Source: Schizosaccharomyces osmophilus (taxonomy: Eukaryota; Ascomycota; Schizosaccharomycetes; Schizosaccharomycetales; Schizosaccharomycetaceae). Taken from it: DNA of 64,000 nt. The DNA is taken from positions 1,481,001 to 1,545,000 of the forward strand of contig NC_079240.1 of NCBI RefSeq assembly GCF_027921745.1. Direction: 5' to 3'. Shown here one piece after another: positions 1 through 64,000 of this stretch. The notes beneath the pieces are model-generated. The model saw only the letters and a program-made list of their open reading frames with translations. It had not been told where the DNA came from and did no database searches. Made by a program: the position numbers and the translations under genes. The number at the start of each line of letters is the position of its first letter. The stretch's first letter is position 1.

Positions 1-254
1 GGTACTTCCATGTTGTGGGTGGAAGGAGACACGTCTTCGTACTTACGGCCGGTGAAAATATCAATGGCAACAATGTTGACCTTGGCGTGACCGTGCTTAC
101 CGGTCTTGGAGGTGGACATTTCCACAATTTTGCAAGGGCGGCCCTTGATGACAACGTGGCCGTTCTTACGCAAAGAAGAGCATTGGGTAGGGAAAGTCAA
201 AGAGGCACCGGCTTCACCACCTTCAAAGTCGATCTGGTGTTCTTCTTCAGCCAT
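1..254 (-). CDS. tif51: Translation elongation/initiation factor eIF5A, N-terminal part (runs off the window)
   Basis: eIF5A binds the ribosome E site and helps peptide-bond formation at poorly reactive stretches such as polyproline. The 84 visible residues begin [19 protein letters not shown] and continue through the basic hypusine loop [12 protein letters not shown]. Lys53, in the G-K-H-G tetrad, aligns with the lysine that deoxyhypusine synthase and hydroxylase convert to hypusine. The start is the first ATG in frame and matches the usual acidic eIF5A N terminus. No intron interrupts the visible part; the C-terminal OB domain lies beyond base 1. It is transcribed away from mug56. Identification is secure by family motif; the fission-yeast name follows from synteny. 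Confidence 0.97.
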
Positions 255-470
255 TTTTCTGTAGTTTCACAAAAAGAAAGAATTCAAAAAAGTTAAGACC
301 AGGTTTGAAAACAAAGCTTTCAACTTGGTTCAGAGAGGTGAAAATCGAGGGATTCCAACTATATATATAGAATTAGTGACCACATCTGCACTTTTATATA
401 ATTGGACAAAAAATTGACATAGTTCCCAATGAAGTACATCAAGCACAAACGATACCTTTTTTTAGCCAAT

Positions 471-510
471 CCAAGGTAAGTACATCGTTAGAAAAAATAT
501 TTTAGCCAAT
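471..510. promoter_or_regulatory. Pair of identical CCAAT-box decamers upstream of tif51
   Basis: The decamer tttagccaat occurs at 471-480 and again at 501-510, exactly 30 bp apart. A reversed ATTGG box lies at 554-558. CCAAT boxes are bound by the Php2/3/5 (HAP/NF-Y) complex in fission yeast. The sites are about 220-300 bp upstream of the tif51 ATG. Function is inferred. Confidence 0.35.
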
Positions 511-1101
511 TATATTGAACGATTAAGCTTTGGCTACTATAAGTTAGAAGGTGATTGGCTATTCAATTCTCGCTATTTTTGAACAGTTCCAGCAAAAAAA
601 GTAAAAAAAAAAAAAATTGAATCATTCCTCGTTCCAGTGTGTTAAATTTATATACATGTTTTGGTAAGTCTCGTAAAAAAATGTTACTATTCTACAAACG
701 TATTACCGTAAATGGAAATTTCGCAAGTGTAGCTTATACGCAATATTTTATAACGTAGTTTAGCACGAAATAGTCGTTGCGTTTATCGTATAGAAGGAAT
801 CGAAAAGGAAGCAGGTTGTAAAGCACAACGATTTCGAACACTCTGAAAGACAGGAAACAGGCGGCAACCCCTTTCTATTAAGAGAAATTGCTGTTCGGTT
901 ATTGAATTGGATCCTGTTTTTATCCTCATAACCTCTGTCTGTCTTGTTTCGAGTAGAAACTTAGTTTTGCCAGCCGCCTGGTACTGACTGGCCTTACGAA
1001 AGAAGTGATTCGTACATTTCATTTTTATGTTTTAGAGTTCGTGTAATCTTTTTTTTTTTGTTATTTTGAGTTCCCCTTTTTGTTTGGTCTCTAGTCGGCG
1101 T

Positions 1102-1154
1102 TTTGTTTTGTTTACTTTTCGCTTTGTCATTAATATCTTGTGTAAACAATACAA
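1102..1154. promoter_or_regulatory. Two forkhead (FLEX-like) elements upstream of mug56
   Basis: Reading the minus strand, 1102-1115 gives GTAAACAAAACAAA. The plus strand at 1142-1154 gives GTAAACAATACAA. Both resemble the FLEX consensus GTAAACAAACAAA bound by the meiotic forkhead factor Mei4. They lie 140-190 bp upstream of the mug56 ATG, a meiotically up-regulated gene in S. pombe. The core is also a general forkhead site, and the DNA here is T-rich, so this is suggestive only. Confidence 0.45.
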
Positions 1155-1292
1155 GGATTTAAAGCTGCTGATTTCCTCGTTGTTTCATCTAAAAGGATTT
1201 TACAAGAAAAGTAAACTTGTATTTATTAAAATATCTTTATTTATCTTAGTCTTCGTTGTAAGCTAATAGCTTTTGCCCAATTTGACAATGCA

Positions 1293-4108
1293 ATGAGTGA
1301 AAGAGAAGGTGATACTGCTTGGCTCAACCAAACATCCGTTGAACATTTAAGCTGCTTGACGAATCGTCTATTCATTGGTCCTATTCCGACGAATTTCCTT
1401 TCTGGGTCCACTGGTTTTTGGAAAAAGCGATTCCAAAACTACTCTCGGCACCAGGCCTCTTATGATATTTCCGTTGAACCTTCCGTAAACCATAAACTCT
1501 TCCAGCGGTTGCATACTCGTGTGAATAGATCCGTCGATGAAGTTTCCATGAGCAGAATCCATTCATATGCCTCTACCAATCGAGCATCCCTCGACTTGCC
1601 TCGGGCTCCATTGACTAGTCATCGTACAAATAATCGTGTTCGCTCCTCCCACTTATCCAAACGAGACTCCCTTGCTCTATCCCAAAATTCTAATAACCGC
1701 GATTCTACCCTCATACCCTACTCTTCCGATACTGCTCGTGTTCGTTCTTCTTTCGACGTGCACCGTCCTAATACCGCCGTGAGTTATCAAACCTTTCAAT
1801 CTCGCCAGTCACTTGACCGACGATCTTCAACTCCGCGTCATCTTCGATTTGCTTTAAGACAAAATAATCCTCGCGTCTTGGGCACAAGTGAACATCCCAA
1901 ACTTAGCGCTCCGTCTTCTGGCGTGGTTTTTCGGACTGAACAAGTTCTTTTGCGGGTCGAAACGTCTTCCAGCTTGATTCCTACTGATTTTAACGAGACG
2001 ATCGCTTCAAGGATTCCAAGAAAGACCATTCTTTCTTGGGCCCCATGTACAGTTGTAGCCGTAAAAACGTCCGAACAAGGGGCTATTCGTTTAGATTTTA
2101 TCGGTGAAAAATACATGAAAACTGTTGTTGACCGTTTATCAGAAGATGAGCCTGATCAGGAATCCTACCGGAAAAACTGCCTATTTTCTTTGTTTTTAAA
2201 TCCATCTTATACCTTTTGGAACATTTACAATTCATTCGATAACTCCTTGGCAATCTGGTCCCCTTACATAAAACACAAAACTTTTATTTTCCTTTTAAAT
2301 TTCCAGTACACCAGCTCAGCTTATGAATGGGTTGCCATCGTCAGCCGTGCATTGAATTTTACTCCCGGATCTTCTTTTTTCATTGCCGTTCCCGCGTTTC
2401 ATATTCAATTGCGTCTCAGCTTTACTAGTCCCGATTCTCAGTGTCTCAGAAATGCTCATTGCAGTTCTCCACAAAAAAATGAAGCAAATATGGACTCATC
2501 GGAGAAGGTTTCTCCTCAAACAATCCATGATAGAGTTTTAAAAAATTGGGAAGTTTCAGAGGCCGACTTTGTTGACTCATGCTTAAACGTTTTAAAGCTT
2601 AACCCCGAATGGTCTCAAATTGTAAAACAATGGTTCAAAATGCAAAATGTTGGCTTGTGCTGGAGAATGTATGATCGCATCAAATGGATTACAAACATAG
2701 ACAACCTCAGGTATGTGGGATTGTTGGCTGCCAAAGATATCTGCCAGCTTGAGTTACGACCTAAAAATCATTATCCGTCATTTGCTACATTTCGAAATGG
2801 GTCAAAAATGAAGGAGCCTGTGCCTTATGAAGGATACCTAATTCGCTTGACAACGAGTGCTGGACGAAGAGGTCGTTTTGGTAGACTGTTTCACAAGAAG
2901 CTATATTTTATGGTTTTTAATCACCTTCTACTTTCCATCGAACCCAGTTATGTTCTTCCTCTTGCCATTTTAGTCGAAAAATTCAAGAACCAAAATGATG
3001 CTCCATTTCTTCAACACTCGCAAATTGATGAGCATCAATGCTTATTTGATCCATTAAAAGAGGCTGGCGATACTATACCGTGGTTTGACAATAAGTTAGA
3101 CGATGCTACAAAAGACCATTTATTGTCTTTGCTTCAAACAGAAAGAAAGCGTGAGTCGGATATACTTTCTTCGGCGAATGGATTTTTAGATTTATCGAAA
3201 GTTAAACATGTTAAACCGGCAGCTAACGAAACTGACAATAACGTTTTTGAAGTACATATGGTGAACGGAATGTCTACATTATTCCAAAGCTATAATCAAA
3301 AAACAAGAGACATATGGATAGAAAAACTTGGAGCGACTGCAAGATATTGGAAACAGCGTCTGAATCTGGATTTACAAGAATTCTATGATGTCAGAGACAC
3401 AAATATTAACATATTGCATATTGACTCATCTATTGAGCCTGTTGTTGCTTCTCATAGTAATTATTGGGAAGTCTCGGAGTGTATGGCAAGTACACATATC
3501 CACAACTATTGCAACGTCCTAGGATGCAGGATCATTCGGGTAAGCATAATGATTTACTTAAAAATGCTAATTTATAATGTAGGCTCAAGGAGTGCTATAT
3601 ATGCGAACAGGAGATTTATATGAAAAGTGCTACGCTGTTCTTATTCCCGGAAAGATCATCTTTTTTCGGGATGCTACTAGGACGAGATTTGGTAAACTCC
3701 ACAGAAAAACGCACTTTCAAAAATTCTCCTCTATTTATTTCAAAAATGCCTACATATATACTGGATTTACGACAATCACCGAATTTTCCAAGAACCGACA
3801 AAAAAATGAAGGAACAAGCAATCGATTACCTAAATGTCATGAAGACGGCTGGAAGTCTTTTGATAAAGATGAGATGCTGTCTTTTGTTATATACTCGCAA
3901 TCTGAATTGGATTTCTCCTTGATGAATGCTTTTCCAGACGTCTATAAGGTTCCTTCAAAAAAACACAATAGAAAAGGAAACAAGTAAGTGCTATATTCAA
4001 GCTTTTAGCTAACATTAAAGGTTTATGTTTCTTGCTAGAACCAGGCAGGAACGTGATGTATGGGTAGAAAGGATTTCCAGTGAATTGAAACGGATTCCGA
4101 ACGATTAA
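1293..4108 (+). CDS. mug56: Meiotic/sporulation PH-domain protein, Mug56/Spo71-like
   Basis: Three exons: 1293-3539, 3583-3983 and 4039-4108, giving 905 residues. Introns of 43 and 55 bp start GTAAGC and GTAAGT, have CTAAT and CTAAC branch sites, and end in TAG; both joins keep the frame. The N terminus has a LFIGPIPTNFL motif followed by a Ser/Arg-rich disordered stretch. Two PH-like modules follow: about residues 505-690 (PYEGYLIRL, then KTRDIWIEKL) and from about 750 to the end (GVLYMRTGDLYEKCYAVLIP, then RQERDVWVERI). Spo71, the budding-yeast relative, acts at the prospore membrane with Vps13. The role here in spore membrane or wall formation is inferred from homology, synteny and the forkhead-like upstream sites. 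Identification rests on domain layout and gene order. Confidence 0.78.
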
Positions 4109-4608
4109 GCTTGAAACGATTTACCTATGATGATTTTGTATTTTTATTTTCGTCCATTAACTGGCAACCCTTAAGCTATATGAGAAGCAAATAATGGTAT
4201 TCTAATGTTTTTAGATAAAGCTTCATACGCTTATTGTATATATGATTATATGATTTTGTTTTTGTGTTCATCAGTTATAAATGTCGTCTTGTTGAATAAG
4301 TGAATGAAATAAGCAACACGCTTTTAGCTAACTCATCCCCTTCCTAGCTTTTCCACATGTTTATGTATTAGTTAATTTATTTATTATTGTATCCAAGGCT
4401 TATCCTTAACCAACAGGTAGAAAATTGACTTTTCTCTACATCAATTCTGTTTTTAGTTTAAGGTAACACTGTTACCTTCATAGTGAAAGTTGGAAGGACC
4501 ATTTTGCTTTAGGGTCTTTTAGCACGAGCCTGTAAAGTACGTCCAATCTCAAAGAGCCTTAAAGAAGTAGGTATCCACTTCAATAGCTGTATACTTATGC
4601 TCTGAAGG
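4109..4608. other. Intergenic region mug56 - rpo41
   Basis: 500 bp containing the mug56 3' end and the rpo41 promoter. Apart from the palindrome at 4460-4478, I see only AT-rich DNA. Confidence 0.7.
4460..4478. repeat. Perfect 9-bp-arm palindrome upstream of rpo41
   Basis: The sequence AAGGTAACA-C-TGTTACCTT is a perfect inverted repeat with a 1-nt centre, about 130 bp before the rpo41 ATG. It could be a dimeric regulator site or an element in the mug56 3' UTR; the sequence alone does not decide. Confidence 0.6.
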
Positions 4609-7600
4609 ATGTTTTCTCAAAGGCAACTTCAGCGATGTCTTTTACGGACGCGATTTTGTAGAGTTAATGTGCGTGGTCGGCGGCTAATACAAACGGAGTC
4701 ATTGCAAAGTGCTGAGGAAAATGTGAATGTATACAAGCCCATTCTTCCTTCCAAGAAGTATGAATTCAAAATTAATACAGATCAAAAGTCAGAAATGGTG
4801 AGTCTGTATGAGGCATGTGTATTCACGAATGATTTTGTCCGTTCAGCACAGCTTCTGGGGCGCATAGCTGGTTATAATGCAATGGATGAAAATATGTACC
4901 CATACATTGAATTATATCTACGGCACCTAATCAATTCCGGGAGTTTTACGCTGGATTCTATGATCCGGACAACGAGGGCAATCCTCAAAAAGTCTAAACT
5001 TCCCGGTAATTCCACGATTTATGCATATTATTTTCAAGCGGCCTTATTAAAAGAAGCGGAAGAATCTGGATATCCCGTTTTGCATCGAATGGCTGTCGAA
5101 TGGAGATACAGAAAAGGTAGAGTCGTCGATATTCTATCCCAGACGTCAGTACTAAACAGCGAGCAAATTCAAAAAATTATTAGAATCCTTAATATCCCTT
5201 TAGAATCCTTATCCAGTAACCAACTAGCCCTTTTTGGTTTTCAGCCGTCGAATTTAGCCGAAAAGGATACTGTAAGAAATACAGCAGAAGAAGAAGAATC
5301 CCAGCCAAAGGCCGTACCTGCAACTGAACATGTTTACATTGATAAAATAAAAAGTAAAGGAATGCGTTTGAGTGCCCTACTAAAATCACTAAACAACATT
5401 TCTGTTAGTCCTGAAAACTTACCAGTGGATGAAGTATCTTTGGAAAAGGTACCTAGCTCGGAGCTTGTCAATTTGGCGAGGCAAAAGCTTCTGGAGAAAT
5501 CTGCCGTTGCTTCTGCTATTGATTTGTGGAAGGCTGAGTATGAAGATACTTTCCATCGTGGAGGAGCTTTACCCAAAAACAAAGAAGCTTCTGCCTTATT
5601 TTACCAGTGGTATACAGAACTCAAGGAGATGTTCAACCAGGAGAATAAACGCCTTGACGCTTTTTATCATAGAATCGAAACAAACGCAGGCAACCCATAT
5701 ATAGCTGAGGGCTTTTGCGGCCCTTTTCTGAAGCTTCTAAAAACGGAAAAACTTGCTGCTTTAACGATTATAGAAGTAATTCGCTCTATTTCTTCAATTT
5801 CAAGTCAAGAGGAAGTTGAGGAAACGCACGGGGTTTTGATTTCTCGTTTAACTGATGCTGTTGGACGGAGTTTTGAACGTGAATTCTTATCCGAACGTAT
5901 ACAAGTAGAAGAAAGAGAGGGAAAGCTTCGCATAAGAGACAATTTAAAGTATGTTTTTAATAATCCTCGTGCATTTAGAGCTGCTGTGAAAGAGTTGAGG
6001 CGTAATGCCGATGAGAACGACGGTAAATGGAAGCATGCTTTGGAAAGCTGGCCAAGATATGTTACCACCAAGATTGGTGCAATTGCAGTGTCATTGTTCT
6101 TACAGGCTGCTAAAATGGATATTAAATTTAAGCGCCCGGATACCGGGGACAATACAAAAGAATCTGTATTTGCTTTCGCTCATACCTATCAATATATTCA
6201 TGGAAGGAAGTCTGGTGTACTTCGTCCCAGAGTTGAGCTCTTAAAATTAATAGCAAGTGAATTCCAAAATCCTCTTATCCATCCACAAATGCTCCCAATG
6301 TTGGTACGTCCCAAACCATGGGTGCAATGGGACAAAGGAGGTTATTATTACTCTCGAGAGTCGATAATCCGTTTGAAGGGCTGTACTGAGCAGTTAGATT
6401 ATGTTAAGGAAGCTTCCCGTAAAGGTCATCTTAAGAAAGTCTATAACGCGTTAAGCGCACTTGGTGATGTGGACTGGAGAGTTAATCGCTTCACGTTTGA
6501 TGTTATAGTTAAAATCTGGAATTTAGGTGAAGGTATGCTCAGTATTCCTCCCAAAAATGTAGAGGTGAATCTTCCTCCTTATCCAAAGCAAGCCCTCAAT
6601 CCGAATGATCGTGTAGCATGGTACAGCCTTAGGGATAAACTTTCTAGGGAAAAGGCAACTGCCCACTCACAACGCTGTGATTTTAACTACAAACTTGAAA
6701 TCGCTAATTCATATTTAAATGAAAGATTCTATTTTCCTCATAACATGGATTTCCGAGGAAGAGTATACCCAATCTCTGCACATTTACACCATGTAAACAA
6801 TGACTTTTGTCGTGGTTTACTAGAGTTCGCTGAGGGAAAGCCATTAGGTCCTAATGGGCTTAGTTGGCTGAAAGTTCATTTGGCAAATTTGTTTGGTATC
6901 AGTAAAGTTGATTATGCTAGTCGTCAAAAGTTCGTGGATGACAACATTGAACAAGTTTTTGATTCGTATGATCATCCTTTGGAAGGACGCAAATGGTGGA
7001 CGTCTGCTGAAGATCCTTTTCAAGCTCTTGCGGCAATTGCAGAAATCGCAAGAGCAACACGCTCCGGAAACCCCGAAAATTACGTTTGTCACGTCCCAGT
7101 GCAGCAAGATGGAACCTGTAATGGATTACAACATTATGCTGCCCTAGGAAGAGATCCCGATGGTGCTCATGAAGTTAATCTGTCTCCAAACGATCGGCCT
7201 AAAGATGTCTATGATGCAGTAGCTAAGATTGTGATAAGCAGATTGGAACAAGAGTCTGCCAAAGGTGATGAATTGGCCACCGCTTTGAAAGATAAAATCG
7301 ACAGAAGTGTTGTGAAACCTACGGTTATGACTAACGTTTACGGTGTTACTTATGTGGGTGCCAAAAATCAGATTATCAGTCAGTTGGAAAAACGAGGAGA
7401 TATTCCTAAAGATATGCTCAACAACTATTCTAGTTATTTGACTAAAATGGTGTTCCGAGCCCTTCGTGCTTTATTTGAAAGAGCTCATGAGATTCAAGAT
7501 TGGCTGTCTACTTGTTCGTACCTTATTTCAAATTCTTTGCCGGCAGAATATATTAAGGAAGGTCATAAGGATAAACTGACGCCCACTATTTGGACGACTC

Positions 7601-8112
7601 CCCTTGGGTTTCCTATTATCCAGCCTTATAGGAACTTTAAAAAACGACAAGTACAGACAAACTTACAATCAGTTTGTATTGAAGATAGGGATAGAGTAGC
7701 TTCCGTTGAACCTAGAAAACAAGCTGCTGCTTTTCCTCCCAATTTTGTACATTCTTTAGACGCGACACATTTGTTTATGACATGTTTGAAAGCCAAGGAA
7801 GCGAAGATAACCTTTGCTTCTGTCCATGACTCTTACTGGACCCATGCTTGCGATGTCGAACAGTTAGGTAGTTTGTTGCGACAAGCTTTTGTTGAATTAC
7901 ATTCACAGAAAATTATGGAAAAGCTGAGAAATGAGTTTCGAAAGCGATATAAGAACTTTATGATTTCTAAAGACATTGCAAGGAGGTACGATTTGTTTAT
8001 ATCTTCTGAAGATGCTGATAAAAAATGGGTGCCACTTAAAATCCCACTTCTACCCTCACAGGGTACTTTTGATTTAACAAAAGTTTTGGAAAGTAAATAT
8101 TTCTTTTCGTGA
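4609..8112 (+). CDS. rpo41: Mitochondrial DNA-directed RNA polymerase (single-subunit, T7-like)
   Basis: Transcribes the mitochondrial genome. The protein is 1167 residues and uninterrupted. It starts with an Arg-rich, acid-poor leader (MFSQRQLQRCLLRTRFCR) typical of matrix import. The C-terminal half carries the phage-type catalytic motifs. Motif A is QQDGTCNGLQHYAALGRD, with catalytic Asp at about 834. Motif B is KPTVMTNVYG, with Lys903 and Tyr911. Motif C is VHDSYW, with Asp1074. The region before these is a weakly conserved N-terminal domain with a PPR-like character. Length is close to other fungal Rpo41 proteins. It converges with kei1 downstream. All key residues are present, so it should be functional. 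Confidence 0.97.
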   Translation: MFSQRQLQRCLLRTRFCRVNVRGRRLIQTESLQSAEENVNVYKPILPSKKYEFKINTDQKSEMVSLYEACVFTNDFVRSAQLLGRIAGYNAMDENMYPYIELYLRHLINSGSFTLDSMIRTTRAILKKSKLPGNSTIYAYYFQAALLKEAEESGYPVLHRMAVEWRYRKGRVVDILSQTSVLNSEQIQKIIRILNIPLESLSSNQLALFGFQPSNLAEKDTVRNTAEEEESQPKAVPATEHVYIDKIKSKGMRLSALLKSLNNISVSPENLPVDEVSLEKVPSSELVNLARQKLLEKSAVASAIDLWKAEYEDTFHRGGALPKNKEASALFYQWYTELKEMFNQENKRLDAFYHRIETNAGNPYIAEGFCGPFLKLLKTEKLAALTIIEVIRSISSISSQEEVEETHGVLISRLTDAVGRSFEREFLSERIQVEEREGKLRIRDNLKYVFNNPRAFRAAVKELRRNADENDGKWKHALESWPRYVTTKIGAIAVSLFLQAAKMDIKFKRPDTGDNTKESVFAFAHTYQYIHGRKSGVLRPRVELLKLIASEFQNPLIHPQMLPMLVRPKPWVQWDKGGYYYSRESIIRLKGCTEQLDYVKEASRKGHLKKVYNALSALGDVDWRVNRFTFDVIVKIWNLGEGMLSIPPKNVEVNLPPYPKQALNPNDRVAWYSLRDKLSREKATAHSQRCDFNYKLEIANSYLNERFYFPHNMDFRGRVYPISAHLHHVNNDFCRGLLEFAEGKPLGPNGLSWLKVHLANLFGISKVDYASRQKFVDDNIEQVFDSYDHPLEGRKWWTSAEDPFQALAAIAEIARATRSGNPENYVCHVPVQQDGTCNGLQHYAALGRDPDGAHEVNLSPNDRPKDVYDAVAKIVISRLEQESAKGDELATALKDKIDRSVVKPTVMTNVYGVTYVGAKNQIISQLEKRGDIPKDMLNNYSSYLTKMVFRALRALFERAHEIQDWLSTCSYLISNSLPAEYIKEGHKDKLTPTIWTTPLGFPIIQPYRNFKKRQVQTNLQSVCIEDRDRVASVEPRKQAAAFPPNFVHSLDATHLFMTCLKAKEAKITFASVHDSYWTHACDVEQLGSLLRQAFVELHSQKIMEKLRNEFRKRYKNFMISKDIARRYDLFISSEDADKKWVPLKIPLLPSQGTFDLTKVLESKYFFS

Positions 8113-8584
8113 GAATATTTAAATTTTTGGGTCTGAAGTGTACAAAGCGTCAACGCTTCTCCGTAGGTATATATATGCATGATTGAATTTCTTTTTTTTT
8201 TTGTTTCAAGAAAGAAAAAAAAATTGTGGGCTCCGGTTGTACAAAAAATAATCTTTCCTTTTTTAATTTTTAATAAAGCGAAACTAATTGATGGTGGATA
8301 CATAGTTAATACATCATTTTTGTATATTATATTCAATGGAATTCATTGCTACTGGCTTTAATCTGTATTCGTACTTTGAAACCAAAGAATTCATTTCTTG
8401 GTGAAAAGTAGCTCCCAAAACCCGCAATGATAGACAGACAGGTTGGAGTCGAAAAACGAATAGGCATCGTAATGAAAAAGTTGCATAGAGCAATAAGAAC
8501 AATAAACAGATAGACGAGCTAGACAATGAACGGACAAAAAGTTTTAAGTAAGCATGCAAATTAAGCACAGTGATTATTTTTATT
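8113..8584. other. Convergent intergenic region rpo41 / kei1
   Basis: Shared 3' region of two converging genes. It holds A/T homopolymer runs (about 8190-8225) and AATAAA-like stretches suited to 3'-end formation. No gene seen. Confidence 0.7.
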
Positions 8585-9516
8585 CTAAACAACTTCATCC
8601 ATCAGACGTTGTTGAAGCTCAATATTTTCTAAGAAGCGATTAGCATGATTCCTTAAGTAAGTGCGATTAGCAGCGAAAATGTAAGGTTTCATCAAAATAC
8701 GGGTTAAACGACCCATGAAGGAGCTTGGCAGAGATTGAGGTCGGATTCCAGAGTCGACGATTAATTTATTAGAGTAGGAAAGGGTGATTAAAGTAAAATA
8801 CAGCTTTAAAGAGGTGAAAAAGGTGAGTAAAAGTAAAGAAGGAATAGATTCCGCTTCAAAAAACACAGCCCAAAGACTCGTTGGCTGTTCGGATTCCGGC
8901 ACACCTTTAGCTGATTGAGAAGAAATCAGTACTTTAGCAAACCAACTCAACGCAAACAAGACGGTGAAGGCGACATTTAAAAAAAAGTCGAGTGCATAGG
9001 AATAAAACAAGATAAGGGCATGTGGTACGCTGTCCTGTTTTCAAGAAAAGTTAGCAAACGTTTCATGATGATTATATAGAAATCATAAAAGATGGAAAGA
9101 AAAAGGTACCTTTGGAATGTAAACGGCTAACCAAGAAAAAAGGACCAAGGTAAAAATAGAAGTCATATACATGAAAATCTGCCAAGCAGAAATGGCAGAG
9201 CCTAGGTGGAGATAGGTTAGGGACAAGCCATGAAAAAAGGGAGATCACTTACTTTGAAATAAAGATACAATTCCATAAAGACCAGATAATTTGTTTATGA
9301 TAGCAAACCAAACAATTACCTCGCAGCCAACACGAAGACTACACAAGCCAAAAAGAGACTAGAAAAGTTAATGAAGGTGATCAAACAAAATAAGTTTAAC
9401 ACCCTTTTCGGTGTGAACAAAGCAAAGAAGCAATGCCGAAAAGTCTAACAACATACCCTTGGGAGAAAAAGTCGCTCTAACAAGTTCGACCAGCGGACAC
9501 GACGAAAACTACCCAT
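8585..9516 (-). CDS. kei1: Inositol phosphorylceramide synthase regulatory subunit Kei1
   Basis: Four exons on the minus strand: 9457-9516, 9253-9358, 9110-9201 and 8585-9034, giving 235 residues. Introns are 98, 51 and 75 bp. Donors read gtatgt, gtaagt and gtacct, and acceptors tag, tag and cag, with ctaac branches in the last two. The protein begins MGSFRRVRWSNLLERLFLPR. It then reads GCEVIVWFAIINKLSGLYGI, matching the Kei1 pattern of a Pro-Arg/Lys-Ser motif and a first membrane helix ending in NK-SG-YGI. Four hydrophobic segments follow the family layout. Kei1 is needed for activity and Golgi location of the Aur1 inositol phosphorylceramide synthase. The third donor (gtacct) is slightly non-consensus. 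Identification is by family pattern and length. Confidence 0.85.
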
Positions 9517-9906
9517 TTTGTAAAAATTCCAAGGCTTTAATTATCCAAGAAGAAGCGACCAATCTCTAGATGTTACAAACGAACAATGATGGAAGAAACC
9601 GATAGAACCGACGTTTTATGCAAAAGGGACAACCAGAAAACAACGCCACATCCAGTTGGATAAATCAAAAAAATTGAAGAAACTGTCACTAAGAATTTGA
9701 AGGCGAATCCAAAGCAAAGTGTTTTAAGACGACCAGTCGTGCTTTATGCCCGAATACCCAAACAATTCCACAGTGTTTTGTCGTAATGTACAGAATACGT
9801 TTTAAAATAAGTCAGCTCCAGTAAACAATACGCTTCTATTTCAAAAGATTTCTTTGATGTATGCCAATTCCAATGAAGTTTGGCGTATGCTTTGTCGTTG
9901 CTTGGA

Positions 9907-10056
9907 ATGGGTATGGCTAAACATCAAACTTCGTCTTGGTTTAGTGAGCTAGAAGACGTACCGAATTCACATTTACTGTGGTACGACGAGGCTATGGACG
10001 TGGAAGGATTGTCACAAGAGAAGTTACAACAAAGGAATAAGAGGAGAGAACAGTAA
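9907..10056 (+). CDS. Possible small protein, 49 residues, unknown
   Basis: An ATG-started frame beginning MGMAKHQTSSWFSELEDVP and ending in a charged tail (QRNKRREQ). The mix of acidic, aromatic and basic residues looks more protein-like than the Lys/Phe/Leu-rich random frames around it. A second in-frame ATG follows two codons later. The stop overlaps a splice-donor-like GTAAGA (10053-10058), so it could instead be the first exon of something longer. I do not recognise a family. Confidence 0.28.
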   Translation: MGMAKHQTSSWFSELEDVPNSHLLWYDEAMDVEGLSQEKLQQRNKRREQ

Positions 10057-10959
10057 GAGTTCTTTTATAGTCTTGTATAATAATATTGTTCATGAAAATG
10101 AACAATTTTTTCTTTTTTTTTGGGTTGGACGTTTCTATGCTTAAACAATGCCGATTGGGATCTCTTGTGGTGGAAAAAGTCCGCTTATAATATAAGCTCA
10201 CCTTTAGCGACCAGAGTTACAATGTTGTTGGTTTTTGACAATGCGTTGGGCGAAATTCATGGGTTTCTAAATTTATTCTATTTCTGTGGATTCTATACTT
10301 GTTGGAATGAGTTTTCAAGCAAAAAACGGCTTTTTAAGGAAACACTCTTCCAAGTTCTTGGTGTGACTGTTTTTGTCGAAAAAGAGAGACGTGACGAAAG
10401 GGCTCTGTACAATTTCTCCAGCGCACACATGTCAAATTGCTTGCAAAGATGTTTCACCCTTTGTAAGTGCCAAAGTTGTGCGGAGACCATTGCATCTTGC
10501 AAGTAGTCATCTTAGTACTCAATACTGCAACTCTCTACGATGAATTGTAGTGGGTCGGTAGGCTACTACATGTCGATAATACCATCATACTTGGTAGTAT
10601 ATAATATTCATAGAAAGCATAGCGAAATGATAGAATGACAATCATATTTTTAAATCAAAACCATGTTGGTAGCGGTGATAGCATTTTAGAGCAACGGTGG
10701 TAAGTTATGTTTTGTTTTGGAAATCGAAGAGATATTTCAGGAAACGGTGAAAAGGTGTAGATTCCTTGAAAACAAAAAGCAAAACATGCCATTGTTTTCT
10801 CAAATAGGAAACTGTCAATTTTAGTTTCACTTTCATTATTCAATTTCTTTCTCCATTGACCATGTCCTTCTTCCTTAATATTCTCTAACAAAGAAAAAGA
10901 AAACGATTTAACTTTTGAACGAGCGGACACTGGTATGCTATGCATTGACAAGCGTACAA

Positions 10960-10970
10960 GAGTTCGACTC
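10960..10970 (+). promoter_or_regulatory. Isolated Pol III B-box-like sequence
   Basis: gagttcgactc fits the B-box core GTTCGANTC, but no tRNA stem structure or A-box surrounds it. Fission yeast has TFIIIC-only sites (COC/ETC loci) that use B-boxes without a tRNA. A chance match in 2 kb is also possible. Confidence 0.3.
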
Positions 10971-11693
10971 GCGCTGTTACCATGATGAACACGAGCCAGA
11001 AGGCTCAAACAATAAACCCAGCTCTTTGAGCTGCTAAAAGAAAAGCAGCTAGGAAACGAAAAACACGTTCTGAACGACAGTCATAAGTATTCTTTCTGAA
11101 TGGCAATGTTCTCTCTTGTTGATTTTGTTTTTGTTTTTGTTTTGGCTTGCATCGAGGAGAGTCGAATGGAACTATATTAAATGTGTGTTTGGTAGGAAGG
11201 GTCCAGTTTAGCTTTTATGAACTAGCGCAATTCAAGTGTATCAATGGACGACCAACAGGTTTCTTTGGGATGTCGCTTTTGACTTTGCTAGCAACATCGG
11301 ACCATCAGCCCATTTTGTTTGCTTGATTCTCTTGCATATGGAATGTCATTTGATTTTTTTGTAATGTTTTTATCGTATAAAGGGTTTTGTACGATATTGG
11401 TACTTGTTGGGAACAGTCTGCTACGTGTACTTTTCGCAAAACAGTTGACTCGTTTCGAATAAGAACTTTTTCTTTTTTTTTCATCTGAAAATCAAATTTG
11501 CCTGTATATTTGAAAAAAAAATAAAGCAAAAAAAAGCAAAACGAAATTACCCAGGATCGAAGTAGCAGATTTTCGTTGTTTTTGGACTTTCAAACATCTG
11601 ACGCTGACGCTGACCATCCATTAATTTGTAGCTCGAAACGCAGATTCATCAGTTTCCTTCTTTCGACTTTTTCTTTTCATTGATTGTTTTCCC

Positions 11694-12191
11694 ATGGCTT
11701 CTACAGAAATCGTCTTTATCGTCACATTGGTCTTGTACTTGGTCATCACAAGATGGAAACGTAGGAAAGAAGATTCCATCATCCCCGAGCCAGAACCAAA
11801 ACAACCCGAATGGAAAGACTATAGTCCTATCGAACTTCAAGAGTTCAACGGCGTTCACCGTTCCTTGGTTTTTCTTGCCATCAAGGGCACTGTGTACAAT
11901 GTGACGTTGGGATCCAAGTTTTATGGACCAAAAGGCCCCTACAGCGCATTTGGGGGACGCGATGCAACTCGGGGGCTTGCTAAAAGTAGCTTTGACGATG
12001 AATTTATTCCAAGTGTTGAAGCAGATGACTTGGATGATTGGTCGGATTTGAACGACGAAGAAAAGCAAACTCTCGACGATTGGAAGGCTTTTTTTGATCA
12101 AAAGTATCCTGCTGTTGGTCGTCTCATTAGTAATAAAGAAGCTTCTGAAGCCCGTGCGAAGGCAGACTTTGTTACTCCCCAGAAAAACTAA
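11694..12191 (+). CDS. dap1: Membrane-associated progesterone receptor-like heme protein Dap1
   Basis: Single exon, 165 residues. An N-terminal membrane anchor (about residues 6-18, IVFIVTLVLYLVI) is followed by a basic patch (RWKRRK). Residues 40-145 form a cytochrome-b5-like MAPR domain. The signature KFYGPKGPYSAFGGRDATRG contains Tyr83, which aligns with the heme-ligating tyrosine of PGRMC1/Dap1. In S. pombe, Dap1 binds and supports the sterol-pathway cytochromes P450 Erg5 and Erg11 at the ER. Start choice: the first ATG immediately precedes the anchor. The long upstream region leaves room for oxygen/sterol control, but I did not find a convincing Sre1 site. Confidence 0.95.
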   Translation: MASTEIVFIVTLVLYLVITRWKRRKEDSIIPEPEPKQPEWKDYSPIELQEFNGVHRSLVFLAIKGTVYNVTLGSKFYGPKGPYSAFGGRDATRGLAKSSFDDEFIPSVEADDLDDWSDLNDEEKQTLDDWKAFFDQKYPAVGRLISNKEASEARAKADFVTPQKN

Positions 12192-12661
12192 GAAAGACAC
12201 TAACTCAGTTTTGTGCAAGTTTTTCTTTATCCTTTTCGTCATGATGTTTTATGTTGTTCTGATCCATTCTTCTACACGAATACTTTTTATCCATTTAATA
12301 AATGATAAATGATAAACCAAATATTTGTATCATTTTGTTGAATCCATAGCATCATCCAACCTTGGTCGGCCCTAAAATAAAATCACGATCGTCCTATCCA
12401 GTCAGTTTTTTTTTCTCATCAAATACTAAATTTTATTTGGAATACAAATCTTCTCGTCTTGTTTTTCTTTCTCTTTTTCATTCTGTAGTTCAATCATTCC
12501 TGCCTATGTTTTGATAAAAATTCACCCATTCGTTAAGATAACTTAAAATTCGTAAACCCCACAACCCGAACCCTGGTACCAGCGTCACTTCTTTCCCTGC
12601 GAAAAAAAGGTCAACAGTTGCTTTTCACAAGCAAAACAACAGGAAAAGTGGGCAAGCCAAG
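12192..12661. other. Intergenic region dap1 - sds3
   Basis: 470 bp: dap1 3' UTR (AATAAATGATAAATGATAAA-like stretch near 12297-12315) and sds3 promoter. No other gene seen. Confidence 0.7.
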
Positions 12662-13468
12662 ATGGACGTTTTATCCATGGTTCTAGATATGAAACATGAA
12701 GAGGACGACGAAATTTTGGACATGCCACTGACAGCGAGCCAGTTTGAAGCGAAAAAACAAGAGTTACAAGCCGAGTTGGCAGCTATACGAAATGGAACCT
12801 GTAAAACGCTTTTGGATTTGTTTCAAGAATTACAAGAGAAAAAAGAAGAAGAATTGGAGATTGAAGGACAGTGGAGACGGCATTTGATGGAACGAGCCCA
12901 AGAAGAATATGAAGCAGAACTGAAGGATGCCAAAGAAGAATATGAGCAGCGTTGCAACTCTCTACAAACCATGGTTTTATCACATTTGGCTGAGAAAAAA
13001 CGACACATCCTGGAAGCCAAGGATATGTTTGATATTGCTAATGAGTCTTCTTCTCTTCTTTTACACGATGCATCTTCCCAATTTATTGACCGTCGAAAGT
13101 TAAGGCATCGTCGAAACGCTTCTTCCAATAACTCCGCCTCTCATCAATTGCCCACTCTCAACTTTTTTGACGATTATTTACTTTTCCCCACAGAAGAGAC
13201 GTCCGCGATACCAGAGTCCATAAAGAAGACGGTTCGAAATTCTGTCAACTCGGCGAAACCATCCAACATGGAATTATCACTTTTTTCTCCTCTCTTGACA
13301 ATGGCAAATGTAAATCTCTCTGCCACCCGTGACCGAGACTTTCGAGCCATGGAGCGAGCCGAACGTGATCGTGAGAAAGCCATTGACAAGAGTTTAGTCG
13401 GTGCTTCTGAAGAAGACGTCAAATCTGACCTACAGCTTCTTAACAAAGAAATTCAAAAGAAAAGGTGA
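12662..13468 (+). CDS. sds3: Sds3-like subunit of the Clr6 histone deacetylase complex
   Basis: Single exon, 268 residues. Residues about 25-130 are a long charged coiled coil (EAKKQELQAELAAIRNGTCK onward). This is the Sds3/BRMS1 family hallmark and mediates dimerisation and binding to Sin3. The rest is low-complexity with a conserved RRKLRHRR patch near residue 143 and an FFDDYLLFP motif. Sds3 is a core subunit of Sin3/Rpd3L-type deacetylases, so a nuclear role in transcriptional repression is expected. The ATG at 12662 is the first in frame. It lies between dap1 and psd2, as in S. pombe. Confidence 0.9.
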   Translation: MDVLSMVLDMKHEEDDEILDMPLTASQFEAKKQELQAELAAIRNGTCKTLLDLFQELQEKKEEELEIEGQWRRHLMERAQEEYEAELKDAKEEYEQRCNSLQTMVLSHLAEKKRHILEAKDMFDIANESSSLLLHDASSQFIDRRKLRHRRNASSNNSASHQLPTLNFFDDYLLFPTEETSAIPESIKKTVRNSVNSAKPSNMELSLFSPLLTMANVNLSATRDRDFRAMERAERDREKAIDKSLVGASEEDVKSDLQLLNKEIQKKR

Positions 13469-14435
13469 TTGTTTCCTCTTTTTTCCCTTCCAATGTTTAT
13501 TTACAGCCCAGCCTTGCGTTCAATAGGTCTCAGTTGATCATCCACTCGCTCCCAAACGAGTCCCCTCAAGCGACTCAGTTGCTTCTTGCGTTGAAAGTAT
13601 GAATATTGTTAATTTCTTTTCACACAATTAACTCCCTTCCTGGCCATTCGTGAAATTTTACATATGTCTTTTCTTCCCCAAAACTGCTAGTTAAATTCGT
13701 TTACGGTGGTGTGTTCCGTTTCGTTATCCTTTTTTGTTTTTGGCTTAGAATCCCCCCACAGAGCCTTGTATTCTGTTCCACCACTTTATTCCACTATCGT
13801 GCTTTTGTTGATGCCAGAGCCTAACAGTGAACAAAAAGAATTCCCCTAGGAAAAGGCTTTGTTTTCATATTTTTTTGTGAAGATAAACAATTACAAGTAG
13901 TTTGAAGGAATTATCTCTCTCGAATAATTCGATTTCCGTTGCAAAGGATTGCAACTCTTGATTTCGTCGTCAATTATAACTTGTTTCTTCCTTACAAGCC
14001 TTTTCTCTAAAGTCTATTTCCAATTTATTTTGGCGCTCTTCATGTTTTGTATGAAGTACTCTGGTCTGTTGTTTTACTGAAAAGAGATCGGAACGTTGTA
14101 CCCTTTTTACTTGTATATGTTTTAGTTGGAGCAAACCGAATAGTTTCTCTCCTTCTCCCCTTCCTTGTTAAATTTCTTTTGTTTTACAGGCCTTTAGACT
14201 AAGTGAAATTGTATAAATATTTCAACTATTGCTGGTACCCAGGGTCTTTTGTTTCCCACTGTCTTGTTTATACGTTCTTTTACTTGCATTAGCATTCATT
14301 CCTTTTCGATTCTTCTTTCGATCATAGTCTATCTTGTCCAACTTGGATTTCCCTTGTTCTGTCTGCAAATTAGTTAATTTCTTGAGCAGAAGTATTTTTA
14401 ACTAACAAGTTTTTTTATTTCTTTCGTTGATTACC
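13469..14435. other. Intergenic region sds3 - psd2
   Basis: About 970 bp of T-rich DNA that must contain the psd2 promoter and 5' leader. No coding or structured RNA feature recognised. Confidence 0.65.
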
Positions 14436-15983
14436 ATGCGTTCTCGACAAAAGTTCCGTAGATTTAATCCGGATCGTTGGTCCAAAGTCAGCCTTCGAAG
14501 CATTGGGGGAGGCGTCCGGGCTTTGAACGGCGTAAAGGCATTAAACGGAGTGAATGTCCGTGTTTCACTACAATGGAAGCGTCTTTCTAATCGGCTTCAT
14601 CGCATTCGTAGAAGAAGCCAATTGGGTCGTCTCTCTATCAATGTTCGACCAAATGGCTGTTGGCAAGCTTACTTTTTGAGTTCTCTTCCCTTACGAAGTT
14701 TGTCGCGCATTTGGGGTCAGTTCAATCGCGCTAATTTACCCACTTTTTTAAGATATCCAGGGTTCAAGTTGTATTCTTGGATTTTTCGCTGCAATCTAGA
14801 CGAATTAAAAGATCCAATTTTAAGCCATTATCGCAATTTTCAGGATTTCTTTTGTCGTGAACTGCGTCCAGAAGCTCGTCCAGTCGATCCGGATTCTTCG
14901 GTTGTTTCACCTGTAGATGGAAGAATAGTATGTCAGGGCGTTGTTGACAATAACTGCATACAGCATGTCAAGGGACTCTCCTATTCCTTAGAAGCTCTTT
15001 TGGGTGGTGTTTCTACCGTTGATCCTTCTATTGTGGATTTTGGACAAGATTTAACTACCAATTTAGTGAAGAAGCATAACGACTTTGCTTCAAAATATTC
15101 CATCCCTCCTTCCAATGATGGATGTAATCACTTTCCCCGAAATGGAAATGCATCATTAACCAGGGAATCTTTGGCATACTGCGATATGCAGAGCCAAAAT
15201 GATTGGAACCAAACCAATCCTGTGCATACCCCTTATTATGACAATTGTTGTCCTTTTTATGCCTTTCAGGACGTGACTGGTGATACAAACTCGGATATCT
15301 CAGATGCATCGGATATGAGTACTGACAGTTTTTACACTTCAATTATGGAAGGCGACTCCGACTCTGAATTAGACGAACCGGGCAGTGCGACTCATCCAAT
15401 TTTGGATGATGGAATGCCGAACTGGGATGTCTGGGTTCAAGAGGCAGACGTCGTCGACATTGACTCTTTACCTTGGAGAAATATTCACCCTAATAACCTT
15501 CTTTTTTATTCTGTTATTTATTTAGCTCCTGGCGATTATCATCGTTTTCACTCACCTGCCGATTGGGTGATTGAGTCAAGAAGACACTTTTCTGGTGAAC
15601 TATTTAGTGTATCTCCGTTTTTAGCGAGAAGATTGCATAATTTATTTGTTTTGAATGAGCGAGTTGCATTGCTTGGTCGATACAAGCATGGGTTTATGAG
15701 CATGATTCCAGTGGGTGCTACGAACGTTGGAAGTATAGTAATTGATTGTGACCCTACGTTGTCAACAAACAGAATGGTACTACGGAAGAAGTCGTTAGGC
15801 TCTTTTCAGGAAGCGGCGTATAGTGATGCATCACCTGTTTTAAATGGAGTGCCGATTAATCGAGGCGAACAGCTCGGTAGGTTTCAGCTAGGAAGCACCG
15901 TCGTGCTTGTCTTTGAAGCACCCGCTGATTTCGAATTTTCCACCCACCAAGGTCAATACGTGCGCGTCGGGGAGGGTCTTTGA
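14436..15983 (+). CDS. psd2: Phosphatidylserine decarboxylase proenzyme
   Basis: Converts phosphatidylserine to phosphatidylethanolamine. 515 residues from the ATG at 14436. The N terminus is Arg-rich (MRSRQKFRRFNPDRW), consistent with mitochondrial targeting, and is followed by a hydrophobic segment near residue 75. Core motifs are FFCRELRPEARPVD, VSPVDGRIV and YHRFHSPADW. The self-cleavage site is QLGSTVV, where Ser487 would become the pyruvoyl cofactor. Between core blocks (about residues 208-345) sits a Ser/Asp/Asn-rich insertion with a strongly acidic stretch (EGDSDSELDEP), absent from compact bacterial enzymes. S. pombe has three psd genes; the assignment to psd2 relies on gene order. 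Confidence 0.93.
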   Translation: MRSRQKFRRFNPDRWSKVSLRSIGGGVRALNGVKALNGVNVRVSLQWKRLSNRLHRIRRRSQLGRLSINVRPNGCWQAYFLSSLPLRSLSRIWGQFNRANLPTFLRYPGFKLYSWIFRCNLDELKDPILSHYRNFQDFFCRELRPEARPVDPDSSVVSPVDGRIVCQGVVDNNCIQHVKGLSYSLEALLGGVSTVDPSIVDFGQDLTTNLVKKHNDFASKYSIPPSNDGCNHFPRNGNASLTRESLAYCDMQSQNDWNQTNPVHTPYYDNCCPFYAFQDVTGDTNSDISDASDMSTDSFYTSIMEGDSDSELDEPGSATHPILDDGMPNWDVWVQEADVVDIDSLPWRNIHPNNLLFYSVIYLAPGDYHRFHSPADWVIESRRHFSGELFSVSPFLARRLHNLFVLNERVALLGRYKHGFMSMIPVGATNVGSIVIDCDPTLSTNRMVLRKKSLGSFQEAAYSDASPVLNGVPINRGEQLGRFQLGSTVVLVFEAPADFEFSTHQGQYVRVGEGL

Positions 15984-16319
15984 ATAATCCAACCTTACTC
16001 ATTGGAAAAGGTTAATAATGATTACGAATTACTTATAAGATTCTTGGTTTTTGATGATTTATTGGTTAAAGTGAAGTATAGAACTTTTGTTTCTTGTAAA
16101 CATGTTTACGTTTAATAATATTGATAATATTTCCGTTCCCTCATACAAAAATTTGATTGTTGCCTACGTATACAAGGACTCTTACTAAAATGAAAACATT
16201 GTATAAGTATTTTGAAATGCTAAATTAAACAGATCTATTAGCAAAGGGTATATATTTTGTGTAGGACGGTAAAAACGTGAGAAATTGACGGACTGTATTC
16301 TAAAGTCCTGGAAAATTCT
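15984..16319. other. Convergent intergenic region psd2 / mss51
   Basis: 336 bp between two converging stops, AT-rich, nothing else seen. Confidence 0.7.
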
Positions 16320-17468
16320 TTAAACGTTTTGAACATTGTGATGGAGAGAACGAAAGCCGTATATTTCATCGTTTACATGAAATACATTGTGAAGATTGTC
16401 ATCATTCACGGTCCAAGCACGACTAGCAAAAATGTTCTGCTGGGGTGAAAGAAGCGTTTCAAAGGAATCCTTAAGTACATCCTGTAATATACTTGTATCC
16501 CGTTTCGTTTGAGCAGTTGAAGGACTGGTAACCCAAACGGCACATTTTGTAGAAATCAAATCATGCAACGTTGGGACCCAGGAGCTGTAAAATTCGGGAT
16601 TTGCAAAGTCGGGCATAGGAAGAAAGAAAGTATCATAGTAAGGATCGAAGGGTTCAAAAGTTCCTGTCTTATGCAAATTATGATAATAGTCTTGGTGAAA
16701 ATGAAGTGAGAGAGGAGAAGGAAGATTACTCATTTTTGTGGGCTTGACAAGTTCAGGTCCGACAAAATGAAGTTGGAACAAACGGCCTGGAAATAAGAAA
16801 TTGATACCCTGAAGCCATAGTGCAGGAGGCAAGGCACTCTCAAATCTGGAGCCAAGAATAAAAATCCTTGTTGGGCGGGGATCGGTGGATTGGGCTGAGG
16901 TAGGGCGATTCAGCATGTATCTTTGAACGGCTAAGGCTTGTAATCCTTGAGGTGTCAATCCATTCTTAAGATTGTATGGTGAGTTCTTGTGTAAGATACC
17001 ACCAATAGTCATAGGATAGGTTAGCAAACTGGTTAGGTGTCGTGATGTCCGTTCATTCCCAATGCTGGGGAAGCCTCTAGTGTAAAAGTAAGAATCCCAA
17101 GACCAAAGAGCAATAGCAACGTCCTTCTCAGCTAATCCAGGAAGATTCGCAAGCTGAGGAAAGGAGTTTGGTCTAGCTAAATCGTGAAAATCTTCATTAA
17201 TTTGGCGTAATTTAGGGATTAAGGCCTGATGGGTTTCGTCTTGCTCCCAATGGGCTTTACTGCAGTGCGAAGGAAATCCTGACTCTGGGCAATCAAAAGA
17301 AACTTGTTTTCCTGATATTGGGCACTTATAAACCCGTTGAATATGCTCTGCTCGTGATCGAAGTGCTTTTACAGGAGATTTCGAGAGAGGAAAAAACAAT
17401 TCAGGTTCTGTAGCTTTTTTTCGAATTAAATTCGTAATTCCGATGTTTTTTAAAAGTTTTTGAAACAT
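16320..17468 (-). CDS. mss51: Mitochondrial COX1 translational activator Mss51
   Basis: 382 residues from the first ATG (17468); no ATG lies in frame upstream before the stop. In budding yeast Mss51 activates COX1 mRNA translation and binds newly made Cox1. An N-terminal basic leader precedes a zinc-binding MYND-like cluster (Cys49, Cys60, Cys69, His73, His80). Cys49-Pro50 and Cys60-Pro61 form the two Cys-Pro heme-regulatory motifs known in Mss51. The C-terminal domain contains RIFILGSRFESALPPALW and ALWSWDSYFYTRGFPS, typical of the Mss51 family. It is divergent from deg1. Known S. pombe work suggests that Mss51 function differs from budding yeast there, so the precise role is not certain. 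Confidence 0.92.
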   Translation of the reverse strand: MFQKLLKNIGITNLIRKKATEPELFFPLSKSPVKALRSRAEHIQRVYKCPISGKQVSFDCPESGFPSHCSKAHWEQDETHQALIPKLRQINEDFHDLARPNSFPQLANLPGLAEKDVAIALWSWDSYFYTRGFPSIGNERTSRHLTSLLTYPMTIGGILHKNSPYNLKNGLTPQGLQALAVQRYMLNRPTSAQSTDPRPTRIFILGSRFESALPPALWLQGINFLFPGRLFQLHFVGPELVKPTKMSNLPSPLSLHFHQDYYHNLHKTGTFEPFDPYYDTFFLPMPDFANPEFYSSWVPTLHDLISTKCAVWVTSPSTAQTKRDTSILQDVLKDSFETLLSPQQNIFASRAWTVNDDNLHNVFHVNDEIYGFRSLHHNVQNV

Positions 17469-18245
17469 GAAATAACCCAAAACACGTAAACAACAGTCGT
17501 ATTTGCTGGTGGTACTACACTGAAACAATTCAACTTCAATGTCAGCAACCCCATAAATGGGTAACGGTCGAGTAACGGAGGTTTAGGCTTGGTTTATTTA
17601 CATTTGTGTAAACAAAGAAGAAAAATCAAAAATACATTCGAGATGAAGATTTATAAATTGAATTTTTTATAAAAACTTATATTTCTTCTCTTTCAATTGA
17701 TGATTCGTGCATTTTGATCGAGAGAACCGATCACACTTGTACCTATAGGTTATAAAAAAAAATATCATGCTGAAGGGTCATTCAAAGCAATTTCTTTTGG
17801 AATAGATTAAAGTCTTAGTAAAATGAAGGGTTTTCATTTTTCCTTCATTTGGACTAGCCACGGTTTTACAAATGAGTCATTTGTGAAGAATGGCACTTCT
17901 CTACTTCGTGTGTTGACACACTGAGGAAAACAAAAGGATCATATGAATGTAAAAAAGAAGTAATTCGAAAACGTCCATAGGAATAAATAGTCTTAAATTT
18001 GTCGGTCTGCAAATTTTAAGTCGAATGAGGGTTTTTGTCTTTCCAAGGAATCTCCAAGATACATTGAGTGAATTAGCAACACAAAAACAACTGTAAATTT
18101 CTTTGCCTAATGAGTTCCCCAAAAAACTGTTTACATTCGCCCAAGTAGATTCTTGGATTTATCCAACACCAACCTGCCGGGAACTTTGTCGAGCTAGGTA
18201 CAACATTGAGACATCAAGATTCTCAAATACGCGAGAAATCTTCGA
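17469..18245. other. Divergent intergenic region mss51 / deg1
   Basis: 777 bp containing both promoters. Short open frames on each strand lack protein-like features. Confidence 0.65.
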
Positions 18246-19598
18246 ATGTCAGCATCCAAATATGCTGAATGGTCGAAAGACCAACTTATAGCAAGGATTT
18301 TGGAGCTGGATCAACGGTTAGACACAAGCTCTGCAAAAAACACTCAACCTTCAGCTTCTTCAGCTGATAGTGAACGTAATTCAAAGAAAATATCAGAATC
18401 ATCAGCGTTTGATAAAAATGGCGACTCAAACAGGCCGATACAACAAGCAACTTTACCTGCCAAGAAAGTGAAACCCCCACGTCCTTTTCAGTTAGAAAAA
18501 ACGGTGTTTTTGGCTTTTAGATTTGCTTATTGTGGTTGGGATTATAACGGATTAGCATACCAGACTGAACGTACTCCTCTACCTACTGTAGAAGGAAAAA
18601 TATTTGAAGCTTTATTAAAAGCTCATCTTATTGAGAGTCCCGCAACATGCAATTTCAGCAGGTGCGGCCGTACCGACAAGGGTGTTTCTGCTATGGGTCA
18701 GGTAATTTCTCTAAACGTGCGCCATTCTGAGCGAAGGCCTATTGTCTATTGCGATGTGTTGAACAGAATATTACCGCCTGATATTCGATTCACTGGGTTT
18801 GCTGTACCTCCCCCTGGATTTAACGCTCGTTTTTCTTGCAAACAAAGACATTACAAATACTTGTTTGCAAAAAACTACCCCGGTGGCACATTGGACATTG
18901 AAAGGATGAATGATGCAGCTGCCCTCTACTTGGGTGAGCACGACTTTCGAAACTTTTGTAAAATTGACGCTTCAAAACAGATTACAAATTATCGCAGAAG
19001 AATTCTTAGCTCAAAAATCATATGTGTTGATCCTGCAACCGAGCTGTATGCATTTGATCTGCAAGGAACTGCCTTCCTTTGGCATCAGGTTAGGTGCATG
19101 GTGGCCATCTTATTTTTAGTTGGTCAGCATTTAGAGCCTATTTCAATTGTCAGTGATTTATTAGATACCCAGAAAGTCCCAAACAAACCAGTTTACGATT
19201 TGGCGAGTGAATTTCCATTAATTCTTTACGATTGTATGTTTGATGATATTGAATGGGTTTTACCAACAGATGATGAAACAACGGCACCGCGTATAACTAA
19301 GCATCTTTATGAAAAAACCTATCATCAATGGCATAACCTTCGTATACGCGAGCAAATAGCGTCCTTCATGATGGATGCCGCTAATCAAAGGATTTCTCAG
19401 TATGGTGTTTTACAATACACAGGTAGCAGCGTAAACATTGGGGAAGGAGAACTCAAATCATCTAAGCGGTATGTGCCGATTCTACAAAGAGCTCGACAAG
19501 AATCTGTTGAAGTTGTCAATGAACGCTACAAGCGTAAAAAGGGACTTGATGGACCCACTGCTTCTGAAGAAATATCATCCTCAATGAATGAGGATTAG
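18246..19598 (+). CDS. deg1: tRNA pseudouridine(38/39) synthase Deg1/Pus3
   Basis: 450 residues, single exon. Isomerises uridines 38 and 39 in the tRNA anticodon stem-loop. The TruA-type catalytic loop reads [19 protein letters not shown], with the catalytic aspartate at residue 144. Further family blocks are [32 protein letters not shown] and [20 protein letters not shown]. The N-terminal about 80 residues are Ser/Asn/Lys-rich and start with a short coiled coil, as in Pus3 relatives. The C-terminal tail carries an [11 protein letters not shown] motif. Eukaryotic Deg1 acts in nucleus, cytoplasm and mitochondria. All catalytic features are intact. Confidence 0.96.
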
Positions 19599-20295
19599 TT
19601 TCTTTTTGCTGATCTCCTGAAACAAAGTGTGCCTTTGTGCAAAAATACTTTATATAAAAAGGATAATAGGAATGATATCTTTGCGGGTGCATATAATGGG
19701 TAATTTTTTATAACTCTACTGATTTTGGTATCGACAAACTTAAACAATTATGTATGTTTTAATTATAACAATAAATACATAAAGTCCGAAAGACTTACTA
19801 GCTTAACAAATCGGGACCAAGCTTTACTGTGCCATATAAATTCATTGAAGTGAGGCGTTTCGTATACCAAGTAAAATCTTGTTTATAGGAACCAGGCCAT
19901 GCTCTTTAAAGCTTGTTTTGCCTTGTAGGCTTTTTTCTCGAGTATTCTGAAAAATACTTAAGCTTAATTATCTCAACTATCTTAACCCTTTGAAGAAGAA
20001 AGACATCAAATTATAATGTGTATTAAAATTCTCTATATCGGTTTAGTTGCTGTATTTTAGACGGATATAAATGAATCGTTTTATAAAGAACATAAAAATA
20101 GCAGGAAAAACCTACACTGTTCTTTACCAAGTAACGAAAAAATCCAAAATTGGAAGCCCAAGTAAGTGTAGTAATCATAGACTTTGCATTTCTGGGTCCA
20201 TAAGATTTAACAAAACACCTTTTAGTTATTTCCGGAACGATTAAATGATAATAAACTAGTATCTCGTCTTCAAGTTTAATCTTCATTTATAGCAT
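19599..20295. other. Convergent intergenic region deg1 / seryl-tRNA synthetase
   Basis: 697 bp. A minus-strand frame at 20023-20286 starts 9 nt after the synthetase stop but has no recognisable domain. I treat it as chance. Otherwise AT-rich. Confidence 0.6.
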
Positions 20296-21767
20296 TTATT
20301 TCACATCAGAAACAAAAAGCTTTTCTTTCTTCAAATATGGGATCAGGCATTGCGGCAAAACCACGGTTCCATCAGGTTGCTGATGATTTTCGAGCAAAGC
20401 GATGACAAGCCTGGGGATGGCTGCAGCAGTTCCATTAAGCGTGTGAACGAACCCAGAGTCGTTCGAATTTTTATATCTTGTAAGTAATCTTCGTGCTTGA
20501 TATTCTAGGCAGTTCGACGTAGAAGAAATTTCACCAAATTTTGCCCGCGAAGGCATCCATGCTTCGATATCATACTTTTGAGCAGCTGGAGCACCAAGTT
20601 CATAAGTCGGCATATTTAGTACCCTAGATCAATAGTTAATAATACGTTTGGTTGGAATTTAATAAAATAAAATCGTAAAGTTTACCTCGCTGAAAGACCT
20701 AAACTTTTTGAAAAGTCGGTTTGAAGTTTTATTATATCGTCGAATACCCTCGAAGATTGATTTGGGTGAGTCCAGGCAAATAATTCGACCTTCGTAAATT
20801 CGTGAAGTCTATACAACCCTTTGGTATCTCGGCCACGAGCACCTGCTTCTCGTCGATATGATCGAGAAACCCCAACGACTCGTTTTTCCTTTAGATCATG
20901 AAAAGTTTGTTTATACCCCAAGGAAGCTAGACTGATTTCAGCTGTACCGATAAGACATTGCTTAGGTGAGCTGCTTTCGTTCTGATGCTCTAATTGATAT
21001 ATCTGTTCACCCTTTTCATCTCGAGGTTGAAACCCACAAGCAAGAGCAACATCAGTGCGGACTATACTTGGGGGAATCACAAGAGACCATCCTCGCGATT
21101 TTGAAAAATCAATAGCATAATTGACAAGAGCCATTTCTAATTCAGCAACTTCCCCTTTGGTATAACAGAATGCATGACCGCTCGTTTCAGAAGCACTAAG
21201 CAGATCGATGCCATTGCCAGCAAGTTCCAAATGATCCTTCATGCATAAAGTTTGATCATTCATGTTTTTTTCTTCTCCTACTGTAGCAACGCAAACAGCG
21301 TTGTCTTCAGACCCTATAGGTACGCTAGGCAGAGTGGAATTCGGCAGACTTAGGCAATGATGATATAGGTTTTTCTGAATATCAGAAGCATGTTTTTCAA
21401 TAGAGTCAATCACAACTTTAATGTTTTTTGCTTCAGTTACTAAAGCATTTCGTTGCTCCGTATCTTTAGAAGATTTGATTGTTTTGGTAATTTTGTTCTT
21501 CTCATGAATTTGTGGGGCTAGTCGATTTCGAGCGCTCTCAAGCTCTTCATATAAGCTTTTGATGGTTGGTAACGTTTCCGCGACTTTACGCATATTTCGA
21601 TCTATACAATTCTGATGGATTTCACTTGCATGCTCGTATACGTGCTTTATGTTCAGCATTGCCTTCCAGGAAGAAGGAGCTTCCTGGAGCTTTGTAGAAT
21701 AACTACGAAACCATAATTTCTTCGAGAAAAATATTGGTTGCCTAAGGATGGATTGTACTGTCTTCAT
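20296..21767 (-). CDS. Mitochondrial seryl-tRNA synthetase
   Basis: Two exons, 20686-21767 and 20296-20623, joined across a 62-bp intron (donor gtaaac, acceptor tag) to give 469 residues. The join restores ARVLNMPTYELGAPAAQKYD, a hallmark SerRS block. The enzyme charges tRNA-Ser. The N-terminal arm is a helical hairpin (about residues 35-135, Glu/Lys/Arg-rich). Class II motif 2 is GVSRSYRREAGARGRDTKGL (about residues 300-320). Motif 3 is FVHTLNGTAAAIPRLVIALL near the C terminus. A basic Ser/Arg-containing leader (ILRQPIFFSKKLWFRSYS) supports mitochondrial import. It lacks the C-terminal extension of the cytosolic fungal enzyme. Converges with deg1. Confidence 0.95.
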
Positions 21768-22595
21768 GCAAAATACGACTTGTTTAATTCCCCGTTATTA
21801 AAAGACTGAACTCCAAATGTTATCGACCCGAGATAATTGGAAATAATTATCAAATTTTTTTCTTTTTCAGAATAAATACGGCTACGAAGAGTTGGCACCA
21901 AAAACTAGACTTTCCAAGGTCACTTTTCAAGTTACTTGGAAATATCGTATTTCGTAAGTTTATATGATAATTATCAAGGATGTCGTTTCGTCAAACGATT
22001 CGCAAGGATATTCAGGTTTTATGACAGTTGGATTTGTATTCAAAACAAAATATTGAATATTTTGCTTGGATCTTCGTTCATAAGTTTGATTAAAAGACTG
22101 ACGAAGAGTAACTTTAACAGCTATTGCCTTACTTTCAACATATTTAGAGCCGAAACGCTCTCTTCATTGTTGTACAATTTATTCATTTCAAGTAAAAATT
22201 GGTAGAAAAAGTCAGGGTAGCTTTTGAATAATTTATTTCGATATCAAGGGACCATAATATAGCAAGGAAACAAGACAAAATATATTATAAAGGAGTATGT
22301 ATACCTCATCACGAAGAAAGTATTGGAGGTATTCCAGCAAGTAGTACATTGGTTAACTTGTTCGCTGATGAAACGTAAAATGCTTCAACCTTCCAAGAAA
22401 GCTAATGATCGAAAGGAAAAAGAAAAAGTGAAAGCAACCTGTCCAATTGATGGATTCTTAATTGTCACATAGATGGGCTTTGGTTTGACCATCCAATCTT
22501 GAGAAAAGGTTTCCGAAAAATGGCATAGAGGTCATGCATCATATATCAACATTTCAATCGAATAAAGAGGCGAAGGAGATCAAAGAATAAGTCCC
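21768..22595. other. Intergenic region between rcf1 and seryl-tRNA synthetase
   Basis: 828 bp. It holds the synthetase promoter (both genes are on the minus strand) and the rcf1 3' region. A plus-strand frame at 21936-22205 is Phe/Ile/Asn-rich and looks random. Nothing else supported. Confidence 0.6.
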
Positions 22596-22919
22596 CTAAT
22601 ATGGTTTAGGAGGAGCAGGTTTGGGCTTAGGATTCATAAACAAAACCCCAAACGCAACGGCTGCAAGGGTAAACCCTTGAGACAACACTCGGTATTTCAT
22701 AAACCGATTTGCCTTGAGTTCATTACCTTTTCTCAGATGATATCCTGAAACCAGGAACGTTCCTACAGTCATGACACACCCAAGAGGAATTAAGGGATTG
22801 TGAACAAGTACATATGTCAGTTTTTCTGAACGAGACATTGTAGTTTCTTGGCTTGAAGGTTTTATTATCGAGTCCATTTGTGCTTGTTCTTGTTTTTGTT
22901 CTACAGGATTCGAGCTCAT
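22596..22919 (-). CDS. rcf1: HIG1-domain respiratory supercomplex factor (Rcf1-like)
   Basis: 107 residues, single exon. The HIG1 domain spans about residues 33-96, with two membrane segments (about 42-60 and 78-96). Signature blocks are NPLIPLGCVMTVGTFLVSGY and FMKYRVLSQGFTLAAVAFG. These match the QPLVPIGC and RWRVGLQAAT blocks of budding-yeast Rcf1. Such proteins sit in the inner mitochondrial membrane and support cytochrome bc1/oxidase supercomplexes. The protein lacks the long charged C-terminal extension of budding-yeast Rcf1 and ends in a Pro/Lys tail. The Gln/Glu-rich N terminus is unusual but short. It could equally be called a generic hypoxia-induced family protein. Confidence 0.88.
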   Translation of the reverse strand: MSSNPVEQKQEQAQMDSIIKPSSQETTMSRSEKLTYVLVHNPLIPLGCVMTVGTFLVSGYHLRKGNELKANRFMKYRVLSQGFTLAAVAFGVLFMNPKPKPAPPKPY

Positions 22920-23497
22920 TTTTGCTGTATGCTTTTACGTAAATCCGTGAGTTTCGATTTCAATATAGAATACAAATAATAGGTCAATGTATATCGACCA
23001 GGGTGTAAAAAAGGAATATAAGAATGCAAGAAGAAGGAAAGTTTTAGCGAACGTAAAAAATGTCAACAGATCGATTTTCAACAATTGCAAAGCTCTACCT
23101 TACTTAAGGATAGTAATTTTCAAATATATAGCGTAAGAGAAATAGTGATAAAAATCAACGAATTGAAAGATCCACGAAACGTTCCTTTGCAATGATTAGT
23201 AAAACGGTTCACTACTAAACCTGAAACTTAGTAGCGTACTCAAAGAAGAGAAAACGATACAAATGAATGGATTTATTCGTTGAAAAAAGACTTCAAGCCA
23301 AGCGTTCTGGTTCTCTTGGTCTTCATAGACTCTTTTGTCTTTCCTCTTTAGTAGAATTTTCGGGCAATACCGGAGAACCCATCGGAAAACTGTAACCAAG
23401 GCTTTCAAAAACTCACCGAACATCACCGTTCATTGCTATGCAGTAAGAGTATCTAAATATCAAAAGCAAAACGTAGAGAATCATAGATCCCTATGAA
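22920..23497. other. Divergent intergenic region rcf1 / DIL-domain gene
   Basis: 578 bp shared promoter region. No further features recognised. Confidence 0.65.
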
Positions 23498-25201
23498 ATG
23501 GATCGATTGAATGATGATGGTATATTTAATGGAGGTACCACTTCTGCTTTTGAAAGAAATGAAGAAAAAGTGTTACCCGATTTGTCCCAGAATCGCTTAA
23601 AATCCAGTAATTACAATATGGAAAACGACATCTTTAATACCGTAGATATTTGGAACAATGATAGTCCCAATGGGATGCAAGAATCTCTTCAAAAAGATGG
23701 CGGATCAGCGAATAAAAGCTCGGGTTTAGAACTAGACCTTGGAAACATTATGCTTGAAACACACAACCTGGATTCTACAAAATGGAACACTGACAAGTAT
23801 ACTCAGGACAGTGCTGGCATCAACGATAACAGTTATGATTGGAAGTATTTTGTTTTTGATGAAAGGGAAATAGGCTCCATGCTTCGGTTGTTCGTGCAAG
23901 AGTTTCGACCCGATCGACCATCGTTGCGATTAGCTCCGGCAAAATTGTTTTATTTGGCTTCCCGATTTGCTTATTCGTACATGCCAAAGAGTAAAAACAT
24001 CGGACATGATCTTCTGACAGGCTTTCTCGATTCGGTTCACCAAGTCATACAAACAAATACTGAGGATATGGTTTTATGTGTGATGTGGTTAGCGAATGTT
24101 TGCCTACTTGTATTCTATCTTCAGAGGGACACAAGATTGGAAGAATTAACTGGACAAATACAGCATGAATGTTACCAACTAATATCTGAGATTTACTTCT
24201 TGGTCTGCAAAGATGCCATTCGTCGCATGGACGAACATTTAGAAAAAGGCATGCTTAAGTATACGGGGATACAAGGCTTAGACTCCATCCTTCATTCAAG
24301 AAGCTGGAATTTCTTGAGACGTCGACATATTACAGACAATCCTTTATCTCCTCGCAGTACTCCTTCAGCTTCCCCACGTAATATTACTAAAATCATTGCT
24401 TCCACCCTTCATCTACTAGAAGTGTTTTATGTCCATCCCCTCATACGTATCCAATGTATTGAGCAGCTGTATCATTGGCTGGGTATGCGACTTTTTAACA
24501 GAGTTCTTTCCACTAAAAAATATCATTCTCGAGCTGCCGCTATGGAAATTCGCTTCAATATTTCCAGCTTAGAAGAGTGGTCTCAGACAAACTCCGTGAA
24601 GCTCAAAAAGCCCATCGACTATCCTGGAGAAGACTTCCGAGTCTCTCTGACTCCTCATCTTACATCGCTGACTCACTTGCTGCAGTGGCTTCAATGTCTA
24701 TATAGATTAAGTGAAGAGAATGAACCAGAAGCATTGCAGGAGACACTCGAATCTTTAGACGCCTTGAATCCACGCCAATTCCTTACTGTCGCAAAGTCTT
24801 ATCAACCAAATAATTCCGAGGCAAAAGTTTCACGAACGTTTTTAAAGCGTCTCGAGGTGTATCATAGGGAGGAATTACGAAAAACCTTAGAATCTGCTCA
24901 CGACGATGGAGTTGTAAATGAGTTTGAATTAACAAAAGATGAAAACCAGTTGCAGCCTCTAAATTTGCCCACGAAAGCTCAGCTAGCCAATGCATATTCA
25001 AGCATTACTTCTGGAAACGCATTCAACAACGATCGTAAAGTCCTTTTTCAGCCGCATGTTTCCAACGACATCATCGATCGATTAGAAGAAAATGGTATCT
25101 CTATGGATCGAGCCGAGCTTCCAACTAGCGTTTTTGAAGATGAATTAGCGAAACGAGAATGGCGGCCTGATCAGGAAGTAGAAGAGTTGATGGGTGCATA
25201 G
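23498..25201 (+). CDS. DIL (dilute) domain protein, conserved fungal family
   Basis: 567 residues, single exon. The first ~115 residues are Asn/Ser/Asp-rich and probably disordered. Residues about 120-370 are helical and include a DIL domain with LLEVFYVHPLIRIQCIEQLY, HWLGMRLFNRVLSTK and FNISSLEEW. In class V myosins and afadin the DIL domain binds cargo or partners. Here no motor domain is attached, so the protein is a stand-alone DIL protein as in other fungi. The C-terminal half continues the helical domain and ends in an acidic tail (RPDQEVEELMGA). The cellular role is unknown; one may guess membrane traffic or polarity, but the sequence does not show it. Confidence 0.82.
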   Translation: MDRLNDDGIFNGGTTSAFERNEEKVLPDLSQNRLKSSNYNMENDIFNTVDIWNNDSPNGMQESLQKDGGSANKSSGLELDLGNIMLETHNLDSTKWNTDKYTQDSAGINDNSYDWKYFVFDEREIGSMLRLFVQEFRPDRPSLRLAPAKLFYLASRFAYSYMPKSKNIGHDLLTGFLDSVHQVIQTNTEDMVLCVMWLANVCLLVFYLQRDTRLEELTGQIQHECYQLISEIYFLVCKDAIRRMDEHLEKGMLKYTGIQGLDSILHSRSWNFLRRRHITDNPLSPRSTPSASPRNITKIIASTLHLLEVFYVHPLIRIQCIEQLYHWLGMRLFNRVLSTKKYHSRAAAMEIRFNISSLEEWSQTNSVKLKKPIDYPGEDFRVSLTPHLTSLTHLLQWLQCLYRLSEENEPEALQETLESLDALNPRQFLTVAKSYQPNNSEAKVSRTFLKRLEVYHREELRKTLESAHDDGVVNEFELTKDENQLQPLNLPTKAQLANAYSSITSGNAFNNDRKVLFQPHVSNDIIDRLEENGISMDRAELPTSVFEDELAKREWRPDQEVEELMGA

Positions 25202-25586
25202 AGAGAGGCTCTAAAATGACCTGATGAATTAGCTTGATGTATTCTTCTAAAATATTGCATTGTTTCTTTACTCTCGTTTTGATCTTCTGGTTTCTTGTTT
25301 TTTTTTAATGCGTGTACTTCTCTTATTTATTTGTAATTCGGTTTTTATACAGGCATTCGTGTTTCTGATTTTGCTATTTTTTTTCGTCTAACGTGAATTG
25401 TCTTTTATACAGCTTCTAATTTAATCGCATTAATATTTGTTATTTTTTAAGATTTAGTAATTTCTAAATATCATGTAGTCTTTTATTCCGATGTAGCCAA
25501 AGTAGAACATATAGTATTCTACGAAAAGTACACATGGAACTCGGAGGAATCATTACTGTTCCATTCAAAAGTCAACCTTTTCGAAA
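25202..25586. other. Intergenic region DIL-domain gene - methyltransferase
   Basis: 385 bp of T-rich DNA with likely 3' processing signals. Nothing else seen. Confidence 0.65.
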
Positions 25587-26369
25587 ATGCCCGAAAAGAA
25601 GCAAAAGACCTTGAAGTATCAAACTGATACTGAAAACTATGAATTGGGTAAGCCAGATTTTCCATTTGGCCTTACAGATTGGCTCGTTGACGAATTTTGG
25701 GTTGATGAGGATTCTACTATTCTGGATTTGGGAGTAGGTACAGGAAAGCTAATTCCTCGAATAAATGCTGCTCATCCTAAAAAGATTATCGCGGTGGATT
25801 CTTCGGAGGCTATGCTACAGGTGCTGCAAAAGAAGTATCCAACGGTAGAATCATACTTAGGCTCAGCGACGCAGATTCCGTTACCTGACGAAAGCATAGA
25901 CCTTATTTTATGTGGTAATTCTTTCCACTGGTTTGCCAATGCAAATGCTTTGAAGGAAATGCATCGTGTTTTGAAACCAAATGGAGCCCTTGGCCTTGTT
26001 TGGAATGTCCGAGACAAATCTGTATCCTGGGTCAATAAAATTAATGAATTGCTGGATAGATATCGCTCAGGATCACCTTACTTTGGAACCTGGGAATGGG
26101 CTCAATTGTTTCCTGGACATGGATTTCGAAAGCCTCGCTCCTGTGTTTTCCCTTTCGCTTATTGCACTACAGCTGAGAATGCCATTCATCGAATGGTTTT
26201 TTCTTTATCTTACATTCATGCTCTTTCCGAAAAGCAGAAAGCGACCGTAAAAGCTGAGCTGGACAAAATCGCAGAAACAGTGCCAAGGGTGCAAAACACA
26301 GACCAAATTAAATTTCCTTATCAAACCATGGCCTTTAGTATAGAGAAGGATGGTTTGAAAAAAGAATAA
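25587..26369 (+). CDS. SAM-dependent methyltransferase, trans-aconitate-methyltransferase-like
   Basis: 260 residues, single exon. Class I Rossmann methyltransferase: motif I is ILDLGVGTGK (about residues 45-54), followed by the acidic strand end IIAVDSSEAML. Motif IV-like is IDLILCGNSFHWF, then LKEMHRVLKPNGALGLVWNV. The last two blocks are typical of the fungal Tmt1-like/Methyltransf_11 group. The substrate cannot be read from sequence; the trans-aconitate label is by annotation convention for S. pombe relatives. S. pombe carries two adjacent copies at this position (recalled), but here I find only one. No membrane or targeting signal. Confidence 0.88.
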   Translation: MPEKKQKTLKYQTDTENYELGKPDFPFGLTDWLVDEFWVDEDSTILDLGVGTGKLIPRINAAHPKKIIAVDSSEAMLQVLQKKYPTVESYLGSATQIPLPDESIDLILCGNSFHWFANANALKEMHRVLKPNGALGLVWNVRDKSVSWVNKINELLDRYRSGSPYFGTWEWAQLFPGHGFRKPRSCVFPFAYCTTAENAIHRMVFSLSYIHALSEKQKATVKAELDKIAETVPRVQNTDQIKFPYQTMAFSIEKDGLKKE

Positions 26370-27253
26370 AGAAACCCCATTGATATTGCAACGAGTGACG
26401 GTGAAATCAATTTACTACTATTTACATTTTGAGCATAACTCTGGCAAGGAAAGCATAGGAAAAATTGAAGCTGATATCGTCTAATCCAAAGAATTGCTAT
26501 GCTTTACTACCTATTTGCATATAAACTCCCGCCTTTTGTAACTAGGAAGATTTATCATTTCAACTATCCTAGACATGCTCTTCTTAGTTCTTATAAATTG
26601 GAAAAAACGACATACTTTTCTTAACGGCTCATTTTAAACTGCTCGGGATTTGATTTTTTAAACTTGATCTTGAAACTAAAACTAAAATGTTAAAGGGCAA
26701 CACACTGCCGCATGAAACATCATATGGACAGACCTTGTAGAACCGCTATTACATTGAATTTTTGATTTTTTTTTGGTCAAATAGTGTTTCATTATGTCGT
26801 TTGAGTACTTAATCGCTTTATCTAGAATGAATCAAACTTCCCTCGCGATCGCTTCTACTGGCAACCACTCAAGATTTGGGTTCCTGTTTTCAACGAAATC
26901 ACCTTTTCATTTGAACAAACAAGAAAAATCGCGACAAATATAAGACATCCTCATACAATACAATTGGATATGTTTGAAGACTAGGCGTGAATTCACATTT
27001 CCAGCCGTCGTTGACTATTAGTATCATCACCAGCTAATTTCCTAGAGAATTCGATATATCGGAGCATAAAATAATTGTTCAATTCGAACTCATTATTCTT
27101 TTTCAATTAGTTTAAATTAATTGAATTGACTAAAAGTTTGAAGAATTGACAGTTGTGCTTTCGTACAGAAAAAGAAAAAAAATCTAGAGTACTACCCTCT
27201 ACCTTGTTCAGGCTTTAACTATCCAATTTGCTTTTTCACGGGCAATTCTTTCC
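26370..27253. other. Intergenic region methyltransferase - Zn2Cys6 regulator
   Basis: 884 bp upstream of the transcription factor. I searched it by eye for remains of a second methyltransferase and found none. A/T-rich with no clear motif. Confidence 0.6.
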
Positions 27254-29221
27254 ATGAGTACAATTCCAGCTGACGGAATCTTGGAAAGACCATATCGTTC
27301 AAGAAAAACCAGACCTTGTGACAATTGTCGACTTCGGAAAGCAAGGTGTGTAGTTGAAGTTGTAGGGAATTCTTGTGCGTTATGCCTAACACTCAAAATC
27401 CCTTGTACGTATCACTTACCGCCCATAAAACGCAATAAATCTAAGAAAAGATCTGACTCTGTTTCTGATGAATTGACTCTTGAAGTTCCATCTTATTCCG
27501 ATACTTACCATAATAGTAAGCCATTACCTGCTCACAGCGCCCAGCGTTTACTCAAAGTTCCCGAAAGCGTAGGCGCATCAGCATCTACCAAAGCACCTAT
27601 CAACAGTCATGACAAACAAGGTCCTCCAAGGGTTCCTTTGAACATGGCAGGGATTACAGAAATGTATCATACTTCTGACGATAAATTTGACAAATTGGGT
27701 CTGGATATATCCCTTAACTATCCGTATGTATTGGGCCCTACTTGTGATTCTGATATAGACTTGATTCGTGAATATTTTTCTTTTCAAGATGGTGTATGTT
27801 CTTTTGATAATATGACTCTGAAGTATGTCTCTTCCAACTCGAGATCTCCCGTTATGTATATTCTTGACCCTGCATATGAGAACGACCGCCATAGCGATTT
27901 TGCTCGCTATGAGCGTGCATTGCACGACCTTTTGACTACCTATGTAGATGAAACGACAGGCCGCACACTAGTTGATTTGTATTTTACTCATATTCATCCC
28001 GCGTATCCCATTCTTCATGGGCCACGTTTCCTCCTTTCCTACAAAAACGGCGCAAGGAACGTTCCTTCTATCCTTTTGGCCGCTCTGTATTCTTTATCAT
28101 TAATTTATTGGAGCAAAGATCCGAGGCTTTCTAATGTTCCTCCTTTAGATCAGCGAAAGATGTGGAATTTGGTTGAAGACGGCTTGAACTTTCATTTTAC
28201 TCAACCACGATTGAGTACCATTCAAGCAGCTTTGTTGTATTTAATTGGACGTCCCCTTTCTAATATGTACAGTCTTACAAGTATCCTATCGCGAACGACG
28301 GTTTTGTCGCAATTGCTGGGATTCAATCATGATTGTACAAACTGGGAGATTCCAAACGAAGAAAAAACTATTCGAAAAAGGATATGGTGGGCGATATTTA
28401 TTGCAGATAAATGGTATTCCATGTATTTTGGTTTAGCAACGAATATTCATGAAGATGACTATGTCGTTCCTAAAATCGATTCTAATGAGACATTACCTCT
28501 TGAAATAACTTCTTCCGTGTCTTTTAAAACTTTTCTAATAATGGTAGAACTCAGTATGATTTTGCAGGACATATTGCAAGACTTGTTTACGATTCGAGCT
28601 TTAAGCAAGCATTACAACAACAATCGCTCTATTTCCTACCAGATTACCGGGTTCTTTAGTCGTTTGAATTCCGCGCGCCCTTCAAAGTTTGAAGAATCTG
28701 GACTAGGAGCTGCATCACTAATGATTCAATTTGACGCGGTAGAAATTTTATTATGGAAAACCGCGCTCCGGTTTCATTTGCCGGAATTTCAATCGGAGGA
28801 TTTATTTGTATGTGTTGAACAAGCGATTTCAAATTTCATTGATATCTCGCCTGATTCGATAGCTGACTTTTTCTGGCCGTATGCTGGGTTCCATTTATCA
28901 ACGCTCGTATCGCTTTTGATTCGGCTTCATTTGGATTTCCATGAAAGCAATACGTATGGAGCGAGAGCCTTCTCTTTATTAGATGCTTTTTTGAGACACT
29001 GTGTAACGCTTCATACGGCTGGCTTTGACATTGTTGAAATGGCGATTGGTCGTTCGTCTTCTTTGCTAAAAGAGTTAGGCAAACGATATCCTCATTTATC
29101 GGCTCTATGGGACAATGTTTTCCAATTGGATGATTCACTGGGACCCGATTTTTTTCAACTAGCCCATGAACAAGCATTCGATCCATGGAACCCTGAAGCG
29201 TGGTCATTTTCTCGACCATGA
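27254..29221 (+). CDS. Zn2Cys6 fungal transcription factor
   Basis: 655 residues, single exon. The N-terminal binuclear zinc cluster has six cysteines at 22, 25, 32, 41, 44 and 51 (PCDNCRLRKARC, then CALC and PC), preceded by basic residues. A Lys/Arg/Ser linker follows. The middle holds a fungal_trans domain with LVDLYFTHIHPAYPILHGPR, LSTIQAALLYL and the block IRKRIWWAIFIADKW. These blocks are characteristic of Gal4-type regulators acting on metabolic genes. The ATG at 27254 lies 63 bp before the first cysteine codon. Targets are unknown. Neighbouring metabolic genes (methyltransferase, HAD phosphatase) are possible but unproven targets. Confidence 0.94.
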   Translation: MSTIPADGILERPYRSRKTRPCDNCRLRKARCVVEVVGNSCALCLTLKIPCTYHLPPIKRNKSKKRSDSVSDELTLEVPSYSDTYHNSKPLPAHSAQRLLKVPESVGASASTKAPINSHDKQGPPRVPLNMAGITEMYHTSDDKFDKLGLDISLNYPYVLGPTCDSDIDLIREYFSFQDGVCSFDNMTLKYVSSNSRSPVMYILDPAYENDRHSDFARYERALHDLLTTYVDETTGRTLVDLYFTHIHPAYPILHGPRFLLSYKNGARNVPSILLAALYSLSLIYWSKDPRLSNVPPLDQRKMWNLVEDGLNFHFTQPRLSTIQAALLYLIGRPLSNMYSLTSILSRTTVLSQLLGFNHDCTNWEIPNEEKTIRKRIWWAIFIADKWYSMYFGLATNIHEDDYVVPKIDSNETLPLEITSSVSFKTFLIMVELSMILQDILQDLFTIRALSKHYNNNRSISYQITGFFSRLNSARPSKFEESGLGAASLMIQFDAVEILLWKTALRFHLPEFQSEDLFVCVEQAISNFIDISPDSIADFFWPYAGFHLSTLVSLLIRLHLDFHESNTYGARAFSLLDAFLRHCVTLHTAGFDIVEMAIGRSSSLLKELGKRYPHLSALWDNVFQLDDSLGPDFFQLAHEQAFDPWNPEAWSFSRP

Positions 29222-29854
29222 TGGATTCCAAACTATTTATTTTTTTTTCTAATGTTCCATCTTTTTCTGGATCTCTCTTCTTGAAATTGCAATTACATGA
29301 AGAGTTGAATTAATCTTATGCAGACATAGTAACTTGCGTTCCAGCATATAATGATTATATGACATTTGGGTACGAAGCAATAATTATAATAACATTATCC
29401 ATTTGGTTTTTGATTTTGTTTTTTGAAATGAAACTGGTTGAGAAAAAGTACAACAAAGGAAAGAGAGTTGATAGCGTTGATTCACAGGCTTTTTTTCTTT
29501 TACATGTCGTGAATCTAACTACTTTGCTAAATTATCATACTTAAATAAACAAAAGGACAAGAAAGTCTGATGCAGAAAAATAATACATTGAAGCGGTGCT
29601 TCGCTATGCGTATCTATGAGGTGAAATAGTCGCGCGTAAGGAACTAAACGTACTAGTAAAGATATAAACAAAAAATCTTTCAGAATGAGTGGTCTGAACC
29701 TTCGCTTCCAATAGAGAAATGTCGACAAAGATACAAAGAAAGAAAAAGTTGCATAAACAAAAAAGGAACGAACGCAACACAAGAAACAACACCTCAGAAT
29801 AACGCTTGATTATGGAAAGCGGAGGACAACGTTAGTTTTGGTAGATTACATAAT
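29222..29854. other. Convergent intergenic region Zn2Cys6 gene / HAD phosphatase
   Basis: 633 bp. An ATG-started frame at 29359-29544 would encode 61 residues with one hydrophobic segment (IIIITLSIWFLILFF). In DNA this AT-rich such a frame is expected by chance. No other feature. Confidence 0.6.
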
Positions 29855-30766
29855 TTAAAACTTGTACTCGGGAGGAGTGTAGTTTTCGGGGATGTTGAAA
29901 ACACGCTCCAAGACTTCACCGACGGCACCTTCGTCGTTACCGACGCGGGAGATGGCACGGGCATTGTCGATAGCGATTTGCATACCGTTCTTGACGGCGA
30001 CAGACCAGCCAGCAACGCCAAACATGGTCAAGTCGTTTTGGCCATCACCAAAGGCAATCACGTTCTCGTTCTTGATGTGGGGAAGGATCTTGTTGGTGAT
30101 GGTTTGGAGAGCAGTACCCTTGTTGCAGCTAGAGGGAATCAATTCAATACAGTAAGCCAAAGCTTGAGTAGTGGTGAACTTGTCCTTGGGGAAAGGCTTC
30201 AAGATATCACGGACAACGTCGAGTTTGTCGGGGTCTTCACAGACAGCCATCTTGATGACCTTGATTTCACCAGACAAGACCTTAGCCTTGGCCTCATCAC
30301 AAGGCATGGACCAGACAACCTTTTCACCGATTTCTTCCAAGCGCTTGACGTTCTTCAACTCTTCACGACCAGGGGTCAAGATGTAAACGTTTTGGTCGTC
30401 GTAAACGACGTTGGCGATGTTGGAGTTGTGCTTGGTAGCATCGACAACCTCCATAACAACTTCAGGCTTCAAGTATTCGGCAGAAACAACCTTGCCTTCG
30501 TTGTAAAGGATACAGCCATTCACGTGAGCGGCAGGGAAGGCATCCAAGCCCAAGGGGACACGGATCGCTTCAACGGCAGAGCGTTGCTTACCAGTAGCCA
30601 AGACAATAGGGAAGTCAGGGCGGGTTTCACGAATGTAGCTCATGGCACGGTAGGTACGTTGATGGAAACGGTGATGAGCATCCAAAAGAGTGCCATCAAC
30701 GTCAGAAATCACCATTTGAACGGTGTCAGCGGAAGGAATGTTGTTAGACTTGTCAGATACGCTCAT
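29855..30766 (-). CDS. HAD-superfamily (Cof/sugar-phosphatase type) phosphatase
   Basis: 303 residues from the ATG at 30766 (MSVSDKSNNIPSADTVQMV). HAD motif I is VISDVDGTLLDAHH (Asp22/Asp24). Motif II is IVLATGKQRS. Motif IV is FGDGQNDLTMFGVAGWSVAV, about residue 240. A C2-type cap lies between, as in Cof-like hexose- or nucleotide-sugar phosphatases. The frame stays open another 29 codons upstream, but that extension contains the TATA element at 30838-30845, so I chose the later ATG. Codon choice is strongly biased (GTC, GCC, AAG, ATC), suggesting high expression. This bias also leaves a long empty antisense frame. Substrate unknown. Confidence 0.9.
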   Translation of the reverse strand: MSVSDKSNNIPSADTVQMVISDVDGTLLDAHHRFHQRTYRAMSYIRETRPDFPIVLATGKQRSAVEAIRVPLGLDAFPAAHVNGCILYNEGKVVSAEYLKPEVVMEVVDATKHNSNIANVVYDDQNVYILTPGREELKNVKRLEEIGEKVVWSMPCDEAKAKVLSGEIKVIKMAVCEDPDKLDVVRDILKPFPKDKFTTTQALAYCIELIPSSCNKGTALQTITNKILPHIKNENVIAFGDGQNDLTMFGVAGWSVAVKNGMQIAIDNARAISRVGNDEGAVGEVLERVFNIPENYTPPEYKF

Positions 30767-30837
30767 TTTGTCGATGTTTTGAAATGTCGCTTTAGGGTGT
30801 ATGTTCGAAGAAGGATCTTCGCATGGGCCTTCCTTCC

Positions 30838-30845
30838 TATTTATA
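30838..30845 (-). promoter_or_regulatory. TATA box of the HAD phosphatase gene
   Basis: The minus strand reads TATAAATA, 72-79 bp upstream of the chosen ATG. It lies inside the in-frame N-terminal extension, which argues that the extension is not translated. Confidence 0.6.
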
Positions 30846-30976
30846 TGTCTCACAGCCCTGATAACCTCAACAACCTACCCTTTGGATTTTCCGGCCATTG
30901 CGTCATTCATCTTCCGACTACTGGGTAGAAGCGACGAATTGCATTCTAAAAATTTTCCGTTAAGGTTTCTTTTTTC

Positions 30977-30984
30977 TGACGTCA
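30977..30984. promoter_or_regulatory. Perfect CRE (TGACGTCA), candidate Atf1-Pcr1 site
   Basis: The palindrome TGACGTCA sits about 130 bp upstream of the TATA box of the HAD phosphatase gene. Atf1-Pcr1 binds such sites in fission yeast stress genes. A forkhead-like GTAAACAAA follows at 30989-30997. Binding is inferred. Confidence 0.55.
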
Positions 30985-31219
30985 TCTTGTAAACAAATGA
31001 AGACATCCGTCCACGCACCACCAAGCAATTTTTTTTTTTTTTGTTTTGTTTTATTTAGAGATTTCTTTGTGCTTTCGTTTGCTTTTTATTTCCATTCGTT
31101 CCATAATTTCACGTCAACATTTGTAATGCTCTTATTGTTTCCCTTAGCCCTTGAACCGTCGAGGCTTGTTCAAAGGCTCGTCCAAACAGATAGATAGAGA
31201 TTAAAACTAGTGTCACAAA

Positions 31220-31370
31220 GGCTATAGAGGCTGTACTGTGCGGGTGTATGCACAAGTGTAGACGCGTAGCCGTCGCTGAGTTTATGTGTATATGTGTTTG
31301 TATGAGTACGAGTCAATGTGTATGTAGACGTATGGTTGTCCTTGTGTGTCTTTTGAGATAACTCGCTGTG
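31220..31370. repeat. GT-rich low-complexity patch
   Basis: Irregular (GT)n/TGTATGTG-type sequence on the plus strand in the isp7 3' flank. It is not a clean microsatellite. The minus-strand isp7 transcript, if long, would be CA-rich here. Confidence 0.5.
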
Positions 31371-31941
31371 TACATATCTCCTTCCTCTCTTAACATTTTA
31401 CTCTAACAACATTTACTGCTTGCAAAACACATTCTTTTCATGACTAGCAATATTAGTATCGAATAAGTATTGAGGTATAACAAAGTAAAGAAAACATAAA
31501 CAAAAAAAAGAACGTTCTATATACATAGGGAAAACATTGGAGTTGGAAGCAACAATTAGCACTAGTTTCTTTTCTACAAAGAAAAGAAAAAATAAAAAAA
31601 TAAAAAAATAAATCATCATATTGCTTCAAGCAAGCAGCACAGACAAGATGAAACGTTGGAAACCCTACCAATAACAGTCGTATATCAATAAAGCTCAAAG
31701 ACATGCTAGGAAGAAACGGGATAGGAAATTTGGATTCTTAAAAAGGAGAAGGGTCATAAAAAATAAAACAACAATATAATAAAATATTAGGAATCCATAG
31801 TAACATTATTTGAAAAGACGAATTAACGGCAGAAAGGTGTCAGTCCTTGGTGGGATACATTCTAACGGATTCAACGGAAAAAGTGTAGAATACAACGGTT
31901 CATTCATGGGTGGCAGTGGTGGTAATGGAGGAGGGGTTCCA

Positions 31942-33168
31942 TTAACAAACTAAAGAGGTGGTGGTCGTGTGCGATGTATAACTGTTTTGGAAATGATCCC
32001 GCAATAAGTCTTCGACAGCAATTGGCTCTGTCGTCGAAGGACCCAAGCCTGGCAAGGGAGCCACTACATAATCAATGTTGCCTTGCAAAAAGAACGGAAT
32101 GGTGTAACGGTCATGGCCACTAGTATTGCAGACTCGGTGCACAGAAGACTTGTAGCGGTTGTTGGTTAAAATTGCCATTATGTCTCCTAAATTGGCAACT
32201 AAGGCATTGGGCCGCGCGCTAACTGCGACAAAAGATTGGGTAACGGGGTCAAGAATTTGCAAACCACGTACTTCATCTTGTGCCATAAGCGTCAAAGCAT
32301 CCGCATCCGTGTGATCGTTCACACCAGTGCGGTTGTAAGAGGGGGGATAACGCAACAGACGGATAGCTGTAGTGGGATCGGAGCAAAATTCATCAAATGC
32401 ATTGGCAGTTAATCCAAGAGATTCGGCCAACAGACACATGACTTGGTTGGCAAAAACGGCCATTTCGTCATGGTATTGGACAAGAGCAGTGCGGAAACCG
32501 GCGCCTGTATTCACAGGCCATTTGTTGGGTCCTTGAAAAGGACGCAGGAGTCGTTCTTTGGACAAATTGTCATTCCCAAAATAAAAACTTTCGCGAAATT
32601 CATTAGACATACATTCGGAATCGTGAAGAGCGGCATTGTTGCTTTCAGTCGGAGTAATGTCTTCGACAAGCCCAGTGTTCCACGGAATCGGGGACGAATT
32701 GGGGGGTTCAGCATGCGTGGAAAGCGATTGTGCAGAGGGAATCGGACAACCAAGGGAGGAAGGTGTAAAGGAAGAGCTTCTAGGAAAAGATAAATCATCG
32801 TCCATTGGCACTCCATCCAAAGAAGAATCTTCTTCGCCCTCCAAAACAAAATCCTGAAGCAACTCGTAGCCACGGTTGCTAAACATGTCTTTGCTCAGCA
32901 TAAGCTTTTCATCAAACGGAAGTTCAAAGAAATGCGTAGAGGCACGAAAGGCATTCTTGATCACGTCTTTACTCACGGGATGGTTGATGATTTGGAAAAA
33001 GCCCGTCGATTCACAAGCAACACGGAGATCCTTGACAATCTTTTCATGCGCATCCGGTTCATTAGCTAGTAAAGGACCAAAGTCAATGACTGGACAAAGA
33101 CGCTCTTCCTCCTGAGGAGTGGCTGTCCTGACGGAATCAGCCGTACTTTGGATCAATTGCGACAACAT
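31942..33168 (-). CDS. isp7: 2-oxoglutarate/Fe(II)-dependent oxygenase Isp7
   Basis: 408 residues, single exon. The N-terminal DIOX_N domain has CPVIDFGPLL and ACESTGFFQIINHPVS. The catalytic double-stranded helix has the iron triad His286, Asp288 (NDHTDADALT) and His344 (SSVHRV). The 2-oxoglutarate arginine lies in the RYTIPFFLQ block. Between the domains, about residues 105-200 form a Ser/Pro-rich, acidic insertion beginning after LLQDFVLEGEEDSS. In S. pombe Isp7 is sporulation-induced and linked to amino-acid uptake and TORC1 signalling. The flanking spacers on both sides are unusually long, which suits heavily regulated transcription. Catalytic residues are complete. Confidence 0.94.
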   Translation of the reverse strand: MLSQLIQSTADSVRTATPQEEERLCPVIDFGPLLANEPDAHEKIVKDLRVACESTGFFQIINHPVSKDVIKNAFRASTHFFELPFDEKLMLSKDMFSNRGYELLQDFVLEGEEDSSLDGVPMDDDLSFPRSSSFTPSSLGCPIPSAQSLSTHAEPPNSSPIPWNTGLVEDITPTESNNAALHDSECMSNEFRESFYFGNDNLSKERLLRPFQGPNKWPVNTGAGFRTALVQYHDEMAVFANQVMCLLAESLGLTANAFDEFCSDPTTAIRLLRYPPSYNRTGVNDHTDADALTLMAQDEVRGLQILDPVTQSFVAVSARPNALVANLGDIMAILTNNRYKSSVHRVCNTSGHDRYTIPFFLQGNIDYVVAPLPGLGPSTTEPIAVEDLLRDHFQNSYTSHTTTTSLVC

Positions 33169-35067
33169 CGGTACTTTCGAATCACAGAAGGGTGGGGGTT
33201 ATCAAAAATCCGATTTGGTATTTTGTTGGTTGATTTTGTATTGATCTCGCTTTGCTTCGTTGTGATCAGTGTTATGAAGAATTAGAGGGAGAGGAGAAAA
33301 AGTGATGTTAAAAATCAAACGAATTTTTAAACTGTTGAATCAAGAAAAAAAAACTTTTAACTAATAAAAACAACGAGACTATGAATTACCACAAATCCCA
33401 ATTGCAAAAAAAAAAAAATAAAAGATAGGCAAATGGATGACTATCTATTAGAAATGTCAACTTGCAAAGAATGACAAGTACTCAATTACGAGCAAATCTC
33501 GCTTTGCCTAAAGGAACAACAACGAAAAGAAATTCAAAAAAAATAAAAAACGACAGAAGAGAAGAAACCCTCCACAAAAAATAGTCGGTTTTTTTTTTCT
33601 AGAGGCGTCCAAAAAGTGCTTCCCAAAAGTATTACAAGCACACGTCTTTGAAACGTCGTCTTCAAACGGTTTGAATGAATTAAGGAAGAATATAAAAATT
33701 AAACCAACAAAATGAAAATACAAGTTCGCTATAGTGTTTTTTTTTTTTTTGTAATTCTTTTTTAATAAGATATATAAAAAAAAAAAAAAAAGAGAAAAGG
33801 ACTTTGTGTCAAAATGGATGTTGAAGAATCAAAAGGATTATTCTTTCATGAATGGGAATCACTCTTTTTATATTACAATTCCAATCCTTATCTTTGATTT
33901 TTGACTAAATGCTTATCTATCAAGGCAAGGGGCGAACAGCCAATGAAATTCAATCTGATATAATTGGACTTGTCAAATAAATACATCAAAACAATCCGAA
34001 AAGTTAATTCCCAAATAAAACATAAATAAATACATAACCGATAGAAATCAAAATAAACAAACCAAAGGGATTGCAGCAACAGAAAAACCAAATAACACAG
34101 GTTTCTTTTTACGTAGAGTTTTATTTTGATTGTTAGAACGCTCTATTTGGAGGGTTGGAAACGATACGATTTCATCTAAGTGGTACGCTTCTTTATAGAC
34201 AGCCCTCGTAATGGGAAAGCATGTCAAAGTGAAACGAGTCGATGAGGTGTTGACGTCGTTGACTTTTCTTATTTTTTTCTGACAAAAGCTCAAATTTTCT
34301 AAACTTTTTGAGACGGTTTTTTTACTGCTTTCTCTTCTGTATCGTTCGTTTTGGCATATATTGTTTACTCGACATTCGGCTAGGGGTCGTCCGTTACCTG
34401 GTAAGGGACATGAAAATTTTCATCTTATGATGTTTGTATCCTGGTGATCGGCCGTGGACAACGGGTGCGACGCGACGCGTTGGTTTTTTCTTGTGTTTGT
34501 TAGTAAACAAAGGAAATAGATAGAAATAAATAAACGAAAAAAATAATGACAAATGGAAATGTAGATTTCGGCACTTTGGTCTTTTCTTTTTTGTTGTTTT
34601 AATTTCTTTTTTCGTTCAAACTGTTAGATCCTTGGTTAATTCTTTATTCTACAGACAAAATCAACATCCTCAGTCTTTCACAACTAGATAAATACAAACA
34701 TACAATCCCAATTGCATGCCTATCAACGTTCCATTCCATCGATCATCTGCTCTGTAAAACAATACACATTCCATATATTCTCTTATCGTCTTCCAAACGA
34801 GTTGGCAGTTCTTCCACTTCCCTGGATACAATTATACCTGTTGGTCTTGGAGGTTTGGTTAATCACGGTAGAAATATCCCAATAGCTTTTCAATAGCTGA
34901 AACCTTTAATACTCTATTCAATCTCCTTCTCCTCCCCGACCCTTTCCAACGCCGCTTTACGCATGTCTGGTTTCACTTCCATTTGAAGAGTTTCTTTCCT
35001 TCAGGAGCCCTACGAATTCCATCTAACAAATTCATCCTTCCTTGTATCCGCTCTCTTCTTCTTATGA
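33169..35067. other. 1.9-kb divergent intergenic region isp7 / mal2
   Basis: The largest spacer between recognised genes after kei1-dap1. It holds many A or T homopolymers (for example 33401-33420, 33590, 33737, 33778-33792), overlapping MluI boxes at 34470-34480 and a half-CRE at 34251. A minus-strand frame ends in a hydrophobic tail (34080-34200) but has no ATG. I cannot support a gene; a long 5' leader or non-coding RNA is possible. Confidence 0.6.
34470..34480. promoter_or_regulatory. Overlapping MluI cell-cycle boxes (ACGCGA/ACGCGT)
   Basis: acgcgacgcgt contains ACGCGA at 34470-34475 and ACGCGT at 34475-34480, about 590 bp upstream of the mal2 ATG and 1.3 kb from isp7. MBF binds ACGCGT-type boxes at G1/S. 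The distance to either gene is large, so the target is uncertain. Confidence 0.4.
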
Positions 35068-35075
35068 ATGCATAG
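35064..35075 (+). other. Four-codon uORF overlapping the mal2 start
   Basis: ATG AAT GCA TAG begins 4 nt before the first mal2 ATG (35068), in another frame. It ends at 35075, one base before the second in-frame mal2 ATG (35077). This places stop and start as TAGAATG, a termination-reinitiation layout. No proof of use. Confidence 0.4.
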
Positions 35076-35943
35076 AATGTCCTCCAAGGACCATGATGAC
35101 CAAGATACCTTGACGGAGGAAATTTCATCGTTAGAGCTGAAACGTCAAACCTTGTTTGCGCGACTCAAACACTTGGAGGAAGAAAACTTGTCCAACAAAA
35201 AAAAATCCCTTGATCCAATCAAGATTTTCACCCAACAACCTTTTCAAGCTCCTTCTCTCAACTTTGAACGTCTCTCGGGCATTTCCTTTTTCATTCCTCA
35301 TGACCCAGAAGAGCAATCTAGAAAAAAATTGCTTGTAAAAGATCCAAAAAATTTTCACATTGGTTCTGCCCCTTTGATTCCTCTCTTGGGTGTCCGGTTT
35401 GATTTTATGATGCATCCCATGCAAACCATGTTTCCTTCTCCAACCTCCGATTCTTCCTTCCAATACGTCCCTGTCAATGGAAACACCTTTGAAGCTCCTC
35501 ATTACATTATTTTCCGTGTTTTTGAGGACGCCCTTTCCCTTTACAAATACACCATCCCAAACTTTTTTCGTCTAGACGCCTGGGCCGACGACTATTTGAC
35601 CTCAAAGCACCCTGATCGACTGCGTCTCTTTCTCTGGAGAGTTCATAAATTACTTACTGCCCATGCTTGCCGAAAAAATCTACTTTCGCAACTCAACGAC
35701 ACTTTTCAAGAACACGCTTCTATACAAATCTCCGCTGATTTGACTTACACTCACGTTGAAATCAACATACAAGATCAATGGAAGGCCAGATTCTTTTGCT
35801 TTATGGACTCGACCCGCATCCAACGTTGTCAAATCTTTGAATGCCGTCCTACATGGCACAGGGATTACACTATGGAAGCAACTCTCCTTTCTGAGGATGT
35901 ATGGTTAGATATTTTACATAGAAAAATCAAAACATTCGTCTAA
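35068..35943 (+). CDS. mal2: Kinetochore protein Mal2 (CENP-O)
   Basis: 291 residues from the first ATG, or 288 from the second (35077). Mal2 is the CENP-O subunit of the Sim4/COMA inner-kinetochore complex, bridging centromeric chromatin to outer kinetochore. The N-terminal ~45 residues form a coiled coil (TEEISSLELKRQTLFARLKH). The rest has the RWD-like CENP-O blocks GVRFDFMMHPMQTMF, PHYIIFRVFEDALSLYKYTI and FLWRVHKLLTAHACRKNLL. Convergent with tyw3, with only 179 bp between stops. A short upstream ORF overlaps the start. The assignment rests on CENP-O pattern plus conserved position next to isp7. Confidence 0.88.
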   Translation: MHRMSSKDHDDQDTLTEEISSLELKRQTLFARLKHLEEENLSNKKKSLDPIKIFTQQPFQAPSLNFERLSGISFFIPHDPEEQSRKKLLVKDPKNFHIGSAPLIPLLGVRFDFMMHPMQTMFPSPTSDSSFQYVPVNGNTFEAPHYIIFRVFEDALSLYKYTIPNFFRLDAWADDYLTSKHPDRLRLFLWRVHKLLTAHACRKNLLSQLNDTFQEHASIQISADLTYTHVEINIQDQWKARFFCFMDSTRIQRCQIFECRPTWHRDYTMEATLLSEDVWLDILHRKIKTFV

Positions 35944-36122
35944 TCAAAAGTAATTTACCTTTCTCGTCATCCCACTTTTCCAACATTGTTTCCTTGAACC
36001 GTATGGGGTATTCTAGCAAAACAAACTTGGCGTACCCAGTCGTACCCGTACTGAACCCCAAAACCAAAACCAAGCTACGCATAAACTTACATCTTTCTTT
36101 TTTTTTTGTCTCTTTCCTGGAC

Positions 36123-36809
36123 TCACTTTAGGTTTCGCCTTGGTTTCAATCGTTTTGCAAGTTGTGTTTCCAATTGTTGCTTAATTCTATCCATTCGCCT
36201 TCGATTTTCAGCAAAATACTCTACTGTTCTTTTAATAAGCCATGTCATATACTCTTTTGTCACAAATAATTGGATCCTTTCAGACGTGTCTACAACTCCA
36301 ATAGGAACGTCAATCTTTAGACTCGTCCGAATCGCTACAATGTACTTATTTGTGCTTCCTTGAATCCCTGTCTCTCGAAACCCACAGCTCATCGCTACTC
36401 GTTGCAAGTGCTGAGCTGTCTCCAAGGATCGAGTTTGGACATGCAAAATCATCGGCTCGAACGCAAACTGAATCTCCCTGGATCCTTCAGGCGGTGCTTC
36501 CGGCACTTTCCCATAATCAACATTTTCTACGTCAAAGGGTGTAGGCAATTCTGTGCATGGTTCGTGAGATACGAAAAGCCAGTAACCACCTCCTTTTCTG
36601 GACGTTAATCCTTGTACATAGACAGAAATTCTTCCAGAACACGAACTTGTCGTAACCCAATCTGGGTGTGAGTTTATCACATCCAGTAATGGAAAAATAG
36701 GGCTATCTGGATTTCCTTTAGGAGAAGCGTCCGGCAAGGAAGAAGTCAATTCTTTCAGAATTTGTTCTTTTTGATTATCAAACGTTTCTAATTGATTGTT
36801 GGGATCCAT
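36123..36809 (-). CDS. tyw3: tRNA wybutosine-synthesis methyltransferase Tyw3
   Basis: 228 residues, single exon. TYW3 N-methylates the tricyclic intermediate during wybutosine formation at position 37 of tRNA-Phe. The family signature WVTTSSCSGRISVYVQG is at residues 51-67, followed by GGGYWLFVSHEP. Later blocks are ILHVQTRSLETAQHLQRVAM and CGFRETGIQ. The C-terminal ~50 residues form a basic helix. Divergent from the Pop1 gene. Another tRNA-modification gene, deg1, is elsewhere in the window but is not adjacent. Confidence 0.93.
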   Translation of the reverse strand: MDPNNQLETFDNQKEQILKELTSSLPDASPKGNPDSPIFPLLDVINSHPDWVTTSSCSGRISVYVQGLTSRKGGGYWLFVSHEPCTELPTPFDVENVDYGKVPEAPPEGSREIQFAFEPMILHVQTRSLETAQHLQRVAMSCGFRETGIQGSTNKYIVAIRTSLKIDVPIGVVDTSERIQLFVTKEYMTWLIKRTVEYFAENRRRMDRIKQQLETQLAKRLKPRRNLK

Positions 36810-37129
36810 CCTTATTTACAGTATAGCAAAAACCAATCTGAAACTGGTTTTGCTTGTGGTGGAAATTTTGGTTAGGGCTTTCTTCAAGTGTACAATACAT
36901 TTTGTTCAAAGATCGAATATTTATTCTTAAACTAAGGTCAGGGCTTTAAATTTAGGTTCAAATCAAAAATAAAAAACTACTCAGGTGTTTTTTTTCTATT
37001 ATTTTCTTGCCAAAACCTATCTATGAATTAGGAACTTGATGCTCAAAGTTAGACCTTCGTTTTCATTCCTAGTTCGTTTACGACTTTACATATTGCTTTT
37101 GTTTTAAGTTATAGAGCTTTCTTACAAAA
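36810..37129. other. Divergent intergenic region tyw3 / Pop1 subunit
   Basis: 320 bp shared promoter; nothing else seen. Confidence 0.65.
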
Positions 37130-39208
37130 ATGAAACGATTTGGTCAGAAAACACAATCAAAAGATACCAATGTGAAAAGGTCGAAATTCGCCGATGCTAG
37201 ACATATTCAAGTAGAATCTCCTGCGTTGAAGAATGGTGCTGTCGATATAAAACGGTTTGTAGAATCCAGGTCCTTTGAGATTTCTGCCTTACAAGATGCT
37301 ATGCATCGGTCGAAACACTCAAGTGCTCAACGAGCCTTTCAAGCTCTTCCACGATGTCTGAGAAGACGTGCGGCTTCCCACAATATAAAAAGAATCCCAA
37401 AGGCCCTACGGGATCGTGCTTATTATGAAATGCAGCTAAGTTCTTCTGCAACAACCCCCGTTACCCCTTCCAAGCAACGCCTAAAGAGATTTATAAAACG
37501 ACTTCATAGAAAGTTAGCTCGCCACGGTAGTAGTCCTAAAATTACAAACTCTGGACAGCTACAAACAGAGCACTCAACTGAAAATTCTAGGATCCCATTA
37601 CTGCCTGCAGTGAAGTTAGTAAACGGAAAATTTGCTGGACGGCAATTACGAAAAGTTTGGTTACCGACTCACCTTTGGACTGCCAAACGTGCCCACATGA
37701 TGAACGCATGGGGTTATGCAATACCGGAGAGTCCAACTGAAAAGTCTTATCGACCTACCCACAGAGCTGCTTTTTGTTTGAATGCCATTGCATTTGATAT
37801 GTCTTATCAACCATTATTTGCTATTACTGGACCTCTAAGAGTTTTACAAGAAACATTTGGAGATTGCTTTACCACAGGACTACCTAGTGCATACACAAAA
37901 ACTTATCGTTCGTTCAATAGTTATGTCAAAAATTCACAAACAAACGAGCTTTTATGTCCTTGTTTATTACAATGGCATAATCCTAGCGAAGATTGCAAAA
38001 CTAAATTTCCGATCCGCAATAATGGAAGTGCAGTTCAACTAGTTGTCCGACTCCATGCTTCTGCTTTTTTAGATGCATGGAACCATTTATCAAGCATTGC
38101 TGTTGTAGATGATCAAATTGCTATGCACGATTGGAGATTGCAATTGGCTTCTTTTGACATTTTGGGTCCTGATGCTAATGTAGTTCTTCATGACATTTTT
38201 CCAGACGTTCAATCTTCAGAAAAAAGAACATGGGAATCAGTGTCTAAATTACCTACTACTTCTCTTCCATTTGGCGCATCTATCGATTTCGATGCCCCGT
38301 TGGTAAATCATGAATCTGAATTGAGACAAGAAGGAAACGGGAAAAAAAAAGATAATAAAGAAAGTAAAAGCAATGAAGCTCCAGACAGCGAATTTGGTTT
38401 ATTGTGGGACAAACATGAAACACCTTCTTTTAATGTTTTTAATTATGTACAACAGAAAAAAGACTTACCGCTGAACGTTCAAAAGGACTTAGTGCCTGTT
38501 TACTTAACCCATCAACCAAAGTGGAATGGGGTAACTGTTATATTACCTTGGGAGGCAGCGAAATTTTTTTGGCAGAAATTAATGTTTCGGAAAGGTGTAC
38601 GATTTGGAGGACTGAAGAATTTACATCAAATTGCTTTCGAAAAAAAGATGCCTTTCTTTCCTGCTGATTATCCTGATACAAAGAGTGGTCAGGCATATGA
38701 GGTTCAACGAAAGCAACGTAACGAGGAATACTGGAGGAGACGGCCACCAGCAAAAAGAGTGAACTTTGAAAATTTTGGGAAGAATTTCTCTGAGATTGGT
38801 GACCCATTTAGTTGTGATTGGGATTGCTTCCGGGATGATTCACACTCCAATACCATAGAACGAACTGCTCAGTTCTTCAAAAGAGTTGAAGTTCGAATGG
38901 TGCAAAGAGGTGCTTTACACGATCGGGCTCGAGTTTATAGTATAGATCACGGCAAAATTGATGTTTGGAAAAAACTGATTTACGACAAAAAGATAACAGC
39001 GGAGGCTGCTGAATATCCTCCTTGTCCGGAGACTGATGCATTATGTGGCTTTGTGACAACTGCAAATTTTAATCTCACTGCTGGCAGGCCTTCAGGCATC
39101 GCTACTATAAAATCTGGAGTGCTGGATGGAGAATCCCAAGGCTATTGCCTTATTCGTAATGTGGGCTGCTCTATCCCTCGATTGGCTCAATGGAAGATAT
39201 TGCTTTAA
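37130..39208 (+). CDS. Ribonuclease P / RNase MRP subunit Pop1
   Basis: 692 residues, single exon. Pop1 is the large protein subunit binding the P3 domain of RNase P and RNase MRP RNAs, needed for tRNA 5' processing and rRNA cleavage. The N-terminal POP1 domain contains RAFQALPRCLRRRAASHN and IKRIPKALRDRA (residues 68-97), followed by LPTHLWTAKRAHMMNAWGYA. The POPLD domain has VTVILPWEAAKFFWQKLMF and RFGGLKNLHQIAFE. The C terminus ends in IRNVGCSIPRLAQWKILL, as in other Pop1 proteins. I leave the symbol empty because pop1 in S. pombe denotes an unrelated F-box protein. Confidence 0.95.
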   Translation: MKRFGQKTQSKDTNVKRSKFADARHIQVESPALKNGAVDIKRFVESRSFEISALQDAMHRSKHSSAQRAFQALPRCLRRRAASHNIKRIPKALRDRAYYEMQLSSSATTPVTPSKQRLKRFIKRLHRKLARHGSSPKITNSGQLQTEHSTENSRIPLLPAVKLVNGKFAGRQLRKVWLPTHLWTAKRAHMMNAWGYAIPESPTEKSYRPTHRAAFCLNAIAFDMSYQPLFAITGPLRVLQETFGDCFTTGLPSAYTKTYRSFNSYVKNSQTNELLCPCLLQWHNPSEDCKTKFPIRNNGSAVQLVVRLHASAFLDAWNHLSSIAVVDDQIAMHDWRLQLASFDILGPDANVVLHDIFPDVQSSEKRTWESVSKLPTTSLPFGASIDFDAPLVNHESELRQEGNGKKKDNKESKSNEAPDSEFGLLWDKHETPSFNVFNYVQQKKDLPLNVQKDLVPVYLTHQPKWNGVTVILPWEAAKFFWQKLMFRKGVRFGGLKNLHQIAFEKKMPFFPADYPDTKSGQAYEVQRKQRNEEYWRRRPPAKRVNFENFGKNFSEIGDPFSCDWDCFRDDSHSNTIERTAQFFKRVEVRMVQRGALHDRARVYSIDHGKIDVWKKLIYDKKITAEAAEYPPCPETDALCGFVTTANFNLTAGRPSGIATIKSGVLDGESQGYCLIRNVGCSIPRLAQWKILL

Positions 39209-39780
39209 ATCATCTATTAGCGATAAAGTTGTATTTCTGTGGGCTCTTTGTACTCCGTTCAATCCTTTCTATAGATTACTTCCTATCGCCCAGTCTTCCA
39301 TTTAGAGAAAGCATAGCGCTGAGATGGGTGATTCCGGTAGAAGGAAAACTAGGTGTATAGCTTAATTCATTTTTGAGTATAGGCAAACTAATTAAGAAGT
39401 AATGGCTTTCGATATCAGATCCCTTAATCAACAATACTACCAATTTACGACGAAAGCACATACGAGACAGACATTCATTGATAAATGTAGATGAAAAAGG
39501 GAACTTTTTTTAAGCAACTTGGTCATACATTCTGCAATGGTTTTAAATTTCGTATCTTGCTTCTTTTACCTTCTCTTTTCCTACATCATATTAAAGCTTT
39601 AAAAGGATTCAGTACCGTGCAATATGCAAACACTTCTTAGCGAAAATGAAAATGCTTCCTTATTTGTGATTTCTTTATAGAACAGGAAAACGACGTTTGT
39701 CGTTTGCCAGAATCCCAAAGGCTCATTAAACCATTTACAAGATCTTCCATTTGGCCTTGGATTTGCACTACTTTGAGAGA
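39209..39780. other. Intergenic region Pop1 subunit - ypf1
   Basis: 572 bp. A GCTTTCG/CGAAAGC inverted pair (about 39403-39457) resembles part of a snoRNA stem, but no full box H/ACA structure is supportable. The ypf1 promoter must lie here. Confidence 0.55.
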
Positions 39781-40680
39781 ATGGAAGGTATTATATTAGC
39801 CTCAGCGGCAATCGCGACTGTTTACATTGGCTCAGAATGGTCAACACGCGAAACAAATCCAGAAGAAAAGCACACGATAAATAAGAAGCTTGCAGCATTG
39901 TTCCCTGTGTTTGGCGGACTTACCCTTGTGGGTATGTATCTGATTCTTCGTTATTATGGAAAAGAATATATCCAGCTTATTTTGCAGGGCTATGGCAGTT
40001 TTGCAGCAGCCATGTGCTTTTTGCGGACCCTGAATCCCAAGTCTACGCTCGGAAAATCGTTTAGTGTACTGTTGACAGCTGCAATTACTTTCCACTATGT
40101 AAAAACAAAGCACTGGTTCACTTCCAACTTGCTTGCATGGACTCTGGCAGCCAATTCTATTAGTATGATGCGGATTGACTCTTTTGCTACTGGAGCCGTT
40201 CTTCTAGCTTGTCTGTTTGTATACGACATTTACTTCGTTTTCGGAACCGATGTCATGGTCACTGTAGCAACTGGAATCGACATTCCAGCGAAATATGTGA
40301 TTCCCAATTTCACAAAGCCTGGCCGATTCTCTATGCTTGGCTTGGGTGATATCGTTATGCCCGGTCTTATGGTCAGTTTGATGCAACGTTTCGACGTTCA
40401 CAATGCGCAAACACACAAGGATAAGAATACCACTACCCCCTACTTAAAATGGACCCTTTTTGCTTACACTTTAGGACTTGCTATCACCAACGTCGCCTTA
40501 TACTATTTCCGTGCTGCTCAACCAGCACTCCTCTACCTTAGCCCTGCCTCTATCCTAGCACCTCTGTTGACTGCTTGGTACCGCAAAGAGCTAACTTCTT
40601 TATTTGCCTTTCGCAGTGAAGAGCAGACAGAATCCGATAAAAAAAAAGATGAGTCTACTCTAGAAAACAAGGAAAATTAA
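39781..40680 (+). CDS. ypf1: Intramembrane aspartyl protease, signal peptide peptidase family (Ypf1)
   Basis: 299 residues from the ATG at 39781; the open frame extends 10 codons upstream without an ATG. GxGD-type protease of the ER membrane. Catalytic motifs are VYDIYFVFG (Asp149), LGLGDIVMPG (Asp190) and the QPALLY PAL motif (248-250). About nine hydrophobic segments are visible, the first right at the N terminus (MEGIILASAAIATVYIG). A charged, Lys/Glu-rich cytosolic tail follows the last helix. S. pombe Ypf1 works with Dsc/ER-quality components and sterol regulation; here only the protease identity is seen in the sequence. All three motifs are intact. Confidence 0.95.
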   Translation: MEGIILASAAIATVYIGSEWSTRETNPEEKHTINKKLAALFPVFGGLTLVGMYLILRYYGKEYIQLILQGYGSFAAAMCFLRTLNPKSTLGKSFSVLLTAAITFHYVKTKHWFTSNLLAWTLAANSISMMRIDSFATGAVLLACLFVYDIYFVFGTDVMVTVATGIDIPAKYVIPNFTKPGRFSMLGLGDIVMPGLMVSLMQRFDVHNAQTHKDKNTTTPYLKWTLFAYTLGLAITNVALYYFRAAQPALLYLSPASILAPLLTAWYRKELTSLFAFRSEEQTESDKKKDESTLENKEN

Positions 40681-41109
40681 CTCTCGCATTAGGACTCCTT
40701 TTCGGGTTTCATCTTTCTTACTTTTTTTATTATTCCTTATCTTTCCTACCTTTTTGAAAATACTTTCCCTTTCATGAACCTGCTTTCCACTTCCTTGTAC
40801 TATCTTTTTCGTCCTTTAGCACAGTCCATAATAGGACTCGCAAATTCTTTCGTGACATAACACATATCCAAATCCAGTACTTTCATTAAAAAACAATCTT
40901 TGTCTTTAACCACAAGACGAGTTCGTTTTAAAAATATATCCCAGTTTCTCTGCAATTTAAATTTCTTATCTTTGAAGGGGTCCTTGACGTTTCCGACAGC
41001 GCTAAAAATTCTTGCTTACGTTGACTTAATATCAAGTTCTTGGCTCTTCCTTACTTATTCTTTTGCTTCCTGCTTTTGTTTACAGAAAAAATACTGGTTT
41101 CTTTTCGAC
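40681..41109. other. Intergenic region ypf1 - thioredoxin-fold gene
   Basis: 429 bp. The frame of the next gene stays open upstream but becomes Phe/Leu/Ser-rich and lacks an early ATG, so it is leader rather than coding. Confidence 0.6.
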
Positions 41110-41475
41110 ATGTTTGGTTTAACGACAAAAAGAATATTGACCCTTTTCGCTCGAAAGCGTAATACAGTAATTGAAGAAAAACTTACAGAATTCATGATTC
41201 TTGGTGAAAGAACTAATAATAAACAATTTCGATACCAATTGCAAGTCGAAATGGATCCTCCTACCCAAGATCAAATGAGTTTCTTGCTAAATAGTATACA
41301 GAAGGAACAAAGCCATTTACTAATTTCGGGAGCTACTTCTGTTCAGGATGCATTAAATAAATATCAAAGTGATTTCCGAACTTTTCGACGTCCTTGTCTT
41401 GTCGACTGGGACAATGGAAAAGTAAGTCCTTATTCCTTACTTCTACAAACTCGGGATCTGAAAGAATTACTGTGA
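41110..41475 (+). CDS. Mitochondrial thioredoxin-fold (DUF1687/Fmp46-like) protein
   Basis: 121 residues from the ATG at 41110, chosen because upstream residues are low-complexity hydrophobic. It starts MFGLTTKRILTLFARKRNT, a basic leader. Family blocks are FRYQLQVEMDPPTQDQMSFL and FRRPCLVDWDNGKV, matching the small redox-fold proteins related to budding-yeast Fmp46. The single cysteine in RPCLVDWD is the likely redox residue; there is no CxxC. Function is not established in the family. Mitochondrial location is inferred from the leader and relatives. Confidence 0.75.
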   Translation: MFGLTTKRILTLFARKRNTVIEEKLTEFMILGERTNNKQFRYQLQVEMDPPTQDQMSFLLNSIQKEQSHLLISGATSVQDALNKYQSDFRTFRRPCLVDWDNGKVSPYSLLLQTRDLKELL

Positions 41476-42089
41476 TGAATTCCACTTTTTTCTACTTTCC
41501 TAAACTCGACTTGAAAATGAAATGGCCCTTGATGAATGTCTCCGTATATTGTACATGTAGTATCACACTGCAATTACACATTGTATAATAGCAAAAAAAA
41601 AGGTAATATTCTATTTATTAAGCTAAAAAAAAAAAAAAAAGCCGTTCATGCAAATCAAAATCATTCAACAGCGAGAACTCGTGCATTAATAAATACTTTG
41701 CGAATTATATAGAAATGTCTCCCTTAAATAAGCGCCCAATTAATATAAGTGATCTCTGATTCATATTCCTCCTTTGCTTCTATCAAGAAAAACGGAGTGT
41801 ATTATACGCAAGTCACTTTTTCCTTCAGTCGTGTTTGTAAAATCTTAAAGAAAGTAAATGGCACGTTAAAAAGGTCTTCAACCTTTTTACCAGTAAGGGT
41901 AAAAAGACATTTTCGACACATTCCATTCACCACTTGTTAATGGCGAATATTCTTTCAAAAACCTTTTCATAGCATCATAAGATAATAAAATAAAATAAAA
42001 AAACAAAAACCAAAATGAAAACCAAAAACATATATAGGAACTGATAACCTATTGTACAGCACAATCATGGACCTCAAATCAGTGCAAAC
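41476..42089. other. Convergent intergenic region thioredoxin-fold gene / loz1
   Basis: 614 bp with a 16-A run near 41625 and other AT-rich 3' UTR-like sequence. No gene seen. Confidence 0.65.
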
Positions 42090-43571
42090 TTACGCACCAT
42101 GAATGCGTTGATGTCGTCGCATATTACTGCGAACGTTGAAGGCTTTTCCACAACCTACATAATCGCAGACAAATGGACGTTCACCAGTATGGGAATAAGT
42201 ATGAATCTTTAAACTGGATGGCCTTGAGAAGCCTTGAAGACATTCGGTGCAACGATACCGAATAGTTGAACTTGATATTGCATTGCTTGGTTGGTTTGAT
42301 TTACGAGAATTTGAATGTCTCCTTGCAATATGCGCTCTCTTGTCAATGGCCGAAGAATCCTTATTAGCTTGGCTTTTTCCATCAGAAGCTCCAGTGATAT
42401 TAGGATTATTTTGTGCGAGGGTAGCTGCAGCAGAAAGCTCAGAAAGGATAGCATCATGAAAACCATTTGAGTGTGGATACCCTGATTGCGAGGCTGTAGA
42501 TGCGTTTTCAGGGACAAACCCATTTCGAGATGAAGAATGAACCTCAGGAGTCAATCCAAAATGACTCATGTCTACCGCTCGGTTGGGAGTGTTCTCAGAA
42601 CGTTGAGGATCTGCTTCGTTTGAGCTGGAACGATTAGCTGGTTCTTGTGCTTCTGTTCCAGTGTGTGAAACGAACGATTCGTGCTCTGAAGGAGCAGGAC
42701 AACGGACGAATTCATCATTATTTGAATGAGGGTTTAAGCGATTTTGTGAATTCGAATTTTGTGAGCAACCAGGACAAACGAAAGGGAGATAAGGAGGTTG
42801 AAAAGGAAACGTTAAAAAGCCATTATTCGGCTGATGCGGCGAGACTGTCGAGCAAGGGTTTGTAGCTGGAGGAATTGAGGGTTGAGCAACTGGATCGACA
42901 TGTTGTGAGTGTTGTGAGTGTTGCGAGTGCTGAGAATGCTGATCAGCGGGTTTGGAAGGCTGATGCTGGTGTACAGCAGCAACGGCAGCGGCTTCATTCG
43001 CTTTTGCAAGAAAATATGCATAAGAAAAAGGGTTGTAAGGAGAAAGAAAACTTGGAGGCAGCGGGACATCCGCTGAACTAGAGTTGGGAGGATGATAATG
43101 AGGAGATGAAGCGGCAGCTGCTGCCATGATCGCAGGATCTGTCATGGATCCACCCAATATGGTGGAAATGGGAGGAAGTCTATACTGGGCAGAGGAAGGG
43201 TTAACCAGAGTAGGGGGTATGTGAGGATGACCATGAACAGTGGTGCAACAACAGAGTGAATTGTTTGCTGAAGGATCCAATTGGCCTTGGGGTAAAGGAA
43301 CAGAGGAACCAGGCATTGTTGTGACTATATTTTCAAGATTATTTTTATAATTATTAACTGGGGGTTGTCTGTGGACATCCTCGGGATTCAACTGTGTGTT
43401 GGGAGGTGCAAAAGAAGGGCCAACAACATGAGGGTACGGGCAAGCAGGAGGGACCGAAGCAGACTGCTGATTGCTTGTAGTATTTACTTTGGAAGAAGGA
43501 TTTGTAGAAGCGAATGAGGTAGTGCCCTGAACCCCACCAGTGCGTTCGGCGGCAGGAGTTTCCGTCGACAT
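42090..43571 (-). CDS. loz1: Zinc-responsive C2H2 transcriptional repressor Loz1
   Basis: 493 residues from the ATG at 43571 (MSTETPAAERTGG); the frame is open further upstream without a nearby ATG and reads as leader. Two adjacent C2H2 fingers close the protein (about 441-493): CTECLQGFSRPSSLKIHTYSH, reported here as a motif in pieces CTEC, HTYSH, then CDYVGC and RRHQRIH. The preceding linker is basic (RAHIARRHSNSRKSNQ). The N-terminal 400 residues are Pro/Ser/His/Gln-rich and disordered, with a run of four Gln-His-Ser triplets near residue 217. In S. pombe Loz1 represses zinc-uptake genes when zinc is replete. Three near-matches to its DNA site lie upstream (44374-44454). Confidence 0.92.
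   Translation of the reverse strand: MSTETPAAERTGGVQGTTSFASTNPSSKVNTTSNQQSASVPPACPYPHVVGPSFAPPNTQLNPEDVHRQPPVNNYKNNLENIVTTMPGSSVPLPQGQLDPSANNSLCCCTTVHGHPHIPPTLVNPSSAQYRLPPISTILGGSMTDPAIMAAAAASSPHYHPPNSSSADVPLPPSFLSPYNPFSYAYFLAKANEAAAVAAVHQHQPSKPADQHSQHSQHSQHSQHVDPVAQPSIPPATNPCSTVSPHQPNNGFLTFPFQPPYLPFVCPGCSQNSNSQNRLNPHSNNDEFVRCPAPSEHESFVSHTGTEAQEPANRSSSNEADPQRSENTPNRAVDMSHFGLTPEVHSSSRNGFVPENASTASQSGYPHSNGFHDAILSELSAAATLAQNNPNITGASDGKSQANKDSSAIDKRAHIARRHSNSRKSNQPSNAISSSTIRYRCTECLQGFSRPSSLKIHTYSHTGERPFVCDYVGCGKAFNVRSNMRRHQRIHGA
42899..42944. repeat. Short degenerate 9-bp tandem repeat inside loz1
   Basis: Units like tgttgtgag/tgttgcgag encode the repeated Gln-His-Ser tract of Loz1. Such tracts vary in length between strains. 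Confidence 0.6.
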
Positions 43572-44749
43572 TGTGTAGAATACGCACACTAGAGAATATG
43601 TAAAAAAAAGAAAAGTTTTAGGCTGAAGAAGTAAAAGGAAGGATAATAAGTGTTTTTCAATACCTTTTCGATACCTTTTCGAAAAAAAAAAATGAGGGAC
43701 AAGATAAAATAGACTGCACTTGCACAATCAAGGAAAAAGGTGGAAGAGAAGAGAACCGACTATCTAAAGAAAACACACACAAAGATGTATTTCCTAAACA
43801 AAAGAAGAATTAAATATGAAAAAGACACCGAACAGACCCACGAAGGTTGACAAATAGGTTGGTTTGCTATCCTAACGGAGGCAAGTTCGCTTTTCCCCCG
43901 ATAAGACTGATGAATCAGAAAATCTGAATAATAAAATATAATAAATAAATAATGTTGCTACTCCTTTTTTCTTCCAGTACAAAAAAAGCCACCACTTAAG
44001 CCACGAATGAGTTATGAGGATTTAACTATGGTCCTTTGAAAACGAATTCCAAACTTCTGAAAAAGTCTTCTCACAACGACCTAAAAATAAAACAAGTTGA
44101 ATGAATAAGATGATAGATGATTGGACCTAGGAACGCAATGGGAAATTGACAAGCTGAGGCAACAAATGTAGCTAACCGCTCTCGACGAAGGCAATTTGCG
44201 AACCCACAACCGGGTTTCTATTAGATTTATCTTTGATTTTACCTGAATGGATGGATGATCTTTTAATTTTTGTTTTATTCCTAGTAGACGAAATATTCCT
44301 AAGGTCAATGCACTTTCGCCGGTTATGAAGTAGTCATGCACTTTGGTGTTACTACTTTGATTGCCATGCCTAAATGGATCGACGCTTGTTACTTATCTTG
44401 TACCTTTAATGAAGTATAAGGTGTTGTCGATCATCGGTTAATCAGCCGATCTTCTTTGTTTATGGAAATTTCAAAAACAAAAATAAAATGTAAATTTATA
44501 TAAATTCTCCTATATTCAATAGAGCTCATGCAACCAATGTGTGGGAGGTCTAAAAATCCAAATAAACCTTGTAAGCGCTCAAAGAACGAATTTCCTGTCA
44601 AAACCTAAGGAAGAAGATAAATTCAGGCAGTTGTTGATCTGCTTGAATTTTGTAATGCTTTCGTTTTCTTCTTTCTCTTTTCTTTCTCTATTTAGTGTAA
44701 ATATTGTACTCCTCTTATACGGCATTTAGTATTCCTTCATCAACAAAGG
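43572..44749. other. loz1 upstream region
   Basis: About 1.2 kb between the loz1 start and the tRNA relic. It contains the candidate Loz1-element cluster and otherwise AT-rich DNA. Spurious frames only. Confidence 0.6.
44374..44454. promoter_or_regulatory. Cluster of three candidate Loz1 response elements upstream of loz1
   Basis: The Loz1 site, as I recall it, is CGNMGATCNTY. Matches are TGTCGATCATC (44425-44435, plus), AGCCGATCTTC (44444-44454, plus) and CGTCGATCCAT (44374-44384, minus strand). Each differs at one position. They lie 800-880 bp upstream of the loz1 ATG. This suggests zinc-dependent autoregulation, which is inference. Confidence 0.45.
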
Positions 44750-44810
44750 GTACTGTGGTAGAACGGTTTAGCACTGCAAAAGGTTCTAGGTTCGTGTCAC
44801 TGTATGTACT
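44750..44810 (+). pseudogene. Shrunken tRNA-Ser relic in front of tRNA-iMet
   Basis: 61 nt ending 6 nt before the initiator tRNA. It aligns at its 5' side with the S. pombe tRNA-Ser of the known Ser-Met dimers (gt-actgtggtagaacggttta versus GTCACTATGTCCGAGTGGTTA). Its 3' side has the same 22-nt length from GGTTC to the end. About 21 nt of the anticodon/variable region are missing and the T stem does not pair, so it cannot make a tRNA. Yet 44756-44766 (TGGTAGAACGG) fits the A-box consensus and 44789-44799 (GGTTCGTGTCA) fits the B-box at 9 of 11. It may survive as the Pol III promoter for the Met half. Confidence 0.6.
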
Positions 44811-44816
44811 GAAAAG

Positions 44817-44888
44817 TGCGCGGTAGGAGAGTGGAACTCCGACGGGCTCATAACCCGTAGGTCCCAGGATCGAAACCTGGCCGCGCAA
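44817..44888 (+). tRNA. Initiator tRNA-Met (CAT)
   Basis: 72 nt. The acceptor stem TGCGCGG pairs with CCGCGCA, followed by discriminator A. The anticodon loop is CTCATAA with CAT. The anticodon stem has the initiator hallmark GGG:CCC pairs (ACGGG/CCCGT). The T loop reads ATCGAAA instead of TTCRANY, another eukaryotic initiator hallmark. The sequence appears identical or nearly so to the S. pombe initiator tRNA as I recall it. There is no intron. Confidence 0.97.
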
Positions 44889-44891
44889 TTC

Positions 44892-44904
44892 TTTTTTTAT
44901 TTTT
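44892..44904 (+). terminator. Pol III T-run terminator of tRNA-iMet
   Basis: Seven Ts (44892-44898) then A and five more Ts begin 3 nt after the tRNA 3' end. Confidence 0.9.
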
Positions 44905-45441
44905 CACTTTTCATTTTTTGTGCTGGTTGAAATTCCCGATGCTTTCGTGCGATTTCGAAGTTCGTTGACATGGCATCCTTTGGATTCTTCTACGATTGTC
45001 TGTACGGAAGATGCATACTATTATTTGCTTGTAGTTACCGCTAGTCTTTGTAAATGAAATAGAAACAAAGCATACAGCTTGAAAGTGATGAATCACAATG
45101 GTTCATCTTGCTGCTTCCACGCAAACGTCTACTGAAACAAATTACTTTACAGAAATAAAGAGGAATTGAAAAACATTGACTTGAGATTTTTGAACACTAT
45201 TTTTTCAGCGTACGCTGGGTCTAGCACGAATGTGTCTAGTTTTAAAAAAACCCGTTTGGCGCAAATCTCCCATGCTAGTCAATAAACTGTTTCCGATAAT
45301 CCCTTGATATCATGAAACAGTGTATCCAAACTATTACCGATCTGGATTTGATTGATTCCCTATTGTAAGGAACCAAACAATAATCAAAAAAGAACCATAC
45401 CTATTACAACCCATACCCAATCCTTTTGCAACCTTCAACGC
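44905..45441. other. Intergenic region tRNA-iMet - zinc-knuckle gene
   Basis: 537 bp, includes the 3' flank of the zinc-knuckle gene. Nothing else recognised. Confidence 0.65.
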
Positions 45442-46107
45442 TCAAAATGTAACCGTCTTCTTTACTGGTTTGGAAGATGGTTTTGGTGCAGCGGGCTTGG
45501 TGACTTCCCTTGCATATTCGTGATAGACATCTTCATCAGCGCCTGTAGTACCTGCAGTAGCCAAAACATGTCCGTGATTGACATCTTCCTTGCGTACTTG
45601 ATCACAGTCCTTAACATAATGATGTACAGATCCACAAAGCTTGCAACCACCCCCTTTAGGGTACAGACCGTGGGGATTCTTCTCGCATTGACCAGCCAAA
45701 TGTCCTTTTCCGTGGCAAATAAAGCAAACCGCAAACTTCAACGGTCCCTTTTTGGGACAGGCATTCAAAGAATGATCTTTGCTTCCACAGCGGAAACATA
45801 TGGAGACGTCCGATTTCGCCTCAGGGCAGTTTTGCACTATGTGGCCTGGTTTTCTGCATGCAAAGCAAAACTTGTCCTTATATCTCATATTTTGTCTTTT
45901 GATTCTGCGATGCTCTGAACGGCCCTTTCGCTGTTGTTGATCCGGTTTCGAACCTGTTCGGTTGTTCGTTTTCTTTTCAGACTCTCCAATGAAGGCATCA
46001 CCGTTTTCATTTGGCTTGACATCTTTCGCAGCTTCAACTGGTTTGGCTTCATAAGGTGTCGCCTCCAAGAACTTTTTCCTCTTACCCATGTTTGTGATTC
46101 GCGCCAT
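45442..46107 (-). CDS. CCHC zinc-knuckle protein (ZCCHC9-like)
   Basis: 221 residues, single exon. The N-terminal ~75 residues are Lys/Glu/Arg-rich (MARITNMGKRKKF). Four CCHC knuckles follow: CFACRKPGHIVQNC (81-94), CFRCGSKDHSLNAC (104-117), CFICHGKGHLAGQC (128-141) and CKLCGSVHHYVKDC (155-168). This spacing, with the GPLKFA linker before the third knuckle, is that of ZCCHC9 and its fungal relatives. Those proteins bind RNA and are nucleolar in animals. The C terminus is a Lys/Pro tail. Role probably in rRNA or nuclear RNA metabolism, by family only. Confidence 0.93.
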   Translation of the reverse strand: MARITNMGKRKKFLEATPYEAKPVEAAKDVKPNENGDAFIGESEKKTNNRTGSKPDQQQRKGRSEHRRIKRQNMRYKDKFCFACRKPGHIVQNCPEAKSDVSICFRCGSKDHSLNACPKKGPLKFAVCFICHGKGHLAGQCEKNPHGLYPKGGGCKLCGSVHHYVKDCDQVRKEDVNHGHVLATAGTTGADEDVYHEYAREVTKPAAPKPSSKPVKKTVTF

Positions 46108-46773
46108 CTTTTAAGAGTAAAAATGAATATAAACCTAAAATCTGTTAGATCCTATAATGACCAAGACGAAACCTAAAAGATACTGCTAATTGTCACGAAA
46201 AATCCACTTTCCAAACTTCAATTTCCATTGCCTTTTCCACAATATCTAATAGAATGGATGTAATTACTAACCTGTTTGTTGTTCTTTTCTATTCTTTCAA
46301 TTATATATCGTCTCCTTTGAGCAAATGTAGTATTTTGCTTTTAGCCAGAAAAATTTCATAGATTATTCATTCCTTTCAAGTAACACAGAATCGCTTTCAA
46401 AAAGACATCAAAATTGTGTACGGCTCTATCGTTCATTTTCTTTATTTTCTATGTTTATAGTATTTAAAATTTATGCCCTTACTCTTTTTGGATCCATAAC
46501 CCATAAGTATAACAAATTCTGATTTACTTGACATTCGATAACCATTCACTTTTCTCTGGTAAATTAGCTTGAGTCATTCGTACAATTTTAATTTTTATGA
46601 TGGTTTCAAATTTCTGTCTTTTTTATTTTATTTTATTTTTTTGATATTTCTTTGTTTAATCTTGTTTACCAAAGAAATCTTGGCTTGACGATTGAAGTAA
46701 CATGGGTGACACCAATGGCTAAAGTGTAGGTTAGAAGCAACGTTTTATCCTTCTCCCATTCACTTCATAAAAT
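46108..46773. other. Divergent intergenic region zinc-knuckle gene / DDX60-like helicase
   Basis: 666 bp; both promoters, T-rich near the helicase start. No further features. Confidence 0.65.
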
Positions 46774-49700
46774 ATGAGCGAGGAGATTACCAGACTTACA
46801 ACGGTACAAAATTATCGTTCTGTAGATTTAATCGGTGATTTTGCTGGTGAGGAACTCTTTCTTATTGATGGTGATTCCTTAATCTTCCACATCCTCGCAC
46901 AGGATTGCCAATTTCTGAGCAAAAATGGTGTTCAAATATTGTATGCTATTTATCTTTTAGAAAGAGAACTAGCTAGATTCAAAAGTGCCAGGCTGAATTT
47001 TTGTATTGTATTTTTCAAAAACTGGGAAGCACTTTACTCTAACTATGATGACCTTTTGCGCTCTTCCCTCCTTTTATTCCGTAGAGTAGCTATCCGTCAT
47101 CTTCGTAAATACGTTCCAGTGTTTCAATTCAAAACTTTAGCTGACTCTCAATGGAGTGTATTTATTGCCAAATACCGTCCTTACGGTTTTATGGTTCTTG
47201 ACAATAATAAAAATATAAAGGAAGGTGGCCTTCCTATTTCTGATGAACAATTGATGGTATTTAAGTCTTTTATTTTTTTCGCATTGTCTGATGGTGTCCC
47301 CGTTGCTCTTTTGGGATCTTATGAGTTTGTCGATAATAAGATTCTATGCTCTATATTGCCTTCTTTCTTTACTCGCTCTAGCGAAGCTATAGAGGAGGCT
47401 TCTAAAGTAATCTCTGATTATTTGGAAAAATTTGGTAAAAACCGTCAAGCAATCGACTTGCCTGAAGTTGATATCGATGCTTGTTCTACGAATGCAATGC
47501 GCGTTCAGACTCTTGCTGCCTCTTGGCTCATAAAAAACGAATCATCTTCTCCCCTGAGCCGTGATCTAGCGAAAGTGGTAGTCATTTTGGCTGCAGTCCT
47601 TGAGCATCTTAAAATATCTTCCCGTTCTCAACCCTCCTTCCCCTTATATGAGGAACCAGCTATTCAACAATTTATTTCTTCATATTTGGGCTGTGCTTCT
47701 TCCATCCTCAATTTGTTAGATAGCAAGGTTGACGGATTTCACGACCTTTTTGATGCTCGTTTATTTGTTCGTTTAGTAATTGATGTTGTTCATGGTGAGT
47801 TTTACATTCCTGATGTTTGCCGTGAATATGCCCTTTCTAATTGGAAGTTGGTTACCGATGCCGTCCCTGAAGCCGGTGATCTTTATGATTTCTCTTCTTT
47901 TTCTTCCATTTCTAAGGAACTTTGTACCCCTATTGAAACATCTACCAGTGATATTGATACTTCCTTGGCCCCTTACGGTGATCCCGTTATTTCTCCCTTT
48001 TACAACAACGAGGAATGGGCGGTTCAACCTAAGGAAGTTCAACCTCTTGAGACGGCTTTGGATTTCTCAAAATTGCGCATCAATGATAAGTCTGCCACCT
48101 CTAAGCGCTATGACGATATTAATGCAACTAAGAAGACCGGTGATAGCAACAAAGACAAAAGACAGGTTGATAGAATGCGTCGTCAAGACCAATTTTTTAT
48201 CAGCCATATTCAAAAGTATGCCGGTTCACTTACAGGTGCTAAAGGTGGTCAATTGAAGCGCCAAACCATTTTTACTCAAACCGCTAAGGAAGCCAAGGTT
48301 CAAAATGAAGAGGCTCCCAAAAATAAGGCCAAGGCTAAGGACAAGGAAATTGCTTCGAAAAAGGGTAAACCCGTTAAACTTTCTAAAGCCGAACAAATTC
48401 GTGCCGAAATTGCTGCTAAAAAGTCAGAGAAGGAAGACAATAGAAACGATTATATGTGGCAGGAAACTAGAAACGAACTTGGTCGTATTAAAGATCTGAA
48501 TCTTCGTTCCAATCGTCTTTCTCAGCTGTTGAACACTAGAACTTACGATCCTTACATTGAGAATGAAATGCGCTTATACCGCATTCGTGTCTTACTTTCT
48601 TTGTGGGCTGCAGCCTGTGTTACTGATGAGTCTAAGGAAAAGAATGTTCGCATAGCTGTGGATATTTTCCGCGAAATCAGTATTGTTTATCCTAAGCCAA
48701 TTACTAAACAAGTTAAGGCTGCTCTTGACGATACACTTACTGCTTTGGGTTTTGAAAGTGTTATCCGCAAAGCCAAGAAGCTTGAATCCCGTCCCATGTC
48801 TTTTCCCTTTGTGCTCCCTGATTTGGAGGAAGAAGAGTTTGACTTAGAAGTCCCTTACACTTCTCCTACCTTTCAATTGCTTCACTTTGGTGAGTACATG
48901 GAAAGATCTATGGGTAGTGCACCAGATAACCGTGTTGCTTTTGACCCTGATGAATGGCAACGTCAAACTTTGGATATTCTCGACAAAGATGAATCTGTGT
49001 TCGTGGTTGCGCCTACTTCTTCCGGTAAGACCTTCATCTCCTTCTATGCTATGGAGAAGGTTTTACGTGACAATGATGACGGAGTAGTTATTTATGTTGC
49101 TCCTACTAAGGCTTTGGTTAATCAATTATCTGCCGAAGTTTATGCTCGTTTTAACAAGCACTATCCTCATGCTGGTCAAACCGTTTGGTCAGTCTATACT
49201 CGTGATTATCGTATTAACAATCCAACTAACTGCCAAGTGTTGATTACTGTCCCCCACGTTTTGCAATCTATGCTTCTGCAACCTGCTCTGGCCAACGCTT
49301 GGTGTCCCAAGATTAAACGTATCATTTTTGATGAAATTCACTGTATTGGACAAATGGAAGACGGAATGGTGGAAGAGCAGTTATTGCTACTTGCTCCTTG
49401 TCCGATTGTTGCACTTTCTGCTACTGTTGGTAACCCCGAAGAATTCCATACATGGCTTTCTGCTCTTCAGCGCGCTCATGCCAACCCCATTCATCTTATT
49501 GTTCACGAGCATCGTTACTCCGATTTGAGAAAGTTCGTTTATGGTGGTGCTAAGGAATTTAAGGGATTGCATGATGAGGAAAACAATGGCCAGATAGCCC
49601 TTATCCATCCTGCTGCAGCAATGTCTTTCTCCGAAGGTACCACAACAAACTTGGCTTTTGAGCCTCGCGATTTACTTCAACTGTACTATGCTATGAAGTT

Positions 49701-51888
49701 AGTTTCCAAGGGTGATTTCAAGATCAGTAAAAGGTTGGACCCAGACAGATATTTTGAGGATATTCCTTTCATTAAAAAGGTTGACGTCGTTGGTTATGAG
49801 AAGAAGATCAAAGCCACTATTGACACTTGGGCTTCTTTGCCTAATGCATTTGCTCCAACCTCTCCTTTGCAAGCTCTTATTAAACACTTCTGTACTGATC
49901 CTCAACGTGTTGTCAATAGCCAGCTTCAACTACACACTTCTGCTTACTCATTGGACGCTATTGCATCAAATTTATTGCCTATGCTTAAGGATTTGAATAA
50001 GCAAGAATTGCTACCCGTTTTGTGCTTCAATTACGATCGTCAAGAATGTGAATATCTTGCCGAAAATGTATTTAAGGGTCTGGTTGAAAAGGAAGGAGAA
50101 TGGCGTGAAAACTCTGAAGAATGGAAAGAAAAGATGCGTGAATTTAAGAAATGGCAAGCTGCTGCCGGCCAACGTGCTAAGCAAATGGAAAAATTTGAAA
50201 AGACAGCCACTGAAAAGCAGAAAGAACAAGCCTTGAAGGAATCTGGTGATACCGCTTGGATTGAGTTCTTTGATCCAGAAGAACCTTCACCAGAGTTCTC
50301 TTTTGCTGGTGCTAAATCTACTTACGGCAAGGAAGAATTATATCGTGATGTGGAATCCTTGCGTAGACGTCAAGTCGTTCCCGAGTGGTTAGTTGATGCT
50401 CTTTATAGAGGTATTGGTGTTCACCATTCTGGTCTTAATAGACGCTATCGCCAAATGGTAGAGGTTCTATTCCGTTGTGGTCAACTCAGCGTTGTCATCG
50501 CTACTCGTACCTTGTCTTTGGGTATTAACATGCCTTGTCGTACTGTCGTGTTTTTGGGTGATAACTTACAACTAAACGCTCTAAACTTCCACCAAGCTGC
50601 TGGTCGTGCTGGTCGTCGTGGTTTCGATTTGTTGGGTCATGTTGGATTCCTTGGTGTTCCTTTGCACAAGGTTTACCGTTTGTTAACCACAAAATTGTGG
50701 GATATTCAAGGTCAATTCCCTCTTACTACCTCCTTGGTCTTACAATTATCCCAGCTCATCTCAGGATCACAAGCTGCTCCTTTTGCTCGTAATACGATTC
50801 GTTCAATTTTGGATGAACCCAAACTTATGCAAAATGGTGATGTTTTGAGCAATCAAGTCAACCATCATCTTCGTTTTGTTATTGAGTATCTTCTTCGAGA
50901 AGGATTGTTGGATGATTATGGTAAGCCTATCAATTTGTCCAACCTTACTATGCACTTGTACTATGCCGAACCCAGCAACTATGCTTTCACTAACTTGCTT
51001 CGCGCCGGTGTATTCCATAAGATTGCAGACAACTATGCCACTGATAAGTTGGGTGCTTTGCGTGAGACGATTACTATTCTCTGCCATTTGTTTGGACGCA
51101 TTCGCATTAACGAGCAGTATGCCCTTTCGTTGAATCGTGATGAATTTGCTCCTTCGGAAATTATTTTGCCTTCTCTCCCTCAGAATATTGTTGAGGTATT
51201 AAATGCTCACGATGAACGGGTATTAAATCTCTATAAGACTTATGCTTATTACTACCGCGAACATGGTAATGTTGGTGTCGAGGACGACAAATTGCCTTTG
51301 TCCAACTTAAAGTTCAACGGAACTGCTGAACTTTCCAAGACAGCTCCTACTGGTGTGGTTTCCGAGTTTTGTGGATTGGCCGGTCTCAACGATAATGCTG
51401 CTAAGAATGTTTCCGATTTTATGGAGCAAGCACCTGATGGAGTTTTCCTCAAGACTTCTCGCTTACCAGTTTTTGAAGTCAACAAGGGTCCTCTTAACGC
51501 TTACCTACTTGATTTCTTCACTCATGGAAGTGTTGAGCTTTTAGTTGAACAGAATGGTTTGAAGCAATCTGAAGTTTGGTTTGTTTTGAACGATTTCAGT
51601 TTGGCTTTAGCTACCATTTGCAGCTGTATTGGTAACTTGCTCAACTTGGTTACCGATGAGGATATCGAGAACGCCATGAGTGCTCTTGAGGGTTCCAATG
51701 CTGTTCAGGCTTCTACTGAAGGTGAAAGTAACACTGACTGGATGCAAAGTATGAATGGAAATTACTCCACTTCTCTATCATCTCCGGAATTGCAAGACAA
51801 GATGGACATGAATCTTTTCAAGGTTTACTGTATGTTCCTTGAAGTTCGTGACCAATTCGATGCCAAATTTAGAAAAATGTGGGCTTAA
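46774..51888 (+). CDS. Large Ski2-like DExH RNA helicase, DDX60 family
   Basis: 1704 residues, single exon. The helicase core has motif I APTSSGKT (Lys752), Ia [21 protein letters not shown] (853-859) and [11 protein letters not shown]. Motif V is [12 protein letters not shown] and VI is [13 protein letters not shown] long insertion (about 1080-1180, Lys/Glu-rich helix) separates the two RecA lobes. This occurs in DDX60 but not in Ski2 or Mtr4. The N-terminal ~450 residues include [15 protein letters not shown] and [14 protein letters not shown], resembling a PIN/NYN-type fold with an Asp near the start. Mammalian DDX60 is interferon-linked and associated with RNA surveillance; the yeast role is unknown. 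Length and motif order support DDX60 orthology. Confidence 0.92.
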
Positions 51889-52337
51889 GTTTTTTGTTTA
51901 CTTTTATTTTTTGTTCAGCATATTCTTTATTGAAGAAAAAAAATGGTAAAAGAATCTAGTGGTCTTTATTAAATAAGATCTAAAAAATCACACGGGATTT
52001 AGGATATATGAAAAGCAATCGAATTATTTTTATAATTTGGTACGTGAACAGTTGATTTCCATGCTATTTGATACTTAATTAATTTTGTTATTTTTAAAAT
52101 CTGGTTTTTTCATGTTGGTTGAAATTGTAGAATTTTTTTGTTTCTTCGTATAGTATGATTGTAAGGATAATTAAATCTTCACATTTTCTTTATTGATGAT
52201 TATTTGTAAATGCGCAAAGTATGTAAATAGAAAATGATTATTCTAATTATTAATAAAAATGTGAAGACGTTGATTGTAATAACGATAGAAATTTTGTTCT
52301 GTTTTATAATCCTCCGTTTTCCAAGAGTTTTTCATAT
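51889..52337. other. Intergenic region DDX60-like gene - nucleotidyltransferase
   Basis: 449 bp, very AT-rich. Nothing supported. Confidence 0.65.
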
Positions 52338-53140
52338 ATGTTGGATTTACAAAATTACAAGAAGATTGTCGATAATTTTAGATCATCTCAAGACGAGATT
52401 CGATTTTTAGACCAGCAACCTCCAAAAGAAGCTGACTTATATGGTAATTGCTACATTGACAACAAGTAATACTAATTTAACACCCGAACGGGATTTTAGT
52501 ACTCGATAGTTCCTTTAATCCTCCGCACAATGCGCACTTGGGAATGTGTCATTTTGTTCCTGAAGGAAGTAACTTAGTTTTGCTTTTGAGCATTGCAAAC
52601 GCTGACAAAACTGAGGCTCCAGCGACCTTGGACATTAGGTTAACAATGTTGGAAGCTCTAAAACAACGTATTAAGAACCGTAATGTTTCAATCGCCCTTT
52701 GTAAGTACGCACTATTTGCCGACAAATGTGTATGTTTGTCAAAGTACTGTTCTCCTAAAGAGCAAATTTATTTGGTCGGATTTGACACTTTGATAAGAAT
52801 TCTGAATTGTAAATATTATCCAGAAAAATCGATTCAAAAAACTTTGAGTCCCTTTTTTGAGCGCTCTCGAATTCTCTGCTTTTATCGCGAAACAGATGAT
52901 TCAACAAGAGAAGAGCTGCAGAAAACCTACCCATCCAAACTTGAGAAAGGAGAACTAGAAAATGTGGCTACAGAATGGTCTACTAGGATTCACTTTGCCA
53001 AATTGGACAGCAACATGGGAAAAGGTGTTAGCAGTACAGCAATACGAAAAGCCATTTCTTCTGGCAACGAAGGAGTGCAATCACGGATGATACCAAATGA
53101 AGTCTTAACTATCATAAAAGTTACAAATCCCTACAGCTAA
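52338..53140 (+). CDS. Pof1-like NMN adenylyltransferase-superfamily protein
   Basis: Two exons, 52338-52443 and 52500-53140, with a 56-bp intron (gtaatt, branch actaat, ttag) give 248 residues. The join creates YVLDSSFNPPHNAHLGM, the nucleotidyltransferase HxGH-type motif with His45 and His48. The C-terminal motif VSSTAIRKAI is the second signature (ISSTxxR) that binds the triphosphate. The best-known relative is budding-yeast Pof1, an NMN adenylyltransferase-like protein linked to NAD metabolism and protein quality control. The glycine of HxGH is replaced by alanine, a conservative change. Substrate is inferred. Confidence 0.85.
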
Positions 53141-53383
53141 GCAATTTACGTGTCCTTACTTTCACCAAACTTCTGTCTAGAGAAATCGGTTTAAAAAACT
53201 TTTGAAGAGGCATGAAAATTACAGGTGAACAAAAAAGGCATTAACAATGTAATCAAACCACCTTTACCATAATTAGACTAGACTACTACTTACGATGAAA
53301 TCATAAAATAATAATCTTTTCCAAAACCAAACCAATGTTTTTAGCACAATTTATCGAGGATACTCTAACTTGTCGACGACAAT

Positions 53384-54563
53384 TTAAAAAGTTAATGCAC
53401 GTTTAGCCATTTCTAAAGCTCCTTCATAAGTAGCATTTCCTCCAATGAAACCCGATGCGTGAACAAAAATACAATTGGGAATTCCGGTTAATCTAGAAAG
53501 GTTTTCATCACGAATTCCTCTCCAGGGTTCGGGGAGAGCGAGACGAGAAGTGAATGAAGTAGGACCGATAGCGACAGCTTGAACGCGCCAACCTTTTCCG
53601 TCTGAATAAATAGCATACTTAAATTGTCCCTCTATATTGAGTTCTTTTTCAATGTCATAGAGATGACTCTTCCAAGGAAAGAATTTGCCCATAATCAAAA
53701 TAGGAGAATCCTTTGCCTCGAGAACGGCTTCACGCGCCAAAGTTTTTGCGGGCAACCAAGAAGAAGCGTAGTCGTTTACAGTACGAACAAACCAGCTACC
53801 GATGAACTCTGAGGCCTTCTGGAAACATTCCAAGAATGCCTCTTCGTCTTGTTTTTCAGAATTCCAAGAGGGGATGTAAGTGGACACCATTTCTGGAAGA
53901 CTCATGGCAGCTTTGAACGTAGGAGTCAAGTCAGCAGGGAAAGGTGAAATACCATTATCATTTGCATCCAGACCTTCAATAAAAGAAGTGTAGATTTTTT
54001 CATACAAGATGTCCAAGTCTTTTTGAGATAATTGCTTGCCCACCAAGACAGAGGTGATCACCTCTTTACCAAAGTGTTTGTACACCAAACCAGCACTAGA
54101 AAGGCGGGTTTTGTACTTGGAAGACAAAGTATCACTGAATTCACGTTGATGATGATCAAAATACTTGATACCGTCATATTTTCCGCCGACGTCCACAACA
54201 ATATCGCAACTGTCTAAGAGTTGGGGATCACGAGAACGAACCACTTTGGCGTTACGATAGGTGTCTAAATTACGAAGCATATAAACGGCAAGAGCTAGAA
54301 GAAACGTTAGCTTTTCAAAATTTCCATTGAAGATAGTTCGTGTCAAGCAGATACAGAAAACAGAAGTCAATGAGCTTGTATTCAATCCGATAACATCAAA
54401 GTTTCATCTACAAGCATCTTTTCCGCTCCTTGAAGCGTTTCATGTCCGCCAAATGTCCATAGTTATTCAACTCTCATTCCTGGCATCTAGCCTTTCCACT
54501 TCACGTACCTTCGTCCGCATGGAACGCGCCATTATGTGTAGCAATTGTCTTCACGGAACTCAT
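53384..54563 (-). CDS. myg1: MYG1 family 3'-5' exonuclease (DHH-type phosphohydrolase)
   Basis: Two exons, 54509-54563 and 53384-54294, with a 214-bp intron (gtacgt ... gctaac ... tag), the longest intron found here, give 321 residues. The join restores ATHNGAFHADEALAVYMLR, the N-terminal MYG1 metal-binding block (His10, His15, Asp17). The DHH motif is IKYFDHHQREF (65-67), and the C terminus has GIPNCIFVHASGFIGG. Mammalian MYG1 is an RNA exonuclease in nucleolus and mitochondria. There is no long targeting leader before the first block. Catalytic residues look intact. The 3' end converges with the nucleotidyltransferase gene, 243 bp away. Confidence 0.93.
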
Positions 54564-55167
54564 AATAAAACGATGCAAATTCACTTTAGAAAATTCCTCT
54601 TTTCCAACGGTGTTTTCTTTGGTCAAATTCCCAACTTCCTTATAGGCCTAATGAATTGTGATAGCTAGTATAGAATGTAAATCTACATATCGATCGTGTA
54701 ATAGCTCACTAAGCAAATTATGCGTATATTAACCAAGGTTGATAAAGTTAATAGTGATTTCAAACAAAAGTCAATGGAGTGTATTCGTGCGTAGCTTCCT
54801 CCACTGTAAACAAAAGTTTTTTACAGCCAAGAAATGAAATATAGTAGAATTGGATTCGCAGCTCTATTCGTTGTTTTTGCATGCGTGTTTGCTAAATTTT
54901 GACATCAAAAAAATTAAAAATTTTTCCTTTTCGCCCGCAATATTGCCAGTTCACCTACTCAACCTACAGGCTTTTCACAAAAATTAAGTCGTTCTAACTT
55001 TTGTACATGAGGCATGTACATGAGGCAAAAACGGGTTTTTATCATCTCTTACATTCGCTTCGTTATTGCTATTCTTTTGAGATATGTGCACTATAAAAAT
55101 AAGGACTACTCGTCTAAATGCAATTCAATAGTCGAAAAAAATTTATTCATATCAACACTTCCATATT
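54564..55167. other. Intergenic region myg1 - rps25
   Basis: 604 bp containing the myg1 promoter and rps25 3' flank. It holds a perfect 13-bp tandem duplication. Confidence 0.65.
55002..55027. repeat. Perfect 13-bp tandem repeat
   Basis: TGTACATGAGGCA occurs twice head to tail (55002-55014 and 55015-55027), about 440 bp upstream of the myg1 ATG. Confidence 0.8.
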
Positions 55168-55539
55168 TTAGGCAGTAGCAGCAGGGATACGAGCTAATTG
55201 TGGTTAGTAACGAATAAAAGGTTCCGACAAAAAATTGTCACATACTGTAAATGAGCTGCTTAGAAGAGTGGTCCACTTTTTGGATAACACCACGGTCAGC
55301 CAAATCTTTGATGGCGATTCGGGCAAGAGCACCGTTCATCTTCATACGGTCCACAAGGACAGAAACAGAGACAAACTTGAAAGCGGGAACCTCCTTGTTG
55401 ATACGGTCAATAAGAGTCTTGTCGAAGACAGTGGCGTGTTGAGCCTTGTCTTTCACTTTTCCTTTAGACCATTTCTTCTTAGGTGCCTAATACATTGTTA
55501 ATTTCTTCTCCCTTACTCCTTTCCATATTCACTTACCAT
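55168..55539 (-). CDS. rps25: 40S ribosomal protein eS25 (Rps25)
   Basis: Three coding exons: 55537-55539, 55246-55486 and 55168-55193, total 89 residues. Exon 1 is just the ATG, followed at once by intron 1 (gtaagt ... ttag, 50 bp). Exon 2 reads APKKKWSKGKVKDKAQHATV onward. The second intron (gtatgt, tactaac branch, ttag, 52 bp) splits a Thr codon. Exon 3 encodes the last residues TRIPAATA. Without the second splice the protein would stop early at IYSM; the spliced end matches the usual eS25 C terminus and length. HomolD and HomolE boxes lie just upstream. S. pombe has two rps25 copies; which one this is cannot be told from sequence. Confidence 0.95.
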
Positions 55540-55589
55540 TTTTGTGGATGGTTTGTTCTACTTAGTTGTTCCGTTTACGAATAGCACAG

Positions 55590-55597
55590 TGTGACTG
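55590..55597 (-). promoter_or_regulatory. HomolD box of rps25
   Basis: TGTGACTG on the plus strand, i.e. CAGTCACA on the rps25 strand, is the exact fission-yeast ribosomal-protein HomolD core. It lies 51 bp upstream of the ATG and replaces a TATA box. Confidence 0.9.
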
Positions 55598-55605
55598 TTA
55601 TTACA

Positions 55606-55615
55606 ACCCTACCCT
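55606..55615 (-). promoter_or_regulatory. HomolE box of rps25
   Basis: ACCCTACCCT on the plus strand (AGGGTAGGGT on the gene strand) is the exact HomolE consensus and lies directly upstream of HomolD, the canonical order. Confidence 0.88.
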
Positions 55616-55923
55616 GACAAACATAGTTTAGGTTAGGGTAATTAAAAGCGCAAAGTGAACAAGAGATCGCTTTAAACGAGAATAAGAATGAAGTTTCAAT
55701 TGCATTTTAATACTACGAGCTAAAAACATTGCATTGCTAATAAATATTTAGTCAAGTACTTCTAATTCATAGACTGTGAAAACGCGAATGGCGTAAAATG
55801 GCTTCCGTAAATATAATTCATTAACTAAGCAGATTATATGTATGTATTAGGATGCTAAAGCAAAACCAAAAATTACATCAAGACCAGCTTGATTCAATTT
55901 GATTCCATCGTAAATCGGTCATG

Positions 55924-58920
55924 TCAATCAAAATCAGAAAAGTTGTTGAGAGAAGCCAGCAAGTTCGGTTTATTAGGAACAGATGGGTTGGCTGCTGTAG
56001 CTTGCGAACCTTGAATCTGAGGCTTTTCCCTGTTGTTAGTATTTGAAACCTGCATGAGACCCTTGAATCTACGACCAGTAGTTCGTTGCGTGGAGGAAAC
56101 AAGAGTAGAGGTTTTTAGGTTTGAAGAAGATATATCGCCAGCACTTCCGTCCATTTTACTCCTTTTCGATTTTCGCATCATTGTCTTCAATGTTGCCGGT
56201 AAATCAATGTCATCCTTTCCGGTCAAAGACGTCTTTGAAATCGCTTTACTTAATTCCGAGCGATCAACATAATTCCGATTTGCCTTTTCTAATAGTCCAT
56301 CTCTTTCACGAATTGCATCTTCGCCATCGTCAACTTCCACAGGATCAGACCTAACATGCTCTTCTCCAAGTTCAGAAGATCCTATACCGGAATCTTCATC
56401 GTTATTGTCTAACCAATGAAGATTATCAGTAGTATCTACCAAATTATCCTCAACTGTAGCCAAAAACGCTTTCCTTTTTCCTCCGCCAAGAATCTCCAAG
56501 TTCTCATGCTTCATCAACTTCCGTCTTCGAAGCTCCTTAAGCTTTTCTCGTCGAATTCCGTTGTGCTCATCATCATCGTCATCGCTATCGTCTAATAAGC
56601 CTACATTGTTCCTACGTCTTTTCCGAAGCCCACCGGTCGTGACATCTTTCATAAGCTGTTCGACTAATTTGCTGTCCTTGTCAATTTCTTGATCACGAGC
56701 ATATTGAGCCATCGATGCTATTTCTTCTTTCTTCAGCTTTGTTTCATCATCAATCATGTTTTTGATTTCTGGCTCCAACTCCTCGTTTCCGTCGTCGTCA
56801 TCTGAAACTCCTCCCATTCCAGCATATTCATCTTCGGACTCTTCAGCTTGATCTTCTACAAAACTCGTGAAATTGACTTTTGAGTCACCCTTTCCTGGAC
56901 GCCTCTGTAATAGATCCTTTCTGGGAAGAGAAGTAGCTTCATCGTTTTCCTTGTCCACCTGGGTTTTTACCAACTGGCTTGGCTCATCTTTCTTAATCGA
57001 ATCTACCTGAGTCGGTATTGATGCGTCCACTTGAGTGGGTATCAAGGCATCTATTTGTGTTGGTACAGTGTCTTCTTCAAGCGGTGTAATATTCGATAAT
57101 GTCCATCTAGGAGGGGGCTGACTGAAATTTGCATCGACAATAGAGAGCTGTGAATCTGATGGAAGCATATTTTGAAAATAGAAAGCAGAGGGATCTTCTT
57201 TGCTTTCCTTTTCTTCTTTATTCTCCTTTGATGAATGGGAGAAGTCATCAATTCGCAAATCATCCTCATTGTCGGAATCCACAACCCTCATGTCAGATGA
57301 AGAATTATTCTGCTCCTCAATCTCATCATCATCTAATACAACGCGATTGTTTTTTCTTTTCTTCAAACTTGCATCGGATGACTCAGATTGCGTCGCCTGA
57401 ATGATTACATCGGAAATTACTGTCTTAGGTTTTTTATTGGCAGAAACATCCTCATAATCAGCTTCTTGGTCATCGTCTGAAGAACCATCTCCACCAAGTT
57501 CATGCTCTTTTTGCCGTATATTTTCCGCTTCCTTTCTAGCACGTTCAATATATCCTAATTGCTCTTCTTCATCTTTGTCAGGATCGGAAACCAAAAGCCC
57601 TTGCTTTTCTAAGTCTTTCTCTGTTTCTTCTCTTTCAGCTTTTGACATCATTGCAGCTCTTTTCATCAAATCTCGGTTGAATTCTTTCATTCTAAATTCT
57701 TTTTCTTCAGGCTTCGTGTTTCCTTTCGTGTGAACCCTAATGCCAGCAAGCTTCTTTAGTCTCTCAGCAACCGTGTCAACATTCTCTGAAGATTTGACTG
57801 ACTGTACTGTGTCCAGCGTCGCCGTTTTTGGACGAGTCTCTATTTCTAAGTCCGATTCTGAATCTGAAGTTTCGGTATACATTTTCTTAGAGAGTTTTTG
57901 AATTTTGTCCTTTATAGATAATTTAGGTGTTGTTTCCTTCGGAAGCATGTTACTGAACAAACTCGACTGTCCTAAGTCCGGCATATTCAGTTCACCTATT
58001 TTCATTCCCTTATCAACATCATTGTCTGACGAGTCATCAGAGTTCAATGGGTTTTCATCATTACTTCCCTCTACTCTAGGATTGGGGTCAGCATTTTCCT
58101 TTGAAGGAATATCTTCAGTTATATTCTGCGTTGATACTGACTCATCTTTCGAATTTTTTCCAGTTTCCGTTTTGGGCTTAAATCCAATCTTACCAAAGAA
58201 ATCATTTAGAGTAACTTTCTTGCCGATTTTTATCTCAGGTTTTCTAGCTACTTCACGTGTCAGTTTTGCAGTATTTCGATGAAGGTCAAGAAGTGCTTTC
58301 TTGGAGGCTTTTCGATATCCACGCTCCATGCCATATGATTTACTCTCAGGTGCCACTCCTTCTTCTTCTTGATTACTGTCGGCATCTGAAGAACCTTCGT
58401 TGACGGCGGCTGGTTCATCTAGATTAAAGAGATCATCCTGTTGAGCTTTCAATTCTTTCTTTTTCTTTTCAACTAATTGTTTTAAGCGAGACTCGCGGTC
58501 AAGCGGTGCAACTTGAACTGGTTCCTGTTCTACCGGAGAACTTGGCGTCGAGGCTTGTTGGACGCTACCAATATTGCTTTCCAACCTTTCATTCTCCAGA
58601 TTTTCTTTTTCAGATGCAATATTATTTTTCTTTTCGCTCTGTAATCGTTGCTTAACACGCTCATAGGCTGAATTAAATTTGGACTGTAAATCGTCGTCCA
58701 TCTGGATATCAGAGTTATTTTGGACATCCTTGGCAGGAACCTCTGTTTCGTTTACAATAGCAGCAGGCTCATAATCATCATCAAACTTCGCTAGCATTCT
58801 CTTCACTCGAGTCCGTGGAGTCTCTAAGAGTTCATTTGACGAGTTCTCATTTTCTGATAATTCAACATCATGAACTGCTTCTTCCGAATCCATTACTGGT
58901 CCCTGATGCTCGGTATCCAT
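55924..58920 (-). CDS. mrc1: DNA replication checkpoint mediator Mrc1 (Claspin)
   Basis: 998 residues from the first ATG (58920); the frame extends 24 codons upstream with no ATG. Mrc1 travels with the fork and passes the Rad3 signal to the kinase Cds1. The protein is highly charged and mostly disordered, with many Glu/Asp/Lys runs. Near residues 615-650 there are repeated Thr-Gln sites (VPTQIDA, IPTQVDA, IPTQVDS, KTQVDK). These correspond to the TQ repeats that recruit Cds1 through its FHA domain in S. pombe. Further SQ sites are scattered. The central block SLPRKDLLQRRPGKGDSKVN and the acidic GGVSDDDDGNEELEPEI segment resemble Claspin/Mrc1. MluI boxes lie 72-109 bp upstream of the ATG, fitting G1/S expression. 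Confidence 0.93.
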   Translation of the reverse strand: MDTEHQGPVMDSEEAVHDVELSENENSSNELLETPRTRVKRMLAKFDDDYEPAAIVNETEVPAKDVQNNSDIQMDDDLQSKFNSAYERVKQRLQSEKKNNIASEKENLENERLESNIGSVQQASTPSSPVEQEPVQVAPLDRESRLKQLVEKKKKELKAQQDDLFNLDEPAAVNEGSSDADSNQEEEGVAPESKSYGMERGYRKASKKALLDLHRNTAKLTREVARKPEIKIGKKVTLNDFFGKIGFKPKTETGKNSKDESVSTQNITEDIPSKENADPNPRVEGSNDENPLNSDDSSDNDVDKGMKIGELNMPDLGQSSLFSNMLPKETTPKLSIKDKIQKLSKKMYTETSDSESDLEIETRPKTATLDTVQSVKSSENVDTVAERLKKLAGIRVHTKGNTKPEEKEFRMKEFNRDLMKRAAMMSKAEREETEKDLEKQGLLVSDPDKDEEEQLGYIERARKEAENIRQKEHELGGDGSSDDDQEADYEDVSANKKPKTVISDVIIQATQSESSDASLKKRKNNRVVLDDDEIEEQNNSSSDMRVVDSDNEDDLRIDDFSHSSKENKEEKESKEDPSAFYFQNMLPSDSQLSIVDANFSQPPPRWTLSNITPLEEDTVPTQIDALIPTQVDASIPTQVDSIKKDEPSQLVKTQVDKENDEATSLPRKDLLQRRPGKGDSKVNFTSFVEDQAEESEDEYAGMGGVSDDDDGNEELEPEIKNMIDDETKLKKEEIASMAQYARDQEIDKDSKLVEQLMKDVTTGGLRKRRRNNVGLLDDSDDDDDEHNGIRREKLKELRRRKLMKHENLEILGGGKRKAFLATVEDNLVDTTDNLHWLDNNDEDSGIGSSELGEEHVRSDPVEVDDGEDAIRERDGLLEKANRNYVDRSELSKAISKTSLTGKDDIDLPATLKTMMRKSKRSKMDGSAGDISSSNLKTSTLVSSTQRTTGRRFKGLMQVSNTNNREKPQIQGSQATAANPSVPNKPNLLASLNNFSDFD

Positions 58921-59253
58921 GCCTGAAATGAATTTGGTCTGGTATAGGTTTTGTTTACGTTCGTACACGACATACTTAATATGACTCGACAACGCGACGC
59001 GACCCTAATTCGATCGTGTCGCGACGCGTAACGTAGTACAATCAAAGATTATGGATTTAACACAAAACATCAGCAATTACTGTACCATACTTTACTAAAC
59101 AAATAATTTTATTAAGTAATCAAAATGAATTATATAAAAATTAGAGAGACGTAAGAAGTATGATCGTAGTTATCGTGTCGAATACGTATATTTTTGCTAT
59201 ATGAAAGACATCAAACGATAGTTATGATATCTCTAACACAGGAACAATTCTTT
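58921..59253. other. mrc1 promoter and spt6 3' flank
   Basis: 333 bp with MluI boxes (58992-59029); otherwise AT-rich. Confidence 0.75.
58992..59029. promoter_or_regulatory. MCB/MluI box cluster in the mrc1 promoter
   Basis: ACGCGA at 58992-58997 and 58997-59002, and ACGCGT at 59024-59029 (preceded by TCGCG). MBF binds such boxes and drives G1/S genes; S. pombe mrc1 is a known MBF target. Three boxes within 40 bp make this a convincing site. Confidence 0.82.
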
Positions 59254-62200
59254 TTAGCGTCTAGAACCTTTTGCACGCGCAGCATACAAAAGTTTAAACC
59301 CATTGCAAAGGGCGGTCATGTCAGCATAAACATTGCCTTGCAAAAAGTAAGCGTTTGGAATCACTTTCACGGGCCATGCCAACACTGGAGAAGCTACGCC
59401 AGCTTTAAAACAAAGGACAAAATATCCCGGGTGATCCTGATCAGAGCAAAAAGTATAACAAGAACGCTTGGGATTAGCCTCAGAGTAGCTATCTAGCCAA
59501 TGTTCAGTTTCAGTACGACCTCCCGGTCTATATTTTTCATGCATGCACATTTCATCAATCTTCTTAGCAATTGCTTTGATATGCATGACAATCAATTCAT
59601 CCAAATCGCTGTACTGGTATGTCATATTTTCAAAACGACCTTTAACAATCAATCGTTGACCAATGCTAAACTCATTTTCTTTATCCAGTTCCAAAACATC
59701 AATATGCTGAAAGGCGGATTCACCAACTTTCCAAGTTACTACAATATGATCAGAACCTTTCGATGACGGTCGAATAACTAAGTCACCAACCTGTAACTTG
59801 GATAAATACGCTTCTGCCTGAGAAGCATTTAAATCTTTAAACAATGGATGTTTAATGACACGAGCCACTCGCTGTTCAGCTTGTGTTTCGGCATGCATTT
59901 TCTCATTATCGCGGTCTTCAGCTTCAGCATCCCAATAAGCTGTCAAATGGGAACGATCCTTTTGTTTAACCTGCACAGTCTGCATGATGCTGTTTCTCAA
60001 GGAAAGTTCCGCTGTAAAATTCTGCTCATTTAAAGAAATGATAATAGCTTCAACTGTCTGACCTGCTTGAAGGAGCTGAGGAGGTGGAATAAAGTCATCA
60101 CTAACTTCATCAGCTTTAATGTCGCCATCAACATCACAGTCGAGCTTAACAGCAACAAATCGATTAGTAACACGCTTTACGTTTACAGGAACCAGCGTAT
60201 CAGGACGCAAGTTTCTTGGATTTTCACCAGTTAACATGAGGAATATTTCTGAAGGAGTAAGTTTATGGAACATATTCCTTTGTTCCCCATAAGGATCTTT
60301 TAACTCTCGACGAACTTTTTCTAATGTACTTCTTTTACGTTGATGGAACTCACGTTCTAATTGATCAGCATATTCTTCAAGTACAAGTTCATCAACCTTC
60401 GCCACTTCATTGTCCTCTAGCAAGTGATACACAACACCTTTGCTAGCTTCTAATTCTTCAATATCCTCTTCATCTAATTCTAAAGCATCGCTAGCCATTT
60501 TACGAGCGAGTTCATAATCTTCATTATGGATACGGGTTGTGTCTAGGATATCCATGTTTGGGTATTCATCATTTGGTATAATGAAGAATGAGGAGCAGTT
60601 TATAAAAATCTTTCTTGTAACGATTTGTTTAGAAATTAAGTCACTTCTGTTGTCAATTCGGCCACCTACTGTTGCAATCTTTTTAAGTATGTAGTCTGCT
60701 TTACGAGGACCTAAGCCTGCAATGTAAGGAAGGATGTTGGCCTCGTACTTATTATTGACAGCCTCATTTATATCTATTCCAACGAGCGAGGATACGTCTA
60801 CCAATGCAGTTTCAAGATATCTCCACAAAGTCTCTGAAGGTAAGAGATGCTGCCAGGGATCAAATGACAAAGACAGAAGGTCATGACCTAAAGCCGCATA
60901 TTCAAACAATGGATTCTGCACGTAGCGAGCCAGCGCAATGCAGTACAATGTTATAGTGGAAAAACTTGGAAACTCGTCGGTTGCGCGAGAAGAGTTTTGG
61001 TAAAGACGAGCAATTTCATCGTTTACCATAACAATATCGACAGGATCACGAGAGCTCAAAGACACTTGCACATTCTGACGTACTTTATGTGCAGCAACAC
61101 TCATTCCGGAGACACCAATGACATCGGGGTTGACTTTATCAACAAAGTCAGTAAACATGGCTTGATTTGCAGGGTCTCTAAAATCGGGTAATTTGATTGA
61201 ATCGACTGGCTCACCCATATCATTAACGAAAAGACAAATGATTGCATCAGAGGGTTCACCTTTGCCATTAGAAACCGCTAAGACCGAAGGAATGGTCCCG
61301 CGGTCAAAATTTTTCGTTGTAGGTTCATAAGGTGCTTGATCCAATCTGGAATACAACCTTGTACGGCAAAGCATTCCTAGTTCATCCAAATATTTGGAAC
61401 GGAGGGTTTCACGAATTGCGCCTGGCGCTAAAGTTGATAACTGCTTGAAGACATCTTTTAAGACCATTTCTCGTTGAGAATTCCATTTAGTGGCATTTTC
61501 TGAATAACTATCGGATAATATAAGTTCAAAAAAGTCATTAAAGACAGTGTTTTTATCGCTAAAGTCAACCGATAATTGTATAAGCCCTTCTTCTTCAGCT
61601 TTTAGCATTTTTAAAAACAGGATAGGAGACTGTTCAAAGGATGCCAATGGCTTGCCCTTTAAGTATTTAAAATCGTAATAAGGATGCTCGTTGTCAATCT
61701 TACGAACACCCTTTTGTGTTGCTAATGTAGATACAACGCCGGTTTGAAATAATTTATCTCTAAATGCTTTTCTAAAATAGGGATCATGAGCAACCTCTTC
61801 AGCGAACACCTTGCGAGCTCTTTGCAAAACCGACTCATGATCGGTGAGATCGGTAGAGACATACGAAGTGGCAAGTTCTTGAGGTGATACTGAAACATCT
61901 TCAACAAAACGAAGACGAGCACCTTGGACAACATTGAATGAAAAGTCTCTAGCGCTAATACCGAACTCTTTTACGAGATGATAAAGTGGGGATTTTTTAG
62001 TCTTTTCATAAAAGGAATACTTTGATACTTGAGGTCGGCGTAGGCCAGTGCCAACCAACAAAGCACGATCCCGAATTTGTTCGGAATAAGTAAAGTGAAG
62101 ATAATCATTCAAGTCATCTACTGTTTCCAAGGAAGATGCTTCTTGGCATAATGTAACAACCATCTCATCACTGATACCTAGATCAGAATATAATTTCATG

Positions 62201-63357
62201 AGATCCTTCTTCTTGCTATGGAGAGACCAGTATCTGGTGCATAAGTTGAAAATACACCAGAGATCATCTTGGTTAAGTAGCGGGGTTATAGAATCACGCT
62301 GGCGATCATAATGAATTATGTAATCTCGACGGTGTTGCCATATGAAGGGAACTTCAAGACTTTCTCGAACGAAGAAATGAACTGTATGCCGTACAGCGGA
62401 TCGGAAATGGTCTAACAAGTCGCTCTTCATATCATGCCTCTTTTCCAACAATCGATTGGTGATCCAGAGACTTTCGTCAAGTAATTCTTGGTCAGCGCAA
62501 TCGGCATTTCTTCTCATATATAACTGCATGCGTTCAGGTTCGTCGGTTATACGAATAATTTCATCTTCTTCCGTAAGCATTTTTTCTTGAAGTTCACTGG
62601 GCTCGAATATAGTTTTCAAACTAACAGGCTCTTGAAGTTCATCTTCAACGTCTTCATCTTCCAAGGCAAAAGCATAGTCGGCTCCATCACCGAAAATCTC
62701 GTATATTTGAATGTAGTCATCTTCGGATATGCCCAATGCCTCTGGTCGAACCGATTCAATTTGAGGAGTCACATCATACTTTTCTTCTTGAGGCTCTTCA
62801 TCCTCAAATTCGTCCTGTTCAATGAAATCCGCAAATTCGTCCATAACCCCATTGCGTCTTCCATATGCACGGTCGGGTTCATCGATTCCCTCTTCTCGCT
62901 CAGTGGGTTCTTTTTCTTCTTGATCTTCATCTTCTGAAAAAATTTTTTCAAGATCTTCCTCCTGGTCACGTCCTCGCTTCAGCCTTTTTAGTTTTGTCCG
63001 ATTATCCTGACCAGTATTCTCCATGACCAATTCTAGATCATCCTCATCCAGCATACCTTGAGGTGCTTTTTCTTCCTCGGCGCGTTTTTTGCGCTTTTTC
63101 TTCTTCAAGGCTTCTTGAGGTGCCTCATCGTCTTCATCTTCGACTATGAATCCTTCACGGATCGCTCGTTCAGCTTCCTCATCCGTTTCAGATTCTTCTG
63201 AAGAGTCGTGATGTTCATTATTATCTAAACGATCACCTTCACCTTCTTCATTTATTTCATCCGCGTTTACATCGCGTCCGTCTTCTATAGGGCCGTCATT
63301 ATTTTTTTCAACATTTGGGCTTTCATTTGGTGAACCAGAAACCCCAAGTTCACTCAT
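59254..63357 (-). CDS. spt6: Transcription elongation factor / histone chaperone Spt6
   Basis: 1367 residues from ATG 63357 (MSELGVSGSPNES); the open frame runs 12 codons further without ATG. The first ~250 residues are extremely acidic, including the Spn1/nucleosome-binding segment DEFADFIEQDEFEDEE. Then come the Tex-like core, the HhH segment (YIAGLGPRKADYILKKIATV), the S1 domain (about 1050-1125, VPVNVKRVTNRFVAVKLDCD) and tandem SH2 domains. The first SH2 carries GDLVIRPSSKGSDHIVVTW. The SH2 pair binds the phosphorylated linker of RNA polymerase II. Length equals that of S. pombe Spt6 within a few residues. No introns. Confidence 0.97.
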   Translation of the reverse strand: MSELGVSGSPNESPNVEKNNDGPIEDGRDVNADEINEEGEGDRLDNNEHHDSSEESETDEEAERAIREGFIVEDEDDEAPQEALKKKKRKKRAEEEKAPQGMLDEDDLELVMENTGQDNRTKLKRLKRGRDQEEDLEKIFSEDEDQEEKEPTEREEGIDEPDRAYGRRNGVMDEFADFIEQDEFEDEEPQEEKYDVTPQIESVRPEALGISEDDYIQIYEIFGDGADYAFALEDEDVEDELQEPVSLKTIFEPSELQEKMLTEEDEIIRITDEPERMQLYMRRNADCADQELLDESLWITNRLLEKRHDMKSDLLDHFRSAVRHTVHFFVRESLEVPFIWQHRRDYIIHYDRQRDSITPLLNQDDLWCIFNLCTRYWSLHSKKKDLMKLYSDLGISDEMVVTLCQEASSLETVDDLNDYLHFTYSEQIRDRALLVGTGLRRPQVSKYSFYEKTKKSPLYHLVKEFGISARDFSFNVVQGARLRFVEDVSVSPQELATSYVSTDLTDHESVLQRARKVFAEEVAHDPYFRKAFRDKLFQTGVVSTLATQKGVRKIDNEHPYYDFKYLKGKPLASFEQSPILFLKMLKAEEEGLIQLSVDFSDKNTVFNDFFELILSDSYSENATKWNSQREMVLKDVFKQLSTLAPGAIRETLRSKYLDELGMLCRTRLYSRLDQAPYEPTTKNFDRGTIPSVLAVSNGKGEPSDAIICLFVNDMGEPVDSIKLPDFRDPANQAMFTDFVDKVNPDVIGVSGMSVAAHKVRQNVQVSLSSRDPVDIVMVNDEIARLYQNSSRATDEFPSFSTITLYCIALARYVQNPLFEYAALGHDLLSLSFDPWQHLLPSETLWRYLETALVDVSSLVGIDINEAVNNKYEANILPYIAGLGPRKADYILKKIATVGGRIDNRSDLISKQIVTRKIFINCSSFFIIPNDEYPNMDILDTTRIHNEDYELARKMASDALELDEEDIEELEASKGVVYHLLEDNEVAKVDELVLEEYADQLEREFHQRKRSTLEKVRRELKDPYGEQRNMFHKLTPSEIFLMLTGENPRNLRPDTLVPVNVKRVTNRFVAVKLDCDVDGDIKADEVSDDFIPPPQLLQAGQTVEAIIISLNEQNFTAELSLRNSIMQTVQVKQKDRSHLTAYWDAEAEDRDNEKMHAETQAEQRVARVIKHPLFKDLNASQAEAYLSKLQVGDLVIRPSSKGSDHIVVTWKVGESAFQHIDVLELDKENEFSIGQRLIVKGRFENMTYQYSDLDELIVMHIKAIAKKIDEMCMHEKYRPGGRTETEHWLDSYSEANPKRSCYTFCSDQDHPGYFVLCFKAGVASPVLAWPVKVIPNAYFLQGNVYADMTALCNGFKLLYAARAKGSRR

Positions 63358-63827
63358 CTCTTCCAAATTCACAACAGAAAAACAAATTTCCAAAACCCTG
63401 CCGGTCTGTTGTGGTTAGGCCTGCGTGGATTTGTGAAAATGACCTTCTTGGCAGTGCGTACTTTGCCTTAAAAATGATCGAGTTCAAAATAGCGTACCTT
63501 GGTGTACTTCACTAAACCAATATGCAGCAAAATGTTTTTCCCTGAAAATTTGGATTTTCTTTGAGTTATACTTCTTGTTCCTCTGTTTTTCTACTTGACA
63601 TATTTCTACACGACTTTAAAACTTACAATGATACTGCTCTATGTGAGCTTTAAATTATACTCGTAGAAGAAAAGTATTGTATATTGAACCCCGTATTTAC
63701 CAAAACATGAAACAAGTTGATTCCCAATTTTTCACAATGAGTGAAACGCCCATTAAATAACTTTTTGTACTCCAAAAATGTGTATTATATATAACTCATT
63801 GAACGTAGTGATAAGTTAGTCAGTCGC
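63358..63827. other. spt6 promoter and has1 3' flank
   Basis: 470 bp; nothing else recognised. Confidence 0.65.
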
Positions 63828-64000
63828 TTAACGACTCCAATTGCGATCTGTGTCTTGCGACATGCTAGAAGATCGCTGCTTCGAATAAACATTTCCTTTG
63901 CTTTTATAACCTCCACGGCGCTCTTTCTTGTCAGTGCGTCCACTGGCACCGATGGTGATATTAACATTAGGAGGATGATCAAAACCAAAGGATTTTGCTA
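63828..64000 (-). CDS. has1: DEAD-box ATP-dependent RNA helicase Has1, C-terminal end (runs off the window)
   Basis: The last 57 residues read AKSFGFDHPPNVNITIGASG followed by a basic tail RTDKKERRGGYKSKG. The AKSFGF..PP.V.I.IGASG block is the conserved Has1/DDX18 C terminus. Has1 acts in 18S and 25S rRNA maturation in the nucleolus. The catalytic core lies beyond base 64000. A short Ser/Gln-rich ending precedes the stop at 63828-63830. Position next to spt6 matches S. pombe order. Confidence 0.9.
   Translation of the reverse strand, partial: AKSFGFDHPPNVNITIGASGRTDKKERRGGYKSKGNVYSKQRSSSMSQDTDRNWSR

What the first reader, a model, noticed from the sequence alone, without database searches (positions are those of the whole stretch)
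44750..44888. tRNA-Ser half decayed to a promoter-only relic in front of tRNA-iMet
In S. pombe, initiator tRNA-Met genes are known as the 3' halves of tRNA-Ser/tRNA-Met dimers (sup3, sup9, sup12), and the Met half depends on the Ser promoter. Here the Ser half has shrunk from about 82 to 61 nt and cannot fold as a tRNA. It still keeps an A-box that fits TRGYNNARNGG exactly, a 9/11 B-box, the same 3' length and a 6-nt spacer. If the tRNA is gone but the Pol III boxes are kept, this is a gene turned into an external promoter for the initiator tRNA. The alignment to S. pombe tRNA-Ser was done from memory.
Basis: partly seen in the sequence, partly recalled or inferred. Interest (0 to 1): 0.72.

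Follow-up and report, generated by a model that had tools for sequence, protein, structure and literature searches.

The report
tRNA relic as initiator-tRNA promoter
In this fission yeast a worn-out tRNA gene that can no longer make a tRNA seems to be kept only as the switch that turns on the start-codon tRNA gene right behind it, and a second initiator tRNA gene in the same genome shows the same layout.

Summary
The genome is Schizosaccharomyces osmophilus CBS 15793. Its six initiator tRNA-Met (iMet) genes found here are identical: four follow an intact tRNA-Ser, and two (the window's R1 and R2 on C1) follow a relic matching no tRNA model. Both relics keep an A/B box pair scoring above iMet's own, with one geometry: exact TATA 40 nt before the A box (the modal position in 110 tRNA genes), a 22-nt A-B gap, the B box 28-29 nt before iMet, and no terminator in between. 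In simulated neutral decay box pairs this good survive in under 1% of equally decayed tRNAs. iMet's own pair is the weakest scored. Best reading: the relics are external type-2 Pol III promoters for iMet. A tRNA-Ser(UGA/CGA) origin is not supported for R1, which resembles tRNA-Thr(AGU), then Ala or Arg. Against function: the 22-nt gap is shorter than in all 112 tRNA genes measured (31-69), and a looser TATA profile does not favour R1's TATA. Expression and conservation between species could not be tested.

The parts
44716..44719 (+). TATA core of the presumed Pol III promoter, starting 40 nt before the relic's A box
   Evidence: -40 is the modal TATA start of 110 tRNA genes; R2 (L006) also has TATA at -40. 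A looser TATA matrix does not rank this site among its top six in 180 nt.
44741..44747 (+). CAACAAA, presumed transcription start region (CAA at -15 and -12 from the A box)
   Evidence: CAA starting at -16..-9 occurs in 70 of 110 tRNA genes.
44748..44812 (+). tRNA-derived relic R1 (approximate limits); most like tRNA-Thr(AGU)
   Evidence: score 48.5 against shuffled best-of-set mean 33.8, P 0.002; no tRNA found.
44756..44766 (+). A box TGGTAGAACGG
44789..44799 (+). B box GGTTCGTGTCA, 22 nt after the A box, starting 28 nt before iMet
44810..44816 (+). Spacer TGAAAAG without a terminator; resembles the GAAAG before iMet in L002, L005 and L006
44817..44888 (+). Initiator tRNA-Met(CAT), same 72 nt in all six copies found
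44892..44898 (+). T7 run, presumed Pol III terminator; the only T4 run from 44700 to 44900

Best explanation
The element is a decayed tRNA gene kept as an external (leader) type-2 RNA polymerase III promoter for the initiator tRNA. TFIIIC binds the relic's A and B boxes and places TFIIIB on the TATA near 44716. Pol III starts near 44741-44747, reads through the relic (no T4 run) and iMet, and stops at the T7 run 44892-44898. RNase P, or RNase MRP as reported for the S. pombe Ser-Met precursor, then frees the mature iMet 5' end and the relic part of the transcript is degraded. Shown here: the anatomy, its excess over chance, the same layout in a second relic, and the weakness of iMet's own boxes. 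Inferred: factor binding, start site, processing, and that iMet depends on it.
For: All six iMet genes found stand directly behind an A/B-box unit: four tRNA-Ser and two relics. Of 122 distinct other tRNA upstream regions none has a pair scoring >=20 and two (Asn behind another tRNA) score 15.1. Both relics have A at -61/-62, B at -28/-29 and a 22-nt gap. Exact TATA lies 40 nt before both A boxes, the mode of 110 tRNA genes; chance of a TATA in 8 positions is 0.031-0.049. None of the six iMet genes has an exact TATA at -44..-37 from its own A box. Neutral-decay simulation: the observed pair is reached in 0.7-0.9% (R1, Thr or Arg ancestor) and 0-0.4% (R2, six ancestor choices) of equally decayed tRNAs; R2 was not chosen for its boxes. 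iMet's own pair is the lowest of 33 leave-one-out rows, 14.6 against 23.8 for the next, and of the 72 genes (11.6 against 14.5). S. pombe precedent: the upstream tRNA-Ser drives iMet (PMC7721064 passage citing Hottinger-Werlen 1985).
Against: The 22-nt A-B gap lies outside the 31-69 range of all 112 tRNA genes measured and the 31-93 nt reported for S. cerevisiae (PMC5356446 passage). R1's and R2's A boxes score only 9.6 and 6.8, against 5.9 for iMet and 6.0-17.7 for the other rows. With a TATA matrix learned from 65 genes, R1's TATA is not among the six best sites in 180 nt, R2's is fifth (4.1), and a weak TATA-like site (2.5, between the 10th and 25th percentile of other genes) lies at the usual distance before the L006 iMet itself. 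The L006 iMet also has a CAA at -16 of its own. One S. pombe iMet gene, imt06, is described as stand-alone and strongly expressed (PMC9362929 passages). There are no expression or ChIP data and no second species.
Confidence: 0.65

Rival explanations
1. The relic is the decayed tRNA-Ser half of an ancestral Ser-Met dimer; function as in the best explanation.
For: Four of the six iMet genes found follow tRNA-Ser. R2 ends in the same GAAAG as the Ser(UGA) dimers, R1 in the similar GAAAAG. R2 has weak similarity to Ser(GCU) (z 3.9) and Ser(UGA) (z 1.5).
Against: R1 is at shuffle level against Ser(UGA) and Ser(CGA) (z -0.2, 0.9) while Thr(AGU) reaches z 6.2. In simulation 334 of 344 equally decayed tRNAs with a top-score lead of at least 4 were assigned to the right origin; that reference set lacked Ala and some other isotypes.
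Confidence: 0.12
2. The relic is a dead pseudogene; iMet is transcribed from its own internal boxes, and the surviving boxes are remnants of recent decay.
For: iMet genes of most eukaryotes work with a non-consensus B box (general knowledge); S. pombe imt06 is called stand-alone; the 22-nt gap is atypical; the L006 iMet has a weak TATA-like site and a CAA of its own.
Against: Neutral decay rarely leaves such a pair; the same layout occurs twice; no iMet gene has an exact TATA at the usual distance from its own A box and iMet's boxes are the weakest scored.
Confidence: 0.19
3. The relic is transcribed and its RNA itself has a role, for example as a tRNA-like processing guide for RNase P/MRP or as a small noncoding RNA.
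For: It lies in the presumed precursor next to a junction like the one cut by RNase MRP in S. pombe Ser-Met precursors (PMC4234475 passages); R1 can form a GUAC-GUAC end stem.
Against: Folding energy is not notably better than shuffles (z -0.25 for R1, -1.22 for R2), and no Rfam family reaches its gathering score there.
Confidence: 0.08
4. The boxes bind TFIIIC without Pol III, as an ETC/COC-type chromatin site.
For: TFIIIC sites with B boxes and no Pol III are described in fission yeast (PMC2040200 passage).
Against: TATA, start-like motif, A box and the adjacent iMet are in transcription register.
Confidence: 0.04

Closest known systems
S. pombe tRNA-Ser/tRNA-iMet dimers (sup9 in PMC9362929; the names sup3 and sup12 are recalled)
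   Same: An upstream Pol III unit a few nt before iMet; the upstream promoter drives the downstream gene (PMC7721064 passage). S. osmophilus itself has four such dimers.
   Different: Here the upstream unit makes no tRNA, R1 looks non-Ser, and the A-B gap is shortened.
S. cerevisiae ZOD1 and YGR033C (derived from ancient tRNA-Ile and tRNA-Arg genes, still occupied by the Pol III machinery)
   Same: A tRNA relic that keeps its promoter (PMC5356446 passage).
   Different: In the passage seen they are not described as driving a functional gene behind them.
RPR1 and SNR52 leader promoters of S. cerevisiae
   Same: A and B boxes lie in a 5' leader sequence (PMC5356446 passage).
   Different: There the product is RNase P RNA or a snoRNA; here it is a tRNA with weak boxes of its own.
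S. [quoted passage not shown]
   Same: A tandem tRNA transcript (mentioned in PMC9362929).
   Different: Both halves are real tRNAs.

Membership tests
tRNA-Ser/iMet dimer | Upstream half is a tRNA-Ser gene | tested here: not met
   No tRNA detected; no excess similarity of R1 to Ser(UGA/CGA).
tRNA-Ser/iMet dimer | iMet a few nt downstream without an intervening terminator | tested here: met
External (leader) type-2 Pol III promoter | A and B boxes upstream of the mature RNA, behind a TATA/start-like region | tested here: met
   Sequence layout only. That the leader is transcribed was not tested.
External (leader) type-2 Pol III promoter | A-B distance within the natural range | tested here: not met
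   22 nt against 31-69 in 112 tRNA genes.
External (leader) type-2 Pol III promoter | TFIIIC occupancy and a transcript starting upstream of the boxes | not testable with these tools
   Needs ChIP and RNA 5'-end data.
tRNA relic with a working Pol III promoter (ZOD1-like) | Homology to a tRNA | tested here: met
   R1 P 0.002. For R2 only borderline, P 0.046.

The most novel reading that the evidence does not exclude
In fission yeasts the initiator tRNA gene has lost a self-sufficient promoter. Every copy lives behind a TFIIIC unit, either a working tRNA or a tRNA worn down to a promoter with a constrained geometry (TATA - 40 - A - 22 - B - iMet), which uncouples iMet supply from co-production of tRNA-Ser. 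The supposedly stand-alone S. pombe imt06 would hide such a relic in its 5' flank; the ~300-bp flank cloned in PMC9362929 would have carried it.
Probability: 0.38. Interest if true: 0.75.

Novelty: new variant of a known kind. Interest (0 to 1): 0.6.

Why it matters
It would catch a gene in the act of becoming a regulatory element: a tRNA gene reduced to the promoter of its neighbour. It would make testable whether a tRNA with a poor internal promoter can live on a borrowed one, and how short the A-B distance may be once tRNA folding no longer sets it. It may also explain why the S. pombe iMet gene called stand-alone is so strongly expressed.

Tried and rejected
Rejected: chance boxes (one unrelated background place slightly exceeds R1's score). 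Rejected: Ser(UGA/CGA) origin for R1. R1's origin looked like Arg as well as Thr in the first sets, and Ala came close once Ala genes were added, so only 'tRNA, Thr-like, not Ser(UGA/CGA)' is claimed; no Trp, Tyr or further Leu types appear among the 37 labels. R1 against R2: no significant similarity (P 0.09), so a common ancestor of the relics is not shown. Neither relic has a DNA relative elsewhere in the genome by the search used. A 39-nt exact iMet pattern is absent from viral contigs and genome contigs, so no relatives were obtained. Two pattern searches for further tRNA types found nothing. Synteny in papers: 0 papers held two of six terms on sup12, loz1 and neighbours.

Full report
Identity. 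The window lies in a three-contig genome of 11,412,266 bases. C1 and C2 are 5,565,604 and 3,504,162 bases, exactly chromosomes 1 and 2 of Schizosaccharomyces osmophilus CBS 15793 in PMC10085805 (passages seen); C3 here is 2,342,500 against 2,346,755 in the paper. That paper annotated nuclear tRNAs with tRNAscan-SE (passage), which would not be expected to list a relic without a tRNA fold (inference).

What is there. iMet is at 44817-44888. The genome search gave six iMet places, and the six printed 72-nt genes are identical. Two follow intron-containing tRNA-Ser(UGA) and two tRNA-Ser(CGA); a DNA search with the Ser(UGA) sequence gave only these four places. The other two follow a relic: R1 in the window and R2 in L006 (C1:5457686-5457770). 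Neither relic gives an RF00005 match at E<=10, and a DNA search with each found only itself. Neither folds notably better than shuffles (z -0.25 and -1.22), while the Ser(UGA) unit does (z -3.55).

The boxes. With matrices from the genome's own tRNAs (27 sequences; iMet and 8 sequences with longer A boxes left out) the best A/B pair in the 120 nt before iMet scores 20.2 for R1 and 21.2 for R2, against 11.6 for iMet's own boxes; 0 of 2114 background windows reach either (maximum 19.6). A refit on 29 labels gives 22.1, 25.0 and 14.6, with 0 of 4226 background windows at or above either relic (maximum 18.9). In the leave-one-out table of 33 rows iMet is last, the next being 23.8; by the A box alone iMet (5.9) is no worse than Asp (6.0). 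That table leaves out types whose A box is longer than 11 nt, where all 72 genes were scored with the ungapped matrices, the lowest non-iMet score is 14.5. In 5650 windows from other loci one unrelated place scores 20.4 and one 19.5. Both relics have A at -61/-62, a 22-nt gap and B at -28/-29 from iMet. Of 122 distinct other tRNA upstream regions none scores >=20; two tRNA-Asn genes score 15.1, and in the sequences they directly follow another tRNA.

The core promoter. Fission-yeast tRNA genes carry a TATA centred at -30 (PMC2040200 passage). Aligned on the A box, 64 of 110 tRNA genes here have an exact TATA starting at -44..-37, with the mode at -40 (19 TATA starts). R1 and R2 both have TATA at -40, and CAA at -15/-12 and -13. 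Chance of a TATA in 8 positions is 0.031-0.049. None of the six iMet genes has an exact TATA at -44..-37 from its own A box. No T4 run lies between 16 nt before the relic A box and the iMet end in either unit. In the dimers the Ser A box has a TATA within -44..-37 in three of four units; L004 has one at -29 only. Against this, a matrix learned by EM from 65 genes does not list R1's TATA among its six best sites in 180 nt (its best is TAAATATT, 119 nt before iMet), puts R2's fifth (4.1), and gives the L006 iMet itself a weak TATA-like site (2.5; R1's iMet -0.4, the dimers' iMet -2.9; other genes' median 4.9). The L006 iMet also has a CAA 16 nt before its A box. So the start signals fit the relics better than iMet, clearly for exact TATA and less so for looser matches.

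Selection on the boxes. I let tRNAs decay neutrally in silico to the relics' own alignment scores. For R1 the observed pair was reached in 0.67% (Thr) and 0.87% (Arg) of 1500 runs each, and in 0.10% of 1006 if Ser(UGA). For R2 it was reached in 0 of 1500 (Asn), 0 of 22 (Leu), 0.07% of 1500 (Cys), 0 of 988 (Ser-UGA), 0.36% of 561 (Ser-GCU) and 0.13% of 1500 (all tRNAs). The decay model is simple, so these are rough figures.

Origin. Against 37 ARAGORN labels R1 is best matched by tRNA-Thr(AGU) (48.5, z 6.2; best-of-set P 0.002, the shuffles being compared with at most two sequences per label), then Ala(AGC) 44 (z 6.2), Arg(UCG) 43.5; Ser(CGA) 28 (z 0.9) and Ser(UGA) 24 (z -0.2). In a simulation with 35 labels, 364 of 400 R1-like relics were assigned correctly, 334 of 344 when the lead was at least 4; Ala was not yet in that set, and R1's lead over Ala is 4.5. 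If the ancestor was Thr, R1's A box is shifted in register; if Arg, it is in register and about 10 nt of the anticodon arm are lost (alignments). R2 cannot be assigned (P 0.046; 227 of 400 correct in simulation). The Ser(UGA/CGA) story is thus not supported for R1.

Against. The 22-nt gap is below all 112 tRNA genes measured (31-69) and below the 31-93 nt of S. cerevisiae (PMC5356446 passage). In tRNA genes the lower limit may reflect tRNA folding rather than TFIIIC (inference); that both relics have exactly 22, about one helical turn less than 32, is suggestive only. In S. pombe one of four iMet genes, imt06, is called stand-alone; its deletion lowers iMet by 44% and its plasmid copy gives more iMet than sup9-imt07 (PMC9362929 passages). 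Either iMet boxes suffice, or imt06 has a hidden upstream unit; its clone carried about 300 bp of 5' flank (passage). R2 lies beside an EMC3-family gene. From memory S. pombe emc3 is on chromosome II, as is imt06, and the window's neighbours (signal peptide peptidase, C2H2 factor, CCHC protein, DDX60-like helicase) recall a chromosome I block near loz1. These synteny remarks are recall, not tests.

Literature. Hottinger-Werlen 1985 is not held; its claim is taken from a passage and reference in PMC7721064. RNase MRP cutting the Ser-Met precursor is from passages of PMC4234475. Searches around a tRNA relic or upstream unit serving as promoter of a downstream tRNA listed no paper whose title or abstract start describes one; this covers open-licence papers only, and of each paper cited I saw passages, not the whole text.

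Verdict. A real feature: two initiator tRNA genes sit behind tRNA-like relics that keep a type-2 Pol III promoter layout. External promoter function is the best explanation (0.65), not proven. It is a new variant of known dimers and leader promoters.

Noticed in passing
L015, L016 (G000:C1 near 4860846 and C2 near 1012240): Intron-containing tRNA-Met (elongator type by inference) directly followed by tRNA-Asn(GTT) with a 6-nt spacer and no T-run: another tRNA dimer class. L019 has a similar pair, its first half labelled Phe(aaa) by ARAGORN.
   Followed up: partly
L006:1433-1504: Second promoter-like relic (R2) before an iMet gene, beside an EMC3-family gene.
   Followed up: yes
L052, L054, L055, L056: Four of the eight tRNA-Gln genes printed share the 3' trailer TCGAC(A/T)ACCGTA before the T-run; part of it could pair with the 5' acceptor strand GGTTGT.
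   Followed up: no
window 10978-11075: Box C/D snoRNA snR69 (RF00475, 66.9 bits).
   Followed up: no
L003 and L004: The two Ser(CGA)-iMet dimers share the spacer and the printed 3' flank although they lie about 2.7 Mb apart on C1, which suggests recent duplication or gene conversion.
   Followed up: no
L002 near 1801-1920 (strand of the match not recorded): An A/B-like pair scoring 20.4, a few hundred bases from the L002 iMet, with no tRNA called there.
   Followed up: no
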